Shown piece by piece: positions 1 through 64,000 of a stretch of DNA of 64,000 bases. This stretch comes from Actinomycetota bacterium (GTDB lineage: Bacteria > Actinomycetota > UBA4738 > HRBIN12). Where the stretch lies: positions 838,913-902,912 of the forward strand of contig BPGL01000001.1 in assembly GCA_026003015.1 (NCBI GenBank). Reading direction: 5' to 3'. The translations under genes and the position numbers were made by a program. The notes beneath the pieces are model-generated. The model searched no databases. It had not been told where the DNA came from and was given only the letters and a program-made list of their open reading frames with translations. Numbering within the stretch: the stretch's first letter is position 1; every line of letters starts with the position of its first letter.

Positions 1-1
1 C

Positions 2-517
2 GACCTCGACGGATGCTCGGTCGGGATCAGCCGCGCCTTCGGGATCGACGAGGGGCTCGGGGGGGCCCGCCGCGAGGCCCTGTGGGCGCTCGGTCGTGCG
101 CGCGACCGCGCCGAACGTCTGGCCCGCTTCCCCGATCGTGCCCAGGAGACGACCTGGCTGCCGACCGACGCGGCCTCGCTCGAGACGCTCGCCCGCCGAA
201 CCCTGGGGCCCGTCCTGGAGGCCGATCGCCTGCGGGGCAGCGAGCTCGTCCGGTCGCTGCGGGTCTGGCTCGAGCACGACCGGCGCACGGAGGCGGCCGC
301 CGCCCGGCTCATGATCCACAAGCACACCCTCGCGTACCGCCTCAAGCGCGTCGAGCGGCTGACCGGGCGCGACCTCGCCCGCACCGCGGACCTCGCGGAG
401 CTCTGGCTCGCGCTGCAGGCCCTCGACGTCGTCGGCGCCCAGACCGAACCGTCCGCCCGCGCACGGCGCCCGGCCCAGCGCCGAACGACACGCCCGTCCT
501 CGGACGGCGAGGGCTAG
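2..517 (+). CDS. PucR-type C-terminal helix-turn-helix transcriptional regulator (5'-truncated by window edge)
   Basis: Frame 2 is open from the window edge; ends with ...TEAAAARLMIHKHTLAYRLKRVERLTGRDL..., typical of the PucR C-terminal HTH. Confidence 0.75.
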   Translation, partial: DLDGCSVGISRAFGIDEGLGGARREALWALGRARDRAERLARFPDRAQETTWLPTDAASLETLARRTLGPVLEADRLRGSELVRSLRVWLEHDRRTEAAAARLMIHKHTLAYRLKRVERLTGRDLARTADLAELWLALQALDVVGAQTEPSARARRPAQRRTTRPSSDGEG

Positions 518-542
518 CCGCGGTCGATCCCCCGAACCTCGA

Positions 543-1787
543 TCACCGCAGCGCCTCGAGGATGCGCTCCAGGCCCCACGCGAGGTCGTCGCGTTCGATC
601 ACGAGCGGCGGGGCGATCCGCAGCGTCCGGTCGTGCGTGTCCTTGACGAGGACGCCGCGCTGCAGGAGCCGCTCGCAGACGGCGCGGGCCGGTCCGGCCT
701 CCGGCGTGAGCTCGACCCCCACCCACAGGCCGCGGCCTCGGATCTCCGCGACCGTGGACGGCGCCGCTGCGCGCAGCTCATCGAGCAGCCAGCGTCCGAG
801 CTCGGCCGAGCGGCGCTGGACGATGCCGCTGCACAGCAGCCCGATCACCTCGATCCCGATCGCGCACGCGAGCGGGTTCCCCCCGAAGGTGGAGCCGTGC
901 TCCCCCGGCCGGTACACACCGAGGACCTCGCGGTCGGCCACCACCGCCGAGATCGGCACGATCCCTCCGCCGAGCGCCTTGCCGAGCACGTAGACGTCCG
1001 GAACGACGCCCTCGTGCTCGACCGCGAACGTCGCGCCGGTCCGCCCGAGCCCCGACTGGATCTCGTCGGCGATCAGGAGCGCTCCGTGGCGATCGCACAG
1101 CTCCCGTGCCCGCCGCAGGTACCCATCCGGCGGCACGATCACGCCCGCCTCCCCCTGGATCGGCTCGACGAGGAAGGCCACCGTGTCGTCGTCGAACGCG
1201 GCCTCGAGCGCCGCCGCGTCGCCGAAGGGGACGCTCACGAACCCCGGCGTGAACGGCCCGAACCCGTTGCGCGCGGCCGGGTCGCTGCTGAACCCCACGA
1301 TCGTCACCGTCCGCCCGTGGAAGTTGCCGTCCGCCACGATGATGCGCGCCCGGTCGGGGGCGACGCCCTTCACGTCGTAGCCCCAGCGGCGCGCGGTCTT
1401 GATCGCGGTCTCGACCGCCTCGGCGCCGGTGTTCATCGGGATCACCATGTCCTTGCCGCACAGCGCCGCGAGGTCCCGGCAGAACGGCCCGAAGCGGTCG
1501 TTGTGGAAGGCCCGCGAGGTCAGCGTCACGCGCTCGAGCTGCGCGCGCGCGGCGGCCACCAGCCGAGGGTGCCGGTGGCCGAAGTTCAGCGCGGAGTAGG
1601 CCGCGAGCAGGTCGAGGTAGCGCCGTCCCTCGACGTCGGTGACCCACGCCCCCTCGGCCTCGGCGATCACGACGGGCAGCGGGTGGTAGGTGGCCGCCGC
1701 GTGCCGTTCCGCGAGCCCGATCAGCTCCTCGGTGGCCGACCCGACGCCGCGCTCCGACCGCAGCCCGGCGAGCTCCCCCGTGCTCAT
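543..1787 (-). CDS. rocD: Ornithine--oxo-acid aminotransferase (class III PLP aminotransferase)
   Basis: 414 aa from ATG at 1787; NTGAEAVETAIKTARRWGY, LVEPIQGEAGVIVPPDGYL, LIADEIQSGLGRTG, LGKALGGG. Confidence 0.88.
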   Translation of the reverse strand: MSTGELAGLRSERGVGSATEELIGLAERHAAATYHPLPVVIAEAEGAWVTDVEGRRYLDLLAAYSALNFGHRHPRLVAAARAQLERVTLTSRAFHNDRFGPFCRDLAALCGKDMVIPMNTGAEAVETAIKTARRWGYDVKGVAPDRARIIVADGNFHGRTVTIVGFSSDPAARNGFGPFTPGFVSVPFGDAAALEAAFDDDTVAFLVEPIQGEAGVIVPPDGYLRRARELCDRHGALLIADEIQSGLGRTGATFAVEHEGVVPDVYVLGKALGGGIVPISAVVADREVLGVYRPGEHGSTFGGNPLACAIGIEVIGLLCSGIVQRRSAELGRWLLDELRAAAPSTVAEIRGRGLWVGVELTPEAGPARAVCERLLQRGVLVKDTHDRTLRIAPPLVIERDDLAWGLERILEALR

Positions 1788-1881
1788 CCGACCCCTCCTT
1801 CCGCACCCCGCGACGCCCGAGGGGGCGCTGGTCGCCCCATCATCGCCGCTCGGTGGGCCGAGCGGCCACCCCGGCGCCCCC

Positions 1882-4005
1882 TCAGGCGGCCCGCAGGGCC
1901 TGCAGCGCCTCCTGGAGGGTCGCGACCGGGCGGACGGGGACCCCGTCGGCCTCGGCGACCCCGTCGGCCTGCCGGGGGACGAGCACGAGGTCCACGGCGG
2001 CCGCGCGCGCCGACGCCAGCTTGCCGGCGAGGCCACCGACCGGGCCAACCGTCCCCTGGAGATCGACCGTGCCGGTCGCGGCCAGCGTCCGGCCGGCCGC
2101 CAGGTCCTCCGGCCCGAGCAGGTCGGCGATGAGCAGCGCGTACGCGAGCCCCGCCGAGGGGCCGCCGACCGATCGGTCTTCGAAGGCCACCTCGAACGGC
2201 AGGTCCACGGCCAGATCACGGGTCTCGGCCGCCACGCCGATCCCGGTGAACGACTCGAGCCCCTGCTGCAGCCGGGCGCTTCGCACCATCACCTCGATCC
2301 GGGAGCCGAGGCGCTCGACGTCAAGCCGGAACATCGTCCCCGCGGGCCGCTGCCCGAACAGCCGGCGAAGGTCGGTCGCGAGCCGCACGGCCTGCCCGTC
2401 GACCGCCACGATCACGTCGCCGGGCTCCAGGGCGCGATCGGCGGGCGAGCCGGGCAGGAGCTGCACCACGCGGGCTCCCGTTCCGTCGACGCCGACCTCG
2501 TAGCCGGCCGCCCGTGCCGCCGCGGCCGCGGCCACGAGCTGGCTCTCGCGGAACTGCGCCTCGAGCTCCCGGGCGGCGCGCCCCGGATCGGGCCCGGGCG
2601 GAACGATGGCCGACAACGGCACGACGTCGCGGTCGGGATCGAGGAAGGCGAGGAAGGTCACGAGCGCGTTGCGCTGCTCGACCGAAACCGGGACCGCGAG
2701 GTAGCGGCCCCGGATCGGCGTGGTCTCCACGCCCCGGATGGTGACGTCGCGCGTGATGTCGATCGGAGGTGCCGGGGACACGACCGCGAGCGGAGGTCGG
2801 TACAGGACGCCGGCGGCGAGCACGAGCACGGCGGCGACCGCGACCCACACGCCGACGCCGACGCGCCGGGCTGGCACCGCCACCGGCGCGGGCTGGAGGC
2901 TCGCGACCTCGACGAGGCGGGCCAGGTCCGAGCGCGACACGATGCCCACGACCCGCCCGTCGTCGACGACCACGAAGCGTCCGGCCGGCTCGGCGTCTTG
3001 CTCCATGACCCGGGCGAGGTCGTCGTCCGGGCGGAGCGTCGGGACGGCCTCCGCGGGGGCCATCACCTGCGCCACGGTCGTGCGGGCTCGCTCCGCCGGC
3101 GGCACGGACCCCGCCATCCGGACCGACACCAGGCCCACGAGGCGCCCGTCGTCGACCACCGGGTAGGTCGAGTGGCCGCCGGCTCGGCTCGCCTCGTCGA
3201 GGAAGCGGTCCACCGTCGTCGACGGGGCCATCGTCGCGGGGTCAGCCGTCATGAGGTCGCGGACCCGCCGACCGCCCAGGGCGCGTTGCGCGATCGCCGC
3301 GGCGGCCTCACCCCCGGCGGCCTGGGCCAGGAACCAACCGATGAACACGAGCCACAGACCACCGAGGCCTGCGCCGGTCACGAACCCGAGGACCCCGAGC
3401 GCGATCAGCACCGTCCCGAAGGCCCGCCCGACGCGCGCGGCCTGCACCGTGGCCTCCTCGGCGCTGCCCAGGCGTCGCCAGAGCCACGCATGCAGGATCC
3501 GCCCTCCGTCCAGCGGCAGCGCTGGGACGAGGTTGAACGCCGCGAGGATCCCGTTGATCCTCGCGAGGTAGCCGAGCACCTGCAGCACCGCCACGTCGAG
3601 ACCCACGCGGTCCCCCACCGCCCACAAGGCCCAGAAGGCTACGGCGAGCCCCAAGGAGATCGCCGGCCCCACGGCGGTCATGCGGAACGACGCCCCCGGC
3701 GTCGGAGCGCGGCCCTTGAACGTCGCGACCCCTCCGAGCAGCCACAGCGTGATGCCCTCGATCTGCACCCCCTCGCGCACCCCGACGAGCGCGTGCCCGA
3801 GCTCGTGGACGAGGACGGATCCGAAGAACAGCGCCGCCGTGGCGAGCGCCATCGCCAGATAGGTGCCCGAGGCCAGACCAGGGGCGGCGACCGGGTAGAA
3901 CGCCGTGTACAGGGCCCACGTGATGAGGGCGAAGATCAGCAGCCACGACCAGCTCACCCCGATCGGGATGCCGCGCACCCGCGCCACGGTGAGATCGCTA
4001 CGCAC
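1882..4005 (-). CDS. Multi-domain membrane protease: M50 site-2-type protease + two CBS domains + TM + PDZ + Lon-type (S16) Ser/Lys protease domain
   Basis: GTG start at 4005; HELGH and NLVPALPLDGGR (M50), two CBS-like repeats (RVRDLMTADPATMAPSTT..., TVAQVMAPAEAVPTLRPDD...), hydrophobic segment, PDZ (VVQLLPGSPADRALEPGDVIVAVDG), S16 Ser motif SVGGPSAGLAYAL and Lys in GGLAGKLASARAAAVDLVLVP. Confidence 0.85.
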   Translation of the reverse strand: MRSDLTVARVRGIPIGVSWSWLLIFALITWALYTAFYPVAAPGLASGTYLAMALATAALFFGSVLVHELGHALVGVREGVQIEGITLWLLGGVATFKGRAPTPGASFRMTAVGPAISLGLAVAFWALWAVGDRVGLDVAVLQVLGYLARINGILAAFNLVPALPLDGGRILHAWLWRRLGSAEEATVQAARVGRAFGTVLIALGVLGFVTGAGLGGLWLVFIGWFLAQAAGGEAAAAIAQRALGGRRVRDLMTADPATMAPSTTVDRFLDEASRAGGHSTYPVVDDGRLVGLVSVRMAGSVPPAERARTTVAQVMAPAEAVPTLRPDDDLARVMEQDAEPAGRFVVVDDGRVVGIVSRSDLARLVEVASLQPAPVAVPARRVGVGVWVAVAAVLVLAAGVLYRPPLAVVSPAPPIDITRDVTIRGVETTPIRGRYLAVPVSVEQRNALVTFLAFLDPDRDVVPLSAIVPPGPDPGRAARELEAQFRESQLVAAAAAARAAGYEVGVDGTGARVVQLLPGSPADRALEPGDVIVAVDGQAVRLATDLRRLFGQRPAGTMFRLDVERLGSRIEVMVRSARLQQGLESFTGIGVAAETRDLAVDLPFEVAFEDRSVGGPSAGLAYALLIADLLGPEDLAAGRTLAATGTVDLQGTVGPVGGLAGKLASARAAAVDLVLVPRQADGVAEADGVPVRPVATLQEALQALRAA

Positions 4006-4151
4006 CCCGCTCCTCCTCGGCCGCCCTCGGCCCCTCCTGAGGCCACCACCGGCGGTCCGTCTCGTCCCTGGACCCCCATGGTGGCAGACGCGCGCGAGGA
4101 CGGCAGGCCCCGATGGCTGCCCGCGCACCCGGGAGCTGTCAGGCTTGACCC

Positions 4152-4949
4152 GTGCGGCCGGAAGTGATCGCGATGGTGCTGGGTGCGGCCCTGCTGCACG
4201 CCCTGTGGAACGTGCGGCTGCACGCCGCCCCCGACCGAGTCGCGGCCCTCGCGATCTCGGGCATCTGCTCGGGACTCGTGCTCACGCCGTTCGGCCTCGG
4301 GGCCCCGCTCGCCGGACTTCTGCCTGCGATCGGACTGTCCGCGCTCGTCCAGACGGCCTACGCGGCTCTGCTGGCGGCCGCCTACGCGCGCGGTGAGCTG
4401 TCGTTCACCTACCCGGTCGGACGGGGAACGGCTCCGCTGCTCACGACGCTGGGAGCGTGGGCCGTCGTCGGGCAGCGGCCCACGGTCGTCGCCCTCCTCG
4501 GCTCGCTGGCGCTGGGCGTCGGCCTCGTCGTGCTGGCCGCCGCCGCCCGCGCCGCCCGTCGCGGCCGTGCGGTGGCGCTCGCCGCGGGGGTAGGACTCGC
4601 GATCGCGGCGTACTCCGTCGTCGACGCCCGGGCCGTTCAGCAGGCGTCGCCGGTTGGCTACCTGGGGGTCGTGCTCGGCCTCCAGGGGCTGGCGCTCGCA
4701 GCCGGGATCCGGTTCGATCCCGTGCGGCTGCGTCGGGGGATCGGCGCCGGATCGCTGGTCGCGATCGGCAGCATCGGCGCCTATCTGCTCGTGCTGTTCG
4801 CCTTCCGCGAAGCGCCCGCGGGCAACGTCGCCACACTGCGGGAGATCTCGGTGCCGATCGCTATGGCCCTGTCGGGCGAGCGGGTCGGCCGGGTCGCGTG
4901 GATCGGGGCGACGCTGTGCGTGATGGGCGCGCTCCTCGTCGCGCTCTGA
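4152..4949 (+). CDS. EamA/DMT-family transporter
   Basis: 265 aa, about 9-10 hydrophobic segments, EamA-like repeats (LLHALWNVRLHA..., LSFTYPVGRGTAPLLTTLGA). Confidence 0.75.
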   Translation: MRPEVIAMVLGAALLHALWNVRLHAAPDRVAALAISGICSGLVLTPFGLGAPLAGLLPAIGLSALVQTAYAALLAAAYARGELSFTYPVGRGTAPLLTTLGAWAVVGQRPTVVALLGSLALGVGLVVLAAAARAARRGRAVALAAGVGLAIAAYSVVDARAVQQASPVGYLGVVLGLQGLALAAGIRFDPVRLRRGIGAGSLVAIGSIGAYLLVLFAFREAPAGNVATLREISVPIAMALSGERVGRVAWIGATLCVMGALLVAL

Positions 4950-4954
4950 GCGCG

Positions 4955-5407
4955 TCAGGACCCCGCGTGGACCGCGCTCGCGGCCCCGCGCCCCCACCAC
5001 ATCGCCTGGGCGAGGGAGCGCAGGAGGATCTCGGCCGAGGCGAGGTTCGTGGCCAGCGGGACGCCGTGGATGTCGCAGACCTTCAGCAGCGCCTGGATGT
5101 CGGGCTCGTGGGGATGGGCCGTGAGGGGATCGCGCAGGAACACGACGGCATCGACCTCGCCGGCCACGATCCGGGCACCGATCTCGAGGTCGCCGCCCTC
5201 GGGACCGGAGCGCACGCACTCCACCGCGAGCCCCAGCTCGTCGACGAGTTGGCGTCCCGTGTGCCCCGTAGCGAGGAGCCGGAGGTTGGCCAGGGTCGCG
5301 CGGTAGCGCTCGGCGAGCCTGAGGAGGTCCTCCTTCTTCGCGTCGTGGGCCACGAGCGCGAGCACCGCCCGCTGCCCCTCGCCGTGGGGGATGCCGACCG
5401 CTCCCAT
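4955..5407 (-). CDS. mgsA: Methylglyoxal synthase
   Basis: LVAHDAKKEDLL, LLATGHTGRQL, RSGPEGGDLEIGARI, VVFLRDPLTAHPHEPDIQALLKVCDIHGVPLATNLASAE. Confidence 0.93.
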   Translation of the reverse strand: MGAVGIPHGEGQRAVLALVAHDAKKEDLLRLAERYRATLANLRLLATGHTGRQLVDELGLAVECVRSGPEGGDLEIGARIVAGEVDAVVFLRDPLTAHPHEPDIQALLKVCDIHGVPLATNLASAEILLRSLAQAMWWGRGAASAVHAGS

Positions 5408-5568
5408 ACCGCGCGCCCCAGAGCCTACGAAGGAGCCTCGAGCTCACGGCGTCGTTCGGGCGACGCCTCCGTGAACGCTCGCGGTCGCCGGTCGGACACC
5501 GGCGTGGCACGGGGACGCGGGGGGCGTAGGCTCCCTGAACGCCGGCTCCTCCTGGCCGGCCCGACCCA

Positions 5569-5652
5569 GCGAGAGTGGCGGAACCGGAAGACGCGCCGGA
5601 TTTAGGATCCGGTGGCCGCAAGGCCGTGGGGGTTCGAATCCCCCCTCTCGCA
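5569..5652 (+). tRNA. tRNA-Leu (anticodon TAG)
   Basis: Acceptor GCGAGAG/CTCTCGC, anticodon stem-loop CCGGA-TTTAGGA-TCCGG, long variable arm GGCCGCAAGGCC, T-arm GGGGGTTCGAATCCCCC. Confidence 0.95.
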
Positions 5653-5680
5653 CCGGCGCCGCGCCGATCGGGTCCGGTCG

Positions 5681-6715
5681 CTACGGGACGATGACGGCTC
5701 GGCCCTCGAGCGATCCCTCGCGCATGCGCTGGTACGCCGCGGTGGCCTCCGACAGCGGGAATCGGTGCGTCTGGATGACGAGCTTGCCGAGGCGAGCCAG
5801 CTCGACCACCTCCATGAGCTCGGTCACGCTGCCCCAGTAGGTCGTGGCGACGGAGCACTCGTAGGGCAGAGCGAAGAAGCTGAACTCGAGGCGCCCGCCG
5901 CCCAGACCGACCACGGTCAGGTGGCCGTTCACCGAGGCCACCTTGGCCCCCAGCGCCAAGGTGGGGTCCGAGCCCACGAGGTCCAGCACGACCTCGGCCC
6001 CGCGACCCCCGGTGTACCCCCTGATCGTTCCGACGGCCTCGTCGTCGCTGGGCAGGGCGAGATCGGCCCCCAGCCGGCGCGCGAGATCGAGCTTGGCCTC
6101 GGCGAGATCGACGGCGACGACCCGAGCGGGCGACAGGGCCTTGACGAGCTGGATCGCGGCGTGGCCGAGCCCCCCCACCCCGATCACGACCACCGTCGAT
6201 CCCGGACCCAGGAGGTGCAGGGAGCGCTTGATGGCGTGGTAGGGAGTCAGGCCCGCGTCCGCGAGCGGCGCGGCCTCAACCGGGTCCAGATCGCCGATGG
6301 GAACGAGCCAGCGGGCTCGCGGCACCAGCATGTACTCGGCCATCCCGCCGTCTCGTCCGAGGCCGCCGCCCGCCGCCCCGAGCTCGCTCGCGTGTTCGCA
6401 GTAGTTCTCCGATCCCAGCCGACAGGTCCGACACCGCCCATCCCCCCACGGACCGTAGACGAGGACCGCGTCGCCCTCGCGCAGACCGTCGACCCCGGAT
6501 CCGATCGCGTGCACCCACCCGGCCGTCTCGTGGCCGAGGGTGAACGGCAGCTTCCAGTCCAGCAACCCCGGCGGCCACTCCATCACGTGGAGGTCGGAAT
6601 GGCAGGCGCCCGCGCCCCCCACCTTGATCACGACCTCGCCGGGCCCGGGCTCCGGCTCGGGCACGTCCACCAACTCGGGACCCTGCTGCCAAGCGGTGAG
6701 CTGAAGCGCCTTCAT
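5681..6715 (-). CDS. Zinc-dependent medium-chain alcohol dehydrogenase
   Basis: ATG at 6715 (MKALQLTAW); GACHSDLHVME, LGHETAGWV, CRTCRLGSENYCEH, VVVIGVGGLGHAAIQL. Confidence 0.88.
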   Translation of the reverse strand: MKALQLTAWQQGPELVDVPEPEPGPGEVVIKVGGAGACHSDLHVMEWPPGLLDWKLPFTLGHETAGWVHAIGSGVDGLREGDAVLVYGPWGDGRCRTCRLGSENYCEHASELGAAGGGLGRDGGMAEYMLVPRARWLVPIGDLDPVEAAPLADAGLTPYHAIKRSLHLLGPGSTVVVIGVGGLGHAAIQLVKALSPARVVAVDLAEAKLDLARRLGADLALPSDDEAVGTIRGYTGGRGAEVVLDLVGSDPTLALGAKVASVNGHLTVVGLGGGRLEFSFFALPYECSVATTYWGSVTELMEVVELARLGKLVIQTHRFPLSEATAAYQRMREGSLEGRAVIVP

Positions 6716-7018
6716 CCCTCCCACCTCCACGGTGCTCGGCCAACCGCGACTCCCCCCGGAGTGGACCACACGAGCGCGACCCCGCCGTAGGGGCGAAGGT
6801 CACGCCGGACCCGGGTCGACCAGCCCGGTAGGGGCTCGCTCATCCGTCGACGAGCCCGGCGCTCGCTCTCGCAGGTGGCCAGGCAGACGTCGAGCCCCCC
6901 ACCCCCGTCGAGGCGGTCGACGCCCAACGTGCCGAGGAGCGGATCGTCGCCAGAGCCGCCGCTCGGTCATGGAGCGTGCCGCACCCGGTCGTGCTACGTT
7001 CCCATCGAAGGAGCGTCG

Positions 7019-7462
7019 ATGAGCGCCGACGAGACGACCCCGCAGCGCCTCCTGCGACGCAGCCGGGAGGACCGCGTGCTCCTCGGCGTCGCGGGGGGGC
7101 TCGGTCGCTACCTCGGGGTCGACCCGGTCGCGGTCCGCCTCGCCTTCGTCATCCTCACGCTGACGGGAGGCTCGGGCATCCTGCTGTACCTCGTCGCCGC
7201 GCTCGTGATCCCCGAGGAGCGCCCCGGCGAGCCGGTCGGTGAGTCGGTCCCGAGCGGCCTTTCCCGCGACGCGGTTCGGGTCGTCGGCCTTGCGCTCGTC
7301 GTGCTCGGCGCCCTCGGGCTGCTGTGGGCGACCGTGCCCCTCGCGGTGCCGGAGATCGTCCCCCGTCTCGTTCCGCTCGCCTTCAGGGCCGGCCCGTTCC
7401 TCGCTCCCGTGGCCCTCGCCGCGCTCGGCGTCGTCCTGGTGATCGTGGGGAGTCGCCGGTGA
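7019..7462 (+). CDS. PspC-domain membrane protein
   Basis: MSADETTPQRLLRRSREDRVLLGVAGGLGRYLGVDPVAVRLAFVILTLTGGSGILLYLVAALVIPEE; AAGGAG Shine-Dalgarno upstream. Confidence 0.88.
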   Translation: MSADETTPQRLLRRSREDRVLLGVAGGLGRYLGVDPVAVRLAFVILTLTGGSGILLYLVAALVIPEERPGEPVGESVPSGLSRDAVRVVGLALVVLGALGLLWATVPLAVPEIVPRLVPLAFRAGPFLAPVALAALGVVLVIVGSRR

Positions 7463-7526
7463 GCCCGGCCCGTTCGGCCTTGGCCCCGAACACGACATCG
7501 GTCCAAGGGTTCGTGTTCCCGGCCGA

Positions 7527-7556
7527 TTGACCCGCCGGGCGTCGCCGCCGTACGTA
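7527..7556 (+). promoter_or_regulatory. Candidate sigma70-type promoter for the potD operon (TTGACC-N18-TACGTA)
   Basis: TTGACC at 7527-7532, 18-nt spacer, TACGTA at 7551-7556, 35 nt upstream of the potD ATG. Confidence 0.35.
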
Positions 7557-7591
7557 CTCTCCGGTCGAGGAGCGCGACGAGGGGGCACGCG

Positions 7592-8665
7592 ATGCGGATG
7601 CGACGGATCGGGATCATCGTGACGGCGATCGCCCTGGTCGGGGTGGCCTGTGGGGGCGGCGGCGGGGGCGGGGGCGCCGGGGCGCCCACCGAGCTCAACG
7701 CGCTCGTCTGGTGCGACCACACCGACCCCGAGCTCCTGCGGCCGTTCGAGGAGGCCAACGGAGTCAAGGTGAACGTCAAGGACTACGAGGGAACCGGGGT
7801 GGCGCTCGGGATCCTCGAGCAGTCCCAACCCGGCGACTGGGACGTGTTCGTCGTCGACTCGGTGGACGTGCCGCGGGTGGCCCAGGCGGGCTGGCTCGCG
7901 CCGCTCGACCCCAACGACTTCCCGTGGGACGACTTCTTCCCCGAGGTGCGGATGCCCGAGATGCACTACGTCGACGACACGCTGTACGCGGTCCCGGAGA
8001 AGTTCGGCTACAACACGATCGCCTACAACAGCGAGAAGGTCGACCCCGAGGACATGCGGGACCTCCAGTCGCTGTGGGACCCCACCTATCGCGGGCGCAT
8101 CGCCGTGTACGACTACTACATCCCGACGATGGAGCTCGTCGCGATCGCCCTCGGGATCGAGCCGAGCGAGATCACCGAGGACGACCTGCCAGCGATCGCC
8201 GACAAGCTCGCGGAGCTCAAGGAGCAGGCGGCGCTCACCGGGGACGTCGTCACGACCCAGACGGCGCTGGCGACCGGGGAGGTCGACATCATCGTCGGCG
8301 GCGGCGAGTACGTGACGGCGGTGCTGGAGAGCGAGAACCCGGCCCTCGACTGGGTCCTCCCCGACCAGGGCGGGATCCGCTGGCAGCAGGCGATCGGGGT
8401 CGTCGCGACCTCCGAGAAGAAGGACCTCGCCACGAAGTTCGTCCAGTACATCGTGAGCCCCGAAGGGCAGGCGCGGCTCGCGACCTCGTCGTGCTACTGG
8501 GCCATGCCGGCGAACTCGAAGGCGCCCCTCAGCGCGGAGGAGAAGGAGATCCTGCGCTGGGACGAACAGCCCGGCTTCATCGCGAACTCCGATCCCTACT
8601 TCATCCCCGATCCCGAGCTCGATCGCAAGATGCTCGACGTGTGGACGGAGTTCCTCGGAGGGTGA
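7592..8665 (+). CDS. potD: Spermidine/putrescine-type ABC transporter substrate-binding lipoprotein
   Basis: Lipobox VGVAC followed by Gly8; ALVWCDHTDPELLRPFEEANGVKV..., followed directly by PotB/C/A homologues. Confidence 0.85.
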   Translation: MRMRRIGIIVTAIALVGVACGGGGGGGGAGAPTELNALVWCDHTDPELLRPFEEANGVKVNVKDYEGTGVALGILEQSQPGDWDVFVVDSVDVPRVAQAGWLAPLDPNDFPWDDFFPEVRMPEMHYVDDTLYAVPEKFGYNTIAYNSEKVDPEDMRDLQSLWDPTYRGRIAVYDYYIPTMELVAIALGIEPSEITEDDLPAIADKLAELKEQAALTGDVVTTQTALATGEVDIIVGGGEYVTAVLESENPALDWVLPDQGGIRWQQAIGVVATSEKKDLATKFVQYIVSPEGQARLATSSCYWAMPANSKAPLSAEEKEILRWDEQPGFIANSDPYFIPDPELDRKMLDVWTEFLGG

Positions 8666-9516
8666 CCGAAGAAGGGAGGTCCACCGCGCGGGGCTGGGCC
8701 TTCGCCGGCCCGGCCCTCGCGTGGACGCTCGTCTTCTTCGTCGTTCCGATGGCGCTGGTGCTCGCGTACAGCGGGTTCCGACGGATCGGAGGGTCGCTCG
8801 AGACCACGCTGTCCCTCGCGAACTACGAACGGGCCCTGGGAACGCCGGTCTTCCGCTCCGCGCTCGCGAACTCGATCGAGGTCGGCCTGCTCACGGTCGC
8901 GGTGAGCGTCCTCGTGGCCTACCCGGCGGCCTACCTGCTCGCCTACCGCGTCCCGGCGCGCTGGGGACGGCTCCTGCTCGCGCTCGCGGTGCTCCCGTTC
9001 TGGACCTCCTACGTCGTCCGCTCCTACAGCTGGCTCCTCGTCCTGGCGCGTGAGGGCGTTGTCAACCGCGCCCTCCTCGGGCTCGGCGTCGTCCAGGAGC
9101 CGATCACGCTGGCGAACACGCGGACGGCGACGGTGATCGGGTTCGTCCACTTCTTCACGATGCTCATGACCCTCACGATCTACGCGAGTCTCGTTCAGAT
9201 CCCGGCCTCCTACCGCAAGGCCGCGCGCGATCTCGGCGCGTCGGGGTGGCGAACGCTCGTGCACGTCACGCTGCCGCTCAGCGTGCCGGGCGTCGTGGTC
9301 GGAGCGTTCCTCACGTTCGTGCTGGCGATCGGCGACTACATCACGCCGCAGATCCTCGGAGGAGCACGCGAGCTGCTCCTGCCCCAGGCGATCATGCTCC
9401 AGGTGCAGCGAACCGGCGACTTCCCGATGGCGGCCGCCCTCAGCGTCGTCCTGCTCGCGGTCATCGCGGTCGCCTACGTGCCGGCGGCCCGCAGGTTCAG
9501 CCTGGTCACGCGATGA
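8662..9516 (+). CDS. potB: Polyamine-type ABC transporter permease (PotB-like)
   Basis: GTG at 8662 overlaps the potD stop; multiple TMs, DLGASGWRTLVHVTLPLSVPGVVVG (EAA motif). Confidence 0.87.
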   Translation: MTEEGRSTARGWAFAGPALAWTLVFFVVPMALVLAYSGFRRIGGSLETTLSLANYERALGTPVFRSALANSIEVGLLTVAVSVLVAYPAAYLLAYRVPARWGRLLLALAVLPFWTSYVVRSYSWLLVLAREGVVNRALLGLGVVQEPITLANTRTATVIGFVHFFTMLMTLTIYASLVQIPASYRKAARDLGASGWRTLVHVTLPLSVPGVVVGAFLTFVLAIGDYITPQILGGARELLLPQAIMLQVQRTGDFPMAAALSVVLLAVIAVAYVPAARRFSLVTR

Positions 9517-10304
9517 GACGCCTGGGGACCATCGTCACGGTCGTCTACCTCGCGCTGGTGTACGCGTTCATCTTCTTGCCCGTCGCGACGCTGATGCTCT
9601 TCTCCTTCCAGGACGGTCTGGTGCCGGTGCCGCCGTTCCGCGGCCCGTCGCTGCGGTGGTACGCCTCGTTGCTCGCCAACGAGCGGATGACGGCCGCCCT
9701 TCGCAACTCGGTCGTCGTGGGCCTGGGCTCGGCCGCGATGGCGACGCTGCTCGGCTTCCTCGCCGCCTACGGTCTCGCCCGTTTCCGCCCCGCAGCCGCC
9801 CGGGCGATCCGAGCCCTGCTGATCGCTCCGATCGGCGTCTCGTACCTCGTCATCGGGCTCGGGCTGTCGATCGGCGCGAACGAGCTCGGGATCGGCCGGT
9901 CGCTCGGGCTCGTCACGATCGGCCACGTCGTGATCAACCTGCCGCTCGCCTTCGCGGTGGTGCTCAGCCAGATGAGCGAGCACCACGAACATCTCGAGCG
10001 CGCGGCGCGCGACCTCGGCGCCTCCGAGCCGAAGGTCCTCGGGCTCGTCACGGTGCCCGTGGTGCTCCCCGGACTGCTGGCCGCCTTCGCGCTGTGCTTC
10101 ACGTTGTCGTGGGACGAGTTCGTGATCGCGCTGCTCCTGTCCCGCTTCGACGTGACCCTCCCGGTGGAGATCTGGTCGGCGCTTCGAACCGGCCTCGATC
10201 CCGAGACGAACGCCGTGGGCACCCTGGTGTTCGCGCTGTCGGTCGGACTGCTGGCCGCCACCGCGCTGGCGATCGCGCGGCTCGGACGTCGCAGGAGCGC
10301 CTGA
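9513..10304 (+). CDS. potC: Polyamine-type ABC transporter permease (PotC-like)
   Basis: ATGA overlap with potB; DLGASEPKVLGLVTVPVVLPGLLAAF (EAA motif). Confidence 0.87.
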   Translation: MRRLGTIVTVVYLALVYAFIFLPVATLMLFSFQDGLVPVPPFRGPSLRWYASLLANERMTAALRNSVVVGLGSAAMATLLGFLAAYGLARFRPAAARAIRALLIAPIGVSYLVIGLGLSIGANELGIGRSLGLVTIGHVVINLPLAFAVVLSQMSEHHEHLERAARDLGASEPKVLGLVTVPVVLPGLLAAFALCFTLSWDEFVIALLLSRFDVTLPVEIWSALRTGLDPETNAVGTLVFALSVGLLAATALAIARLGRRRSA

Positions 10305-10305
10305 G

Positions 10306-11382
10306 GTGCGAGGCGCGCACGTCCGGGTCGAGGGCGTCTCCAAGCGCTACGGCGAGCAGGTGGCGCTGCACGAGGTCGACCTCGAGATCGACGCGGGCAG
10401 CTACGTCGTCGTCCTGGGGCCCTCCGGCAGCGGCAAGACCACGCTGCTGTCGATCCTCGGCGGGTTCACCCCGCCGACCACCGGCCGCGTGCTCGTCGAC
10501 GGCCGGGACGTTACGTTCGACCCGCCGGCACGGCGCCCGACGACGACCGTGTTCCAGGACTACGCCCTGTTCCCACACATGAACGTCGCGCGCAACGTGG
10601 GGTTCGGCCTCGCGATGCGCCGCGTCCCCCGAGACGAGCGACGCCGACGCGTGGAGGCGATGCTGGCGCTCGTGGGGCTCGAGGGCGCCGGCGACCGCGA
10701 CGTCGCGACGCTGTCGGGGGGTCAACGCCAGCGGGTCGCGCTCGCCCGCGCCCTCGTGGTCGAGCCACCGGTCCTCCTGCTCGACGAGCCCCTCGGCGCG
10801 CTGGACCTCAAGCTCCGCCGGCAGATGCAGGACGAGCTGGCTCGGATCCAGCGAACGATCGGCACGACCTTCGTGCACGTCACGCACGATCAGGAGGAGG
10901 CGATGGCGCTCGCCGACGCGGTCGTCGTGCTGAACGGAGGTCGGATCGAGGACCGGGGGCCGCCGGAACGCGTGTACCTGCAGCCCGGGTCGCGGTTCGC
11001 GGCCGGCTTCATGGGCGACAGCAACGTGCTCGAGGGCGTCGTGGCCGAGCGGACGCAAGACGCCGCGGTCGTCGAGACACCGCTCGGGCGCCTGCGCGTG
11101 CCGGCGGCGGCCCGCGCGGGCGAACGGGTCGCCGTCGCGATCCGGCCCGAGCACCTGCGGCTGGACGACGCCGGCGGGCTGTCGCTCGGACGGGGACAGC
11201 TGCGCGAGCGGCACTTCTACGGCACCTACCAGCGCTGTCGGGTCTCGATCGGCGAGCTCGACCTGCTCGTGTTCGCCCCGCCGACGGCGCGGCTCGCCCC
11301 CGACGCCGACGTGGCCCTATCGGTCGACCCCGCCGACGTCGTCGTGCTTCCCAGCGATGGGGGCGCGGGCACTACCCCCTAG
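10306..11382 (+). CDS. potA: Polyamine-type ABC transporter ATP-binding protein (PotA-like, with TOBE-like C-terminus)
   Basis: GPSGSGKTT, LSGGQRQRVALARAL, LLLDEPLGALD, THDQEEAMALAD. Confidence 0.92.
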   Translation: MRGAHVRVEGVSKRYGEQVALHEVDLEIDAGSYVVVLGPSGSGKTTLLSILGGFTPPTTGRVLVDGRDVTFDPPARRPTTTVFQDYALFPHMNVARNVGFGLAMRRVPRDERRRRVEAMLALVGLEGAGDRDVATLSGGQRQRVALARALVVEPPVLLLDEPLGALDLKLRRQMQDELARIQRTIGTTFVHVTHDQEEAMALADAVVVLNGGRIEDRGPPERVYLQPGSRFAAGFMGDSNVLEGVVAERTQDAAVVETPLGRLRVPAAARAGERVAVAIRPEHLRLDDAGGLSLGRGQLRERHFYGTYQRCRVSIGELDLLVFAPPTARLAPDADVALSVDPADVVVLPSDGGAGTTP

Positions 11383-11384
11383 GG

Positions 11385-12080
11385 TCACTGCGTGCCGGCG
11401 AGGAACCCTCGGTCGATCGCGACCGCGCGCACCGGAGCGCCGTCGGCCCCGGGGATCCGCAGCGGCAGCACGCTCAGGATCGGATCGGCGAGGTGGGCGA
11501 GCCGTTCCAGGCCGGTGAGGTTCTCGACGATCACGGCGCCGACCCCGAGCAGCTCCCGGTGCGCGTCGAAGCGGATCGTCGACAGGTCCGACGGCGTCGC
11601 GTCGACGTTCAGCGCGTCGATCCCGACCGTGCGAACGCCGGCCTGCGCGATCCGGCGCGCCGCCTCGGCGCCGAGCCACGGGTGGGCCCGGTAGCGCTCC
11701 GGGTCTTCGACGTAGGCCGACCAGCCCGTGTGCAGCACGAGGATCACCCCGGGCCGAAGCCGCCCGCGCACCGGTTCGAGGTCGTCCCACCCGATCTCCG
11801 CCTCCGGACCGAGGTGGCGGAGATCCGCCAGGACCGCGGGGCCGAGGAACCGATCGAGCGGGAGTTCGTCGAGCCCAGGCCCGTCGGGGAGCACGTGCGA
11901 GGGGGCGTCCACGTGGGTCCCGCTCTGCGATCCCAGGTGCAGGCGCAGGACGTCCACGCCGTCGCGCGCGATCGTCAGGGCCGGCTCGACCACCACCTCG
12001 GGGTCGCCGGGGAAGACGGTCATCCCCGTGCGGATCGGAAGCGACAGATCCACGATCGCGGCGCCGGCCGCGGCGGTCAT
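11385..12080 (-). CDS. Cyclase family protein (kynurenine formamidase-like metal hydrolase)
   Basis: ATG at 12080; DLSLPIRTGMTVFPGDP, SQSGTHVDAPSHV. Confidence 0.82.
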   Translation of the reverse strand: MTAAAGAAIVDLSLPIRTGMTVFPGDPEVVVEPALTIARDGVDVLRLHLGSQSGTHVDAPSHVLPDGPGLDELPLDRFLGPAVLADLRHLGPEAEIGWDDLEPVRGRLRPGVILVLHTGWSAYVEDPERYRAHPWLGAEAARRIAQAGVRTVGIDALNVDATPSDLSTIRFDAHRELLGVGAVIVENLTGLERLAHLADPILSVLPLRIPGADGAPVRAVAIDRGFLAGTQ

Positions 12081-12505
12081 GCGAGCCGAGCCGTGACCGA
12101 GAGCTCGACGTTGCCGGCGAGCGCACGGGAGACGGGGCAGCCCTCCTTCGCCTGGGCCGCGTGCTCGGCGAACGCCTGCGGGTCCAGACCCGGGACCCGG
12201 CCGTCGACCGTGAGGGCGGAGGCCGTGATCCCGGTGCCCGGAACGAACGTGACGGTCGCCGAGACCGACAGCTCCTCGGCCGGGGTGCCGGCCTTCGCCA
12301 GGCGTAGGGACAGCGCCATGGAGAAGCACGCGGCGTGCGCGGCCGCGAGGAGCTCCTCCGGGGTGGTGAGGCCGCCCTCCTCGCCGGTGCGCGCCTTCCA
12401 GGTCACGGGCAGTCCTCCGAACGCGCCGCTGCCCACGCGCTCGAGGCTGCCCCGTCCGGACTCGAGGTCGCCTCGCCAGATCACCTGCGCCGTGCTGTCC
12501 GCCAT
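12077..12505 (-). CDS. OsmC/Ohr family peroxiredoxin
   Basis: MADSTAQVIWRGDL..., TTPEELLAAAHAACFSMALS, AKEGCPVSRAL. Confidence 0.88.
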   Translation of the reverse strand: MADSTAQVIWRGDLESGRGSLERVGSGAFGGLPVTWKARTGEEGGLTTPEELLAAAHAACFSMALSLRLAKAGTPAEELSVSATVTFVPGTGITASALTVDGRVPGLDPQAFAEHAAQAKEGCPVSRALAGNVELSVTARLA

Positions 12506-12575
12506 CGTCGCCTCCGCCGTTCCAGCCGTCGCCGGCAGGCTAGGGGCCGCGAGCGATCGTCGGCAACCGCGCGCG

Positions 12576-14060
12576 TCAGCGGGTCTGCGGGAACCCCAGG
12601 TCGACGGCGGAGGTCCGCGGGTCGGGCCAGCGCGCCGTCACCACCTTCGACCGCGTGTAGAAGGCGATCCCCTCCGGCCCGTACATGTGTTGGTCGCCGA
12701 ACAGGCTCGCCTTCCAGCCCCCGAAGCTGTAGTAGCTCACCGGCACCGGGATCGGGACGTTGATCCCGACCATCCCGACGTTGACCTCGAACTGGAAGGC
12801 ACGCGCCACGCCGCCGTCGCGGGTGAACAGCGCGACCCCGTTGCCGTATGGGTTGTCCTTGATCAGGCGCACGCCCTCGTCGTAGGAGTCGACCCGCACG
12901 ACCGACAGGACCGGCCCGAAGATCTCGTCGCGGTAGCAGCGCATGTCGGGGCGCACGTGGTCGAGCAGGCTCGGACGGAGGAAGAACCCCTGCTCCGGCA
13001 CGCCTTCGCGCCCGTCCACGACCACCGTCGCACCCTCCTGCGGAGCGCCGGCGACGTAGCCCGCCACGCGATCGCGGTGCTCTGCGGTGATCAACGGTCC
13101 CATCTCGGCCTCGGGGTCACTCGCCGGACCGACGCGCACGCTCGGGATCCGCTCGGCGATCTTCGCGACGAGCTCGTCGGCGATCGAGCGCACCGCGACG
13201 ACGACGCTCACCGCCATGCAGCGCTCCCCCGCGGATCCGTACGCGGCGCCGACCGCGGCGTCGGCGGCCATGTCGAGGTCGGCGTCGGGCAACACGAGCA
13301 TGTGGTTCTTCGCTCCGCCGAGCGCCTGGACCCGCTTGCCGTTGCGCGTCGCCGTCTCGTACACGTAGCGGGCGACCGGCGTGGACCCGACGAAGGAGAC
13401 CGCCGCGACGTCCGGATGCTCCAAGATCCGGTCGACCGCGACCCGGTCGCCCTGGATCACGTTGAAGCAGCCGTCGGGCAGCCCCGCCTGCTTCAGGAGC
13501 TCGGCGAGGAACAACGAGGTCGACGGGTCCTTCTCCGAGGGCTTGAGGACGAAGGTGTTGCCGCACGCGAGGGCGTTCGCGAACATCCACATCGGGACCA
13601 TCGCGGGGAAGTTGAAGGGCGTGATCCCGGCCACGACCCCCAGGGGCTGGCGGATCTGGTAGACGTCGACCCCCGTCGAGACCTGCTCGCTGTAGCCGCC
13701 CTTGAGGAGGTTCGGGATCCCGCAGGCGAACTCGACGTTCTCCAGGCCGCGCGCCACCTCGCCGAGCGCGTCGGACAGCACCTTGCCGTGCTCCTGCCCG
13801 ATGATCGAGGCGATCTCCTTGCGGTTGGCCTCGACGAGCTCTCGGAGGTTGAACATCACCTCGGAGCGGCGTGCCAGGCTCGTCGAGCGCCACCCCCAGA
13901 ACGCCTCGGCCGCCACGGCGACGGCCCGGTCGACCTCCTCGACGCTCGCGAAGGCGACCTCGGCCTGCACCTCGCCGGTCGCCGGATCGTAGACGGGCCC
14001 CCGGCGCCCGGAGGTGCCCTCCACGACCTCGCCGTCGATCCAGTGTCCGATCGTCCTCAT
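12576..14060 (-). CDS. mmsA: Methylmalonate-semialdehyde dehydrogenase (CoA-acylating)
   Basis: ATG at 14060; ITPFNFPAMVPMWMFANALACGNTFVLKPSEKDPS, FVGSTPVARYVYETA, YGSAGERCMAVSV, YSFGGWKASLFGD. Confidence 0.9.
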   Translation of the reverse strand: MRTIGHWIDGEVVEGTSGRRGPVYDPATGEVQAEVAFASVEEVDRAVAVAAEAFWGWRSTSLARRSEVMFNLRELVEANRKEIASIIGQEHGKVLSDALGEVARGLENVEFACGIPNLLKGGYSEQVSTGVDVYQIRQPLGVVAGITPFNFPAMVPMWMFANALACGNTFVLKPSEKDPSTSLFLAELLKQAGLPDGCFNVIQGDRVAVDRILEHPDVAAVSFVGSTPVARYVYETATRNGKRVQALGGAKNHMLVLPDADLDMAADAAVGAAYGSAGERCMAVSVVVAVRSIADELVAKIAERIPSVRVGPASDPEAEMGPLITAEHRDRVAGYVAGAPQEGATVVVDGREGVPEQGFFLRPSLLDHVRPDMRCYRDEIFGPVLSVVRVDSYDEGVRLIKDNPYGNGVALFTRDGGVARAFQFEVNVGMVGINVPIPVPVSYYSFGGWKASLFGDQHMYGPEGIAFYTRSKVVTARWPDPRTSAVDLGFPQTR

Positions 14061-14117
14061 CGCGCAACCCCCCGCCGTCGTCGCCACCGATGGTAGCGAG
14101 CCCGCCAGACGGGCGGC

Positions 14118-15242
14118 TCAGACGGCCCGCAGCTTCGCGCTCGTCGGACGGCTGAGGGAGCCGGGCAGCACCACGACGAACCGCGCCCCGCCCCCGGGGC
14201 GGTCCTCCACGTGGGCGCTGCCGCCGTGCAGCTCGGCGAAACGCCGAACGAGCGAGAGGCCGATCCCGACGCCGCCGCGGGAGCCATCGGCCTGCTCGAA
14301 CGGCTCGAAGACCCGATCCTTGAGGGCGTCGGCGACGCCGGGCCCCTCGTCCTCGACGATGACGTGCACGCCGCCGTCGCCCGCGTCCACGCGGACCCGG
14401 ATCGGCGTGCCCGGTGGGGTGTGGCACCCGGCGTTGGACAGGAGGTTCTCCAGGATGCGCTCGACCTTCGCGGGATCGACCGAGACGAGCACGTGGTCAG
14501 CCTCGACACGGACCGGGTGCCCGGTGAGGGCGGGGCTCTCGCTCACGATCCTGTGCGCCAGCTCACCGACGTCGGTCGGTCGCCGATCGGGCTGGAGCTG
14601 CCCGCGCTTCAGCCGGTCGAGGTCGAGCAGGTCCTCGACGAGGCGGTTCGCCTTGCGGCCCGCCTGCTCGATCACCCCGAGCAGGTCATCGACCTCGCGC
14701 TCGGACAGCCCGAGCTCGTCGGCGCGACGGATCGTCTGGATCGCGCCGAGGATCCCCGCCAGCGGGCCCTTCAGGTCGTGGGAGACGGCGTGCAGCAGCG
14801 TGTTCTTCAGCTCGTTCAGCTCGCGCAGGTCGTCGGACTCCTCGACCTGATGGGCGATACGCAGCCGCTGGCTCGCGATCAGCTCCTTCAGGGTCGACAG
14901 CATCCAGACGACGAGAGCCAGGACGGACAGCCACATGAGCGCGTTCCATGACGGGACGATCGCGTCGGAGTCTCCGTAGCCACGGATCCCCGCCACCTGG
15001 GTCGCCACCGCCGCGAGGCCCGCGATCGCAAGCCCCCAGCGCCGTCCGACGTTCCAGGTCACGAGCAGCACCGGCATCAGGTACAGGGGGGCGAGGAACG
15101 CGCCCGGGCCGGTGAGGAGGTCGACGACGCCGGTCGCGACGACGAAGGTCGAGCCGACGGCCAGGACGAACCATGCAGGTCGGCCGTCGAAGAAGGCCTC
15201 GATCGGCAGCACGCGCTCACGCGCGGGGTCGAACGCACCCAT
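14118..15242 (-). CDS. Membrane sensor histidine kinase (HisKA-HATPase_c), orphan
   Basis: N-terminal TMs; HAVSHDLKGPLAGILGAI (H-box), NLLSNAGCHTPPGT (N-box), GGVGIGLSLVRRFAELHGG (G-box). Confidence 0.88.
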   Translation of the reverse strand: MGAFDPARERVLPIEAFFDGRPAWFVLAVGSTFVVATGVVDLLTGPGAFLAPLYLMPVLLVTWNVGRRWGLAIAGLAAVATQVAGIRGYGDSDAIVPSWNALMWLSVLALVVWMLSTLKELIASQRLRIAHQVEESDDLRELNELKNTLLHAVSHDLKGPLAGILGAIQTIRRADELGLSEREVDDLLGVIEQAGRKANRLVEDLLDLDRLKRGQLQPDRRPTDVGELAHRIVSESPALTGHPVRVEADHVLVSVDPAKVERILENLLSNAGCHTPPGTPIRVRVDAGDGGVHVIVEDEGPGVADALKDRVFEPFEQADGSRGGVGIGLSLVRRFAELHGGSAHVEDRPGGGARFVVVLPGSLSRPTSAKLRAV

Positions 15243-15336
15243 CGTGGGGTTCCTCGGCCGGCCTCTCCCCTACCTTGAGCCGGGTAGGGGGCGGCCCCAG
15301 CCCTGGGGTCGCCGCCGGCCGCGGGAGGCTCCGACT

Positions 15337-15936
15337 TCAGACGAGGAGCTCCCGCAGAGCTCGGAACGCCCGGCCCCGGTGGCTGATCCGATCCTTCTCC
15401 TCGGGGGCGAGCTCGGCCATCGTCCGCTCCCAGCCGGCCGGCTCGAAGATCGGGTCGTACCCGAACCCCCCGGAGCCGACCGGCGCCCGGCGCAGGACCC
15501 CCTCGCACACGCCCTCGGCCCATCGCTCGCCACCGTCGGGGAAGGCCAGCAGCGCGACGCAGCGGTACCGGGCGGTGCGTCCGGCCGACGGCACACCGCG
15601 GACGGCCTGCAGGAGCGCGCGCAGGTTCGCCTCGTCGCTCGCGCCCTCGCCGGCGAACCTCGCGCTTCGCGGCCCGGGGCCGCCCCCGAGCGCGTCGACC
15701 TCGATCCCGCTGTCGTCGGCGAGAGCCGGCAGGCCGAGCGCGCGGGCCGTGGCGTGCGCCTTCAACCGAGCGTTGCCGAGGTACGTCGCCTCGGTCTCGG
15801 CGACCGCGGGGAAGGCCGCGGGGTCGTGCGTTCGCACCGTTACCCACGTCACCGGCCAATCGGCGCAGATCCGCTCGAGCTCCCGAAGCTTGTGGGGGTT
15901 GCGCGTCGCGATCGCGATCGTCGCCGGGATCGCCAC
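15337..15936 (-). CDS. rdgB: RdgB/HAM1 non-canonical purine NTP pyrophosphatase
   Basis: IAIATRNPHKLRELERI, YLGNARLKAHATARALGLPALADDSGIEVDALGG. Confidence 0.93.
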   Translation of the reverse strand: MAIPATIAIATRNPHKLRELERICADWPVTWVTVRTHDPAAFPAVAETEATYLGNARLKAHATARALGLPALADDSGIEVDALGGGPGPRSARFAGEGASDEANLRALLQAVRGVPSAGRTARYRCVALLAFPDGGERWAEGVCEGVLRRAPVGSGGFGYDPIFEPAGWERTMAELAPEEKDRISHRGRAFRALRELLV

Positions 15937-15939
15937 GCC

Positions 15940-16662
15940 TCAGCCTTCCGCGAGCGCGCGTTCCTGCACGGCGGACAGCGCCGCAACACCCCGGGCGCCG
16001 AGCTCGAGCAGCACCTCGAGGGTCGCTCGGTCGAACGGTCGGCCCTCCGCGGTCCCCTGGACCTCGACGAAGGCGCCCTCCCCCGTCATGACGACGTTGC
16101 AGTCCACCGACGCGGCGGCGTCCTCCTCGTAGGTGAGGTCGAGGACGCAGTCGCCGTCGAGGACCCCGACGGAGACGGCCGCGACCGAGCCGAGCAGGAG
16201 GTCGTCGGGCGCAAGCCCCTCGGCGGCCAGCCGGCGTAGCGCGAGGGCGAGCGCGAGGTAGCCGCCCGTGATCGAGGCACAGCGCGTCCCCCCGTCGGCC
16301 TGCAGGACGTCGCAGTCGATCGTGATCGTCCGCTCGCCGAGCCGATCGAGGTCGACGACGCTTCGGAGCGCTCGGCCGATCAGCCGCTGGATCTCTTGGG
16401 TGCGCCCGGCGGGTCGACCGCGGGCGACCTCCCGGGGCGTGCGCTCCAGGGTCGAGGCGGGCAGCATCGAGTACTCGCCGGTGACCCATCCCCGGCCCGA
16501 GCCCCGGAGCCACCGCGGCGCCTCCTCGGTGACCGTGGCGGCGCAGAGCACCCGCGTGTCCCCCATCGAGAACAGCACCGAACCGGCCGCCCACCGCTGG
16601 AAGCCGAGCTCGTAGGCGACAGGGCGAAGCTCGTCGGGCGCGCGCCCGTCGGAACGCGTCAC
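15940..16662 (-). CDS. rph: Ribonuclease PH
   Basis: GTG at 16662; RSDGRAPDELRPV, GSVLFSMGDTRVLCAATV, EIQRLIGRALRSVVDL, TITIDCDVLQADGGTRCASITGGYLAL. Confidence 0.94.
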   Translation of the reverse strand: MTRSDGRAPDELRPVAYELGFQRWAAGSVLFSMGDTRVLCAATVTEEAPRWLRGSGRGWVTGEYSMLPASTLERTPREVARGRPAGRTQEIQRLIGRALRSVVDLDRLGERTITIDCDVLQADGGTRCASITGGYLALALALRRLAAEGLAPDDLLLGSVAAVSVGVLDGDCVLDLTYEEDAAASVDCNVVMTGEGAFVEVQGTAEGRPFDRATLEVLLELGARGVAALSAVQERALAEG

Positions 16663-17411
16663 GGCCCCACCTCCACGACGAGCCCCCGCCGGGCCACCTC
16701 GATCGGGCCGGCGAACGTCGCCGCCGCCTCCCTCGCGGATACCGCCGGGTCGAGGATCGGCAGCAGGTGGGTGAGGACGAGCCGTCCGACCCCCGCGTCG
16801 CTCGCGAGCTCGCCGGCCTGCGCCGCCGACAGATGGAAGGGGAACAGCTCCGAGGCGTTCTGATACGTGGCCTCCGCGAGCAGGACCTGCGCCCCCCGCG
16901 CGAGCTCCACGGCCTGCGCGCAGGGACCGGTGTCGCCCGTATAGGCCAGGACCCGCCCGCCGGCCTCGATCCGATACCCGAGGGCGGGCACGCCGACGTG
17001 GACCATCTCGAAGGGCGTCACCGAGAACGGGCCGAGCTCGAAGGGCTCGCGATCGCGCGCGGTGCGAAGGTCGTAGGCCTCGGCCATCACGTCGCGCCCG
17101 CGTTCGGACACCAGCAGCGCGACCCGATCGGGGAAGCCCTCGGGCGAGTACAGCGGCAGCCCCGGGGACCCGAGACCGCCGTAGTGGCGCGCGTAGAACG
17201 CCGGGATCAGGTCGAGGAAGTGGTCGGGGTGCCCGTGGGTGATCAACACGCCGCCGACCTCCTCCACCGCGATCCGCTCCTGCAGCCGGGCGAACGTGCC
17301 GGTCCCCGCGTCGACCCACAGGTGGAAGCCCTCGTGCGTGAGGAGGTAGCCGCAGGCCTCGCCGCCGGGGCCGGGCCAGGTCCCCTGCGCCCCGAGGACC
17401 GTCAGCTTCAC
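16659..17411 (-). CDS. MBL-fold metallohydrolase (RNase Z/Rv1339-like)
   Basis: GTG at 17411; THGHPDHFLDLIPAFYARHYGG, GYRIEAGGRVLAYTGDTGPC; placed between murI and rph. Confidence 0.88.
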   Translation of the reverse strand: MKLTVLGAQGTWPGPGGEACGYLLTHEGFHLWVDAGTGTFARLQERIAVEEVGGVLITHGHPDHFLDLIPAFYARHYGGLGSPGLPLYSPEGFPDRVALLVSERGRDVMAEAYDLRTARDREPFELGPFSVTPFEMVHVGVPALGYRIEAGGRVLAYTGDTGPCAQAVELARGAQVLLAEATYQNASELFPFHLSAAQAGELASDAGVGRLVLTHLLPILDPAVSAREAAATFAGPIEVARRGLVVEVGP

Positions 17412-18232
17412 GCGACCCCCCCGACCGGCGATGCCGACACCGCCTCGACGACCTCGATCCGCGCGAGCTCGTGGCCCCCGAGGAAGACCTCCGCGAGGGC
17501 CCGGAACCGGTCCGGGTCGCCCGTGGTGAGGAACACGTGGTGCGGCGGCTCGCTCCCGTCCCGACACAGCCCGTCGCGCAGGAGGGCCGCGTAGACGTCC
17601 TTAGCGGTCTCCTCCGCCGATGAAACGAGCACGACGTCGGGCCCGAGCTCGAGCTGGAGCAACCCCGCGAGCAGCGGGTAGTGCGTGCACCCGAGGATCA
17701 GGGTGTCGACCCCGGCGCGCCGCAGGGGCGCGAGGTAGGCCCGCGCCGCCCGCCGGAGCTCCTGCGACGTCGTGTCCCCGCGCTCCACGTGCTCGACGAA
17801 GGCCGGGCACGCCGCGGCGTGCAGCTCGGCGGCCGAGCCCACCGCGCGCTGGTAGGCGCCGCTCGCGATCGTCGCCTGCGTTCCGATCACGCCGATCACC
17901 CCGTTGCGGGTCGCACGGATCGCCGCGCGGGCCCCGGGATCGACGACCCCGACGACCGGGATCCCGTGGCGGGCCGTGATGTCGCCGATCGCGCTCACCT
18001 CCACCGCGTTGCAGGCGACGACGAGGAGCTTCACGCCCCGCGCCACGAGCGCCTCGGCCATCTCGAGGGCGAACCGCCGGATCTCGTCGAGGGGCCGCGG
18101 TCCGTAAGGGGCCCTCGCGTTGTCGCCGAGGTAGACGAGGGCTTCGTTGGGGAGCAGGTCGCAGATCGCGCGCGCGACGGTCAGCCCACCGACCCCGGAG
18201 TCGAAGACGCCGATCGGACGGTCGTCGCTCAC
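17408..18232 (-). CDS. murI: Glutamate racemase
   Basis: RPIGVFDSGVGGLTVARAI, YLGDNARAPYG, VVACNAVEVSA, LILGCTHYPLL. Confidence 0.94.
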   Translation of the reverse strand: MSDDRPIGVFDSGVGGLTVARAICDLLPNEALVYLGDNARAPYGPRPLDEIRRFALEMAEALVARGVKLLVVACNAVEVSAIGDITARHGIPVVGVVDPGARAAIRATRNGVIGVIGTQATIASGAYQRAVGSAAELHAAACPAFVEHVERGDTTSQELRRAARAYLAPLRRAGVDTLILGCTHYPLLAGLLQLELGPDVVLVSSAEETAKDVYAALLRDGLCRDGSEPPHHVFLTTGDPDRFRALAEVFLGGHELARIEVVEAVSASPVGGVA

Positions 18233-18236
18233 GCGC

Positions 18237-19172
18237 CTACCACCACAGCGAGGCCCCCACGCCCTTCTCGGCGACGCTCAGGTCCTCGGCCCACGCCTCG
18301 GTCGACAGGTACTTCCACCCGCCGTCGGCGAGCAGGCAGACGATGTCGCCCTCCTCGATCTCCTGCGCGATCCGCTGGGCGACGTGGATCACCGCGCCGC
18401 TGGAGATCCCCGCGAAGATGCCCTCGAGCGCCGTCAGCTCGCGCGTGGCGCGCAGGGAATCGGAGGAGCTCACCAGGAACTTCCGATCGACCTCGTCCGG
18501 ATCGAAGATCGGGGGGATGAACCCCTCGTCGAGGGAGCGCAGGCCGTAGACGAGCTCGCCGAGCTCCGGTTCCGCGGCCAGGACCTGGATCGCCGGGTCG
18601 TGACGGTGCAGCGCGCGCCCGACCCCGGTGAGGGTCCCGCCGGTGCCGAGGCCGGCGACGAAGTGGGTCACCTCAGGGCAGTCCCGCAGGATCTCCGCTC
18701 CGGTTCCGAGCTCGTGCGCCCGCGGGTTCGCCGGGTTGCCGTACTGGAAGGGCATGAAGTAGCGATCGTCGGCCGCCAAGGCCCGGGCGACCTCGATCGA
18801 GCCGTTCGTCCCCTTCGCGCCGTCGCTGAACACGATCTCGGCGCCGAACAGCCGCAGCAGGCGCACGCGCTCGTCGCTCGCGTTGTCGGGGATCACCACG
18901 GTCAGGCGATACCCCTTGCGCCGCGCCACCATCGCGAGCGCGATGCCGGTGTTGCCCGAGGTCGGCTCGAGGATCGTGCGCTCCGGCGTGAGCTCGCCCG
19001 AACGCTCGGCCTCCTCGATCATCGCCAGCGCGATCCGGTCCTTCGTCGACCCGGTCGGGTTCTGTCCCTCGAGCTTGGCCCACAGCCGTACGCCCGCCTT
19101 CGGGGACAGCCGAGGGATGCCCACGAGCGGGGTGTTGCCGATCGTGTCGAGGATCGATGCGACGCGGGTCAC
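18237..19172 (-). CDS. cysM: Cysteine synthase (CysM/CysK family)
   Basis: IGNTPLVGIPRL, GSTKDRIALAMIEEAE, EPTSGNTGIALAMVA, GLGTGGTLTGVGRAL; linked to cysO/mec genes. Confidence 0.92.
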   Translation of the reverse strand: MTRVASILDTIGNTPLVGIPRLSPKAGVRLWAKLEGQNPTGSTKDRIALAMIEEAERSGELTPERTILEPTSGNTGIALAMVARRKGYRLTVVIPDNASDERVRLLRLFGAEIVFSDGAKGTNGSIEVARALAADDRYFMPFQYGNPANPRAHELGTGAEILRDCPEVTHFVAGLGTGGTLTGVGRALHRHDPAIQVLAAEPELGELVYGLRSLDEGFIPPIFDPDEVDRKFLVSSSDSLRATRELTALEGIFAGISSGAVIHVAQRIAQEIEEGDIVCLLADGGWKYLSTEAWAEDLSVAEKGVGASLWW

Positions 19173-19252
19173 GCCTGGATTATCCCAGCGGGAACCGAAG
19201 GCACCGCGAGGGGGCCTTGACGCACACCGCCCGCTGGCCGGAAGCTCGGGGG

Positions 19253-19690
19253 ATGAGCACGCCCCTGCCGGGCGAGCCGCGGGACCACATGAACGCGCTG
19301 CTGCGCGTTCTGCTGCCGTTCGCTCGCGACGCGATCGGGGAGCACGGGGGCTTCTTCCCGGTCGGCATCTCGATGGCGCCCGACGGCGAGGTCGAGGTCG
19401 TGGACCTGCCGACGATCGAGCCGGCGACGAGCGCCGACGCCGTGCTGGCGGAGATCCGCTCCGGCCTTCGGGCCAGGGCCGAGCGACGCGAGGTCCTCGC
19501 GGTCGGCGTGGCCTCCGGGGTCCGCCTGCACACGCCCGAGGACGAGGGCTTCCCGCTGGGGATCCGCGTGGAGCTCGAGCACCGCGACGCCGATCCGATC
19601 ACCTGCGTCATCCCCTATCGGGAGACCGAGGTCGGCTACGAGTACGGTGAGGCGATCGCCTTCGTCGGCGAGCGCCGCACCTGGGTCTGA
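19253..19690 (+). CDS. Conserved hypothetical protein (145 aa)
   Basis: Intact ORF on the opposite strand between cysM and the cysO-like gene; codon-position GC consistent with coding. Confidence 0.65.
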   Translation: MSTPLPGEPRDHMNALLRVLLPFARDAIGEHGGFFPVGISMAPDGEVEVVDLPTIEPATSADAVLAEIRSGLRARAERREVLAVGVASGVRLHTPEDEGFPLGIRVELEHRDADPITCVIPYRETEVGYEYGEAIAFVGERRTWV

Positions 19691-19698
19691 GGGCTCCC

Positions 19699-19980
19699 TC
19701 AGGCCCGCCCGCCGGCCACCGCCGGAAGCAGGGACACGGTGTCCCCGTCCTTCAACGGCGTCTCGAGCGACCCGAGGTACCGGACGTCTTCGTCGTTCAC
19801 GTAGACGTTGATGAACCGGTGCAGCGCGCCGTCCTCGGTCAGGACGTTCTTCGTGATCCCCGGGTAGGTGGACTCCAGGTTGGCAAGCAGCTCCCGCAGG
19901 GTCGCTCCCTCAACGTCCACCGTCGCCTCGCCTCCCGCGTGCTTGCGCAGGATCGTCGGCAGCTTCACGGTCACCGCCAT
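19699..19980 (-). CDS. cysO: MoaD/ThiS-type ubiquitin-like sulfur carrier (CysO-like), C-terminus ...AVAGGRA
   Basis: MAVTVKLPTILRKHAGGEATVDVEGATLRELLANLESTYPGI...GDTVSLLPAVAGGRA. Confidence 0.9.
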   Translation of the reverse strand: MAVTVKLPTILRKHAGGEATVDVEGATLRELLANLESTYPGITKNVLTEDGALHRFINVYVNDEDVRYLGSLETPLKDGDTVSLLPAVAGGRA

Positions 19981-20004
19981 CTCGCCTCGTCCGCTCCTTC
20001 CGCC

Positions 20005-20829
20005 TCACTCCGGTCGTGCCGGGACGCCGCAGAACGCCTCGTAGTCGATCAGCTCCGTGATCGTCGGTTCCTTGCCGCACACGGGGCAGTCGGCGTCCCA
20101 ACGGATCCGCACCTCCTGCACCTCCATGTGGAGCGCGTCGTAGAGCAGGAGACGCTTCTCGAGGGTCCGCCCCTGTCCGGTGATCAGCTTGATCGCCTCG
20201 GTGGCCTGGATCGAGCCGATCACGCCGGGGAGCACGCCGAACACGCCTCCCTCGGCACAGCTCGGCACGGTCCCCGGAGGTGGCGGCGAGGGGAACAGAC
20301 ACCGGTAGCACGGGGTCTGCGGCCCCGGCATGAACACGGTCGCCTGGCCCTCGAACTGGTAGATCGACCCGTACACGAGGGGCTTGCCGAGGAACTGCGT
20401 CGCGTCGTTCACGAGGTAGCGCACCGGGAAGTTGTCGGTCCCGTCGACGACCACGTCGTAGGGCCCGAGGACATCCAGGGCGTTCGCGCTCGTGAGCAGC
20501 GTCTCGTGCCCGACGATCTCGATCGTCGGGTTGATGGCGCGCAGGTGCTCGACCGCGCTCGCGACCTTCGGACGGCCGACGTCGGCCGTCGTGTGCAGGA
20601 TCTGACGCTGCAGGTTCGTGAGGTCCACGCGGTCGAAGTCGACGATCCCCAGGCGACCCACCCCGGCCGCCGCCAGGTACATCGCGACCGGCGAACCGAG
20701 CCCCCCGGCGCCGATCACGAGGACGCTCGCCTCCAGGAGCTTGCGCTGCCCTTCGCCGCCGATGTTCGGCAGGATGATGTGGCGCGCGTAGCGCTGCACC
20801 TGCTCCTCGGTGAACCGCGGAACGCTCAC
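20005..20829 (-). CDS. moeB: MoeB/ThiF-type E1-like adenylyltransferase (no rhodanese domain)
   Basis: RYARHIILPNIGGEGQRKLLEASVLVIGAGGLGSPVAMYLAAAGVG, VDGTDNFPVRYLVNDA, CYRCLFP...CPVCG. Confidence 0.93.
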   Translation of the reverse strand: MSVPRFTEEQVQRYARHIILPNIGGEGQRKLLEASVLVIGAGGLGSPVAMYLAAAGVGRLGIVDFDRVDLTNLQRQILHTTADVGRPKVASAVEHLRAINPTIEIVGHETLLTSANALDVLGPYDVVVDGTDNFPVRYLVNDATQFLGKPLVYGSIYQFEGQATVFMPGPQTPCYRCLFPSPPPPGTVPSCAEGGVFGVLPGVIGSIQATEAIKLITGQGRTLEKRLLLYDALHMEVQEVRIRWDADCPVCGKEPTITELIDYEAFCGVPARPE

Positions 20830-21227
20830 CGGATCGTCAGCTCCTCCTCCTGCACCTCGCCGTCGCGGATGAAGAACGACCGGACGACCGGACGCTCACG
20901 GTCGGCCAGGGACAGCACGATGTAGCGGGCCTCGGGGTAGAAGGCCAGCCGCACGTCGGTCTCCGACGGGTAGGCCTCGGAGTGCGTGTGGGAGTGGTAG
21001 ATGGCCCACAGCTCCCAGTCGTTGGCCTCCATCTCCTCGAAGGCGCGCAGCTGCTCGCGCCCGTCCAGGCGGTACGTGACGGGGCTCGCGTCGGCGTTGC
21101 GCATCGGGAACACCTTCACCGGCCGGCCGTCGCCGTTGGCGGCGATCAGCCCGCAGCACTCGTTCGGGAACTCCCGCAGCCCCTGGGCCACGATCTCGGC
21201 GTACAGCCCCTCGTCCAGCTCGGCCAT
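20826..21227 (-). CDS. mec: JAMM/Mov34 (MPN) metallopeptidase, Mec+-like
   Basis: FPNECCGLIAANGDGRPV, WAIYHSHTHSEAYPSETDVRLAFYPEARYIVLSLAD (JAMM zinc motif). Confidence 0.92.
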   Translation of the reverse strand: MAELDEGLYAEIVAQGLREFPNECCGLIAANGDGRPVKVFPMRNADASPVTYRLDGREQLRAFEEMEANDWELWAIYHSHTHSEAYPSETDVRLAFYPEARYIVLSLADRERPVVRSFFIRDGEVQEEELTIR

Positions 21228-21273
21228 TGCAGGTGCAAATGCTACCAGGGGGGTCGGGTATTCCCCGTCGAGC

Positions 21274-22323
21274 TCATCGCGCCAGACGCCCGCCGATCGC
21301 GATCCGCCCCGGCTCCCCGGGCACCGTCCGGCCGATCTCGGCCGCCTCGATGCCCTCGCCCCGCAGGGTCGCCCGCAGCACCGCCGGGCGGTCGGTCGCG
21401 AGCAGCAGCCCGCCGCTCGTCTGCGCGTCGGCCAGCACGAGCTGCTCCGCCTCGGTGAGCTCCCCGGCGTCGGTGACCGGGGCGACCCACGCGTGGTTGC
21501 GCCGCGTGCCGCCGGCGACGACGCCGCGCCCCGCCAGCTCCAGCACGCCCGGGAGCGTGGGAATCGCCGCGGCGTCGAGCTCCGCGGCGCAGCCGCTCGC
21601 CTCGAGCAGGCGACGCAGGTGCCCGAGCAGCCCGAACCCGGTGACGTCGGTCGCGGCCCGAACGCCCGCCTGCACCGCCGCCGCCGAGGCCGCCGCGTTC
21701 AAAGTGGTCATCGTCTCCACGGCGGCCCGCACCTGCTCCTCGGTCGCCTCGCCGCGCTTGATCGCCGTGGCGATCATGCCGGTGCCGAGCGGCTTCGTGA
21801 GCACGAGCGTCATGCCGGGGCGCGCCGCGTCGTTGCGGAGCATCGCGTCAGGATCGACGAAGCCGATCGCGACGAGGCCGTAGATCGGCTCGGTCGAGGT
21901 GATCGTGTGGCCGCCCGCGAGGGCCACCCCCGCCTGCTCGGCGACGTCGCGCCCCCCGCGGAGGCACGCCGCCAGGAGCTCCATGGGCAGGTCGTCCACC
22001 GGCCACGCGGCGACGTTCAGCGCGAGGCGCGGAACCCCGCCCATGGCGTAGACGTCCGACAGCGCGTTGGCCGCGGCGATCCTGCCCCAGTCGTAGGCGT
22101 CGTCGACGATCGGGGTGAACACGTCGACCGTCGCGACGAGCGCGCCGCCGCCGGGCAGCGCGTAGACGGCGGCGTCGTCGCCCGAGTCGGAGCCGACGAG
22201 GAGATCGCCCGCCGGGCCGGGCAGGGCGAGCTCCCCGAGGAGCTCCCTCAACGCCGCGGCCTCCAGCTTGCAGCCGCAGCCGGCGCCGTGGCTGAAGGAG
22301 GTCAGCGGCCGCTCGGTACGCAC
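21274..22323 (-). CDS. selD: Selenide, water dikinase (selenophosphate synthetase)
   Basis: LTSFSHGAGCGCKL, LLVGSDSGDDAAVY, ATVDVFTPIVDDAYDWGRIAAANALSDVYAMGG, GGHTI, DVTGFGLLGHL, DAQTSGGLLLA. Confidence 0.95.
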   Translation of the reverse strand: MRTERPLTSFSHGAGCGCKLEAAALRELLGELALPGPAGDLLVGSDSGDDAAVYALPGGGALVATVDVFTPIVDDAYDWGRIAAANALSDVYAMGGVPRLALNVAAWPVDDLPMELLAACLRGGRDVAEQAGVALAGGHTITSTEPIYGLVAIGFVDPDAMLRNDAARPGMTLVLTKPLGTGMIATAIKRGEATEEQVRAAVETMTTLNAAASAAAVQAGVRAATDVTGFGLLGHLRRLLEASGCAAELDAAAIPTLPGVLELAGRGVVAGGTRRNHAWVAPVTDAGELTEAEQLVLADAQTSGGLLLATDRPAVLRATLRGEGIEAAEIGRTVPGEPGRIAIGGRLAR

Positions 22324-22341
22324 GCGTCGAGGATACGCGGG

Positions 22342-23118
22342 CTACGCGAGGTCGGTCCCCATGGCGTGGAACCCGCCGTCGACGTGGAGCAGCTCCCCGG
22401 TGATGCCGGCGGCAAGATCCGACAGCAGGAACGCGATCGCGCCGGCGACCGGGGTGGCGTCGCCCACGTCCCAGCCCAGCGGCGCCCGGCGCGCCCACGA
22501 CTCGGTGATCGCGTCGAACCCCGGGATGCCCTTGCCCGCCATCGTTCGCAGCGGTCCGGCCGACACGAGGTTCACGCGGATCCCACTGGGGCCCAGGTCG
22601 CGAGCCAGGTAGCGGGTGATCGCCTCGAGCCCCGCCTTGGCCACGCCCATCCAGTCGTAGATCGGCCAGGCTACGCGAGCGTCGAAGTCGAGCGCGACGA
22701 CCGAGCCCCCGCGATCCTCCATCAGGGGGAGCATCCCCACGGCGAGCTCCTTCAGGGAGTACGCGCTCGTTCGGAAGGCCGTCGCCACCGACTCCCACGG
22801 GGTGGCCAGGAAGTTGCCCCCCAGGGCGTCCTGCGGCGCGAAGGCGATCGCGTGCAGCAGCCCGTCCAGGCGCCCCCATCGCCGGGCGAGCTCGGCGCGC
22901 ACGGCCTCGATCTGCTCGGGCGCGTTCACGTCGAGCTCCAGGACGTCGGGGGGATCGGGCAGCCGCTTCGCCGTCTTCTGGGTGAGGCTCACCGTCCGCC
23001 CGAAGTTCGTGAGGACGATCTCGGCCCCCTGCTCCTGGGCGACGCGGGCGGCCGCGAAGGCGATCGACTGGGGCGTGAGCACCCCCGTGATCAGCAGCTT
23101 CTTCCCCGCGAGCAGCAC
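22342..23118 (-). CDS. fabI: Enoyl-[acyl-carrier-protein] reductase (NADH)
   Basis: GKKLLITGVLTPQSIAFAAARVAQEQGAEIVLT, LLHAIAFAPQDALGG, YDWMGVAKAGLEAITRYLARDLGPSGIRVN. Confidence 0.93.
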   Translation of the reverse strand: MLLAGKKLLITGVLTPQSIAFAAARVAQEQGAEIVLTNFGRTVSLTQKTAKRLPDPPDVLELDVNAPEQIEAVRAELARRWGRLDGLLHAIAFAPQDALGGNFLATPWESVATAFRTSAYSLKELAVGMLPLMEDRGGSVVALDFDARVAWPIYDWMGVAKAGLEAITRYLARDLGPSGIRVNLVSAGPLRTMAGKGIPGFDAITESWARRAPLGWDVGDATPVAGAIAFLLSDLAAGITGELLHVDGGFHAMGTDLA

Positions 23119-23418
23119 CTAGTCCGCCTCCGTCAGCTCCGCGTCGGCGAAGGCCCACTCGACGTTGCCGGCGTCGTCGACCTGCCGCACCCGCAGGACG
23201 AGCTCGGCGCCCCCAGGTCCGCTCGCCGTGCACTCGAAGGTGGCGTCGGCCGCGACCCGGACGCCGTCGGGACAGGCGACGACGAACCCCCGCTCGCCGA
23301 GCGCCCGCTCGACCTCGCGCGCCAGCCGCTCCTCGAGGCTCGCGGTGTCGAGCGTGCGTGCGCAGGCCGGGAGGGCGAGCACGACCGCAACGAGGATCGG
23401 GGCGACCGGCGCGCGCAT
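23119..23418 (-). CDS. Small lipoprotein, DUF4333-like
   Basis: ATG at 23418; MRAPVAPILVAVVLALPACARTLD..., CPDGVRVAADATFECTASG. Confidence 0.72.
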   Translation of the reverse strand: MRAPVAPILVAVVLALPACARTLDTASLEERLAREVERALGERGFVVACPDGVRVAADATFECTASGPGGAELVLRVRQVDDAGNVEWAFADAELTEAD

Positions 23419-23465
23419 CGGGCGGAGCCTAGCATCCGCACCGGCGGCGCCGGGCGGCGCGGGCC

Positions 23466-24068
23466 TCAGGCCGCCTCGGGCGGCCCGCAGACCCCCACGA
23501 GATGCCCGACCCAGTCGGGGCGGTCGAGCGCGTCCAAGACCGCGGCCGCGAGGTCGGCCCGGGCGATCGTCGGTCGAGGGGCACGCCGGTCGAGGACCGC
23601 CTCGTACGCCCCGGCGGGCTCGGCGTCGACGAGCGCCGTCGGGGCGAGCACGGTCCAGTCGAGCCCGCTGGACCGGAGGACCGCGACGCCGCGTCGGTGC
23701 TCCTCGGCGATGACCCGGTACGGGTCGGCGACGGGCCGGTCGTGGAACACCGCGCTGTTCGTCGTGACGACGAGCCGCCTCGGCCCCACGACCGCGGCCT
23801 GCTCGACGATCGTGCGCGTCGCGGCCGACAGGGCGTCGGTCGGCTCGGCGCCCTCGGGGATCGTGAGGACCGAGATCGCCGCGCCGGCCCCCTCGAGCGC
23901 GCGTGCGACGGCCGCCGGGTCCCGGGCGTCCCCGAGGACGACCTCGACCCGGGCGTCCAGGTCGCGCGGGCTCCGAAGGAGCGCCCGCACCCCGTGGCCG
24001 CGTGCGAGCGCGGCTTCCAGCACGAGCCGCCCCGTGCGCCCTCCCCCGCCGAAGACCGCGAGCCACAT
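23466..24068 (-). CDS. NAD(P)-binding (NmrA/SDR-like) oxidoreductase
   Basis: MWLAVFGGGGRTGRLVLEAALARGHGVRALLRSPRDL... Confidence 0.85.
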   Translation of the reverse strand: MWLAVFGGGGRTGRLVLEAALARGHGVRALLRSPRDLDARVEVVLGDARDPAAVARALEGAGAAISVLTIPEGAEPTDALSAATRTIVEQAAVVGPRRLVVTTNSAVFHDRPVADPYRVIAEEHRRGVAVLRSSGLDWTVLAPTALVDAEPAGAYEAVLDRRAPRPTIARADLAAAVLDALDRPDWVGHLVGVCGPPEAA

Positions 24069-24133
24069 GAGGCGAGCCTAGCCGCCGGGTCCCGCGTGTG
24101 GCGGGGACCCTCGGCGTGTAGGCTCCGCCCGCC

Positions 24134-25150
24134 ATGGCCGACCCGATCATCCGCACCGAGGGGCTCCGCAAGCGGTTCGGGGACGTCGAGGCCCTCAAGG
24201 GCGTCGATCTCCTGGTCCGTCCCGGGTCGGTGTTCGGCCTGCTCGGGCCGAACGGGGCCGGGAAGACGACGACCGTGCGGATCCTCGCGACCCTGCTCGC
24301 CCCCGACGGCGGGCGCGCCGAGGTGGCCGGGCTCGACGTGGTCCGCGACGCCGACGCCCTGCGGTTCCGGATCGGCCTGGCCGGCCAGTACGCGGCCGTC
24401 GACGAGAACCTGACGGGCCTGGAGAACCTCGAGCTCGTCGGCCGCCTCTACCACCTGGGTCGGCGCGAAGCCCGACGCCGCGGCGCGGAGGTCCTCGAGC
24501 GCTTCGGCCTCGCCGAGGCCGCCGACCGCCCGGCCAAGACCTACTCCGGCGGGATGCGGCGCCGCCTCGACCTCGCGGCGAGCCTCGTGGGTCGACCGGA
24601 GGTCCTGTTCCTCGACGAGCCCACGACGGGGCTCGACCCGCGCAGCCGGATCGACGTGTGGGCGTTCGTCCGCGAGCTGCAGGCCGACGGCACGACGATC
24701 CTGCTCACCACCCAGTACCTCGACGAGGCCGACCAGCTCGCCGACCGGATCGCCGTGATCGACCTGGGCACCGTGATCGCGGAGGGGACCTCGGACGAGC
24801 TCAAGGCCAGGGTCGGCGGGGCCGTCCTCGAGCTGCACGTGCAGGACCGCGCCGACACGGCGGCGGCGGCCGAGGCGCTCGCCGGCCTGGGCCGCGGCGA
24901 TCCCACGATCGACCCTGAGACGGGCTCCATCCGGATCCCGGTCGCCGAGGACGGCGCGACCGCGCTCACCGACAGCATCCGTCGGCTCGACGAACGCTCG
25001 ATCGCGCTCGCCGACGTCGCGCTGCACCGTCCGACGCTCGACGACGTCTTCCTCGCGCTCACCGGGCGGGCGGCCGAGGACGGGACCGAGCCCGAGCCGC
25101 CGACACGTCGCCGTCGCCGTCGCCGGGAGTCCGCGGGGGCGGCGCCGTGA
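24134..25150 (+). CDS. Drr-type ABC exporter ATP-binding subunit
   Basis: LLGPNGAGKTTTVRILATLL, YSGGMRRRLDLAASLVGRPEVLFLDEPTTGLDPRSR, LLTTQYLDEADQLADRI. Confidence 0.92.
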   Translation: MADPIIRTEGLRKRFGDVEALKGVDLLVRPGSVFGLLGPNGAGKTTTVRILATLLAPDGGRAEVAGLDVVRDADALRFRIGLAGQYAAVDENLTGLENLELVGRLYHLGRREARRRGAEVLERFGLAEAADRPAKTYSGGMRRRLDLAASLVGRPEVLFLDEPTTGLDPRSRIDVWAFVRELQADGTTILLTTQYLDEADQLADRIAVIDLGTVIAEGTSDELKARVGGAVLELHVQDRADTAAAAEALAGLGRGDPTIDPETGSIRIPVAEDGATALTDSIRRLDERSIALADVALHRPTLDDVFLALTGRAAEDGTEPEPPTRRRRRRRESAGAAP

Positions 25151-25995
25151 TCGCCCCGACGCTCGCCCGTCCCCCGGTGAACCTCGGTGAGCGGCTGCGC
25201 CTCGCCGTCGCCGACGCCGCGGTCGTCACGTGGAGGAACCTCGTCGCGATCTGGCGCGTCCCGACGGTGTTCGTCTTCGAGCTCGTGCAGCCGATCATGT
25301 TCGTCCTGCTGTTCCGCTTCGTCTACGAGAACGCGTTCGCGAACATCCCGGGGGGGAACTACGTCCTGTTCCTCATGCCGGGGATCTTCGTGCAGAACGC
25401 GATCTTCGGCTCCACGACGACCGCGATCGGGATCGCGGAGGACCTGAAGAAGGGGCTGATCGACCGGTTCCGCGCCCTCCCGATGGCCCGCTCGGCCGTC
25501 CTCGCAGGACGCACGGTCGCCGACCTCGCGAAGAACCTCCTGCTCGTCACCGTGATGATCGGGATCGGCTACCTCGTCGGGTTCCGCTTCCAGCAGGGTC
25601 CGTTGGCGGCCCTCGGCGTCGTGGTCCTCGTGCTCGCCGTGAGCTTCACGTTCTCGTGGATCTCGGCCACGGTCGGGCTCGCGATCAAGCAGGTCGAGGG
25701 CGTCCAGGCCGCGATCTTCACGATGGTCTTCCCGGTCGTGTTCGTGAGCGCGGCGTTCGTTCCGGTGAGCGGCATGGCCTCGTTCCTGCAGGTGGTCGCC
25801 CGCAACAACCCGGTGACCTACTGGTGCAACCTCGCGCGATACCTCTCGATCGGCGACGTCGCGATGCTCGACCCCGTGACCGGTCTGCCGACGGCGACCC
25901 TGGAGGGGCTGCTCGTCCGGTCGGCCCTGTGGATCGTCGGCCTGCTCGCGGTCTTCATCCCGCTGTCGATCCGGCTGTACCGCCGCCTGGCCTGA
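25147..25995 (+). CDS. Drr-type ABC exporter permease
   Basis: GTGA overlap with the ATPase; six TMs, DrrB-like VTWRNLVAIWRVPTVFVFELVQPIMFVLLFRFVY. Confidence 0.88.
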   Translation: MIAPTLARPPVNLGERLRLAVADAAVVTWRNLVAIWRVPTVFVFELVQPIMFVLLFRFVYENAFANIPGGNYVLFLMPGIFVQNAIFGSTTTAIGIAEDLKKGLIDRFRALPMARSAVLAGRTVADLAKNLLLVTVMIGIGYLVGFRFQQGPLAALGVVVLVLAVSFTFSWISATVGLAIKQVEGVQAAIFTMVFPVVFVSAAFVPVSGMASFLQVVARNNPVTYWCNLARYLSIGDVAMLDPVTGLPTATLEGLLVRSALWIVGLLAVFIPLSIRLYRRLA

Positions 25996-26027
25996 GACGC
26001 TCGGGCCTCGGGGATCGCCACGGCCTC

Positions 26028-27446
26028 TCAGTCGCCGGCGAGCTCCGCCGCGGCGGCGCGGATGATCCCCGCGGCCTCCTCGACGCGGTCCCGGTGCGTG
26101 CGGTGGCTCACGATGCACACCCGCAGCACGAAGCGCCCCCCGACCCTCGTGCTCGACAGGACCACCCGTCGCGACGCGTTGATCCGGCGCAGCAGCTCGG
26201 CGTTCGCGGCGTCGTCGGCATCGCGCAGGCGAAACGGCGTCACCGTGAGCTGGGTGCTCCAGGGGAGATCGAGCCTCGGGTCGGAGCGGAGCTCGCCGTC
26301 GATCCAGGCGGCGAGGTCGAGCTTCTCGTCGAGCGCCCGGCGGAACGCCCCGACGCCGTGCAGCACGAGCGGCATCCACACGCGCAGCCCCCGCCAGTCG
26401 CGCGACAGCTCGGGCGAGAGCTCGCTGTAGTTCGGGAGCTCGCCGGTCGGCTGAAGGTCCTGGAGGTAGGCCGCCCCCTCGAAGTGAGCGTCCCGAAGCG
26501 CCGCACCGTCGCGCACGGCAAGCGCCCCGGTCCCGTAGGGAAGGAACAGGCCCTTGTGCGGGTCGACCGTGATGCTGTCGGCGCGCTCGATCCCTCGGAA
26601 GCGCGCGCGCCCCCGCTCGGTCAGGCGGAAGAAGCCGCCGTAGGCGGCGTCGACGTGCATCCACAGCCCCTCGTCGGCGGCGACGTCGGCGATCGCGTCG
26701 AGCGGATCGATCGCCCCCGTGTTCGTCGTGCCGGCGCTCGGGACGACGAGGAACGGACGGGCTCCGGCCCGCCGGTCCTCGCGGACGAGCGCTCGCAGGG
26801 CCTCGGGGTCCATCCGCAGCTCCGCGTCGGTCGGGACGATCCGCAGGTGCTTGCGCGAGAAGCCCGCGATCGCGGCGGCCTTCGTCACGCTCGCGTGGGC
26901 CTGCTCGCTCACGTAGTAGACGCCGTCGGACGGATCGTCGCCCAGCTTGGCGTGGCGAGCCGTCACGACCGCGGACAGGTTCGCCATCGAGCCCCCGCTC
27001 GTCAGGATCCCTCGAGCGTCGGCCGGCAGGTCGAACACGTCGCAGATCCAGCGGCACACGTTCTCCTCGAGCTGGGCGACCGCGGGGCTCGTCTGCCACA
27101 GGCCCACGAAGCGGTTCACCCCCTGGGCCAGGAAGTCGGCGAGCGCCGCCGTGAACAGGCCGCCGCCCGGGATGTAGGCGAGGTAGCCCGGGCCCGCGAA
27201 CTCGAGCGTGTGCGCGACCGCCGCCCGCACCTGCTCGAAGAGGTCCTCGAAGCGGCCGGGGTCCTCCGGCGGGGACGCGCGCAGCCGTCGGGCCAGCTCC
27301 AGCGCGCCGTCCGTGGCGGCCGCCGGGGCGTCGTCCAGCCCCTCGATGAACGCGATGAGGTAGGCGAGGACCGCCTCGCCCATCCGACGCATCTCGGCGG
27401 GCTCGGGGTCGAGCCCCAGCCGCCCCTTGCGGAACGCAGCGCTCAC
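26028..27446 (-). CDS. PLP-dependent group II decarboxylase (aromatic-L-amino-acid decarboxylase-like)
   Basis: GTG at 27446; GILTSGGSMANLSAVVTAR, WMHVDAAYGGFFRLT, ADSITVDPHKGLFLPYGTGA. Confidence 0.9.
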   Translation of the reverse strand: MSAAFRKGRLGLDPEPAEMRRMGEAVLAYLIAFIEGLDDAPAAATDGALELARRLRASPPEDPGRFEDLFEQVRAAVAHTLEFAGPGYLAYIPGGGLFTAALADFLAQGVNRFVGLWQTSPAVAQLEENVCRWICDVFDLPADARGILTSGGSMANLSAVVTARHAKLGDDPSDGVYYVSEQAHASVTKAAAIAGFSRKHLRIVPTDAELRMDPEALRALVREDRRAGARPFLVVPSAGTTNTGAIDPLDAIADVAADEGLWMHVDAAYGGFFRLTERGRARFRGIERADSITVDPHKGLFLPYGTGALAVRDGAALRDAHFEGAAYLQDLQPTGELPNYSELSPELSRDWRGLRVWMPLVLHGVGAFRRALDEKLDLAAWIDGELRSDPRLDLPWSTQLTVTPFRLRDADDAANAELLRRINASRRVVLSSTRVGGRFVLRVCIVSHRTHRDRVEEAAGIIRAAAAELAGD

Positions 27447-27658
27447 CCGGCCCGGCCCTCGACGATCTCGTCGAGCAGCCGGGTCGAGGCACGCGCGATG
27501 TCGGCGACCGCCCGCTCGAAGGCCTCCCGGTGCCGCGCCGAGGGCTCCCGGAACCCCGAGACCTTCCGCACGAACTGCCGGGCCGCGGCCGCGATCTCGG
27601 CATCGTCCGCGCGCGGCCCGCCGCCGGGCTCCCGCAGGCGCCTGATGCTCCGGCACAT
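27443..27658 (-). CDS. DUF2277-family small protein
   Basis: MCRSIRRLREPGGGPRADDAEIAAAARQFVRKVSGFREPSARHREAFERAV. Confidence 0.85.
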   Translation of the reverse strand: MCRSIRRLREPGGGPRADDAEIAAAARQFVRKVSGFREPSARHREAFERAVADIARASTRLLDEIVEGRAG

Positions 27659-27668
27659 GTCCGGCAGC

Positions 27669-28709
27669 CTAGCGGGCGGGACCGTCCTCGGCCCGACGAG
27701 CGGCCAGCGCCGAGAGCGCCTCGAGCACGCAGCGGTGGGCGAGGGCGGCGGTCACCTCGGCGTGGTCGTACGGAGGCGCCACCTCGACCACGTCCATCCC
27801 GGCGAGCTCGACGGAGCCGACGATCCGGCGGACGGCCCGCAGGAGCTCGCGCGGCAGCATCCCGCCCGGCTCGGGGGTGCCGGTCCCCGGCGCGGACCCT
27901 GGATCGACGACGTCGACGTCGATCGAGAGGTACACGAGCTCGGGACCGTCGAGGGCCTCAGCGATCGCGTCGTCGATCACCGCCTCGGCGCCTCGCTCCT
28001 CGATCTCGACCATCCGGTGCCACCGCATGCCCTGCCCCCGCATCCACTCGAAGGTCTCGCGTTCGGGCCAGTAGCCGCGCAGCCCAACCTGGACGAAGTT
28101 GCGGCCCTCGACCCAGCCCTCCTCGATCAGCCGGCGCATCGGCGTGCCGTGGCTCACGAGCGAGCCCCAGACCTCCTCGCCGGTGTCGGCGTGCGCGTCG
28201 AAGTGCACCACCCCGACCTTGCGCGGATCGCGGGCGCGGGCCACCGCGGCCACCGAGGGATAGGTCACCGAGTGGTCCCCTCCGAGCACGATCGGGATCG
28301 CCCCGGTGCGGGCGACGCGCCAGACCTTCTCGTGGATCACACGGAGCCCGCGGGTCAGCCGACTCGGAACGACCGGCGCGTCGCCGGCGTCGACCGCGCG
28401 GATCCGGTCGAGCACGCTCGTCTCGAGCTGGATCGACCACAGGTCGCCGGAGTGGTAGGTCGCCGCGCGGATCGCGCGGGGCCCGAACCGCGCGCCCGGG
28501 CGGTTCGACGTGCCGTCGTCGATCGGCGCGCCGACGATCGCGACGTCGGGTGCGAGCCTCGCGAGCTCCTCGTCGGAGACGAGCGGGAGCTTCTGGAACG
28601 AGGTCGACCCAACGTGGGCAGGCAGCTCGTAGTCGGAGAACTCCTCGTACTCGGAGCCGCCGAGGACGAGCTCGCTTCGCTCGACCGGGAAGTCCGGGGG
28701 CAGGGTCAC
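27669..28709 (-). CDS. Ureohydrolase (agmatinase family)
   Basis: IPIVLGGDHSVTYPSV, VVHFDAHADTGEE, LSIDVDVVDPGSAPGTGTPEPGG. Confidence 0.9.
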   Translation of the reverse strand: MTLPPDFPVERSELVLGGSEYEEFSDYELPAHVGSTSFQKLPLVSDEELARLAPDVAIVGAPIDDGTSNRPGARFGPRAIRAATYHSGDLWSIQLETSVLDRIRAVDAGDAPVVPSRLTRGLRVIHEKVWRVARTGAIPIVLGGDHSVTYPSVAAVARARDPRKVGVVHFDAHADTGEEVWGSLVSHGTPMRRLIEEGWVEGRNFVQVGLRGYWPERETFEWMRGQGMRWHRMVEIEERGAEAVIDDAIAEALDGPELVYLSIDVDVVDPGSAPGTGTPEPGGMLPRELLRAVRRIVGSVELAGMDVVEVAPPYDHAEVTAALAHRCVLEALSALAARRAEDGPAR

Positions 28710-28743
28710 GGCGCGTAGCTTCCCATACGCGCTGTGGCGGAGC

Positions 28744-30321
28744 TCAGCGGCGGGCGTCCTTCAGGACCCGACGCGCGGCGTTCGCGCCCGGTGCGCCGGT
28801 GATCCCGCCGCCCGGGTGCGCCCCGGATCCCGCGAGGTACAGCCCCTCGAGCAGGTACGCGTACCCGGCGTGGCCGAGGAGCGGACGCCACGCGAAGAAC
28901 TGATCGAGGCCCGGCTCGGCGTGGTACACGGCGCCGCCGGCGAGCCCCCAGTCCCGCTCGAGGTCCTCCGGCGTGGTGACGGCGCTGGCCTCGACGAGCT
29001 CCCCGAGACCCGGGGCGTAGCGCTCGAACGTCTTCACGACGAGCTCCACGAGGCGACCGGTCTGCCCGCCCCAGGCGCCCTCCGCGAGGTGACGCGGCGC
29101 GGCCTGGACGATCGCGCTCAACACGTGGTTGCCAGCGGGCGCGAGCGAGGGGTCCACGAGCGTCGGGATCGTGGCTTCGATCACCGGCTCCTCGGCGATC
29201 CGTCCGTACTTGGAGGCGTCCATCGCGCGCTCGACGTCGTCGGTCGAGGGCGCGACCACGATGCGGCCCTGCAGGCGGACCGGGTCGTCGACGCCGCGGA
29301 AGGCCGGAACGCCGGTGAGCGCGAGGTCGACGCGGGCCGTGGTCCCCGGCTGGCGGATGTTGTCCGTGCGCCACACGAGGGTCGGCCCGAGCTCCACCGG
29401 GTCGCACAGCCGCGCCGTGGTCTTCGGATCGGCCGACGAGACGACCTGCGGGGCATCGACCGTGGTGCCGTCGGCGAGGGTCACGCCCTGGACGCGCCCG
29501 TCGGACGAGCGGATCTGCACGACCTCGGCGCCGGTGCGCACGTCGGCGCCGGCGGCCCGCGCCGCGTCGGCGAGGGCTCGCGCGAGCCGCTCGGTCCCGC
29601 CGCGGGCGAACACCGTCGTCCCGGCGGCGCCCCCGTCGGTCCCGGCGCTGTCGTTCAGGAACACCGCCGCCGTCCCGGTCGCCCAGGCCCCCATCGCGGT
29701 GAACAGCACGCCGCGCGCGCACAGCGGACCACGGATCGCTTCGGCCTCGACGGCCTCTTGGACCAGGTCCGCGACCGACATCGGCAGCGCCCGGAGGGTC
29801 TCGCGCCCGGCCTTCGCGCCCAGGTCGCGGAACGCGCGCCCGAGCTTGAGCCCGGCGATCGCGTCGCCGATCGTCGGCGACGCCGGGTCCGGCGGCGTCG
29901 CGGCGTTCAGGTACGCGAGGAAGCTCGCCATCGCCCGCACGCGGCGGTCGAAGGCGAGGAAGCGCTCGGCATCGGAGGCGCCGCGGGCCCGCAGCTCCTC
30001 GGCCGTGCGCCGCGGATCCCCCCAGAACGTCACCGCCGAGCCGTCCGGCTGGGGAGCGAGCATCCGCACCGGCGGGGCGATCGGCTCGAAGCCGTGGGCC
30101 TCGAGCCGCAGGTCCCGGACCACCGAGCCCCGCAGCCGCCCCACGGTCGGCACGACCCCCGGCGCCCGCACGCCCGGCGCGAGCTCGCGCCCGCGCAGCA
30201 GCCCTCCGACCTCCTCGGCCCGCTCCAGCACGAGGACGCGGCGGCCGGCCTTCGCGAGGTAGGCGGCGGCGACCAGGCCGTTGTGGCCGGCGCCGACGAC
30301 CACGACGTCGACGGCGGCCAT
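28744..30321 (-). CDS. FAD-dependent oxidoreductase, CrtI/PYROXD2-like (copy 2)
   Basis: ATG at 30321; VVVVGAGHNGLVAAAYLAKAGRRVLVLERAEEVGG..., C-terminal GSGAHPGGGITGAPGANAARRVL. Confidence 0.88.
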   Translation of the reverse strand: MAAVDVVVVGAGHNGLVAAAYLAKAGRRVLVLERAEEVGGLLRGRELAPGVRAPGVVPTVGRLRGSVVRDLRLEAHGFEPIAPPVRMLAPQPDGSAVTFWGDPRRTAEELRARGASDAERFLAFDRRVRAMASFLAYLNAATPPDPASPTIGDAIAGLKLGRAFRDLGAKAGRETLRALPMSVADLVQEAVEAEAIRGPLCARGVLFTAMGAWATGTAAVFLNDSAGTDGGAAGTTVFARGGTERLARALADAARAAGADVRTGAEVVQIRSSDGRVQGVTLADGTTVDAPQVVSSADPKTTARLCDPVELGPTLVWRTDNIRQPGTTARVDLALTGVPAFRGVDDPVRLQGRIVVAPSTDDVERAMDASKYGRIAEEPVIEATIPTLVDPSLAPAGNHVLSAIVQAAPRHLAEGAWGGQTGRLVELVVKTFERYAPGLGELVEASAVTTPEDLERDWGLAGGAVYHAEPGLDQFFAWRPLLGHAGYAYLLEGLYLAGSGAHPGGGITGAPGANAARRVLKDARR

Positions 30322-31922
30322 CAGGCGACCCGCCGGCCGCGCCGGCGCTCCTTCAGGTACTCCAGAGCGGCGATCCGACCCGGGGCGCCCATGATCCCGC
30401 CGCCGGGGTGGGTGGCCGACCCGCACATCCACAGGTCCCGCACCGGCGTGCGGTAACGGCCCCAGCCCGGAACCGGACGGTTGAAGAACAGCTGCTCGAG
30501 CGAGAGCTCCCCCTGGAAGATGTTGCCCTCGGTCAAGCCCGTGATGTCCTCGATGTCCTTCGGCGTGAGGAACTGGTAGCCGACGATGTGGTCGCGGATC
30601 CTCGGGAAACGCTCCTCGATCGTGTCGATCACGTTCTGCCCGAACGCCTCTCGCCGCGCGTCGTCCCATACCGCGCCGTCGGCCAGGTGGTACGGCGCGT
30701 ACTGCACGAAGCAGCTCATCACGTGCTTGCCCGGCGGGGCCATCGTCGGGTCGACGAGCGTCGGGATGATCATGTCGATGTAGGGGCGCCACGAGGGCCG
30801 ACCGTACTTCGCGTCGTCGTAGGCCCGCTCCAGGTACTCGATCGACGGCGAGAAGCTGATCGCGCCCCGGAGCCACTCACCCTTCCCCGGCTTGCACGCG
30901 AGCTCGGGGAGCCCGTCGAGGGCGAGGTTCACCTTGCCGGAGGAACCGCGGAACCGGTAGCGGAGAACCTCCTCGCGGAAGCTCGGGTCCAGCACCTCCT
31001 CGTCGAGCAGCCCGATCAGCGTGCGGCGCACGTCGAGCGAGCTCATCACGACCCCGGCATCGATCTCCTCCCCCGACTCGAGCACGACGCCGGCCGCGCG
31101 GCCGCCGACCGTACGCACGCGGGCGACCGGCGCCTCGGTGCGGATCTCGACCCCGAGCGAACGCGCGGCGCGGGCGATCGCCTCGGCGATCGAGCCGGTC
31201 CCCCCGCGGGGCACGCCCCAGGCGCGGAAGGCGCCGTCGAGCTCCCCCATGTAGTGGTGGAGCAGGACGTAGGCGGTCCCGGGCGAGCGCGGGCCCTGGA
31301 AGGTCCCGATGATGCCCGACGCGCTCATCGTCGCCTTGAGCGGCTCGGTCTCGAACCACTGGTCGAGGAAGTCGGCGGCGCTCATCGTCATCAGCTGGAC
31401 GAACGTCGTCTGCAGCCGGCGCGGCAGCTCCTTGAACGCCTTCGCGAGCGGGGTGAGCGGAAGCCACTCCCGGGGATGGATCCGGCCCGGGTCCGGCGGC
31501 GGGATCGACAGGATCGGCTTGATGAACCGCCCCATCTCCGCCATCAAGGGCCCGTACTCCTCGTAGGCCTCGGCGTCGTTCAGCGACCATCGGCGGAGCT
31601 CTCGAACCGTGCGCCCGTGGTCGTTGACGCGCCACAGGTAGTCGTCGTCCAGCGGGGTGATCGTGCCGTCGAGCGGGAGGATCTCCAGGCCGTGGCGGGG
31701 AAGCTCGAGCTCCCGGATGATCTCGGGGCGAAGGAGCGATACGACGTAGGAGAACACCGAGAAGGTGAACCCTGGGACGATCTCCTCGCTCAGGGTGGCG
31801 CCGCCGAGGATGGGGCGTCGCTCGAGCACGAGGACGGAGAGACCGGCGCGGGCGAGGTACGCGGCGTTCACGAGCCCGTTGTGACCACCACCGATCACGA
31901 CCGCGTCGTAGCGCTTCGGCAC
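30321..31922 (-). CDS. FAD-dependent oxidoreductase, CrtI/PYROXD2-like (copy 1)
   Basis: GTG at 31922; AVVIGGGHNGLVNAAYLARAGLSVLVLERRPILGG..., C-terminal GSATHPGGGIMGAPGRIAALEYL. Confidence 0.88.
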   Translation of the reverse strand: MPKRYDAVVIGGGHNGLVNAAYLARAGLSVLVLERRPILGGATLSEEIVPGFTFSVFSYVVSLLRPEIIRELELPRHGLEILPLDGTITPLDDDYLWRVNDHGRTVRELRRWSLNDAEAYEEYGPLMAEMGRFIKPILSIPPPDPGRIHPREWLPLTPLAKAFKELPRRLQTTFVQLMTMSAADFLDQWFETEPLKATMSASGIIGTFQGPRSPGTAYVLLHHYMGELDGAFRAWGVPRGGTGSIAEAIARAARSLGVEIRTEAPVARVRTVGGRAAGVVLESGEEIDAGVVMSSLDVRRTLIGLLDEEVLDPSFREEVLRYRFRGSSGKVNLALDGLPELACKPGKGEWLRGAISFSPSIEYLERAYDDAKYGRPSWRPYIDMIIPTLVDPTMAPPGKHVMSCFVQYAPYHLADGAVWDDARREAFGQNVIDTIEERFPRIRDHIVGYQFLTPKDIEDITGLTEGNIFQGELSLEQLFFNRPVPGWGRYRTPVRDLWMCGSATHPGGGIMGAPGRIAALEYLKERRRGRRVA

Positions 31923-32026
31923 GGGCCGGATGCTAGCCGGGGGCGCTCGAGCGCTCCAACGGGGGGCTGACCTCAGGTCAGGGCCGCTCGGGTGGCGACG
32001 CGCTGGGGCTCGGCTACGCTCCGGGC

Positions 32027-33217
32027 GTGAGCATCGGGACCGCGTTCTTCCCACGCCAGGCGGAGCTCAACGCCAAGCAGGTGTGGAACGAGTGGGCCGG
32101 CTACTTCGCCCCGGCGGTCTACGCCGACTTCCACGACATCGAGTACAGCGCGATCCGCGAGGCCGCCGCCCTGATCGACACGACGCCGCTGTACAAGTAC
32201 GAGGTCCGTGGCCCCGACGCGGTCCGCCTGCTCGACCGGGTCGTCACCCGCAACGTCGCGGCGCTGCCCCCGAACCGCGTCCTGTACACCCCCTGGTGCG
32301 ACGAGGACGGCAAGGTCCTCGACGACGGCACGGTCGCGCGGATCGCCGACGACCGATACCGGGTCACCGCCGCCGATCCCTGCTTCCGCTGGTTCGCGCT
32401 GAACGCCACGGGCCTGGACGCCCAGGTCGTCGACGTCACGGAGGCCACCGCGGCGCTGGCCCTGCAGGGGCGCCTCTCGCGCGAGGTGCTCGAGGCCGCC
32501 ACCGCAACGTCGTGGGCCGACCTCCCGTACTTCGGACGACGCGCGGCGACGATCGCCGACGTCGAGGTCGACGTCACGCGCACCGGCTACACGGGCGATC
32601 GCGGCTACGAGCTGTGGATCCCGACCGACGGCGCGCTCGCCGTGTGGGATCGCCTCGTCGAGGCCGGCGAGCCCTACGGCCTGCGTCCCGTCGGGATCCG
32701 CGCGATGGACGTCGCCCGCGTGGAGGCCGGCCTCGTGCTGATCGAGGCGGAGTACACCAGCGCCCGCCACGCGATCGCGCCCGAGCAGATGTACTCCCCC
32801 TTCGAGCTCGGGATGGGCCGGCTCGTGGCCTTCGACAAGCCGGCGTTCACCGGTCGGCGCGCGCTGCTCGCCGAGCAGGCCGGCGGCGGCCCCGCCCGGC
32901 GTCTGGTGGGGCTCACCCTGGACTGGGCCGACATCGAGGCGATGTACGCCCGTCACGGCCTGGCGCCGATGGTGAGCCTCACCGTCCAGCGCGACCCCGT
33001 GCCCGTCTACCACCGGGGCCGGCAGATCGGTCGCGCCACCTCGATGGTGTGGAGCACGACGCTCAAGGAGATGATCGCCTTCGGCTCGGTCGAGGCGCGC
33101 TACGAGCCGCCCGGGACGCGCCTCGAGGTGGAGTACACCGTCGAGGGCGAGCGTGGTCGCGTGGCCGCCCGGGTCGTGCGGCTGCCGTTCCTGGACCTCG
33201 AGCGCAAGCGCACCTGA
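32027..33217 (+). CDS. GcvT/aminomethyltransferase-family folate-binding protein
   Basis: YSAIREAAALIDTTPLYKYEVRGPDAVRLLDRVVTRNV, TRTGYTGDRGYELWIP, FTGRRALL. Confidence 0.87.
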   Translation: MSIGTAFFPRQAELNAKQVWNEWAGYFAPAVYADFHDIEYSAIREAAALIDTTPLYKYEVRGPDAVRLLDRVVTRNVAALPPNRVLYTPWCDEDGKVLDDGTVARIADDRYRVTAADPCFRWFALNATGLDAQVVDVTEATAALALQGRLSREVLEAATATSWADLPYFGRRAATIADVEVDVTRTGYTGDRGYELWIPTDGALAVWDRLVEAGEPYGLRPVGIRAMDVARVEAGLVLIEAEYTSARHAIAPEQMYSPFELGMGRLVAFDKPAFTGRRALLAEQAGGGPARRLVGLTLDWADIEAMYARHGLAPMVSLTVQRDPVPVYHRGRQIGRATSMVWSTTLKEMIAFGSVEARYEPPGTRLEVEYTVEGERGRVAARVVRLPFLDLERKRT

Positions 33218-33277
33218 CCCCGGCGCCCGCCGCCGCGCACCTTGCGCACCGCGCCGGCTCTGAGAGCATGGAGGGTC

Positions 33278-35176
33278 GTGCGGCAGCGTCGAACCCATCC
33301 GGCCGCGATCGCGGGGATCGCCCTGCTCGGTGGTGCGGTGGCGGCCCTGCTCACCTGGCAGGGCAGCCTCGTCGTCGGGCTCGGAGCCGGCCTGGCCGTG
33401 TGGGCGATCGGCGTGGTCGCCTCCTGGCTCGTCGTGCGCCGCGACGCCGGGTCGGACCGGATGGACCCGGGGCGGCGACGGCTGCTCGTGGCGACGGGCG
33501 TGGGCGGGCTCGCGTGGGTGGCCGGTGGCGCGGCGCTCGCCCGGGCCGCCCGCTCGTTCGGCCGCGCCGACCCCCTCGCCGCGCAGGAAGCGGCGGCCGC
33601 CGCGCTCGGAGGGGACTACATGGAGCTCGTGCGGCGGTCGTTCCGAGCCGGGCGGTCCGGTGACCTGCAGCTCGTCCTGGCGCCGTTCAACTCCTCGAAC
33701 TACCCCAACGAGTCGCTGTCGCTCGTTCCGAGAGACCCCAGGACGAGCCACGCGAGCGTGTGGATGTACCTCCAGCGGATCCCCCTGCTCGTCCACGCCC
33801 CGGGGCTCGTCCCGCCCTCGGACCACGAAACGACGGTCACCCTCGCCGACGTCGCGCCGACGATCGCCCGGCTCGTCGGCGCGACCTGGCCCGAGGGACG
33901 CGACGGGCGGCCGCTGCCCGGGGTGCCCGAGCCCGACCGGCCGCCACGCGTCGTCGTCACCGTCGTCATCGACGGCGGGGGTTGGAACGTCCTGGAGCGC
34001 TACCCCGACGACTGGCCGACGCTTCGCGCCCTGATGCGCGCGAGCGCGAACCACCGGGGCGCGATCGTCGGGTCGTTCCCGACCGTGACGGCGAGCGCGC
34101 ACGCGACGATCGGCACGGGGGCGTTCCCCTGGAAGCACGGGATCACCGGCCACAACATCCGCGACGGCGCCGGCCCGCGCAAGGCCTACCGCACGGCCGG
34201 GCGCGCGGACCCGACCGACCTGCTGCTGCCCACGCTCGCCGACCTGTGGTACGCGCAGACGGGCGGCCGCGCGTGGGTCGGCGAGGTCGGCTACCAGGTC
34301 TGGCACCTGGGCATGCTCGGCGTCGGCGGTCGGGGCAGGGCCGGCGACGACCTCCCGGTCGGGGTGTACTACGACGAGTACGCGGCGCGCTGGGCCCCCC
34401 ATCACCCCGACCGCTACCGACTCCCCCGCGAGGTGCCCGCCCCCGAGCGGCTCGCCGCCTACCGGGCCGCGTTCGAGCCGCTCACGGTCGACCGCCGCTT
34501 CGACCCGAAGGGACGCCAGGCGGACTGCTGCAGCCCACCGATCGTCCGCTACCAGGGCGACCTGCTCGAGGCGGTGCTCGAGGCCGAGCCGATCGGGAGC
34601 GAGGCGCCGGGGCTGCTGTTCACGACCTTCAAGGCGCCCGACTACGCCGGACACCTGTACGGGATGCAGTCGGCCTGGACGGCGCTCGCGCTTCGAGCGG
34701 TCGACGAGCAGCTCGCGCGGCTGTGGCGCCGCCTGGACGAGCGGTTCGGCGCAGGGGGCTACGCGCTGATCGTCACGGCAGACCACGGGCAATGCCCGCT
34801 TCCCGACGACGTCGGCGGCGTCAGGCTCGACCCGATCCAGCTCGAGGCGGTCATCGAGCGATCCTTCGGCGGGCTGTTCGATCCCGTCCAGGCGGTCGTG
34901 CCCCACGAGGTGTACCTCGACCCGAGCGTGCTGTGGGACGCAGGGGCCGACGTCGACGAGGTCGCCGCGTCCCTGCGCGACCTGACGTACCGACAGACGC
35001 TCGGCTCCTACGTCCCCCCCGAGGCCGTGGAGGAGGAGCTGCTCGACCGGCGGCAGTTCGCCGCGGTGTTCTCGGCCGGATGGCTCGAGCGGCTCCTCGA
35101 GCGCGACCCCTCGGCGTTCGGAGCGACCGCGTTCGTCGAGCCGGGGGTGGACATCGGGACGCCCCCTCCGCCCTGA
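33278..35176 (+). CDS. Membrane-anchored alkaline phosphatase/phosphodiesterase superfamily protein with an extra N-terminal sulfatase-like C-terminal segment
   Basis: GTG at 33278; two N-terminal TMs; IPLLVHAPGLVPPSDHETTVTLADVAPTIARLVGA then VVVTVVIDGGGWNVLERYPDDWPTL...SFPTVTASAHATIGTGAFPWKHGI...FTTFKAPDYAGHLYG...LIVTADHGQC. Confidence 0.82.
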   Translation: MRQRRTHPAAIAGIALLGGAVAALLTWQGSLVVGLGAGLAVWAIGVVASWLVVRRDAGSDRMDPGRRRLLVATGVGGLAWVAGGAALARAARSFGRADPLAAQEAAAAALGGDYMELVRRSFRAGRSGDLQLVLAPFNSSNYPNESLSLVPRDPRTSHASVWMYLQRIPLLVHAPGLVPPSDHETTVTLADVAPTIARLVGATWPEGRDGRPLPGVPEPDRPPRVVVTVVIDGGGWNVLERYPDDWPTLRALMRASANHRGAIVGSFPTVTASAHATIGTGAFPWKHGITGHNIRDGAGPRKAYRTAGRADPTDLLLPTLADLWYAQTGGRAWVGEVGYQVWHLGMLGVGGRGRAGDDLPVGVYYDEYAARWAPHHPDRYRLPREVPAPERLAAYRAAFEPLTVDRRFDPKGRQADCCSPPIVRYQGDLLEAVLEAEPIGSEAPGLLFTTFKAPDYAGHLYGMQSAWTALALRAVDEQLARLWRRLDERFGAGGYALIVTADHGQCPLPDDVGGVRLDPIQLEAVIERSFGGLFDPVQAVVPHEVYLDPSVLWDAGADVDEVAASLRDLTYRQTLGSYVPPEAVEEELLDRRQFAAVFSAGWLERLLERDPSAFGATAFVEPGVDIGTPPPP

Positions 35177-35180
35177 CGCG

Positions 35181-36446
35181 ATGACGCTCGAGCTGTCGAG
35201 GGCCGATCGTGCCCGGCTCGGAGGCGAGGGCGGGCCGGGGGTCGCGCGAGCGATGCGGATCCTCGTCGCCGCGGCCGAGGCGATGGGCGCGACGCGCCTG
35301 CTCGACATCACCCGCGCCCACCTGGACGGCTGCCTGTACCACGGTCGAGCGAGCCTGGACTTCGTGGAGCGGCTCGTCGCCGAGGGCGCCCGCGTGCTGG
35401 TGCCGACGACGCTGAACGTCGGCTCGCTCGACCTGCTGCATCCCGAGCTCGTCCGCCTCGACCCGGCGACCGCCGAGGCGGCGCGGCGGCTGATGGACGC
35501 CTACGTCGCCCTCGGTGCGCGGCCCACCTGGACGTGCGCCCCGTACCTGCTCGAGGACCGGCCCGCGCTCGGCGAGCAGGTGGCCTGGGCGGAGTCGAAC
35601 GCGATCGTGTTCGCGAACTCCGTGCTCGGCGCCCGCACCGAGCGCTACGGCGATTTCCTCGACGCCTGCTGCGCCGTGACCGGGCGGGCGCCCGCGGTCG
35701 GCCTGCACACCGACGAGGGGCGACGGGCCCGGCTGCTCGTGCGGGTGCGGGGGGTCCCCGAGCCGCTCGCCCGCTCCACGGCCGGCCTGGCCGCGCTCGG
35801 CCACCTCCTCGGCCGAGCGGCCGGTCACGAGGTCCCCGTCGTCGACGGGCTCCCCACGGCCCTCGGTGAGGACGGGCTCAAGGCCCTGGGAGCGGCCGCC
35901 GCGTCGTCGGGGGCGGTGGGGCTCGTCCACGTGGTCGGCTCGACGCCGGAGGCACCCTCGGTCGAGGCCGCGCTCGGCGGCCGGCCCCCCCTTCGGGAGC
36001 TATCGATCGGACCCGCGGAGCTTCGTCGGGCCCGCGACGAGCTGTCCACCGCGGGCGACGGGCGGATCGGCGCCGTGTCCCTCGGAACCCCCCACGCCTC
36101 CGAGCGGGAGCTCGACCGGATCCTCGAGCTCGCGCGCCACGTCGGATCCCTCGCCGTCCCGTGCTTCGTGAACACGGGGCGATCGACGCTCGCGCGCCTG
36201 GAGGCCGACGGCCGCGCCGGGGCCCTGCGCAGCGCCGGGATCACCGTCGTGACCGACACGTGCACGTACGTGACGCCGATCCTCCAGGGCATCGAGCAAC
36301 CGGTGATGACCGACTCGGCGAAGTGGGCCTGGTACGCGCCGGGGAACCTCGGCGTTCGGGTCGTGTTCGGCACGACCGAGGAGTGCCTGCGCTCGGCCGC
36401 AGCGGGGCGGGCGTGGCGCGACGAGGCGCTCTGGGGGACGGCGTGA
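35181..36446 (+). CDS. Aconitase X catalytic (large) subunit
   Basis: ITRAHLDGCLYHGRASLDFVERLVAEGARVLVPTTLNVGSLD, TCAPYLLEDRPALGEQVAWAESNAIVFANSVLGARTERYGDF. Confidence 0.88.
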   Translation: MTLELSRADRARLGGEGGPGVARAMRILVAAAEAMGATRLLDITRAHLDGCLYHGRASLDFVERLVAEGARVLVPTTLNVGSLDLLHPELVRLDPATAEAARRLMDAYVALGARPTWTCAPYLLEDRPALGEQVAWAESNAIVFANSVLGARTERYGDFLDACCAVTGRAPAVGLHTDEGRRARLLVRVRGVPEPLARSTAGLAALGHLLGRAAGHEVPVVDGLPTALGEDGLKALGAAAASSGAVGLVHVVGSTPEAPSVEAALGGRPPLRELSIGPAELRRARDELSTAGDGRIGAVSLGTPHASERELDRILELARHVGSLAVPCFVNTGRSTLARLEADGRAGALRSAGITVVTDTCTYVTPILQGIEQPVMTDSAKWAWYAPGNLGVRVVFGTTEECLRSAAAGRAWRDEALWGTA

Positions 36447-36883
36447 GGCTGCTCGCGGCGCGATGCCTCGCCGAGGGCGAGGCCGCCGGACCCGCCCTCG
36501 CGCTCGCCGAACCGCTGAGCCTGTGGGGCGGACTCGACCCGTCGAGCGGCGTCGTGATCGACGAGCACCATCCCCAGCGGGGCGCGGTCGTCACCGGCCG
36601 CATCCTCGTCATGCGCTCCGGCCGCGGCTCGAGCTCGAGCTCCTCCGTGCTCGCCGAGGCCGTCCGCGTCGGGACCGCCCCGGCGGCGATCGTGCTGCAC
36701 GAGGCCGACGCGATCGTGGCGATCGGAGCGATCGTGGCGCGCGAGCTCTACGGGTCCGCGCTCCCGGTCGTGGCGCTCGAGGAGCCCGAGGCCTACGCGG
36801 CGGCGAGCGCGGCCGAGCGCCTCGCGGTCCGGGCCGCGATGGGGACCGCCACGGTCGTGATCGACGGCGCCGCGGGCGGCTGA
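36443..36883 (+). CDS. Aconitase X swivel (small, DUF126) subunit
   Basis: GTGA overlap with the large subunit; LSLWGGLDPSSGVVIDEHHPQRGAVVTGRILVMRSGRGSSSSSSVLAEAVR. Confidence 0.87.
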   Translation: MRLLAARCLAEGEAAGPALALAEPLSLWGGLDPSSGVVIDEHHPQRGAVVTGRILVMRSGRGSSSSSSVLAEAVRVGTAPAAIVLHEADAIVAIGAIVARELYGSALPVVALEEPEAYAAASAAERLAVRAAMGTATVVIDGAAGG

Positions 36884-36900
36884 GGGCCACAGCCCGATGC

Positions 36901-38409
36901 TCAGCCCACGGACGCGGCGACGCGCTGCCCCGAGCCTCGACCGAAGTACCGCCACTCCGGGAAGTTGAAGTCGGCGGTCACCGAGGCGGGCAGCAGGAGG
37001 CTCGCCTCGAGGAACGACTCGAGGTCGGGCACGCCGTACAGGTTCGTCCGCCAGCCCATCTGCTCGAGGAGATCGAGGACCTCTCGGGCCCTCGGACCCC
37101 ATCGCACCGAGAGGCGATCGATCCCCCACGAGCGGAGCAGGTCCAGCACCTGATCCGCCGCCGCGGCGAGCACGAGCGGCACGAGGAAGTCGACCGGACA
37201 CGACAGCGTTGAGCTCGGGAAGCCGGCGCGCAGCGAGCGGAACCCTTCCTCGCCGATCGCGGGCAACTCCGCGTTGAACCACAGCCGCTCGTCGCACAGA
37301 CCCAGCCCGCGTACGAGCTCGACCGCCGCGGCGAGCGTCGGGCCGCCCTCCTTGAGATCGAGCTTCACGCATCGCCCCGCGGCCACGAGCCGGTCCAGCG
37401 CCTCCTCCGCGGTGAGCAGCGGTTCCTCGCGGCTCCACGGGACCTCCTCGAAGCCGTCGTGGCGGAGAACGAGCCGGCCGAAGGGGTCCGAGCGAACGTC
37501 GATCTCGGCCCAGGCCACCTCCGAGTCCAAGAACCGGTCGAGGTTCACCACGTCGTTCACCCCGTGCCACACGAACTGCACCCGATCGGGGAGCGTTCGC
37601 GGGGGCACGAGCTCCCGCAGGCGGTAGTCGCGACCGGAGACGACCCGCGCTCGGTGGGGCCGCTGCGACCGGAAGATCGTGTCGGCGTGCAGGAACAGGA
37701 CCTCCTCGGCACGATCGATCCGCGCCATCGCGGCGAGGTTCTCCGGCTCGTTGTCGATCACGGCCACGACCCGGTACCCGGCCTCCCGAAGCCGCTCGAG
37801 CCCGGCGAGCTTCGCCTGCGGCACGTCGCCCCCGGCCGCCGTGAGCAGCAGCTCGGGCGGGAACGCGACGCGGTACGCACGCCCGATCGTGTTCAGCGAC
37901 CTGAGGGTGAGGTCGCGCATCCCATCGGGTCGTCCGGTGTTCAGCGCGACGTGGGTTCGCGGCTGGAGCTGGAACCAACGGATGACCCCGAACACGCCCT
38001 CGAAGGGTCGGCTCGCGGCCAGGATGGCGTCGGGATCCCAGAGGTGCGCCCGGTAGAAGGCCGCGACGTCGGGTCTGCGGTCGTCCGCGACGTCCAGCGA
38101 GGCGAGGATCGCCTCGATCTCGTCCTCGTGGTGCACAACGTCGTCGGCCACGAGACCGTGGAAGAGGCGCGTGCCTCGGGCACGATCGTACGCGAGCAGC
38201 ACGTGAACGGTCAGGTGCCGCAGGTCCAGGATGGTGCCGTCGATGTCGAACACCAAGCAGAGCTCGTCGTCGGGGTACCGCGCTCGCGCCTCCGTGAAGT
38301 GCTCCGAGAGCGCCCGCATCCAATCGCGAGGCGGAGCGGAAGGCGCAGCGGAAGCCAGCCGGTCGACCGCTCGATCGAGGCCGACCGCGAGGTGCGACCC
38401 GAAGCTCAC
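36901..38409 (-). CDS. Two-domain protein: N-terminal HAD-like phosphatase + C-terminal FAM151/GDPD-like TIM-barrel domain
   Basis: GTG at 38409 preceded by TACGAT-N6; LVFDIDGTILDLR, ALNTGRPDGM, VAVIDNEPENLAAM (HAD); WHGVNDVVNLDRFLDSEVAWAEIDVRSDPFGRLVLRHD, CVKLDLKEGG, RLWFNAEL (GDPD/FAM151-like). Confidence 0.65.
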   Translation of the reverse strand: MSFGSHLAVGLDRAVDRLASAAPSAPPRDWMRALSEHFTEARARYPDDELCLVFDIDGTILDLRHLTVHVLLAYDRARGTRLFHGLVADDVVHHEDEIEAILASLDVADDRRPDVAAFYRAHLWDPDAILAASRPFEGVFGVIRWFQLQPRTHVALNTGRPDGMRDLTLRSLNTIGRAYRVAFPPELLLTAAGGDVPQAKLAGLERLREAGYRVVAVIDNEPENLAAMARIDRAEEVLFLHADTIFRSQRPHRARVVSGRDYRLRELVPPRTLPDRVQFVWHGVNDVVNLDRFLDSEVAWAEIDVRSDPFGRLVLRHDGFEEVPWSREEPLLTAEEALDRLVAAGRCVKLDLKEGGPTLAAAVELVRGLGLCDERLWFNAELPAIGEEGFRSLRAGFPSSTLSCPVDFLVPLVLAAAADQVLDLLRSWGIDRLSVRWGPRAREVLDLLEQMGWRTNLYGVPDLESFLEASLLLPASVTADFNFPEWRYFGRGSGQRVAASVG

Positions 38410-38624
38410 GCTCCCATCGTAGGAACGGCCTGCGTCCGGTTCCGTCGAGGTTTCCCAGATGTTCATCGAGCGTTCCGCCCCAGGGCGACGGCAGCTGCCC
38501 CCGCGTTCACGTGGGCGACCGGCGTGCCGGACGGGTCGCGATCCCGGTCGACGGCGACCCGACCGGCCGAGCCCTGTCGGCGCCGCGGGCGGCCCTATGG
38601 ACCGAGATCGGATGGGATCTGGAC

Positions 38625-39119
38625 TGTGACCACGATCCAGATCGCGTCCGTGCGGGCGCCGCTCGACGATCCGCGCTCCTCGGGTCCAGCCTGGAGGTGC
38701 TCGCCCTCGCGCAGGCGATGGGGCTGCTGCCCGAGGGCGGGGGCGCGGGGACCTGGACCTGCCGACGCTCCGTCGCGTGGCCAGGGCCGTCGGCCGCGGG
38801 GGTCGGCAGGGCCGCGGCGGCCCGTCTGGCCACGACGGCGCGGGACCCCGACGCGCTGCGCAGCGCGCCCGACGCGTTCGTCGAGGCGCTGCGGGGAAGC
38901 GAGGTCGCGACCCGCCTGCACTTCCTCGCAACCGTCGTGGCCGACCTCGTCGGCATGTACAACGCGTTCGGGGTGCGCCGGTGGTTCGAGCGGCCGCGCA
39001 GCGCCCTCGGCGGCCGCAGCCCCCCGAGGTGCTCGCCGGCGACTGGGATCCCGACGACGGAGGGACCCCTCGCCGTTCGGTCCCTGGCTCGCTCGCTGGT
39101 CGGCTCCTCGGCAACCTGA
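38625..39119 (+). pseudogene. Degenerate Xre/MbcA/ParS-like antitoxin of an RES-type toxin-antitoxin pair (several frame changes)
   Basis: VTTIQIASVRAPLDDPR (frame 1), SALLGSSLEVLALAQAMGLLPEGGGAG (frame 3), DLDLPTLRRVARAVGRG (frame 2), LHFLATVVADLVGMYNAFGVRRWFERPRSALGGRSPP (frame 3), EVLAGDWDPDDGG (frame 2), PLAVRSLARSLVGSSAT* (frame 3). Confidence 0.6.
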
Positions 39120-39154
39120 CCGCCCGTGTCGGTACCGGGCGCGAGGCTTCGGCC

Positions 39155-39542
39155 GTGATCGGGTATCGCCACACCGACGCCCGCTTCCCGTTCCTGACGG
39201 TCGATCTCGGGGATCCGCAGCTGGTCCGCCACGGCTGCCGAGGGCGACGCTCACCGGGTCCCGGCGACCTACGAGGCCTGCCGGCGCGAGGCCCGTCGCC
39301 TGCGCGACCGCGGTGCCGGTGGGCTCCTCGCTCCCTCCGCCGCGCTGCGGGAGGGCGGAGCCGACGGATGGCGCGTGGATCGGGGCCTGCGCCCGGGACG
39401 TCCCAGGGACGGACGCACGATCGTCCTCTTCGGGCGGTGGCCCGACCTCGTGGGTTGGCCGGCCGCAGCCGAGGGAAGACCCGACCCCGCGCTCCTGGAA
39501 CGGGTGCGACCCCTCACCGACAGCGCGACGGGGGCAGCGTGA
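39155..39542 (+). pseudogene. Degenerate, internally deleted RES-domain toxin-like gene
   Basis: VIGYRHTDARFPFLTVDLGDPQ..RHG in one frame, then AAEGDAHRVPATYEACRREARRLRDRGAGGLLAPSAALREGGADGWRVDRGLRPGRPRDGRTIVLFGRWPDLVGW...* after a 1-nt frame change; the section usually between these parts looks missing. Confidence 0.55.
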
Positions 39543-39633
39543 ACGTGGAGGTGGACGCGAGGCCCCTGGGACTTCGCGACATGGCGTCGGTCCCGATCGA
39601 CGGGCAAGACCTCCGAGGATCAACCCCGGGTGA

Positions 39634-39981
39634 GGTGGAGGTGGCGGGAATCGAACCCGCGTCTCCGGGCGACCGACCGGGGCTTCTCCGGGCGCAGCCG
39701 GTGGTGAGGTCTCGCCTCGGGGCTCCCACCGGCGGAGCTCCCCTCGGCCAGCCCGGGTTCGATGTCCGCCGGCGGCCCCCGGGCGGAGCCGTCGGCGTGA
39801 GCCTGCTGATGACGCTCGACCCCCGATCGCAGGCGCACGGGGCGAGCGGCTACCTAGAGGTTAGGCAGCGAGCGCGTACTCGTCGTTGGCGCTTGTTGGT
39901 GTCCGGCGTTTTACGAGACTCCGGGATCTCGGCCCGCTTCCCCCGGACGGCAACCGTCCGGATCGAAGCCAGTACACCCCC
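39634..39981 (-). ncRNA. ssrA: tmRNA (transfer-messenger RNA), tag ANDEYALAA
   Basis: 5' GGGGGTGTACTGGCTTCGATCCGG..., tag ORF GCC AAC GAC GAG TAC GCG CTC GCT GCC TAA, 3' GCGGGTTCGATTCCCGCCACCTCCACC; acceptor pairing GGGGGTG/CACCTCC; smpB is next upstream. Confidence 0.93.
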
Positions 39982-40041
39982 GTTGTTCAGTTATCGCAAC
40001 GAGTATACGACCAGCGCCGGCCGTGGCTTGAGCCGGCCGCC

Positions 40042-40512
40042 TCAGCGGCGCCGCGACACGGCGCGCTCGACCTCGCGCTCGGCCTCCCGCTTGGCGATCG
40101 CCTGACGCTTCTCCCAGCGACGCTTGCCCCGCCCCAGCCCGAGCTCCACCTTGGCGAGGCCGTGCACGAACGCCACGCGCAGCGGCACCAGCGTGAGCCC
40201 GCGCTCCGCGGTCGCGCGCTCCAGCTCGGCGATCTCGGCGCGGTGCAGCAGGAGCTTGCGGGGCCGCAAGGGCCGGTGCGTGCGGGGGTCGCCCTGTTCG
40301 TAGGGGGGGATGTGCAGACCCTCGAGCCAGACCTCGCCGCCGCGGACGCGCGCGAAACTGTCGACGAGCGAGGCGCGACCGGCTCGGAGCGACTTGACCT
40401 CGTCGCCGGTGAGCTGGATCCCGGCCTCGTAGCGATCGACGATCTCGTAGTCGTGCCGCGCTCGACGGTTCGTCGCCACCACCCGTTCGGGCTCCGACCG
40501 GCGCCCGGCCAT
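40042..40512 (-). CDS. smpB: SsrA-binding protein SmpB
   Basis: ATG at 40512; ATNRRARHDYEIVDRYEAGIQLTGDEVKSLRAGRASLVDSFARV, LRPRKLLLHRAEI. Confidence 0.95.
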   Translation of the reverse strand: MAGRRSEPERVVATNRRARHDYEIVDRYEAGIQLTGDEVKSLRAGRASLVDSFARVRGGEVWLEGLHIPPYEQGDPRTHRPLRPRKLLLHRAEIAELERATAERGLTLVPLRVAFVHGLAKVELGLGRGKRRWEKRQAIAKREAEREVERAVSRRR

Positions 40513-41420
40513 CACACGTCGAGGAACCGACGGATCCCGATCGTGCCCGCGATCAACGCCACCCCGACGCCGGCGACGAGCACCCAGGGAGCGATCACGA
40601 GTACGTCGTCGTTCCCGATCAGCGGCAGGAACGTCTGACCCCGCAGGCGGTCGATGAACACGACCTTGAGCAGGAACAGGGTGAAGATCGCCGCCGCCGC
40701 GCCGAGCAACGACTCCACGAGTCCCTCGATCAGGAACGGGACGCGGATCCGCCAGTTCGTCGCGCCCACCAGGCGCATGATCCCGATCTCCTTGCGACGG
40801 GCGAACATGCCCATCCGCAGGGTGTTCGCGATCAGGAACACCGCCGAGACCAGCATGATCAGCGCGACCGACAGCACCCCGATCGACAGCACGCGGGTGA
40901 TCGCGGTCAGCAGATCGAGGAGCCTGCGGTTGTCGTTCACCTTCGCGATCCCCGGCTCGGTGCACACGATCTCGCTGTCGGCGTTCGGCGCGCACCCGAG
41001 CGCCGCGGCGATCTCCTGGTAGCGGGCGGGGTCCACGAGCTGCACCCGGAGCGAGGCTGGGATCGTCGTCGCGCAGTCGACGTTCTCGGTGAGCTCCGGC
41101 TGGTTGCGGAACACCTCGTGGAAGCGCGCGCAGGCGGCGTCTTTGTCCTGGAACGTCACGTCCGCGACCGCCGGCAGCGACTGCAGCTTGTCCATCAGTC
41201 TTCCGACGGTTTCGGCCTTGACGGGGTCTTCCAGGTAGATGGCCACCTGCGCGTTCTCCGTCCAGGCGTCGATCACCAGGTCGAACTGCCGCGCGATCAG
41301 CAGGGCCAGCCCGAACAGGAACAGCGCGATGAACGCGGTTGAGATCGCGGCGAAGGCCACGACCCCGTTGCGGCGGAGGCCCGCCGCGGTCTCGCGGAAG
41401 TACGCGTCGAGCCGCGACAT
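40512..41420 (-). CDS. ftsX: Cell division protein FtsX
   Basis: [37 protein letters not shown]..., FARRKEIGIMRLVGATNWRIRVPFLIEGL. Confidence 0.94.
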   Translation of the reverse strand: MSRLDAYFRETAAGLRRNGVVAFAAISTAFIALFLFGLALLIARQFDLVIDAWTENAQVAIYLEDPVKAETVGRLMDKLQSLPAVADVTFQDKDAACARFHEVFRNQPELTENVDCATTIPASLRVQLVDPARYQEIAAALGCAPNADSEIVCTEPGIAKVNDNRRLLDLLTAITRVLSIGVLSVALIMLVSAVFLIANTLRMGMFARRKEIGIMRLVGATNWRIRVPFLIEGLVESLLGAAAAIFTLFLLKVVFIDRLRGQTFLPLIGNDDVLVIAPWVLVAGVGVALIAGTIGIRRFLDV

Positions 41421-42097
41421 CAGCTGTAGACCCCGCGGCTCTGGTCCCGCACGACCCGACCGTCGTCGAGCTCGACCACCCGCTTGCGCATCGCGTCGAC
41501 GATCGCCTGGTCGTGCGTGGCCATGACGACGGTCGTTCCGATCTTGTTGACCTTGTCGAGCAGGCGCATGATGTCGACGCTCGTGTTCGGGTCGAGGTTC
41601 CCCGTCGGCTCGTCGGCCAGCAGCACGAGCGGTCGGTTGACGCACGCGCGGGCGATCGATACGCGCTGCTGCTCCCCGCCCGACAGCTCGTCGGGGTAGT
41701 GGTTCAGCTTGTCGCCGAGGCCGACGTACTCGAGGATCTCCGGAACGCGCTGATCGATCACGTGCTTGGACTTGCCGATCACCTCGAGGGCGAAGGCGAC
41801 GTTCTCGAACACCGTCTTGTCCGCGAGCAGCTTGTAGTCCTGGAAGACGGTCCCGATGTTGCGCCGCAGGTGAGGGACCTTCCAGGACGTGATCCTCGCG
41901 AGGTTCTTGCCCGCGACGTAGACCTTCCCCTTCGTGGCCTCCTCCTCCTTCAGGAGCAGACGGATCAGGGTCGACTTGCCCGAGCCCGAGGGGCCGACGA
42001 CGAAGACGAACTCACCCTTCTGGATCTCGAGATCGACGTCCTCGAGCGCCGTCACGCCGTTGCGGTACACCTTCGTGACGCGTTGGAGACTGATCAT
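41420..42097 (-). CDS. ftsE: Cell division ATP-binding protein FtsE
   Basis: [62 protein letters not shown]. Confidence 0.95.
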
Positions 42098-42194
42098 CGG
42101 CGCGGTCGTGTGGGGGTCGGGGAAGGAGGTCTCGAGTACGGTACCAGAGGCCATCGCGGGAATCCCGCAAGACCCCCGTCGGTAGGCTGTGGCG

Positions 42195-44600
42195 ATGTCG
42201 TGGCGGCAGGCGACCGCGCGGTGGCGACCCGTGGCGGCGCGATGGGCGGGCCCCGCGCTCATCGTGGGCTACGTGCTGTTCGCGCTGCGCGGTTTCCTCA
42301 TCGCGCCACGGCTCACGAACGAGCACCTCGACCTGTTGTCCTTCTGGCTGCCCCGCTGGAGCTTCCTCGGTCACGAGCTCGCCGCCGGAAGGATCCCCGT
42401 GTGGAACCCCTACGAGATGCTCGGCTACCGCTTCGCGGCCGACCCACAGAGCGGCTGGCTCTACCTCCCGCCGATGGCCCTGTTCTCCACCCTCGGCCCG
42501 GCCACGGCGATGCGCGCGATGCTCGTCCTACACCCGCTCGTGCTCGGCACGATGGTCTACGCGCTGGGCCGGATCGAGGGGCTCGGGCGGACGGCCGCCA
42601 CGGTCGGCGGGCTGTCGGCGGCGGCGATCATGAGCACCTCCGAGCTCGTGCTCTCGATGCCGTTCGCCGGCACGCTCGCGTGGACGAGCGTCGCGCTCGT
42701 CGCGCTCGCTCGGTTCGTGCGCGCGCGGCGCACCTCGTCGCGGATCGGATGGGCCGCCGCCGTGGCGATCGCCTGGTCCCAGGTCGCGAGCGCCCATCTC
42801 TCGCACGGGCTCGTGGTCGCCTCGCTGCTGCTCGCCTGCGTCCTGGTCGGACACGCGCTGTCGGAGCCAAGGGCGCGGCGCGTGCGCGCGCTCGGGCGCG
42901 GCGCGCTGCTGCTGGCGTTCCTGCCGATCGCCTCGCTCGCGATCCTCGTGCCGCGGATCGACCTGATCGGCGCGTCCAGCCTGCGCTCGGGCTACGCCGC
43001 GCTCGAGGCGCTCGACCCGCCGGTGCTGATCGGGGACCGGGCGATCCAGACCGACGGCGTCTGGGCGGGCTGGCCCTACGCGTTCGCGGCGGCGCCCGGT
43101 GGCTACGCCGGTGCGGCGGCGTTGCTCGCGATCCCGTTCGCCCTGCGCGCCCGGCGAGGACGCCCGCTCGCGCTCGCGGTCTCGGCGGCCTTCGCCCTCT
43201 GCTACATCGCGATGCTCGACGCGATCGTCACCGGACCGATCGGGGACCGGATCGCCGCCGTGCCGTTCGGCGACACGCTCGTGCACAATCCCGGGCGGCT
43301 CCGACACGTCGCGGTGATCGCGCTGCCGCTGCTCGCCGCGATCGGCGTGCAGGGGCTGCTCGACCGACCGCCCGCCCGGCCGTGGCGATGGCTCGGCGCC
43401 GGCGTCGCGGCGTGGCTCCTCGCTCCGCTGCTCGCCGGCGGCTACCCGCCGCGGTGGGCCCTGTTCGCAGCCGCCGGGCTCCTGGCCGCGCCGGCGCTCG
43501 TCGGGATGGCGCGCGCGCGGCCGCGCGCACCGGTCGCGGTCGTGGCGGTGCTCGCCCTCGAGCTCGTCGCGAGCTCGGTCTGGTCGGGGCTGCACCACGG
43601 GTTCGCCCCCGAGATCGGGCTGGAGGGCGAGACCTCCCAGGCGAACAAGGCCCTGCAGCCGCTGCAGGCGCCCGACGTCGATCTCGAGGCGTTCCTCGCG
43701 CCGACGGCCTTCGTGTCGATGATCGGCGACGATCGGTACCTCACGTGGGCGCCTCCCGCGGCTGCCTACCAGCGCGGGTACCTCACGGCGCAGGAGCCGA
43801 CGGACTGGCCGGCGCTCACCCTGGAGCGGGGCACGCTGTTCGGTCTGCGCGACGTCCTCGGGTACAACCCGCTGCAGCTCGAGCGCTACTGGCGCTGGAT
43901 CCGGGCGATCAACCCGCTGCCGCTGTTCTACAACGCGACCTCGGTGCAACGCCCCAGCCGTCGGATCGTCGAGACGATGGGGGTCCGCTACCTCATCGTG
44001 CCCGAGCGGGTCCCCTCCCCCGTCGCCGGACGCGTGATCGCCACCGCCGACGGCTACGACCTCGTCGAGGTCGCCTCGCCGCCGCCGCCCGTTTCGGTCG
44101 TCGCCCGCTGGCGGGCGGTCGCCGACGTCGACGCGGCGATCGCGGCCGTGCTCGAACCCCGCTTCGACCCGCTCGCCGAGGCGGTCGTCGAGGGATCGAT
44201 CGAGCAGCGCCCGGTCGGCGGAGCGAACGCCGGCCGCGCCGAGGTGACGCAGCCGGCGGCCACCGAGGTCGTCCTCGACGTTCGGGCCGAGGCGCCGTCG
44301 ATCGCCGTCGTGCGCACGAGCTTCGAGGAGGGCTGGTCGGCCACGGTCGATGGGCGCCCGACGGAGGTGCTCCCCGCCGACGGGTTCTTGCTCGGCGTCC
44401 CCGTGCCCGAGGGGCGCCACGTCGTCCGGATCACCTACCGTGACGAAGCGATCGGCGTCGGGCTCGTCGCCTCGGGGATCGCGTGGTCCGCCTGGGCGGT
44501 CGCGTTGGCGCTCGCGCGGGTCGTGGAGCGTCGTCGGCGCCGGGCGCTCAGCCCGCCGCCGCCGCGACCGCTGCCCGCCGCCGCAGCTCCGCCTCGATGA
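42195..44600 (+). CDS. Large polytopic membrane protein (YfhO-like)
   Basis: 801 aa, many TMs; [52 protein letters not shown]-terminal [41 protein letters not shown]. Confidence 0.75.
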
Positions 44601-45667
44601 AGCGGTCGAGGTCCCCGTCGAGCACACGCTGCGGGTCGCCGACCTCGACCTCGGTTCGGTGGTCCTTCACCATCTGGTAGGGAGCCAGGACGTAGGAGCG
44701 GATCTGCGACCCGAACTCCACCGACCGGCGCTCCCCGCGGAGCTCGGCCATCTGCTCCTCGCGGCGGCGCCGCTCGAGCTCGGCGAGGCGCGCCTTGAGG
44801 ATCGCCATGGCGACCGCCCGGTTCTGCAGCTGCGATCGCTCGTTCTGGCACGCCACGACGATCCCGGTGGGCAGGTGCGTGATCCGCACGGCCGAGTCGG
44901 TCGTGTTCACGGACTGCCCGCCCGGCCCGCTCGACCGGTACACGTCGATCCGCAGGTCCTTCTCGTCGATCTCGATCCGCTCGGCCTCGTCCTCCTCGAG
45001 CGCGGGGATCACGTCGAGCGAGGCGAACGACGTGTGGCGCCGACGCTGAGCGTCGAAGGGACTGATCCGCACGAGCCGGTGCACCCCGCGCTCGGCCGAC
45101 AGCAGACCGTAGGCGTTGGGGCCGCGGACCTGGAAGGTCGCCGACTTGATCCCGGCCTCCTCGCCGTGATGGATCTCGTCGACCTCGACCTCGAACCCGT
45201 GCTCCTCGGCCCAGCGCAGGTACATCCGCAGGAGCATCTCGGCCCAGTCCTGGCTCTCGGTGCCGCCGGCGCCGGCGTTGATCGTGGCGATCGCGTCGTG
45301 CCCGTCGTAGGGGCCGGAGAGCATCGCCTGCAGCTCGACCCGCTCGAGGTCGCGCTCGAGGTCCTCGAGGCCGGCGGCGAGCTCGGCGGCGAGGTCCGGG
45401 TCCTCGGCATCGGCGAGGAGCTCGTCGATCGCAGCGAGGTCGTCGAGACGCCGGCGGAGGGCCTCGTAGCGCTCGAGCTCGCTCGTCAGTCGTGCGAGCT
45501 GCTGGGTGACGCGCTGCGCCCGCGCCGGGTCGTCCCACAGCGACGGGTCGGCCGCCTCGCGTTCGAGCTCCGCGGCCCGCGCGCGTCGTCCGTCGACGTC
45601 AAAGGAACCCCCTGGCGGCCTCGAGCCGCTCCTCGAGCTCCCGCAGCCGATCCGTCGACGCGCTCAT
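44548..45667 (-). CDS. prfB: Peptide chain release factor 2, with programmed +1 ribosomal frameshift
   Basis: ORF1 MSASTDRLRELEERLEAARGFL* then AGG GGG TTC CTT TGA C; +1 frame DVDGRRARAAELEREAADPSLWDD...; NAGAGGTESQDWAEML, SSGPGGQSVNTTDSAVRITH. Confidence 0.94.
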
Positions 45668-45697
45668 CGCGCGATGGAGTCTACCGGAGCGGCCCCC

Positions 45698-48441
<2,744 letters not shown>

Positions 48442-48566
48442 GGCGGCTTCCTCCTCGGAACCTTCGGCCGCGACGACCCAGGCCTGGCGGAGACGGTCCC
48501 TATCCTAGCCCAGGGGTTCGCCGCCGCCGGCCGCCCGGTTCGCGACCCGGGACCGTCACCGCGCGC

Positions 48567-50216
48567 TCACAGATGGTCCGTCGGCCCCCCGAGCCGGCGG
48601 ATCAGCCGGGCGTTCTCGGTGTAGTCGACCGGGCAGGCGATCACGCTCACCCCGTCGCCGTCCAGGCACGCGCGCAGGGTCGGCAGGAGCTCCTCGGCCG
48701 AGCCGATCTCGTGGCCGCGCGCGCCGAAGCTCTCCGCGAAGCCGACGAGGTCGGGGTTGCCGAAGCTCACGGCCTCGGTGCGCCCGGCGTGGAGGTCCTG
48801 CTTCCAGCCGATCAGCCCGTAGCCGCCGTCGACCCACACGAGCACGGTGATCCGCGCGCGCTCCCGGACGGCGGTCTCGAGCTCCGCCGCGCTCATGAGG
48901 AACGCCCCGTCGCCGACGACCGCGCAGATCCGCCGATCGGGGTGCACGCGGCGCGCGGCGATCGCCCCCGGCAGGGCGAAGGCCATCGTCGCGAGGCCGT
49001 TGGAGATCAGGCACGTGTTGGGGGCGTAGGTGGGGTACAGGCGCGCCATCCACATCTTCGCCGCACCGGTGTCGACGAGCACGACGTCGTCGCGGCCCAT
49101 CGCCGCGCGCACGTCGGCGACGATCCGCTGCGGGTGCAGCGGGAAGGCGTCGTCGGCCGCCGCCGCGGCAAGCTCCTCGTCGCGCTGACGCCGGGCCGGC
49201 GGGGGCTCGCGCACCGCCTCGGAGCGGTGCGTGGCGGCCGCGATCGCGTCGAGCGAGGCGGCGATGTTGCCGACGACCCCGACCGACAGGACGTAGCTGG
49301 CATCCACCTCGGCCACCTCTCGGTGGACGTGGATCACGCGCTTGTCGCCGTCGGGGTTCCAACGGGCCGGCGCGTACTCGACGAGGTCGTAGCCGACCGC
49401 CACGACGACGTCGGCGCGGTCGAACCCGAAGTTCGCGTGGTCCTTGACCATGAACCCGATCGCGCCGAGCGCGAGGGGATGGTCGTCGGGGAAGACGCCC
49501 TTGCCGAGGAACGTCGTCGCGACCGGGATGCGCAGCCGCTCCGCGAAGCGCACGAGCGCCTCGGACGCGCGGTCCCGCGCCACCCCCGGTCCGGCCAACA
49601 CGATCGGATCTTCGGCCGACTCCAGGATCCGCGCCGCTCGCTCCACCTGGCCCGGGGCCGGCGACGGGTCGACCGGAACGTTGACGGGAAGCGGGCGCGC
49701 GGTCAGCGCGACCTCGCGCTCCGCGACGTCTTCGGGCAGCACGAGGAACGTGGCGCCGGGCCGCTCGGTGGCCGCCTGCTTGAACGCCTTGCGCACCATC
49801 TCCGGCACCGCCTCGGCGACCGTGATCATGTCCCCCCATTTCGTCACCGGGCGGAACAAGCTCACGAGGTCGACGGTCTGGTGGGACTCCTTGGAGATCC
49901 GCGGCAGCGGTGCCTGCGCCGTGATGGCGACGAGCGGATGGGAGTCGAGCTGGGCGTTGGCCACCCCCAGCAGCAGGTTGATCGCCCCGGGCCCGAGCGT
50001 GGCCAGACAGACGCCCGGCCGGCCCGTGAGCGCGCCGTAGGTGTCGGCCATGAACGCGGCGCCGCGCTCGTCGCGGGTCGTGACGAACCGGATCGACGAC
50101 CGCTCGATCGCCTCGATCACCGGGAGGATCTCCTCCCCCGGCAGGCCGAAGACGACCTCGACCCCTTCGTTCTCCAGGCACCGGACGAGCAGGTGCGCGA
50201 CGTCGTTGCGATCCAC
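48567..50216 (-). CDS. Thiamine-diphosphate enzyme, acetolactate synthase-like (AlsS type)
   Basis: FGLPGEEILPVIEAI, ERGAAFMADTYGALTGRPGVCLATLGPGAINLL, VVGDGAFLMSAAELETAVRERARITVLVWVDGGYGLI. Confidence 0.88.
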   Translation of the reverse strand: MDRNDVAHLLVRCLENEGVEVVFGLPGEEILPVIEAIERSSIRFVTTRDERGAAFMADTYGALTGRPGVCLATLGPGAINLLLGVANAQLDSHPLVAITAQAPLPRISKESHQTVDLVSLFRPVTKWGDMITVAEAVPEMVRKAFKQAATERPGATFLVLPEDVAEREVALTARPLPVNVPVDPSPAPGQVERAARILESAEDPIVLAGPGVARDRASEALVRFAERLRIPVATTFLGKGVFPDDHPLALGAIGFMVKDHANFGFDRADVVVAVGYDLVEYAPARWNPDGDKRVIHVHREVAEVDASYVLSVGVVGNIAASLDAIAAATHRSEAVREPPPARRQRDEELAAAAADDAFPLHPQRIVADVRAAMGRDDVVLVDTGAAKMWMARLYPTYAPNTCLISNGLATMAFALPGAIAARRVHPDRRICAVVGDGAFLMSAAELETAVRERARITVLVWVDGGYGLIGWKQDLHAGRTEAVSFGNPDLVGFAESFGARGHEIGSAEELLPTLRACLDGDGVSVIACPVDYTENARLIRRLGGPTDHL

Positions 50217-50259
50217 GGTGCGGCAGGCCTCCCGGCCGGGCTCGGGACGCAGCCCCGCG

Positions 50260-50940
50260 TCAGGTGATCTCGATCATCTTCTCGCGCACGGCGTAGACGA
50301 CCGCCTCCATGCGCGAGTGCAGGTGGAGCTTCTCCAAGATGTTGCGGACGTGGTTCTTGACGGTGTTCTCGGAGATGAACAGCTGTTTGGCGATCTCTCG
50401 ATTGTTCAGACCCTGGGCGACGAGACGCAGCACCTCCATCTCGCGATCGGTCAGGCGCGGCGACGGGACCGGAGCCCGCTCCTCGGACGCCTTCGACATC
50501 GCGGCGAACTCCGACAGGAGCTTGGAGGCCATGCTCGGCGAGATCCTCGACTGGCCCGCCCACACCGAGCGGATCGCGTCGGCGACCTCCTCGATCGGGA
50601 TCTCCTTGAGCAGGTAGCCGCTCGCCCCGGCCTTGATCGCCTCGTACAGGTCGGCCTCCTCGTCGCTGATCGTGAGCATGAGGATCTTGACGTGGGGCAT
50701 GAGCTCCTTGATGCGGGCGGTCGCCTCGATCCCCGAGCGCTTCGGCATTCGGACGTCCATCAGCACGACGTCGGGCATGAGCTCCTGGGCGCGCTCGATG
50801 GCCTCCTGGCCATCGGAGGCCTCCCCCACGAGCTCGATGTCGGGCTCCTGGGACAGGACCATGTCCAAGCCCCGCCGGAACAGCGCGTGGTCGTCTACCA
50901 CCATCACGCGCAGGCGCTCGCCTTCCGCCGGTTCGCTCAC
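50260..50940 (-). CDS. NarL/FixJ-family response regulator (REC-LuxR HTH)
   Basis: LRVMVVDDHALFRRGLDMVL, MPDVVLMDVRMPKRSGIEATARI, LTDREMEVLRLVAQGLNNREIAKQLFISENTVKNHVRNILEKL. Confidence 0.94.
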   Translation of the reverse strand: MSEPAEGERLRVMVVDDHALFRRGLDMVLSQEPDIELVGEASDGQEAIERAQELMPDVVLMDVRMPKRSGIEATARIKELMPHVKILMLTISDEEADLYEAIKAGASGYLLKEIPIEEVADAIRSVWAGQSRISPSMASKLLSEFAAMSKASEERAPVPSPRLTDREMEVLRLVAQGLNNREIAKQLFISENTVKNHVRNILEKLHLHSRMEAVVYAVREKMIEIT

Positions 50941-51311
50941 GTCGATCCTCCGTGCGGCGTGCCCGGCTCGGGCGCCGGGGTCACGGCGGATTCTAGTCCC
51001 TTGCTGACCGAGGGCCCCCGAACGCGGCGGTGGTGGTCTCGGACCTGCCGCTCGAGCTTCTCGGCCACCCGGTCGAGCGCGGCCGTGACGTCCTCGGCCT
51101 CGGCCGAAGCCCGGAACGTCTTGCGGGGGATCCGCAGCGCCGCCTCGACCCTAGTCGTCCCATCCGGCCGCGGGTGGTGCTCCGCGATGAACTCGACGTC
51201 GATGGACGTCGTCCTCGGCTCCAGCCGGGACAGTCGCGCGAGCTTGCGCTCGGTGGTGCGGCGGAGCTCGTCGCTCACCAGGACACCGCGCGCCGTGTAG
51301 GAGAACCGCAT
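50937..51311 (-). CDS. hpf: Ribosome hibernation-promoting factor, HPF/YfiA family (short form)
   Basis: ATG at 51311; MRFSYTARGVLVSDELRRTTERKLARLSRLEPRTTSIDVEFIAEHHPRPDGTTRVEAALRIPRKTFRASAEAEDVTAALDRVAEKLERQVRDH. Confidence 0.88.
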   Translation of the reverse strand: MRFSYTARGVLVSDELRRTTERKLARLSRLEPRTTSIDVEFIAEHHPRPDGTTRVEAALRIPRKTFRASAEAEDVTAALDRVAEKLERQVRDHHRRVRGPSVSKGLESAVTPAPEPGTPHGGST

Positions 51312-51534
51312 CCGATCGCCCCCCTCAATGCCGGAACGGGCCCCCGATCCGGCTGACCTGGTCTTTGCCCCCACACCCGCCTGCCGGGGCGGTCGCAGGC
51401 CCGGCGGACCGGACCCACTCGCGCCCTCTCCCGGCGAGCCGGGCCCGCCGGGGCAGGACTTACCTCTAAACCGCGCCATGCTCGACGACGAACGGTCGTC
51501 TTACGTGGGTCGTTTCGCCCGCGGCTGGCATCGA

Positions 51535-52281
51535 CTACCGGGGAGGTTCCCCGGGCAACCACAGACCCGGACGAGGGCCCCCTCGAGCATAGGCATCGCC
51601 GCGGGCGATCCGCAACGCCTCGGCCGGCAGCGAGCGCGCTGCGACGCCGAGGACGACCGCGTGGGCGCCGGCGGCGCGGAGCGCCTCTGCGCAGGCCGCG
51701 GCGGTCGCCCCGGTCGTCAGGACGTCGTCGACGAGCAGGACGCGGCGGGGCGCGGGGGCGGTCGGCTCGAACGCCCCCCGCATCGCCCGTCGCCGATCGG
51801 CCGCGCCGCGGCGCGCCTGGGGGCCGGGGTCCCCACACCGGCGAACGAGGCCGCGGACCTCGAGGCCGCGCGCACGGGCCACGGCCCCGGCCAGCACGCG
51901 CGCCTGGTCGTAGCCGCGGGCCGCCAGACGCCGATGCGCAAGGGGCACCCACGTGACAACGTCGACCGGCGGCAGATCGAGGGCGGCGACCGCCGCGCCG
52001 AGCACCGGCCCGACCTCGCGCCACCCGCCGAACTTGAGACGGCGGATGGCGGCGGCGATCGGCCCGGTGTAGGCGAAGGCCGACCGCGCGCGAGCGAGGA
52101 CGGGGGCCGGGCACGCCTCGCAGCTCCCCCGGGGCTCGGCCGAGGGCATCCCGCAGCGGGCGCACCAGGGCGGCTCGAGCACGACGAGCTGGCGGACGCA
52201 CCCCGGGCAGAGCGGCCAGGGTCCGCCCCGACATCCCGCGCAGCGGCGAGGGAAGACGGCCTTGAGCGCTCGAGCGAGCAC
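51535..52281 (-). CDS. comF: ComF-family phosphoribosyltransferase
   Basis: GTG at 52281; CAGCRGGPWPLCPGC, WCARCGMPSAEPRGSCEACP, VLLVDDVLTTGATAAACAEALRAAGA. Confidence 0.9.
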   Translation of the reverse strand: MLARALKAVFPRRCAGCRGGPWPLCPGCVRQLVVLEPPWCARCGMPSAEPRGSCEACPAPVLARARSAFAYTGPIAAAIRRLKFGGWREVGPVLGAAVAALDLPPVDVVTWVPLAHRRLAARGYDQARVLAGAVARARGLEVRGLVRRCGDPGPQARRGAADRRRAMRGAFEPTAPAPRRVLLVDDVLTTGATAAACAEALRAAGAHAVVLGVAARSLPAEALRIARGDAYARGGPRPGLWLPGEPPR

Positions 52282-52325
52282 GCGCCGCAGGCTAGGGGCC
52301 GGTACCGACGCCCGACGCGGGGCCC

Positions 52326-52940
52326 TCAGGGAAGCTCGACGACGACCGGGCGGTGGCCGCGGAGCTCGACCGAGATCCGCCCGTGCCGCCGCAGCACCGG
52401 GTAGGCGACGATCCACCCCGAGCCCGCCTCCGGATCGTGGCCCACCTCGAGGATCGGGTGCGGCTCCCGGTCGACCGCGAGCCGAACGCTGGGCGCCGAC
52501 GCCGCTTCGTAGCCGATGCGCAGGTGGTCGGCCGCGCACTCGATCGTCGTGAGGCGTACCCGGCCCACCGCTCGGTCGATCGCGACGCTGCCCCGTCGTA
52601 CCGCCGTGCGCGGCCAAGGCATCGCGAAGCGCTCCGCCGCGTAGGCCGAGGGACGCCCACCGTCGACCACCGCGACACACTCGACCCGGTACCACCCCGG
52701 CTCGAGCTCGGCGATCGGGATCTCGAAGGGCACGAACAGGTCCAACGTCGGGGCGACGTCGACCACGAGTGGGCCGAGGTCGATCGGACGAGCCTCGCGG
52801 GAGCCGAGATCGAGCAGCGTCGCCGACTCGAACCGGACCTGATGGGGGTCGCCGTCGGCCCCCCGGAGCACGAACGCGCCCTTGAGGCTCAGCGGGAACC
52901 GCTCGACGTGCGCCCGGATCGCGACCCGCTCGTCGGGCAC
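52326..52940 (-). CDS. Hypothetical protein (204 aa, beta-rich)
   Basis: Intact ORF from GTG at 52940 between comF and ahcY; no family recognised. Confidence 0.55.
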   Translation of the reverse strand: MPDERVAIRAHVERFPLSLKGAFVLRGADGDPHQVRFESATLLDLGSREARPIDLGPLVVDVAPTLDLFVPFEIPIAELEPGWYRVECVAVVDGGRPSAYAAERFAMPWPRTAVRRGSVAIDRAVGRVRLTTIECAADHLRIGYEAASAPSVRLAVDREPHPILEVGHDPEAGSGWIVAYPVLRRHGRISVELRGHRPVVVELP

Positions 52941-52945
52941 CGCGG

Positions 52946-54199
52946 CTACGTCCCCTCCTCCCAGGACCGCAGGTACGCCTCCTGCTCGGGCGTCAGGGTG
53001 TCGATCTCCACGTCCATCGCCCGCAGCTTGAGGCGGGCGACCTCCTTGTCGATCTCGGTCGGGACCGGGTACACGCGCGGCTCGAGCTCGTCGCGGTGGC
53101 GCGCGACCCACTCCACGCACAGCGCCTGGTTCGCGAACGACATGTCCATCACCGCGGCCGGGTGGCCCTCGGCGGCCGCGAGGTTCACGAGCCGACCCTC
53201 GCCGAGCAGGTAGATCCGTCGACCGTCGGCCAGCGTGTAGGCGTCGACCACCTCGCGGAGCCGACGGGGCGGAGCGGTGGCGAGCTGTGCGAGCGCGCCC
53301 TTGTCGATCTCCACGTCGAAGTGCCCGGCGTTGGCGAGGATCGCGCCGTCGCGCATCAGCTCCAGGTGCTCGCGCCGGATCACCGACCGGTCCCCCGTGA
53401 CCGTGACGAACACCTCTCCGATCCTGGCGGCATCGCGCAGCGGCATCACGCGGTAGCCCTCCATCACCGCCTCCAACGCCGCTGTGGGGTCGACCTCCGT
53501 GACGACGACCTGGGCGCCCAGCCCGCGCGCGCGCGCGGCGACTCCCCGCCCGCACATCCCGTAACCGCACACGACCACGATCCGACCGGCGAGCAGCCGA
53601 TTCGTCGCCCGCATGATCGCGTCCATCGTCGACTGGCCGGTGCCGTAGCGGTTGTCGAACAGATGCTTCGTGTCGGCGTCGTTGACCGACACGATCGGGT
53701 AGCGAAGAGCTTGCTCGGCCGCCATCGCCCGCAGGCGGATGACGCCGGTCGTCGTCTCCTCAGTGCCGCCCCAAACCTCCGCAAGCTGGTCGGTCCGCTG
53801 CCGGTGGAGGACCGAGACCATGTCGGCGCCGTCGTCCATCGTGACCTGCGGACGCAGGTCGAGCACCGAGGCGATGTGGCGGAAGAACGTGTCGGTGTCC
53901 TCGCCGCGGATCGCGAACGTCTCGATCCCGTCGTCGCACAGGGCCGCGGCGACATCGTCCTGGGTCGACAGGGGGTTGGAGGCGCACAGGGCGACGCTCG
54001 CGCCGGCGGCCGCGAGGGTGCGCACGAGGTTCGCGGTCTCCGTCGTCACGTGCAGGCAGGCCGCGATGCGGACGCCCGCCAGCGGCCGTTCCTTCTCGAA
54101 CCGCTCGCGGATCTGAGCCAACACCGGCATCTCGCCAGCCGCCCACTCGATGCGCTCGCGGCCCCGCTCGGCCAGGCGCTCGTCCTTGATGTCCGACAT
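52946..54199 (-). CDS. ahcY: Adenosylhomocysteinase
   Basis: ATG at 54199; [87 protein letters not shown]. Confidence 0.95.
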
Positions 54200-54201
54200 C
54201 C

Positions 54202-55047
54202 TCAGGCTCCTTCCGATCGTGGGAGCAGGTCGACGAGCAGGTTCCCGACGCCGATCGCCGCCTCGCGCGCGACCCGCACGACCTCCTCGTGGGTGACCTC
54301 TCGTCCGTACGCGTTCGTCACCGAGCACAGGCCCAGGACGCGCATCCCGAGCGCGCGGGCCGGCAGGACCTCGGGCACCACCGACATCCCGACGACGGTC
54401 GCGCCCGCCCGTGCGAGGAACGCGATCTCCGCGGGGGTCTCGTAGGCGGGTCCCTGCATCGCCGCGTAGACGCCGGGGCGGGCCTCGATCCCCAGGACGG
54501 ACGCCCGCTCGAGCGCGAGCTCGACGAGCGCCGGATCGTACGCGTCGCGCATCGGCACGAACGCCGGCGTGCCGTCGGGCGTGCGCCAACCTCGCAGCGG
54601 CGCCTCCCCCATGAGGTTCACGTGGTCGCGCAGGACGACGACCGTCCCCGCATCGAGCCCTTCGACGAGGCCCCCGACCGCTGCGGTCACGATGAAGGTG
54701 CGTGCGCCGAGCGCGTGTGCCAGCCGCGGCAGGAGGGCCGGCACGTCCATCGGGTAGCCCTCGTACAGATGGAACCGGCCGCCGAACGCCACCACCGGCA
54801 CGCCGGCGAGCCGGCCGACCGACAGGACCCCCGCGTGACCGGGAACCCCCGGCACCGGGAACCCGGGAAGCTCCGCGTACGGCAGGCTCGCGTCGACCTC
54901 CAGCGCGTCGGCGAGGGCGTCGGCAAGACCCGAGCCGAGCACGATCCCCACCCGCGGGACCGCCGCGGAACGGGCCCGCACGACCTCCGCCGCCCGCTGC
55001 GGCAGGTCGTCGCCCGGTCCGGGCATCGGCGCCGTGGCGACGCTCAC
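54202..55047 (-). CDS. Purine nucleoside phosphorylase
   Basis: GTG at 55047; [94 protein letters not shown]. Confidence 0.92.
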
Positions 55048-56105
55048 GATCCCCCCGCCAGGGCCGCCTTGAGGCGGGCGATCACCTCGACCGGGGTCGG
55101 ATCGATCCCCCGGGCGATGCCCGCGTAGGCCGACGCGAGGTCCCCGAGCACCACGAGCGAGCACAGGCGGGCCAACGCCGAGCGACCGCTCGCGCGCACG
55201 TCGACCGTCTCCGCACCGGCCTCCCGCGCGATCGCGAGCGAGGGCTCGAAGCGCGCGGCGACGTCGGGGCGCTCGCCGTCGTGGCGGAGCGCGACGACGA
55301 CGAACCCACGGCCCCGCCCCGCCGACCAGCCGACCACCTCGTTGTGGTCGAGCTCCGGGAGCGCCGAGGCGAACGCCGGCAGCTTCGCGTTCTCGTTCCA
55401 CTGGGTCCGCCAGCGGTTGGCCGCGGTCGCGCCCAGGCCGTCGGCGCCCCAGAAGACCGGGGTCCGCTCGCCGATCAGCCGCGCGATGCGCTTGGCCGCG
55501 TTGCGATCGGTGGGGACCTCCGGCGCGAGCTCGCCGAGGAGCCGCTCCATCTCGCCGACCGCCTCATCGACGTCGGAGGCCAGACGCGGGAGGAGGCCGG
55601 CCGACTCGAGGGCGCCGAGCAGCCCGAACGCGAGCTCGCCCAGCGCGGCGCGCGGCATCATGCCCGCCGAGACCCCGACGACCGGGACCCCGGAGGCCGC
55701 CGCCCGCGCCCCGAGCTCGCCGCCGGAGGTCACCGCGATGAGCCGGCACCCCCGGGCGAGGGCCTCGTCGAAGCACGCGAGCGTCTCCTGCGTGGTCCCG
55801 GAGTACGAGCAGCACACGACGAGCGTCGACGGGCCGCAGTAGCCGGGAAGCTCGGGGCCGCGCTGAACGTCGATCGGCACGCCGAGCCGGTCGCGGAACA
55901 AGCTCCGCAGCACGTCGCCGGCCACGGCCGAGCCGCCCATCCCGCAGTAGGTCACGGCGGCGATCTGGTCCAAGGAGGGCAGCGGGCGGACCGCGCGACC
56001 GGTCCCGTATCCCGAGCGCGCTTGCTCCGGCAGCCGGGCGATCGCGCCGAGCATGTCGCCGCGGTCGACGTCGCGAACCCGGGACGGGTCGTCGAGGTCG
56101 ATCAC
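55044..56105 (-). CDS. SIS-domain bifunctional phosphoglucose/phosphomannose isomerase
   Basis: GTG at 56105; [65 protein letters not shown]. Confidence 0.87.
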
Positions 56106-56281
56106 GCGTCCTCCTTCGGCTCGAGGGCTTCGTCGATCAGCATCACGGGGATGCCGTCGCGGATCGGATAGCGCAGACCGCACCGTCGGCAGACGATCAC
56201 CTGCTCAGCCTCGAAGACGTCGACGTCGCCCCGATCCCTCGGGCACACGAGGATCCTGATCAGGTCGGGATCGAGGCTCAC
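56102..56281 (-). CDS. Trm112-like zinc-binding small protein
   Basis: Not in the supplied ORF track; translated by hand: [63 protein letters not shown] overlaps at both ends. Confidence 0.88.
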   Translation of the reverse strand: MSLDPDLIRILVCPRDRGDVDVFEAEQVIVCRRCGLRYPIRDGIPVMLIDEALEPKEDA

Positions 56282-57636
56282 CCGTCACCTCCCCCGCCCC
56301 TGATCAGCGCGAGAAGCTCGGCCGTGCGCTCGGCGAGGAGCTCGGGGGTGCGGGCCTCCACGTTCAGGCGCAGGAGCGGCTCCGTGTTCGAGGGCCGCAC
56401 GTTGCACCACCAGTCGTCCTCCTCCACGGTGAGGCCGTCGAGGCGATCCTGGCGGGCCTGCCGGAACGCCGCCGCGACCCGCTCGAGGGCGGCCGCCGGA
56501 TCGTCCACGCGGCTGTTGATCTCGCCGGAGGCGGCGTACCGGCGGAACGGACGCAGGAGCTCCGACAGCGGCACCCCCGCTTCGGACAGCTCCCCGAGCG
56601 CGATCACCGCGGCGATCATCCCCGAATCGGCGTTGTAGTTGTCCCGGAAGTAGTAGTGGCCGGAGTGCTCCCCGCCGAAGACCGCCCCGGTCTCGGCCAT
56701 CACCTGCTTGATGAAGGAGTGGCCGACGCGGGTGCGCACCGGCACGCCGCCCTCGGCTCGGATCGTCTCGGGCACGATCCACGAGCAGATCAGGTTGTGC
56801 ACGATCACCGCCCCGGGGTGGCGTCGGAGCATCGCACGGGCGACGAGCGCCGTGAGCACCGAGCCCGAGACGTCCTCGGCGTGCTCGTCGACGAGGAACA
56901 CGCGATCGGCGTCGCCATCGAACGCGAGCCCGACGTCGGCCCCGTGCTCGAGCACCGCGGCCTTCAGGTCCTTCTGGTTCTCGGGGTCGATCGGGTCGGC
57001 CGGGTGGTTGGGGAACGTGCCGTCGAGCTCGGGGTACAGGTGGTGCAGTCGGATCGGCAGGCGCCCGAGCACGGCGGGGACGACCAGGCCGCCCATCCCG
57101 TTCGCCGTGTCGGCCACGACGGTCAGCGGTCGCATCGCGCCGACGTCGACGAACGACAGGACGTGCTCGACGTAGTCCTCGAGCAGATCCACCCGCTCCA
57201 CGCGGCCCCGCGAGGCCGACGCGACGGCGTCGGCGTCGTCCTCGACGAGCCGGCGGATCTCGCGCAGACCAGACGCCTCCCCGACCGGCCGGGCGCCCGG
57301 AAGGCAGAACTTCAGCCCGTTGTACTCCCGGGGGTTGTGGCTCGCGGTGATCATGATGCCCGGGAGGTCGAGCCGTCCCGAGGCGAAGTACAGCAGGTCG
57401 GTCGACGCCAGACCGAGGTCGGCGACGTCGGCGCCGGCGCCCGTGACGCCCTCGGTGAGCGCCTCGGCGAGCTCGGGCGAGGACAGGCGAGCGTCACGGC
57501 CGATCAGGAAGCGATCCAGCCCGCTGAAGCGCACGAACGCGGCGCCGATCCGACGGGCGAGGGCTGCGTCGAGTTCGTCGGGCACCACGCCCCGCACGTC
57601 GTAGGCCTTGAAGATCCGCTCGAGGGTCGACGCCAT
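56278..57636 (-). CDS. manB: Phosphomannomutase/phosphoglucomutase
   Basis: FKAYDVRGVVPDELDAALARRIGAAF, GIMITASHNPREYNGLKFC, VGLAFDGDADRVFLVDE, GGEHSGHYYFRDNYNADSGM. Confidence 0.94.
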   Translation of the reverse strand: MASTLERIFKAYDVRGVVPDELDAALARRIGAAFVRFSGLDRFLIGRDARLSSPELAEALTEGVTGAGADVADLGLASTDLLYFASGRLDLPGIMITASHNPREYNGLKFCLPGARPVGEASGLREIRRLVEDDADAVASASRGRVERVDLLEDYVEHVLSFVDVGAMRPLTVVADTANGMGGLVVPAVLGRLPIRLHHLYPELDGTFPNHPADPIDPENQKDLKAAVLEHGADVGLAFDGDADRVFLVDEHAEDVSGSVLTALVARAMLRRHPGAVIVHNLICSWIVPETIRAEGGVPVRTRVGHSFIKQVMAETGAVFGGEHSGHYYFRDNYNADSGMIAAVIALGELSEAGVPLSELLRPFRRYAASGEINSRVDDPAAALERVAAAFRQARQDRLDGLTVEEDDWWCNVRPSNTEPLLRLNVEARTPELLAERTAELLALIRGGGGDG

Positions 57637-57752
57637 GGCTCGGCATCCTACCCAAGCGCGTGGAGCCGACCGCCGGGGCTCACCTCGCGCGCGGCGACGG
57701 AGGAGGCCTCGGGTGCGGGCCGATGCGAGAGCGCGCGGGCCTCAGGCGTTCG

Positions 57753-57983
57753 TCAGCCGCCGACGACCAGGTCGAGGACCGACGAGAGCGGCACGAGCCG
57801 GCCGTCGCTGAACCACCACTTCGCCTCGCACAGGTGGCACGTGCTGAACGTCACGTCCCGCCCCCCGAGCGCCATCGAGATCGTGATCAGGTCGCCCTGC
57901 CCGCAACTCGGGCACGGACCCGTCGGGGTGGATCCAGCGGTACGCATACCGACAGGGTCGGCCTCGGCGCGCTCGACCACCAT
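57753..57983 (-). CDS. Small zinc-ribbon protein
   Basis: GPCPSCGQGDLITISMALGGRDVTFSTCHLCEAKWWF (two CxxC pairs); lies between manB and DUF3499. Confidence 0.7.
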   Translation of the reverse strand: MVVERAEADPVGMRTAGSTPTGPCPSCGQGDLITISMALGGRDVTFSTCHLCEAKWWFSDGRLVPLSSVLDLVVGG

Positions 57984-58098
57984 AGCGAGACGGACCCATT
58001 TGCATGGGCGCTCGGAGCCGTGGCGCTCCTCCGCCGCGCCCGCGGCCGGCCGCCCCCGGACGGGGGAGGCGCATCGGTCGATCGGCGCAGGCCCTCGC

Positions 58099-58124
58099 GG
58101 GCCCCCGGGGCCCCTCGGGGGCCC
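58099..58124. terminator. GC-only hairpin downstream of the DUF3499 gene
   Basis: Perfect inverted repeat GGGCCCCCG-N8-CGGGGGCCC, 19 nt after the DUF3499 stop; no U-tract. Confidence 0.4.
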
Positions 58125-58142
58125 GGCCGATCTGGCTCGAGC

Positions 58143-58346
58143 TCAGGCGGCGCCGGGGGCGCGCGCGTCGCGGATCGTCCACCCGACCGGCGGGGTCATC
58201 GCCTCGGCGTGGCGGCGGCACAGGTCGAGCCGCCCGGGGTCCGGCGGGTCGACGAGGTCGCCGATCACCACGACGCGTTCGGCGTAGACGAGGGACACCG
58301 TGACGGCCGGCTCGACGCCGCACCGCATCTTCGCGCAGATCCGCAC
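58143..58346 (-). CDS. DUF3499-family protein
   Basis: RICAKMRCGVEPAVTVSLVYAERVVVIGDLVDPPDPGRLDLCRRHAEAMTPPVGWTI. Confidence 0.87.
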   Translation of the reverse strand: MRICAKMRCGVEPAVTVSLVYAERVVVIGDLVDPPDPGRLDLCRRHAEAMTPPVGWTIRDARAPGAA

Positions 58347-58353
58347 GCCCCAC

Positions 58354-58376
58354 AGCCTAGATCACACGGATGTGAT
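58354..58376 (-). promoter_or_regulatory. TAGGCT -10 box with an adjoining perfect palindrome ATCACA-CGGA-TGTGAT
   Basis: TAGGCT (58359-58354, minus) 7 nt before the DUF3499 GTG; palindrome at 58361-58376 abuts its upstream side. Confidence 0.5.
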
Positions 58377-58404
58377 TTCCAAACGTCGAGCCGGAGCCCC
58401 GCGC

Positions 58405-59532
58405 TCAGATGTCCGCGGCCGCGGGCGTGTCCCACTCCTGGGCGCCGGGCGGGCGGTAGCCGGCGATGATCACGTGCGCCCCGACCGGGATCAGCTCGTA
58501 GAGCTCCTCGATCTCCTCGTTGCGCATCCGGATGCAGCCGTGCGACGCGTACCGCCCGATCGACTCGGGGGCCGGGGTTCCGTGGATCCGGATCAGGCCG
58601 GGCGCGTCGATGTAGATGGCGCGCGTGCCCATGACGCCGTTCGGTCCCCCCGGCACGACCGCCGGCAGGTTCGCCCCCCACGAGTCCAGGGCCGGGTTGT
58701 ACCAGGTCGGGTTGACCCGCTTGTCCCAGATCGTCCAAACGCCCGTCGGCGTGGTCCAGCCGGGCTTGGCCGTGGCCACGCTCCACGTCTTCATCACCCG
58801 GAAGCCGTCGTAGAGGTACAGGACGTTCTCGTCGACGCGCACGACGATCGTGCGGCCGAGGGTGCGGGGCGTGACCTTGGGCTCGACCCTGACCGTGCCG
58901 AGCTGCACCGAGCGCAGGTCCGAGCGGACCGCGCGCAGGACCTTCTCCTCGGCGGCGGCGACGCGCAGCTTGCGACCGGGTCGCGCGCGGACGAAGCGGA
59001 TGTCGGAGCCGTCGGCGGTCAGGTCGATGCGCGCGTCCCGGGGCTCGATCGCGACCTGTGCGGCGATCCGATCCACGAGGCGCTCGATCGGCCCGCCGAC
59101 CACGCTGAAGGGCACCTCGACGTCCATCGCGACGGGCTCGTCGCGCAACCGGTGCCAGGCCCGCTCGAAGGCGGTCATCGTCTGGCCAACCGCGAGGGCC
59201 CGGTCGACCGCCCCGGCGACGTCGGCGCGCTCGCCGAGCTCGGCGTGGGTCGCTCGCCAGGTGCGACCCGCCGCCTCGATCCGAAGGGGCCGGGCGAGCT
59301 CGGCCGCGATCACACGACCCACGGCGGCGACCGCCTCGTCCCTCGTCATGCCGCCGACGTCGACGCCGGCCACGCGGATCCCGGGGAGGATCACGGACGA
59401 CCGGGCGGCGTCGTAGCGGTACATCGCCCACGCCCCGCCGGCGGCGCCGAGCGCGATCACCGCCACGACGGCGAGCGCGACGGTCACGAGGCGCCGCCGC
59501 CCCCGCCGCACGTGTCGTCCCCGGCTCACCAT
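58405..59532 (-). CDS. L,D-transpeptidase (YkuD) with N-terminal TM and peptidoglycan-binding-like domains
   Basis: IRIHGTPAPESIGRYASHGCIRMRNEEIEELYELIPVGAHVII; N-terminal TM; GMTRDEAVAAVGRVI. Confidence 0.92.
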   Translation of the reverse strand: MVSRGRHVRRGRRRLVTVALAVVAVIALGAAGGAWAMYRYDAARSSVILPGIRVAGVDVGGMTRDEAVAAVGRVIAAELARPLRIEAAGRTWRATHAELGERADVAGAVDRALAVGQTMTAFERAWHRLRDEPVAMDVEVPFSVVGGPIERLVDRIAAQVAIEPRDARIDLTADGSDIRFVRARPGRKLRVAAAEEKVLRAVRSDLRSVQLGTVRVEPKVTPRTLGRTIVVRVDENVLYLYDGFRVMKTWSVATAKPGWTTPTGVWTIWDKRVNPTWYNPALDSWGANLPAVVPGGPNGVMGTRAIYIDAPGLIRIHGTPAPESIGRYASHGCIRMRNEEIEELYELIPVGAHVIIAGYRPPGAQEWDTPAAADI

Positions 59533-59632
59533 CCGACCACCGCCGTCGCCTCCGTTGCCGCACCATGCTACCGCGTGGTCCGGAGCCCGGACGCTTGCCA
59601 GACGGCCTGCAGGACCGCAGGCGGTGACCGCC

Positions 59633-59668
59633 GACTCAGGCGGTGACGCCGACTCAGGCGGTGACGCC
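59633..59668. repeat. Two tandem copies of an 18-bp unit GACTCAGGCGGTGACGCC
   Basis: Direct reading; the repeat overlaps the 3' end of the redoxin gene and duplicates its stop codon. Confidence 0.85.
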
Positions 59669-60202
59669 GAAGTGTTCCGCGATCAGGGCGGCGAGCGCGT
59701 CGTCGTTCAGCGGGCCCACCCACACGTCAGCGATCTCACCTCCGGGACGAACGAACACGGTGGTCGGCATCCCGGCGCCGCCGAGGGCGGAGAAGAAGGC
59801 GCCCTGCGCATCGAACGCGGTGTCGTACGTGACGCCCGTTCGGCGCACCAGGTCGATGCTCGCAGCTCGGGCGTCGCTCTGCGAGATCCCCAGGAACGCC
59901 ACCCGGCCACGAAGGCGACGGTGGACGGTCTCGAAGTCCGGCATCTCGGCCACGCAGCTCGGGCACCAGGACGCGAAGAAGTTGATGACCAGGGGACGCT
60001 CGGCGTAGGCGGCGTAGTCGACGATCCCGTCCCCCTCCAGCGTCGGGAGTCGGAGCTCCCTCAGGACCCCGCCGACACGGAGATCGCCCGCGTAGCCCAC
60101 CTCGCTCGATCCGCCACGGGCCAGGAGGGATGCGGTGAGCAGGGCCCCGAGGACGACGGATCCCCACGCGACGGCTCGACGGGCGCCCACGCCCCTGCTC
60201 AT
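59654..60202 (-). CDS. TlpA/ResA-like thioredoxin-fold protein (secreted or membrane-anchored)
   Basis: N-terminal hydrophobic segment; VINFFASWCPSCVAEMPDFETVHRRLRGRVAFLGIS, GGAGMPTTVFVRPGG. Confidence 0.9.
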   Translation of the reverse strand: MSRGVGARRAVAWGSVVLGALLTASLLARGGSSEVGYAGDLRVGGVLRELRLPTLEGDGIVDYAAYAERPLVINFFASWCPSCVAEMPDFETVHRRLRGRVAFLGISQSDARAASIDLVRRTGVTYDTAFDAQGAFFSALGGAGMPTTVFVRPGGEIADVWVGPLNDDALAALIAEHFGVTA

Positions 60203-60465
60203 CGCTCCCGAGGGTGCCCGGCGCTGCCGCTCACCTGGACGTGGGCGCGCACGCGGTCACGCAGGCCTCGCGTGAGCGGCTCGCGGGCCTCCTCGGCCAT
60301 GGCCCGCCCGACGCGCCCGAGCATCACCTCGTGCCAGCATTCCTCGCAGCCCAGCAGATGGGCCTCGAACCAGCGGATCGCCCGCCGCGGCAACTCCCCC
60401 GAGACGTACTCGGCGGCGTTGCGCTCGGGATCGTGGCGCCGTCGCCGCACCCACCAGCTCTTCAT
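60199..60465 (-). CDS. Small putative zinc-binding anti-sigma factor (no obvious TM)
   Basis: ATG at 60465; EAHLLGCEECWHEVMLGRVGRA (HxxxCxxC); directly after a sigma factor gene. Confidence 0.75.
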   Translation of the reverse strand: MKSWWVRRRRHDPERNAAEYVSGELPRRAIRWFEAHLLGCEECWHEVMLGRVGRAMAEEAREPLTRGLRDRVRAHVQVSGSAGHPRER

Positions 60466-60983
60466 CGACCCGCCTCCATGACCGAGACCCCGAGCAGCCC
60501 CGCGAGGGCTCGCCGGCCACGGTGCAGCCGCGACAGGACCGTGCCCCGCGGGGTGCCCATCGCCCGGGCGGCATCCGCCGTCGATAGACCCATGAGGTCG
60601 ACCAGCGTGATCGCCACGCGCTGCTCGTCGGAGAGGCGCCACATCGCGCGGTGGAGCGCGTCGCGGTCAAGGGCGGCCATCGCGAGTCCCTCGGGGTCCT
60701 CTCCTCCCGCCGATTCCGCGCCCTCTGCGAGAGCTACCTCCTTCGGGCGGCGCGAACGGCTCCGGTACTGGGATCGGGCGAGGTTCAGGCAGATCGTGGC
60801 CAGCCACGGCTCCACCCTGCGAGGTCGCCGCCGCTGTCTCCAGGCTCGGAACGCTGCGAGGTACGTCTCCTGCGTCAGGTCCTCGGCCTCCTCGCGAGTG
60901 CGCACGAGCTTGCGAGACAGGTTGTAGACGAGGTCCATCGCGCCCATCGTCGCCCGCAGGAACGAGTCCTGATCGCTGGTCAT
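60462..60983 (-). CDS. ECF-type RNA polymerase sigma factor
   Basis: ATG at 60983; NLSRKLVRTREEAEDLTQETYLAAFRAW, AITLVDLMGLSTADAARAMGTPRGTVLSRLHRGRRALAGLL. Confidence 0.92.
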   Translation of the reverse strand: MTSDQDSFLRATMGAMDLVYNLSRKLVRTREEAEDLTQETYLAAFRAWRQRRRPRRVEPWLATICLNLARSQYRSRSRRPKEVALAEGAESAGGEDPEGLAMAALDRDALHRAMWRLSDEQRVAITLVDLMGLSTADAARAMGTPRGTVLSRLHRGRRALAGLLGVSVMEAGR

Positions 60984-61101
60984 CGCCTCGTTGTGTAGGA
61001 CCCCAGATGGCCACCGCCGATTCCCCACGGCCGCCCCGCGCGGGCGTTCATGTCGAGAGATCGGGGTCCACAGACACGGGCGCGACCGGGGCCGCTCCAG
61101 G

Positions 61102-62451
61102 TCACTCGATCGCGCCGATCGGAACCGGGATCCCGATCGCGATCGCGTACCGCTCGGCGCCCAGGGTCGAGCGCCCGGCTCCGAACGCGACGACCGGTGC
61201 GTCGGCCCGCACGAGCACCGACGCGGTCGGGTCCTGCTCGAGGAACCCCTCCGGCGCCTCCGCGAGGCCGCCCGCGGGCAGGCGCAGGACCGCCTCGTGG
61301 CCGTCCCCGCCACCGCTCGGCAGGAGGCGCAGGCGTACCCGGACCTCGATCGTGCCGGGGTTGAGCACGACGAGCCCGGGGAGCCCGGCCGCTCCCGCCG
61401 CGGTCGGCGGCACGACCCAGTCGGCCGCCGGCCCCGACGTCCCGGCCGTGGCCGCGTCGTCGGCCCCGCGGCCCGCGGCGCGCAGCGCCACCACGCCACC
61501 TCCCCCGGCGATCCGCACGACGACGGCCGACGGACCCGCAGCCTGCAGGGGGTAGGCGGCCGCGGAGGTGCCGGCCTGCTCCGCCTGGGTCGGCGAGCTC
61601 GCCGGGGCGCCTGCGGCCACGAGCGTGGTCGTCACCGAGCGGGCCTCGGAGCCGGGGACGCCCACCACCAACTCCCCGGCCCCGGCACCCCGGGCGAGCG
61701 GGAGGTACCAGGTCGAGGAGGGGCTGGTCGTGCCCGCCGCGCTGCGGAGCCCCCCGCCGCGGCTCACGACGAGCGAGCCGACGCCGACCCTGCCGACCTG
61801 GGCGTTCACCTGGGCGAGGATCGCGGGCTCGCCTAGGAGCTTGCGACCCACGGCGAGCGCCACGCTGCGACGAGGCGGGATCTCCAGGTCGGTCCACTCG
61901 GCGTCGCGAACCGGCGCCCGGTCGGCGCTGAACAGCACGACGTCGACGACCGCGACGGTCGCGAAGGGGTTCATCACGACGAGGAACGCCTGGGTTCCCT
62001 GGGGCGTGCCGACGTCGGCCGCGTACCAGACGCCGGGAGAGGGCGCGACGCACGGTTCGATCCCCACCCCGGCTCCGTCGGCGCCCGCCAGGCGCCAGGC
62101 GGCCGCGATCCACCCGCCGAAGGTCTCGACGAGCGTCGACGAACCCCGCTCGCTCGAGGGCACCTCCTGGACGAGCTGCCCACCCGCCGGCACCGTCACC
62201 GCGGCGGGCGCCGACGGGCGGCGCGCGCCGAAGGTGGTGAGCCGGGCGTCCACGTCGCGGTCGCCCGGGTTCGCCAGGACGATGGCCGCCGACGAGCCCT
62301 CGCCGCCGCCGTGGGGACACAGCCACGCGCCCGACGCGAACGTCGGGCGCAGGGCCGGGCCGGCGGGGGCCGGCCCGATCCGGTCGGCCGCCACGACGCC
62401 GGCCGCCACGACGCCGGCGAGCAGGAGCGCGGCGATCCCCGGCCGTCTCAT
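61102..62451 (-). CDS. DUF5719-family secreted protein
   Basis: ATG at 62451; signal-like N-terminus; WLCPHGGGEGSSAAIVLANPGDRDVDARLTTFGA; neighbours match the actinobacterial GT/DUF5719/DUF3499/manB region. Confidence 0.75.
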   Translation of the reverse strand: MRRPGIAALLLAGVVAAGVVAADRIGPAPAGPALRPTFASGAWLCPHGGGEGSSAAIVLANPGDRDVDARLTTFGARRPSAPAAVTVPAGGQLVQEVPSSERGSSTLVETFGGWIAAAWRLAGADGAGVGIEPCVAPSPGVWYAADVGTPQGTQAFLVVMNPFATVAVVDVVLFSADRAPVRDAEWTDLEIPPRRSVALAVGRKLLGEPAILAQVNAQVGRVGVGSLVVSRGGGLRSAAGTTSPSSTWYLPLARGAGAGELVVGVPGSEARSVTTTLVAAGAPASSPTQAEQAGTSAAAYPLQAAGPSAVVVRIAGGGGVVALRAAGRGADDAATAGTSGPAADWVVPPTAAGAAGLPGLVVLNPGTIEVRVRLRLLPSGGGDGHEAVLRLPAGGLAEAPEGFLEQDPTASVLVRADAPVVAFGAGRSTLGAERYAIAIGIPVPIGAIE

Positions 62452-64000
62452 CGGGCGACCGGCCTTCGGGTGACCCAGAGCGCGACCGCCCACAGGACCG
62501 CGAGCAACCCGACCCCGAGGGTTCGCGGAAGCTGGGCCCCGTAGTCGACCCGGACCTCGGCGTCGGAGGCGAGCGGGCGGAAACCGAGCGCCCATCCGAA
62601 CGCGCGGACCGGCGCGGTCGACCCTCCGCCGTCGTCTCGCAGGCGCCAATCGGGGTCGTACTCCGATCCGATCACCACCCACGACCCGCCGGGGACCCGG
62701 CCGGCCCACCCGCCGGGCGCGGGCGCGAGCGGGACGGACCGCACCGACCCCAGGCGCCAGGCGGCCCGAGGCGCTGGCGTCGCGATCAGCGGCTCGTCGC
62801 CCTCCGCCAGCTGGAGGGCGGCGGCCGGCGGGAGGGCGGCGGCGTTGCGGAACACGTGGAGCCCCGCGGCCGGCACCTCGTCGAGGTCCACCTGCTCGCG
62901 CAGCACCGCCAACACCGCCGGCGGCAGGTCTCCCTCACGAGCCACGAGGTAGCGGATCCCGAACGGCGCGAGCGCGTGGCCCGCGTGGGCGGTCGAGCCG
63001 GAGACGAGGTCGCGCAGCGCCGCGAGCAGCGCGTCGGCACCCGGCCCGGCGAGCGGGCGGGCGAGGTCGAGGATCGAAGCGCCCTCGCGACCGGTCAGGC
63101 CCACCCGCAGGCTCGCGGGCCCGGCATCGAGCCGGTACGCCGGGTCGCCGCCCGGCGGGGGAAAGGGCTCGGGGCGGTCGCCGCCGAGCCACAGGATGCG
63201 GAACGCGCCCTCCGACGTCCCGTGGACGACGGCCCAGGCCGCGGGGATCCGCGCCGGATCGCCCACGGCCCGCTCCCCCAGCACGACCGCGATCGACTGC
63301 AGGCCGAGCCCGGCGACGAGGACGACCGCGAGCAGCGCCGTGCCGATCTGGCGGAACCCGAACGCCTCCCGCCCGAGCCCGCCGATCCCCGAAGCGAGGC
63401 CGTCGGCGACGAGGAACGCCTGGCCTGCGGCCGCGAGGGCCCCCCAGGTCGGGGCGTTCGCCAGCGCGGGCGGCAGCCACCCCACCGCGGAAGCCCACGC
63501 CAACGCCAGGCCCAGCACCGCCAGCACGGCCGTGCGCCACGTGCGGCCGAGCTGGGGACCTCGCGCGAGCGCGAGCCCGAGCACGGCGGCGACCGGCAGG
63601 AACAGGGCCGGCGGCCACGTGCCGGGACCGGGGCCGAGGGCGAGCCGAAGGACCGCGAGGGGGTCGGTCGTTCCGACCGTCGACCCGAGCGCGGCGCCGC
63701 CCCCGGCCGCGAGCGTGGGGACGAACGGGAACAGCAGGACGGCCGACGCGAGGGTCGCGCCGAGCGTGACCTGCAAGCCGCGGAGCCGTGCCGGTCCCCA
63801 CAGCGCCGCGAGGCCGATCGCCGCCAAGGCGGGGAGCGCGACGCCGGGGCTCGCCGCGACGCCGAGGGCGAGCGTGACCGCCAGGCCGGCGGCGAGACGT
63901 CGCCGTCCGTCGCGGGGCTCGCCCGCCGCGAACGCGACGTCGATCCGCTCGAGCAGCGGCGGCAGCGCCGCGAGCGCGACCAGGGTCGACAAGCGCGCCT
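62448..64000 (-). CDS. Large polytopic membrane protein, C-terminal part (5' end beyond window)
   Basis: ORF still open at the window edge; many TMs; likely the C-terminal region of a GT2-type protein usually adjacent to DUF5719. Confidence 0.6.
   Translation of the reverse strand, partial: ARLSTLVALAALPPLLERIDVAFAAGEPRDGRRRLAAGLAVTLALGVAASPGVALPALAAIGLAALWGPARLRGLQVTLGATLASAVLLFPFVPTLAAGGGAALGSTVGTTDPLAVLRLALGPGPGTWPPALFLPVAAVLGLALARGPQLGRTWRTAVLAVLGLALAWASAVGWLPPALANAPTWGALAAAGQAFLVADGLASGIGGLGREAFGFRQIGTALLAVVLVAGLGLQSIAVVLGERAVGDPARIPAAWAVVHGTSEGAFRILWLGGDRPEPFPPPGGDPAYRLDAGPASLRVGLTGREGASILDLARPLAGPGADALLAALRDLVSGSTAHAGHALAPFGIRYLVAREGDLPPAVLAVLREQVDLDEVPAAGLHVFRNAAALPPAAALQLAEGDEPLIATPAPRAAWRLGSVRSVPLAPAPGGWAGRVPGGSWVVIGSEYDPDWRLRDDGGGSTAPVRAFGWALGFRPLASDAEVRVDYGAQLPRTLGVGLLAVLWAVALWVTRRPVAR

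What the first reader, a model, noticed from the sequence alone, without database searches (positions are those of the whole stretch)
1882..4005. One polypeptide appears to combine two membrane proteases: M50 site-2 protease + 2xCBS + YlbL/DdcP-like PDZ-Lon(S16)
Seen: one uninterrupted 707-codon frame carries HELGH and PALPLDGG (M50 intramembrane metalloprotease), two CBS-like repeats, a further TM, a YlbL-like region (FLDPDRDVVPLSAIVPPG...ELEAQFRESQLVAAAAAARAAGYEV), a PDZ segment and an intact S16 Ser/Lys pair (GGPSAG, GGLAGK). Established: M50-CBS proteins and PDZ-Lon (YlbL/DdcP) proteins are widespread as separate proteins, and B. subtilis DdcP helps degrade the SOS division inhibitor YneA. 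Inference: the fusion would put an extracytoplasmic PDZ-guided Ser/Lys protease, an intramembrane protease and a nucleotide-sensing module in one chain, a possible self-contained regulated-proteolysis device. I do not know this architecture as a described family.
Basis: partly seen in the sequence, partly recalled or inferred. Interest (0 to 1): 0.82.

Follow-up and report, generated by a model that had tools for sequence, protein, structure and literature searches.

The report
Two membrane proteases in one chain
A group of uncultured Actinomycetota make one protein that joins an in-membrane protease, a cytoplasmic nucleotide-sensor domain and an outside-facing serine protease, and relatives keep the two proteases as neighbouring genes, which suggests the two cuts work together on the same membrane proteins.

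Summary
In detail: window 1882-4005 on the minus strand is one open 707-aa gene with M50 (HELGH, PALPLDGG), two CBS domains, a seventh TM, a YlbL-type region, PDZ and an S16 domain with its Ser617/Lys662 pair. It is not an assembly accident. Full-length homologues (45-52% identity, no stops) occur in 13 other genomes of the same phylum, Actinomycetota (16 loci in all, one cut off by a contig end), and every catalytic residue is invariant. Trees give one fusion origin. The closest relatives of the fused PDZ-Lon half are not ordinary YlbL proteins. They form a clade in 17 further genomes whose gene lies directly behind a separate M50 gene, and those M50 genes come from a different M50 lineage (p-AU 9e-5). 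So the same type of PDZ-Lon protease was coupled to an M50 protease at least twice, once as a gene pair and once as a fusion. I know of no described family with this architecture and found none in the papers searched. Best explanation: a two-site protease for single-pass membrane proteins, with PDZ-Lon cutting outside, M50 cutting in the membrane and the CBS pair gating from the cytoplasm. Substrate, order of cuts and nucleotide are inferred, not shown.

The parts
1882..4005 (-). Gene for the 707-aa M50-CBS-CBS-TM-PDZ-S16 fusion protein
   Evidence: Open frame; Pfam domains; full-length homologues
4012..4017 (-). Probable ribosome-binding site AGGAGG, 6 nt before the GTG start
   Evidence: Read directly
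3286..4005 (-). M50 site-2 protease membrane domain (aa 1-240)
   Evidence: Pfam PF02163 1.2e-19; AF2 pLDDT about 95 and best PDB match 3b4r mjS2P, E 1.6e-11, TMt 0.77
3793..3807 (-). HELGH zinc motif (aa 67-71)
   Evidence: H67, E68, H71 invariant in 15 of 15 fusions that cover it
3502..3534 (-). NLVPALPLDGG third zinc ligand motif (aa 158-168)
   Evidence: N158, P161, D166, G167 invariant in 15 of 15
2908..3270 (-). Tandem CBS pair (aa 246-366); CBS2 holds S/T-x-x-D (S357, D360) in all 16 fusions
   Evidence: Pfam PF00571 8e-18, two stretches; closest solved CBS pair from an S2P is 5g5x, nucleotide-bound, TMt 0.88; motif read from alignment
2797..2856 (-). Seventh transmembrane helix (aa 384-403), K/R on its N side, almost none on its C side
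   Evidence: Hydropathy and charge table for 16 members; helix 382-401 in model
2491..2796 (-). YlbL-type extracytoplasmic region before the PDZ (aa 404-505)
   Evidence: NCBIfam NF041438 match 388-679; alignment with standalone PDZ-Lon proteins
2284..2490 (-). PDZ domain (aa 506-574)
   Evidence: Pfam PDZ_6/PDZ_2/PDZ; profile matches solved YlbL PDZ 2kl1, 2kjp
1897..2226 (-). S16 (Lon-type) serine protease domain (aa 594-703)
   Evidence: Pfam Lon_C 1.5e-7; profile matches solved Lon protease domains
2155..2157 (-). Catalytic Ser617 of GGPSAG
   Evidence: Invariant in 16 of 16
2020..2022 (-). Catalytic Lys662
   Evidence: Invariant in 16 of 16

Best explanation
A two-site membrane protease in one chain. 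The M50 core sits in the membrane with its CBS pair in the cytoplasm; a seventh TM carries the chain across so that the PDZ and S16 Ser/Lys protease face outward. The PDZ-S16 part binds and shortens the outside part of single-pass membrane proteins; the M50 part, which can accept only substrates with little left outside, then cuts the remaining TM segment; the CBS pair tunes the M50 step to an adenine nucleotide. Shown here: domains, invariant catalytic residues, conservation as one chain, a separate M50 + PDZ-S16 gene pairing. Inferred: shared substrate, order of cuts, nucleotide control, membrane sidedness.
For: All four domain types above Pfam cut-offs in the window and in 5 other fusions scanned. 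Catalytic residues invariant across 15-16 loci at 42-52% identity. M50 halves form one clade (support 97-98) and PDZ-Lon halves one clade (100/100), with the same inner pairings. The sister clade of the fused PDZ-Lon (99/95; joint clade 100/98) has its gene directly behind an M50 gene in 17 genomes, whereas about 36 other PDZ-Lon loci, nearly all outside that clade, have no M50 in the fetched flanks. The partner M50s are not one clade with the fused ones (p-AU 9.4e-5). Charge pattern at TM7 fits inside-to-outside crossing. Precedents: SpoIVFB (M50-CBS) is activated by the PDZ serine proteases SpoIVB and CtpB (PMC11486902); subfamily 3 S2Ps lack an outside PDZ of their own (PMC6242693); YlbL Ser/Lys activity clears the single-pass inhibitor YneA (PMC6051672).
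Against: No conserved substrate or anti-sigma gene lies beside the fusion. The own genome also keeps separate M50-CBS and PDZ-Lon genes, so the fused protein is not the only carrier of either activity. Only 2 of 27 genomes of the window's class have it, so it is dispensable. No confident structure of the PDZ-S16 half was obtained. One relative of the fused PDZ-Lon (L190, genome G032) stands alone without an M50 neighbour.
Confidence: 0.5

Rival explanations
1. SpoIVFB-like activation: the PDZ-S16 part does not cut the substrate but removes an inhibitor (a SpoIVFA/BofA-like partner) or a blocking segment from the M50 part, so the fusion is a protease with a built-in activator.
For: In B. subtilis two PDZ serine proteases activate an M50-CBS protease by cutting its inhibitor (PMC11486902, PMC6242693). 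Same division of labour, now in one chain.
Against: No conserved candidate inhibitor gene near fusions.
Confidence: 0.2
2. Loose partnership: two general membrane quality-control proteases made in equal amounts and kept together, without a shared substrate or ordered cuts.
For: Both families act on several membrane proteins (own knowledge); the fusion is patchy within families.
Against: The pairing was made with two different M50 lineages but always with the same PDZ-Lon subfamily, which is more than chance neighbourhood would give.
Confidence: 0.22
3. Chimaeric contig or frame error joining two genes.
For: The window is from a draft genome of 4 contigs, 90.5% complete.
Against: Same uninterrupted architecture in 13 other genomes of several families at 42-52% identity.
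Confidence: 0.01

Closest known systems
S2P/M50 subfamily 3 (mjS2P, SpoIVFB)
   Same: Six-TM M50 core with HExxH and NxxPxxxxDG, followed by cytoplasmic CBS; best structure matches include 3b4r and 8vjl
   Different: Those end after the CBS and have no outside PDZ or second protease (PMC6242693); here a TM, PDZ and S16 follow
YlbL/DdcP and SepM PDZ-S16 proteases
   Same: TM, YlbL-type region, PDZ, ATPase-free S16 domain with Ser/Lys pair; residues 388-679 match NF041438
   Different: Those begin with their own short N-terminal anchor; here the anchor is the seventh TM of an M50-CBS protein; below the NF041438 cut-off
RseP/RasP-type S2P (subfamily 1)
   Same: M50 protease with an extracytoplasmic PDZ in the same chain
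   Different: There the PDZ is inserted in the M50 core and there is no S16 domain or CBS; here PDZ is C-terminal with its own protease
SpoIVB/CtpB + SpoIVFB pathway
   Same: PDZ serine protease outside acting together with an M50-CBS protease
   Different: Separate proteins made in two compartments; SpoIVB is S55 and CtpB S41, not S16

Membership tests
M50 site-2 protease subfamily 3 | HExxH and NxxPxxxxDG motifs | tested here: met
M50 site-2 protease subfamily 3 | Six-TM core of mjS2P fold | tested here: met
   AF2 model and Foldseek match 3b4r TMt 0.77
M50 site-2 protease subfamily 3 | C-terminal CBS domain(s) | tested here: met
   Two CBS stretches; 5g5x/5g5r S2P CBS pair match
M50 site-2 protease subfamily 3 | No extracytoplasmic PDZ in the chain | tested here: not met
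   PDZ at 506-574; definition from PMC6242693
YlbL/DdcP/SepM PDZ-S16 protease | TM + PDZ + S16 order with Ser/Lys pair, no AAA+ domain | tested here: met
   Ser/Lys pair of YlbL in PMC6051672
YlbL/DdcP/SepM PDZ-S16 protease | NCBIfam NF041438 equivalog cut-off (200 bits) | tested here: not met
   83 bits; the genome's own standalone PDZ-Lon also falls short at 107 bits
YlbL/DdcP/SepM PDZ-S16 protease | Standalone protein with short N-terminal anchor | tested here: not met
   Fused behind M50-CBS in 16 loci
RseP-type S2P (subfamily 1) | PDZ inserted inside the M50 core | tested here: not met
   PDZ lies at 506-574, after the CBS pair
Regulated intramembrane proteolysis | Outside cut precedes and permits the intramembrane cut of one substrate | not testable with these tools
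   Needs biochemistry

The most novel reading that the evidence does not exclude
A complete regulated-intramembrane-proteolysis machine in one polypeptide: the outside (site-1) cut, the in-membrane (site-2) cut and a cytoplasmic nucleotide gate all in one chain, descended from a PDZ-S16 subfamily that is dedicated to working with M50 proteases and was joined to them twice.
Probability: 0.35. Interest if true: 0.85.

Novelty: new variant of a known kind. Interest (0 to 1): 0.62.

Why it matters
It gives a gene-fusion and gene-pair prediction that YlbL-type PDZ-S16 proteases, whose substrate recognition is unclear and whose TM-less form was inactive in vitro (PMC6051672), can work together with M50 proteases. 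It also offers a single protein in which two-step membrane proteolysis and the debated role of CBS domains in S2Ps could be tested with point mutations.

Tried and rejected
Assembly or frame artefact: rejected by homologues in 13 other genomes. Conserved neighbour genes around the fusion: none beyond near relatives in one genus, so no substrate by neighbourhood. An ECF sigma gene near one gene pair (L192 152-1096) looked like a RIP operon, but the gene between is divergent, so I dropped it. Fusion outside Actinomycetota: none among 350 genomes of the Chloroflexota MAG's phylum at E 1e-90; at 1e-75 the same phylum gives M50-CBS only; none in the 80 named loci. Viral contigs: no relative of the PDZ-Lon half. 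Literature: two surveys of serine-protease and PDZ architectures and keyword searches showed no M50-S16 fusion; these are not exhaustive, and UniProt/InterPro architectures could not be searched.

Full report
OBSERVATION. Window 1882-4005, minus strand, is a single 707-aa open frame starting at GTG 4005, with AGGAGG at 4017-4012. Pfam finds Peptidase_M50 (1.2e-19), two CBS copies (8e-18), PDZ (7e-10) and Lon_C (1.5e-7), all above curated cut-offs. NCBIfam's SepM/YlbL-type S16 model matches residues 388-679 (1.6e-23), so the whole YlbL-type protein including its TM is present, though below that model's equivalog cut-off. PDB sequence matches agree: mjS2P for the core, an archaeal S2P CBS pair, DegP-type PDZ, Lon S16; a profile of the C-terminal half also matches the solved YlbL PDZ domains 2kl1 and 2kjp.

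IS IT REAL. In the phylum-wide search (396 genomes drawn evenly), 14 genomes including the window's own hold a fusion at E <= 1e-100, 16 loci in all, two copies each in G179 and G257. Identity is 42-52% and no frame has a stop; one locus (G140) is cut by a contig end. By class: 2 of 27 genomes in the window's class, 10 of 24 in the class of G179, 2 of 3 in the class of G032. The alignment runs through the CBS-TM-YlbL junction in all members. H67, E68, H71, N158, P161, D166 and G167 are invariant in the 15 that cover them, and S617 and K662 in all 16. A chimaeric contig is excluded.

WHICH ORGANISM. The window genome is a 2.2 Mb draft, 90.5% complete. It also has a separate M50-CBS gene (C1:1395702) and a separate PDZ-Lon gene (C1:25823).

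ORIGIN. M50-CBS halves of fusions form one clade among 59 other M50 rows (98), and PDZ-Lon halves one clade (100/100), which also holds one lone PDZ-Lon, L190, from a genome that has a fusion too. Inner pairings agree between the two halves (window + L140; L151 + L152; L144 + L147; the g99 group). This fits one fusion event followed by inheritance and loss or transfer.

THE GENE PAIR. The sister clade of the fused PDZ-Lon (99/95; joint clade 100/98) consists of PDZ-Lon genes that lie directly behind an M50 gene on the same strand, in 17 genomes of families f12, f69, f47 and f41. In L199 the M50 frame (5016-6347) and the PDZ-Lon start (5013) are two bases apart. The one exception in that clade, L214, ends at its contig edge. 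In L199 the M50 neighbour has a Pfam CBS match; in L195 it does not reach the threshold, so I call the partners M50, most of them aligning over the CBS region. About 36 other PDZ-Lon loci, including the window genome's own standalone one, have no M50 in the fetched flanks. The partner M50s fall in a different M50 clade from the fused M50s, and holding them together is rejected (p-AU 9.4e-5; long branches are a caveat). So one PDZ-Lon subfamily was coupled to M50 proteases of two lineages, as neighbours and as a fusion. This is the strongest functional evidence here. Catalytic motifs are present in nearly all of these pairs by simple pattern search; a few patterns failed in L195, L223, L227, L228 and L230 and were not examined further.

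TOPOLOGY AND STRUCTURE. AlphaFold with 67 M50-CBS relatives models residues 1-370 at pLDDT mostly above 90 and a helix at 382-401. Top PDB matches are mjS2P (3b4r, TMt 0.77), the nucleotide-bound CBS pair of an archaeal S2P (5g5x, TMt 0.88) and SpoIVFB (8vjl). CBS is cytoplasmic in SpoIVFB (PMC11486902, PMC6242693). TM7 has 1-7 K/R in the 15 residues before it and 0-1 after it in all 16 members, which fits passage from inside to outside and puts PDZ-S16 where YlbL is thought to act (PMC6051672). CBS2 keeps S/T-x-x-D in all 16 (read), the usual ribose-binding motif of adenosyl-binding CBS domains (own knowledge). The PDZ-S16 half has no usable model.

HOW IT MOST LIKELY WORKS. Shown: parts, conservation, coupling. 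Inferred: PDZ-S16 cuts or trims the outside of single-pass proteins, M50 cuts the stub, CBS gates. The inference rests on known biology: SpoIVB and CtpB, PDZ serine proteases, switch on the M50-CBS protease SpoIVFB by cutting SpoIVFA (PMC11486902); subfamily 3 S2Ps lack an outside PDZ (PMC6242693); YlbL needs its Ser/Lys pair to clear YneA, and its TM-less form was inactive in vitro (PMC6051672). The fusion supplies a subfamily 3 S2P with the outside module it lacks. I give the two-site model 0.5, a built-in activator model 0.2, loose partnership 0.22.

NOVELTY. Each half belongs to a known kind; the combination was not found in the surveys and searches I could run. The PDZ survey lists PDZ-Lon and PDZ-M50 (RseP) as separate families. 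It is a new variant of known kinds, not a new kind. Limits: open-access papers only, no UniProt/InterPro, and genome searches that covered mainly two phyla.

Noticed in passing
window 51344-51575 (-): raiA structured RNA, 138 bits against a gathering score of 101; not examined further.
   Followed up: no
window 39634-39981 (-): tmRNA with tag ANDEYALAA.
   Followed up: no
L192 1446-2630 (-), L202 1224-2432 (-), L199 6142-7500 (+): A conserved gene of about 390-450 codons, read divergently from the M50 + PDZ-Lon gene pair; from memory it resembles bacterial eRF1-like proteins, not tested. A possible functional hint for the pair.
   Followed up: partly
L190 12696-13715 (+), genome G032: A lone PDZ-Lon gene that falls inside the fusion clade and reads DLGPSAG instead of GGPSAG; perhaps split off from a fusion, in a genome that also has an intact fusion.
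   Followed up: partly
G179 (L142, L145) and G257 (L139, L150): Two diverged fusion copies per genome in genus g99, suggesting duplication and specialisation.
   Followed up: no
G199: fusion L152, gene pair L230: One genome carries both the fused form and the separate neighbouring M50 + PDZ-Lon pair, so the two forms are not simple replacements.
   Followed up: no
G052 contigs C46 and C821: Short pieces 42-68% identical to the fusion, split between contigs and frames, in a 960-contig draft; could be a decayed or contaminant fusion gene.
   Followed up: no
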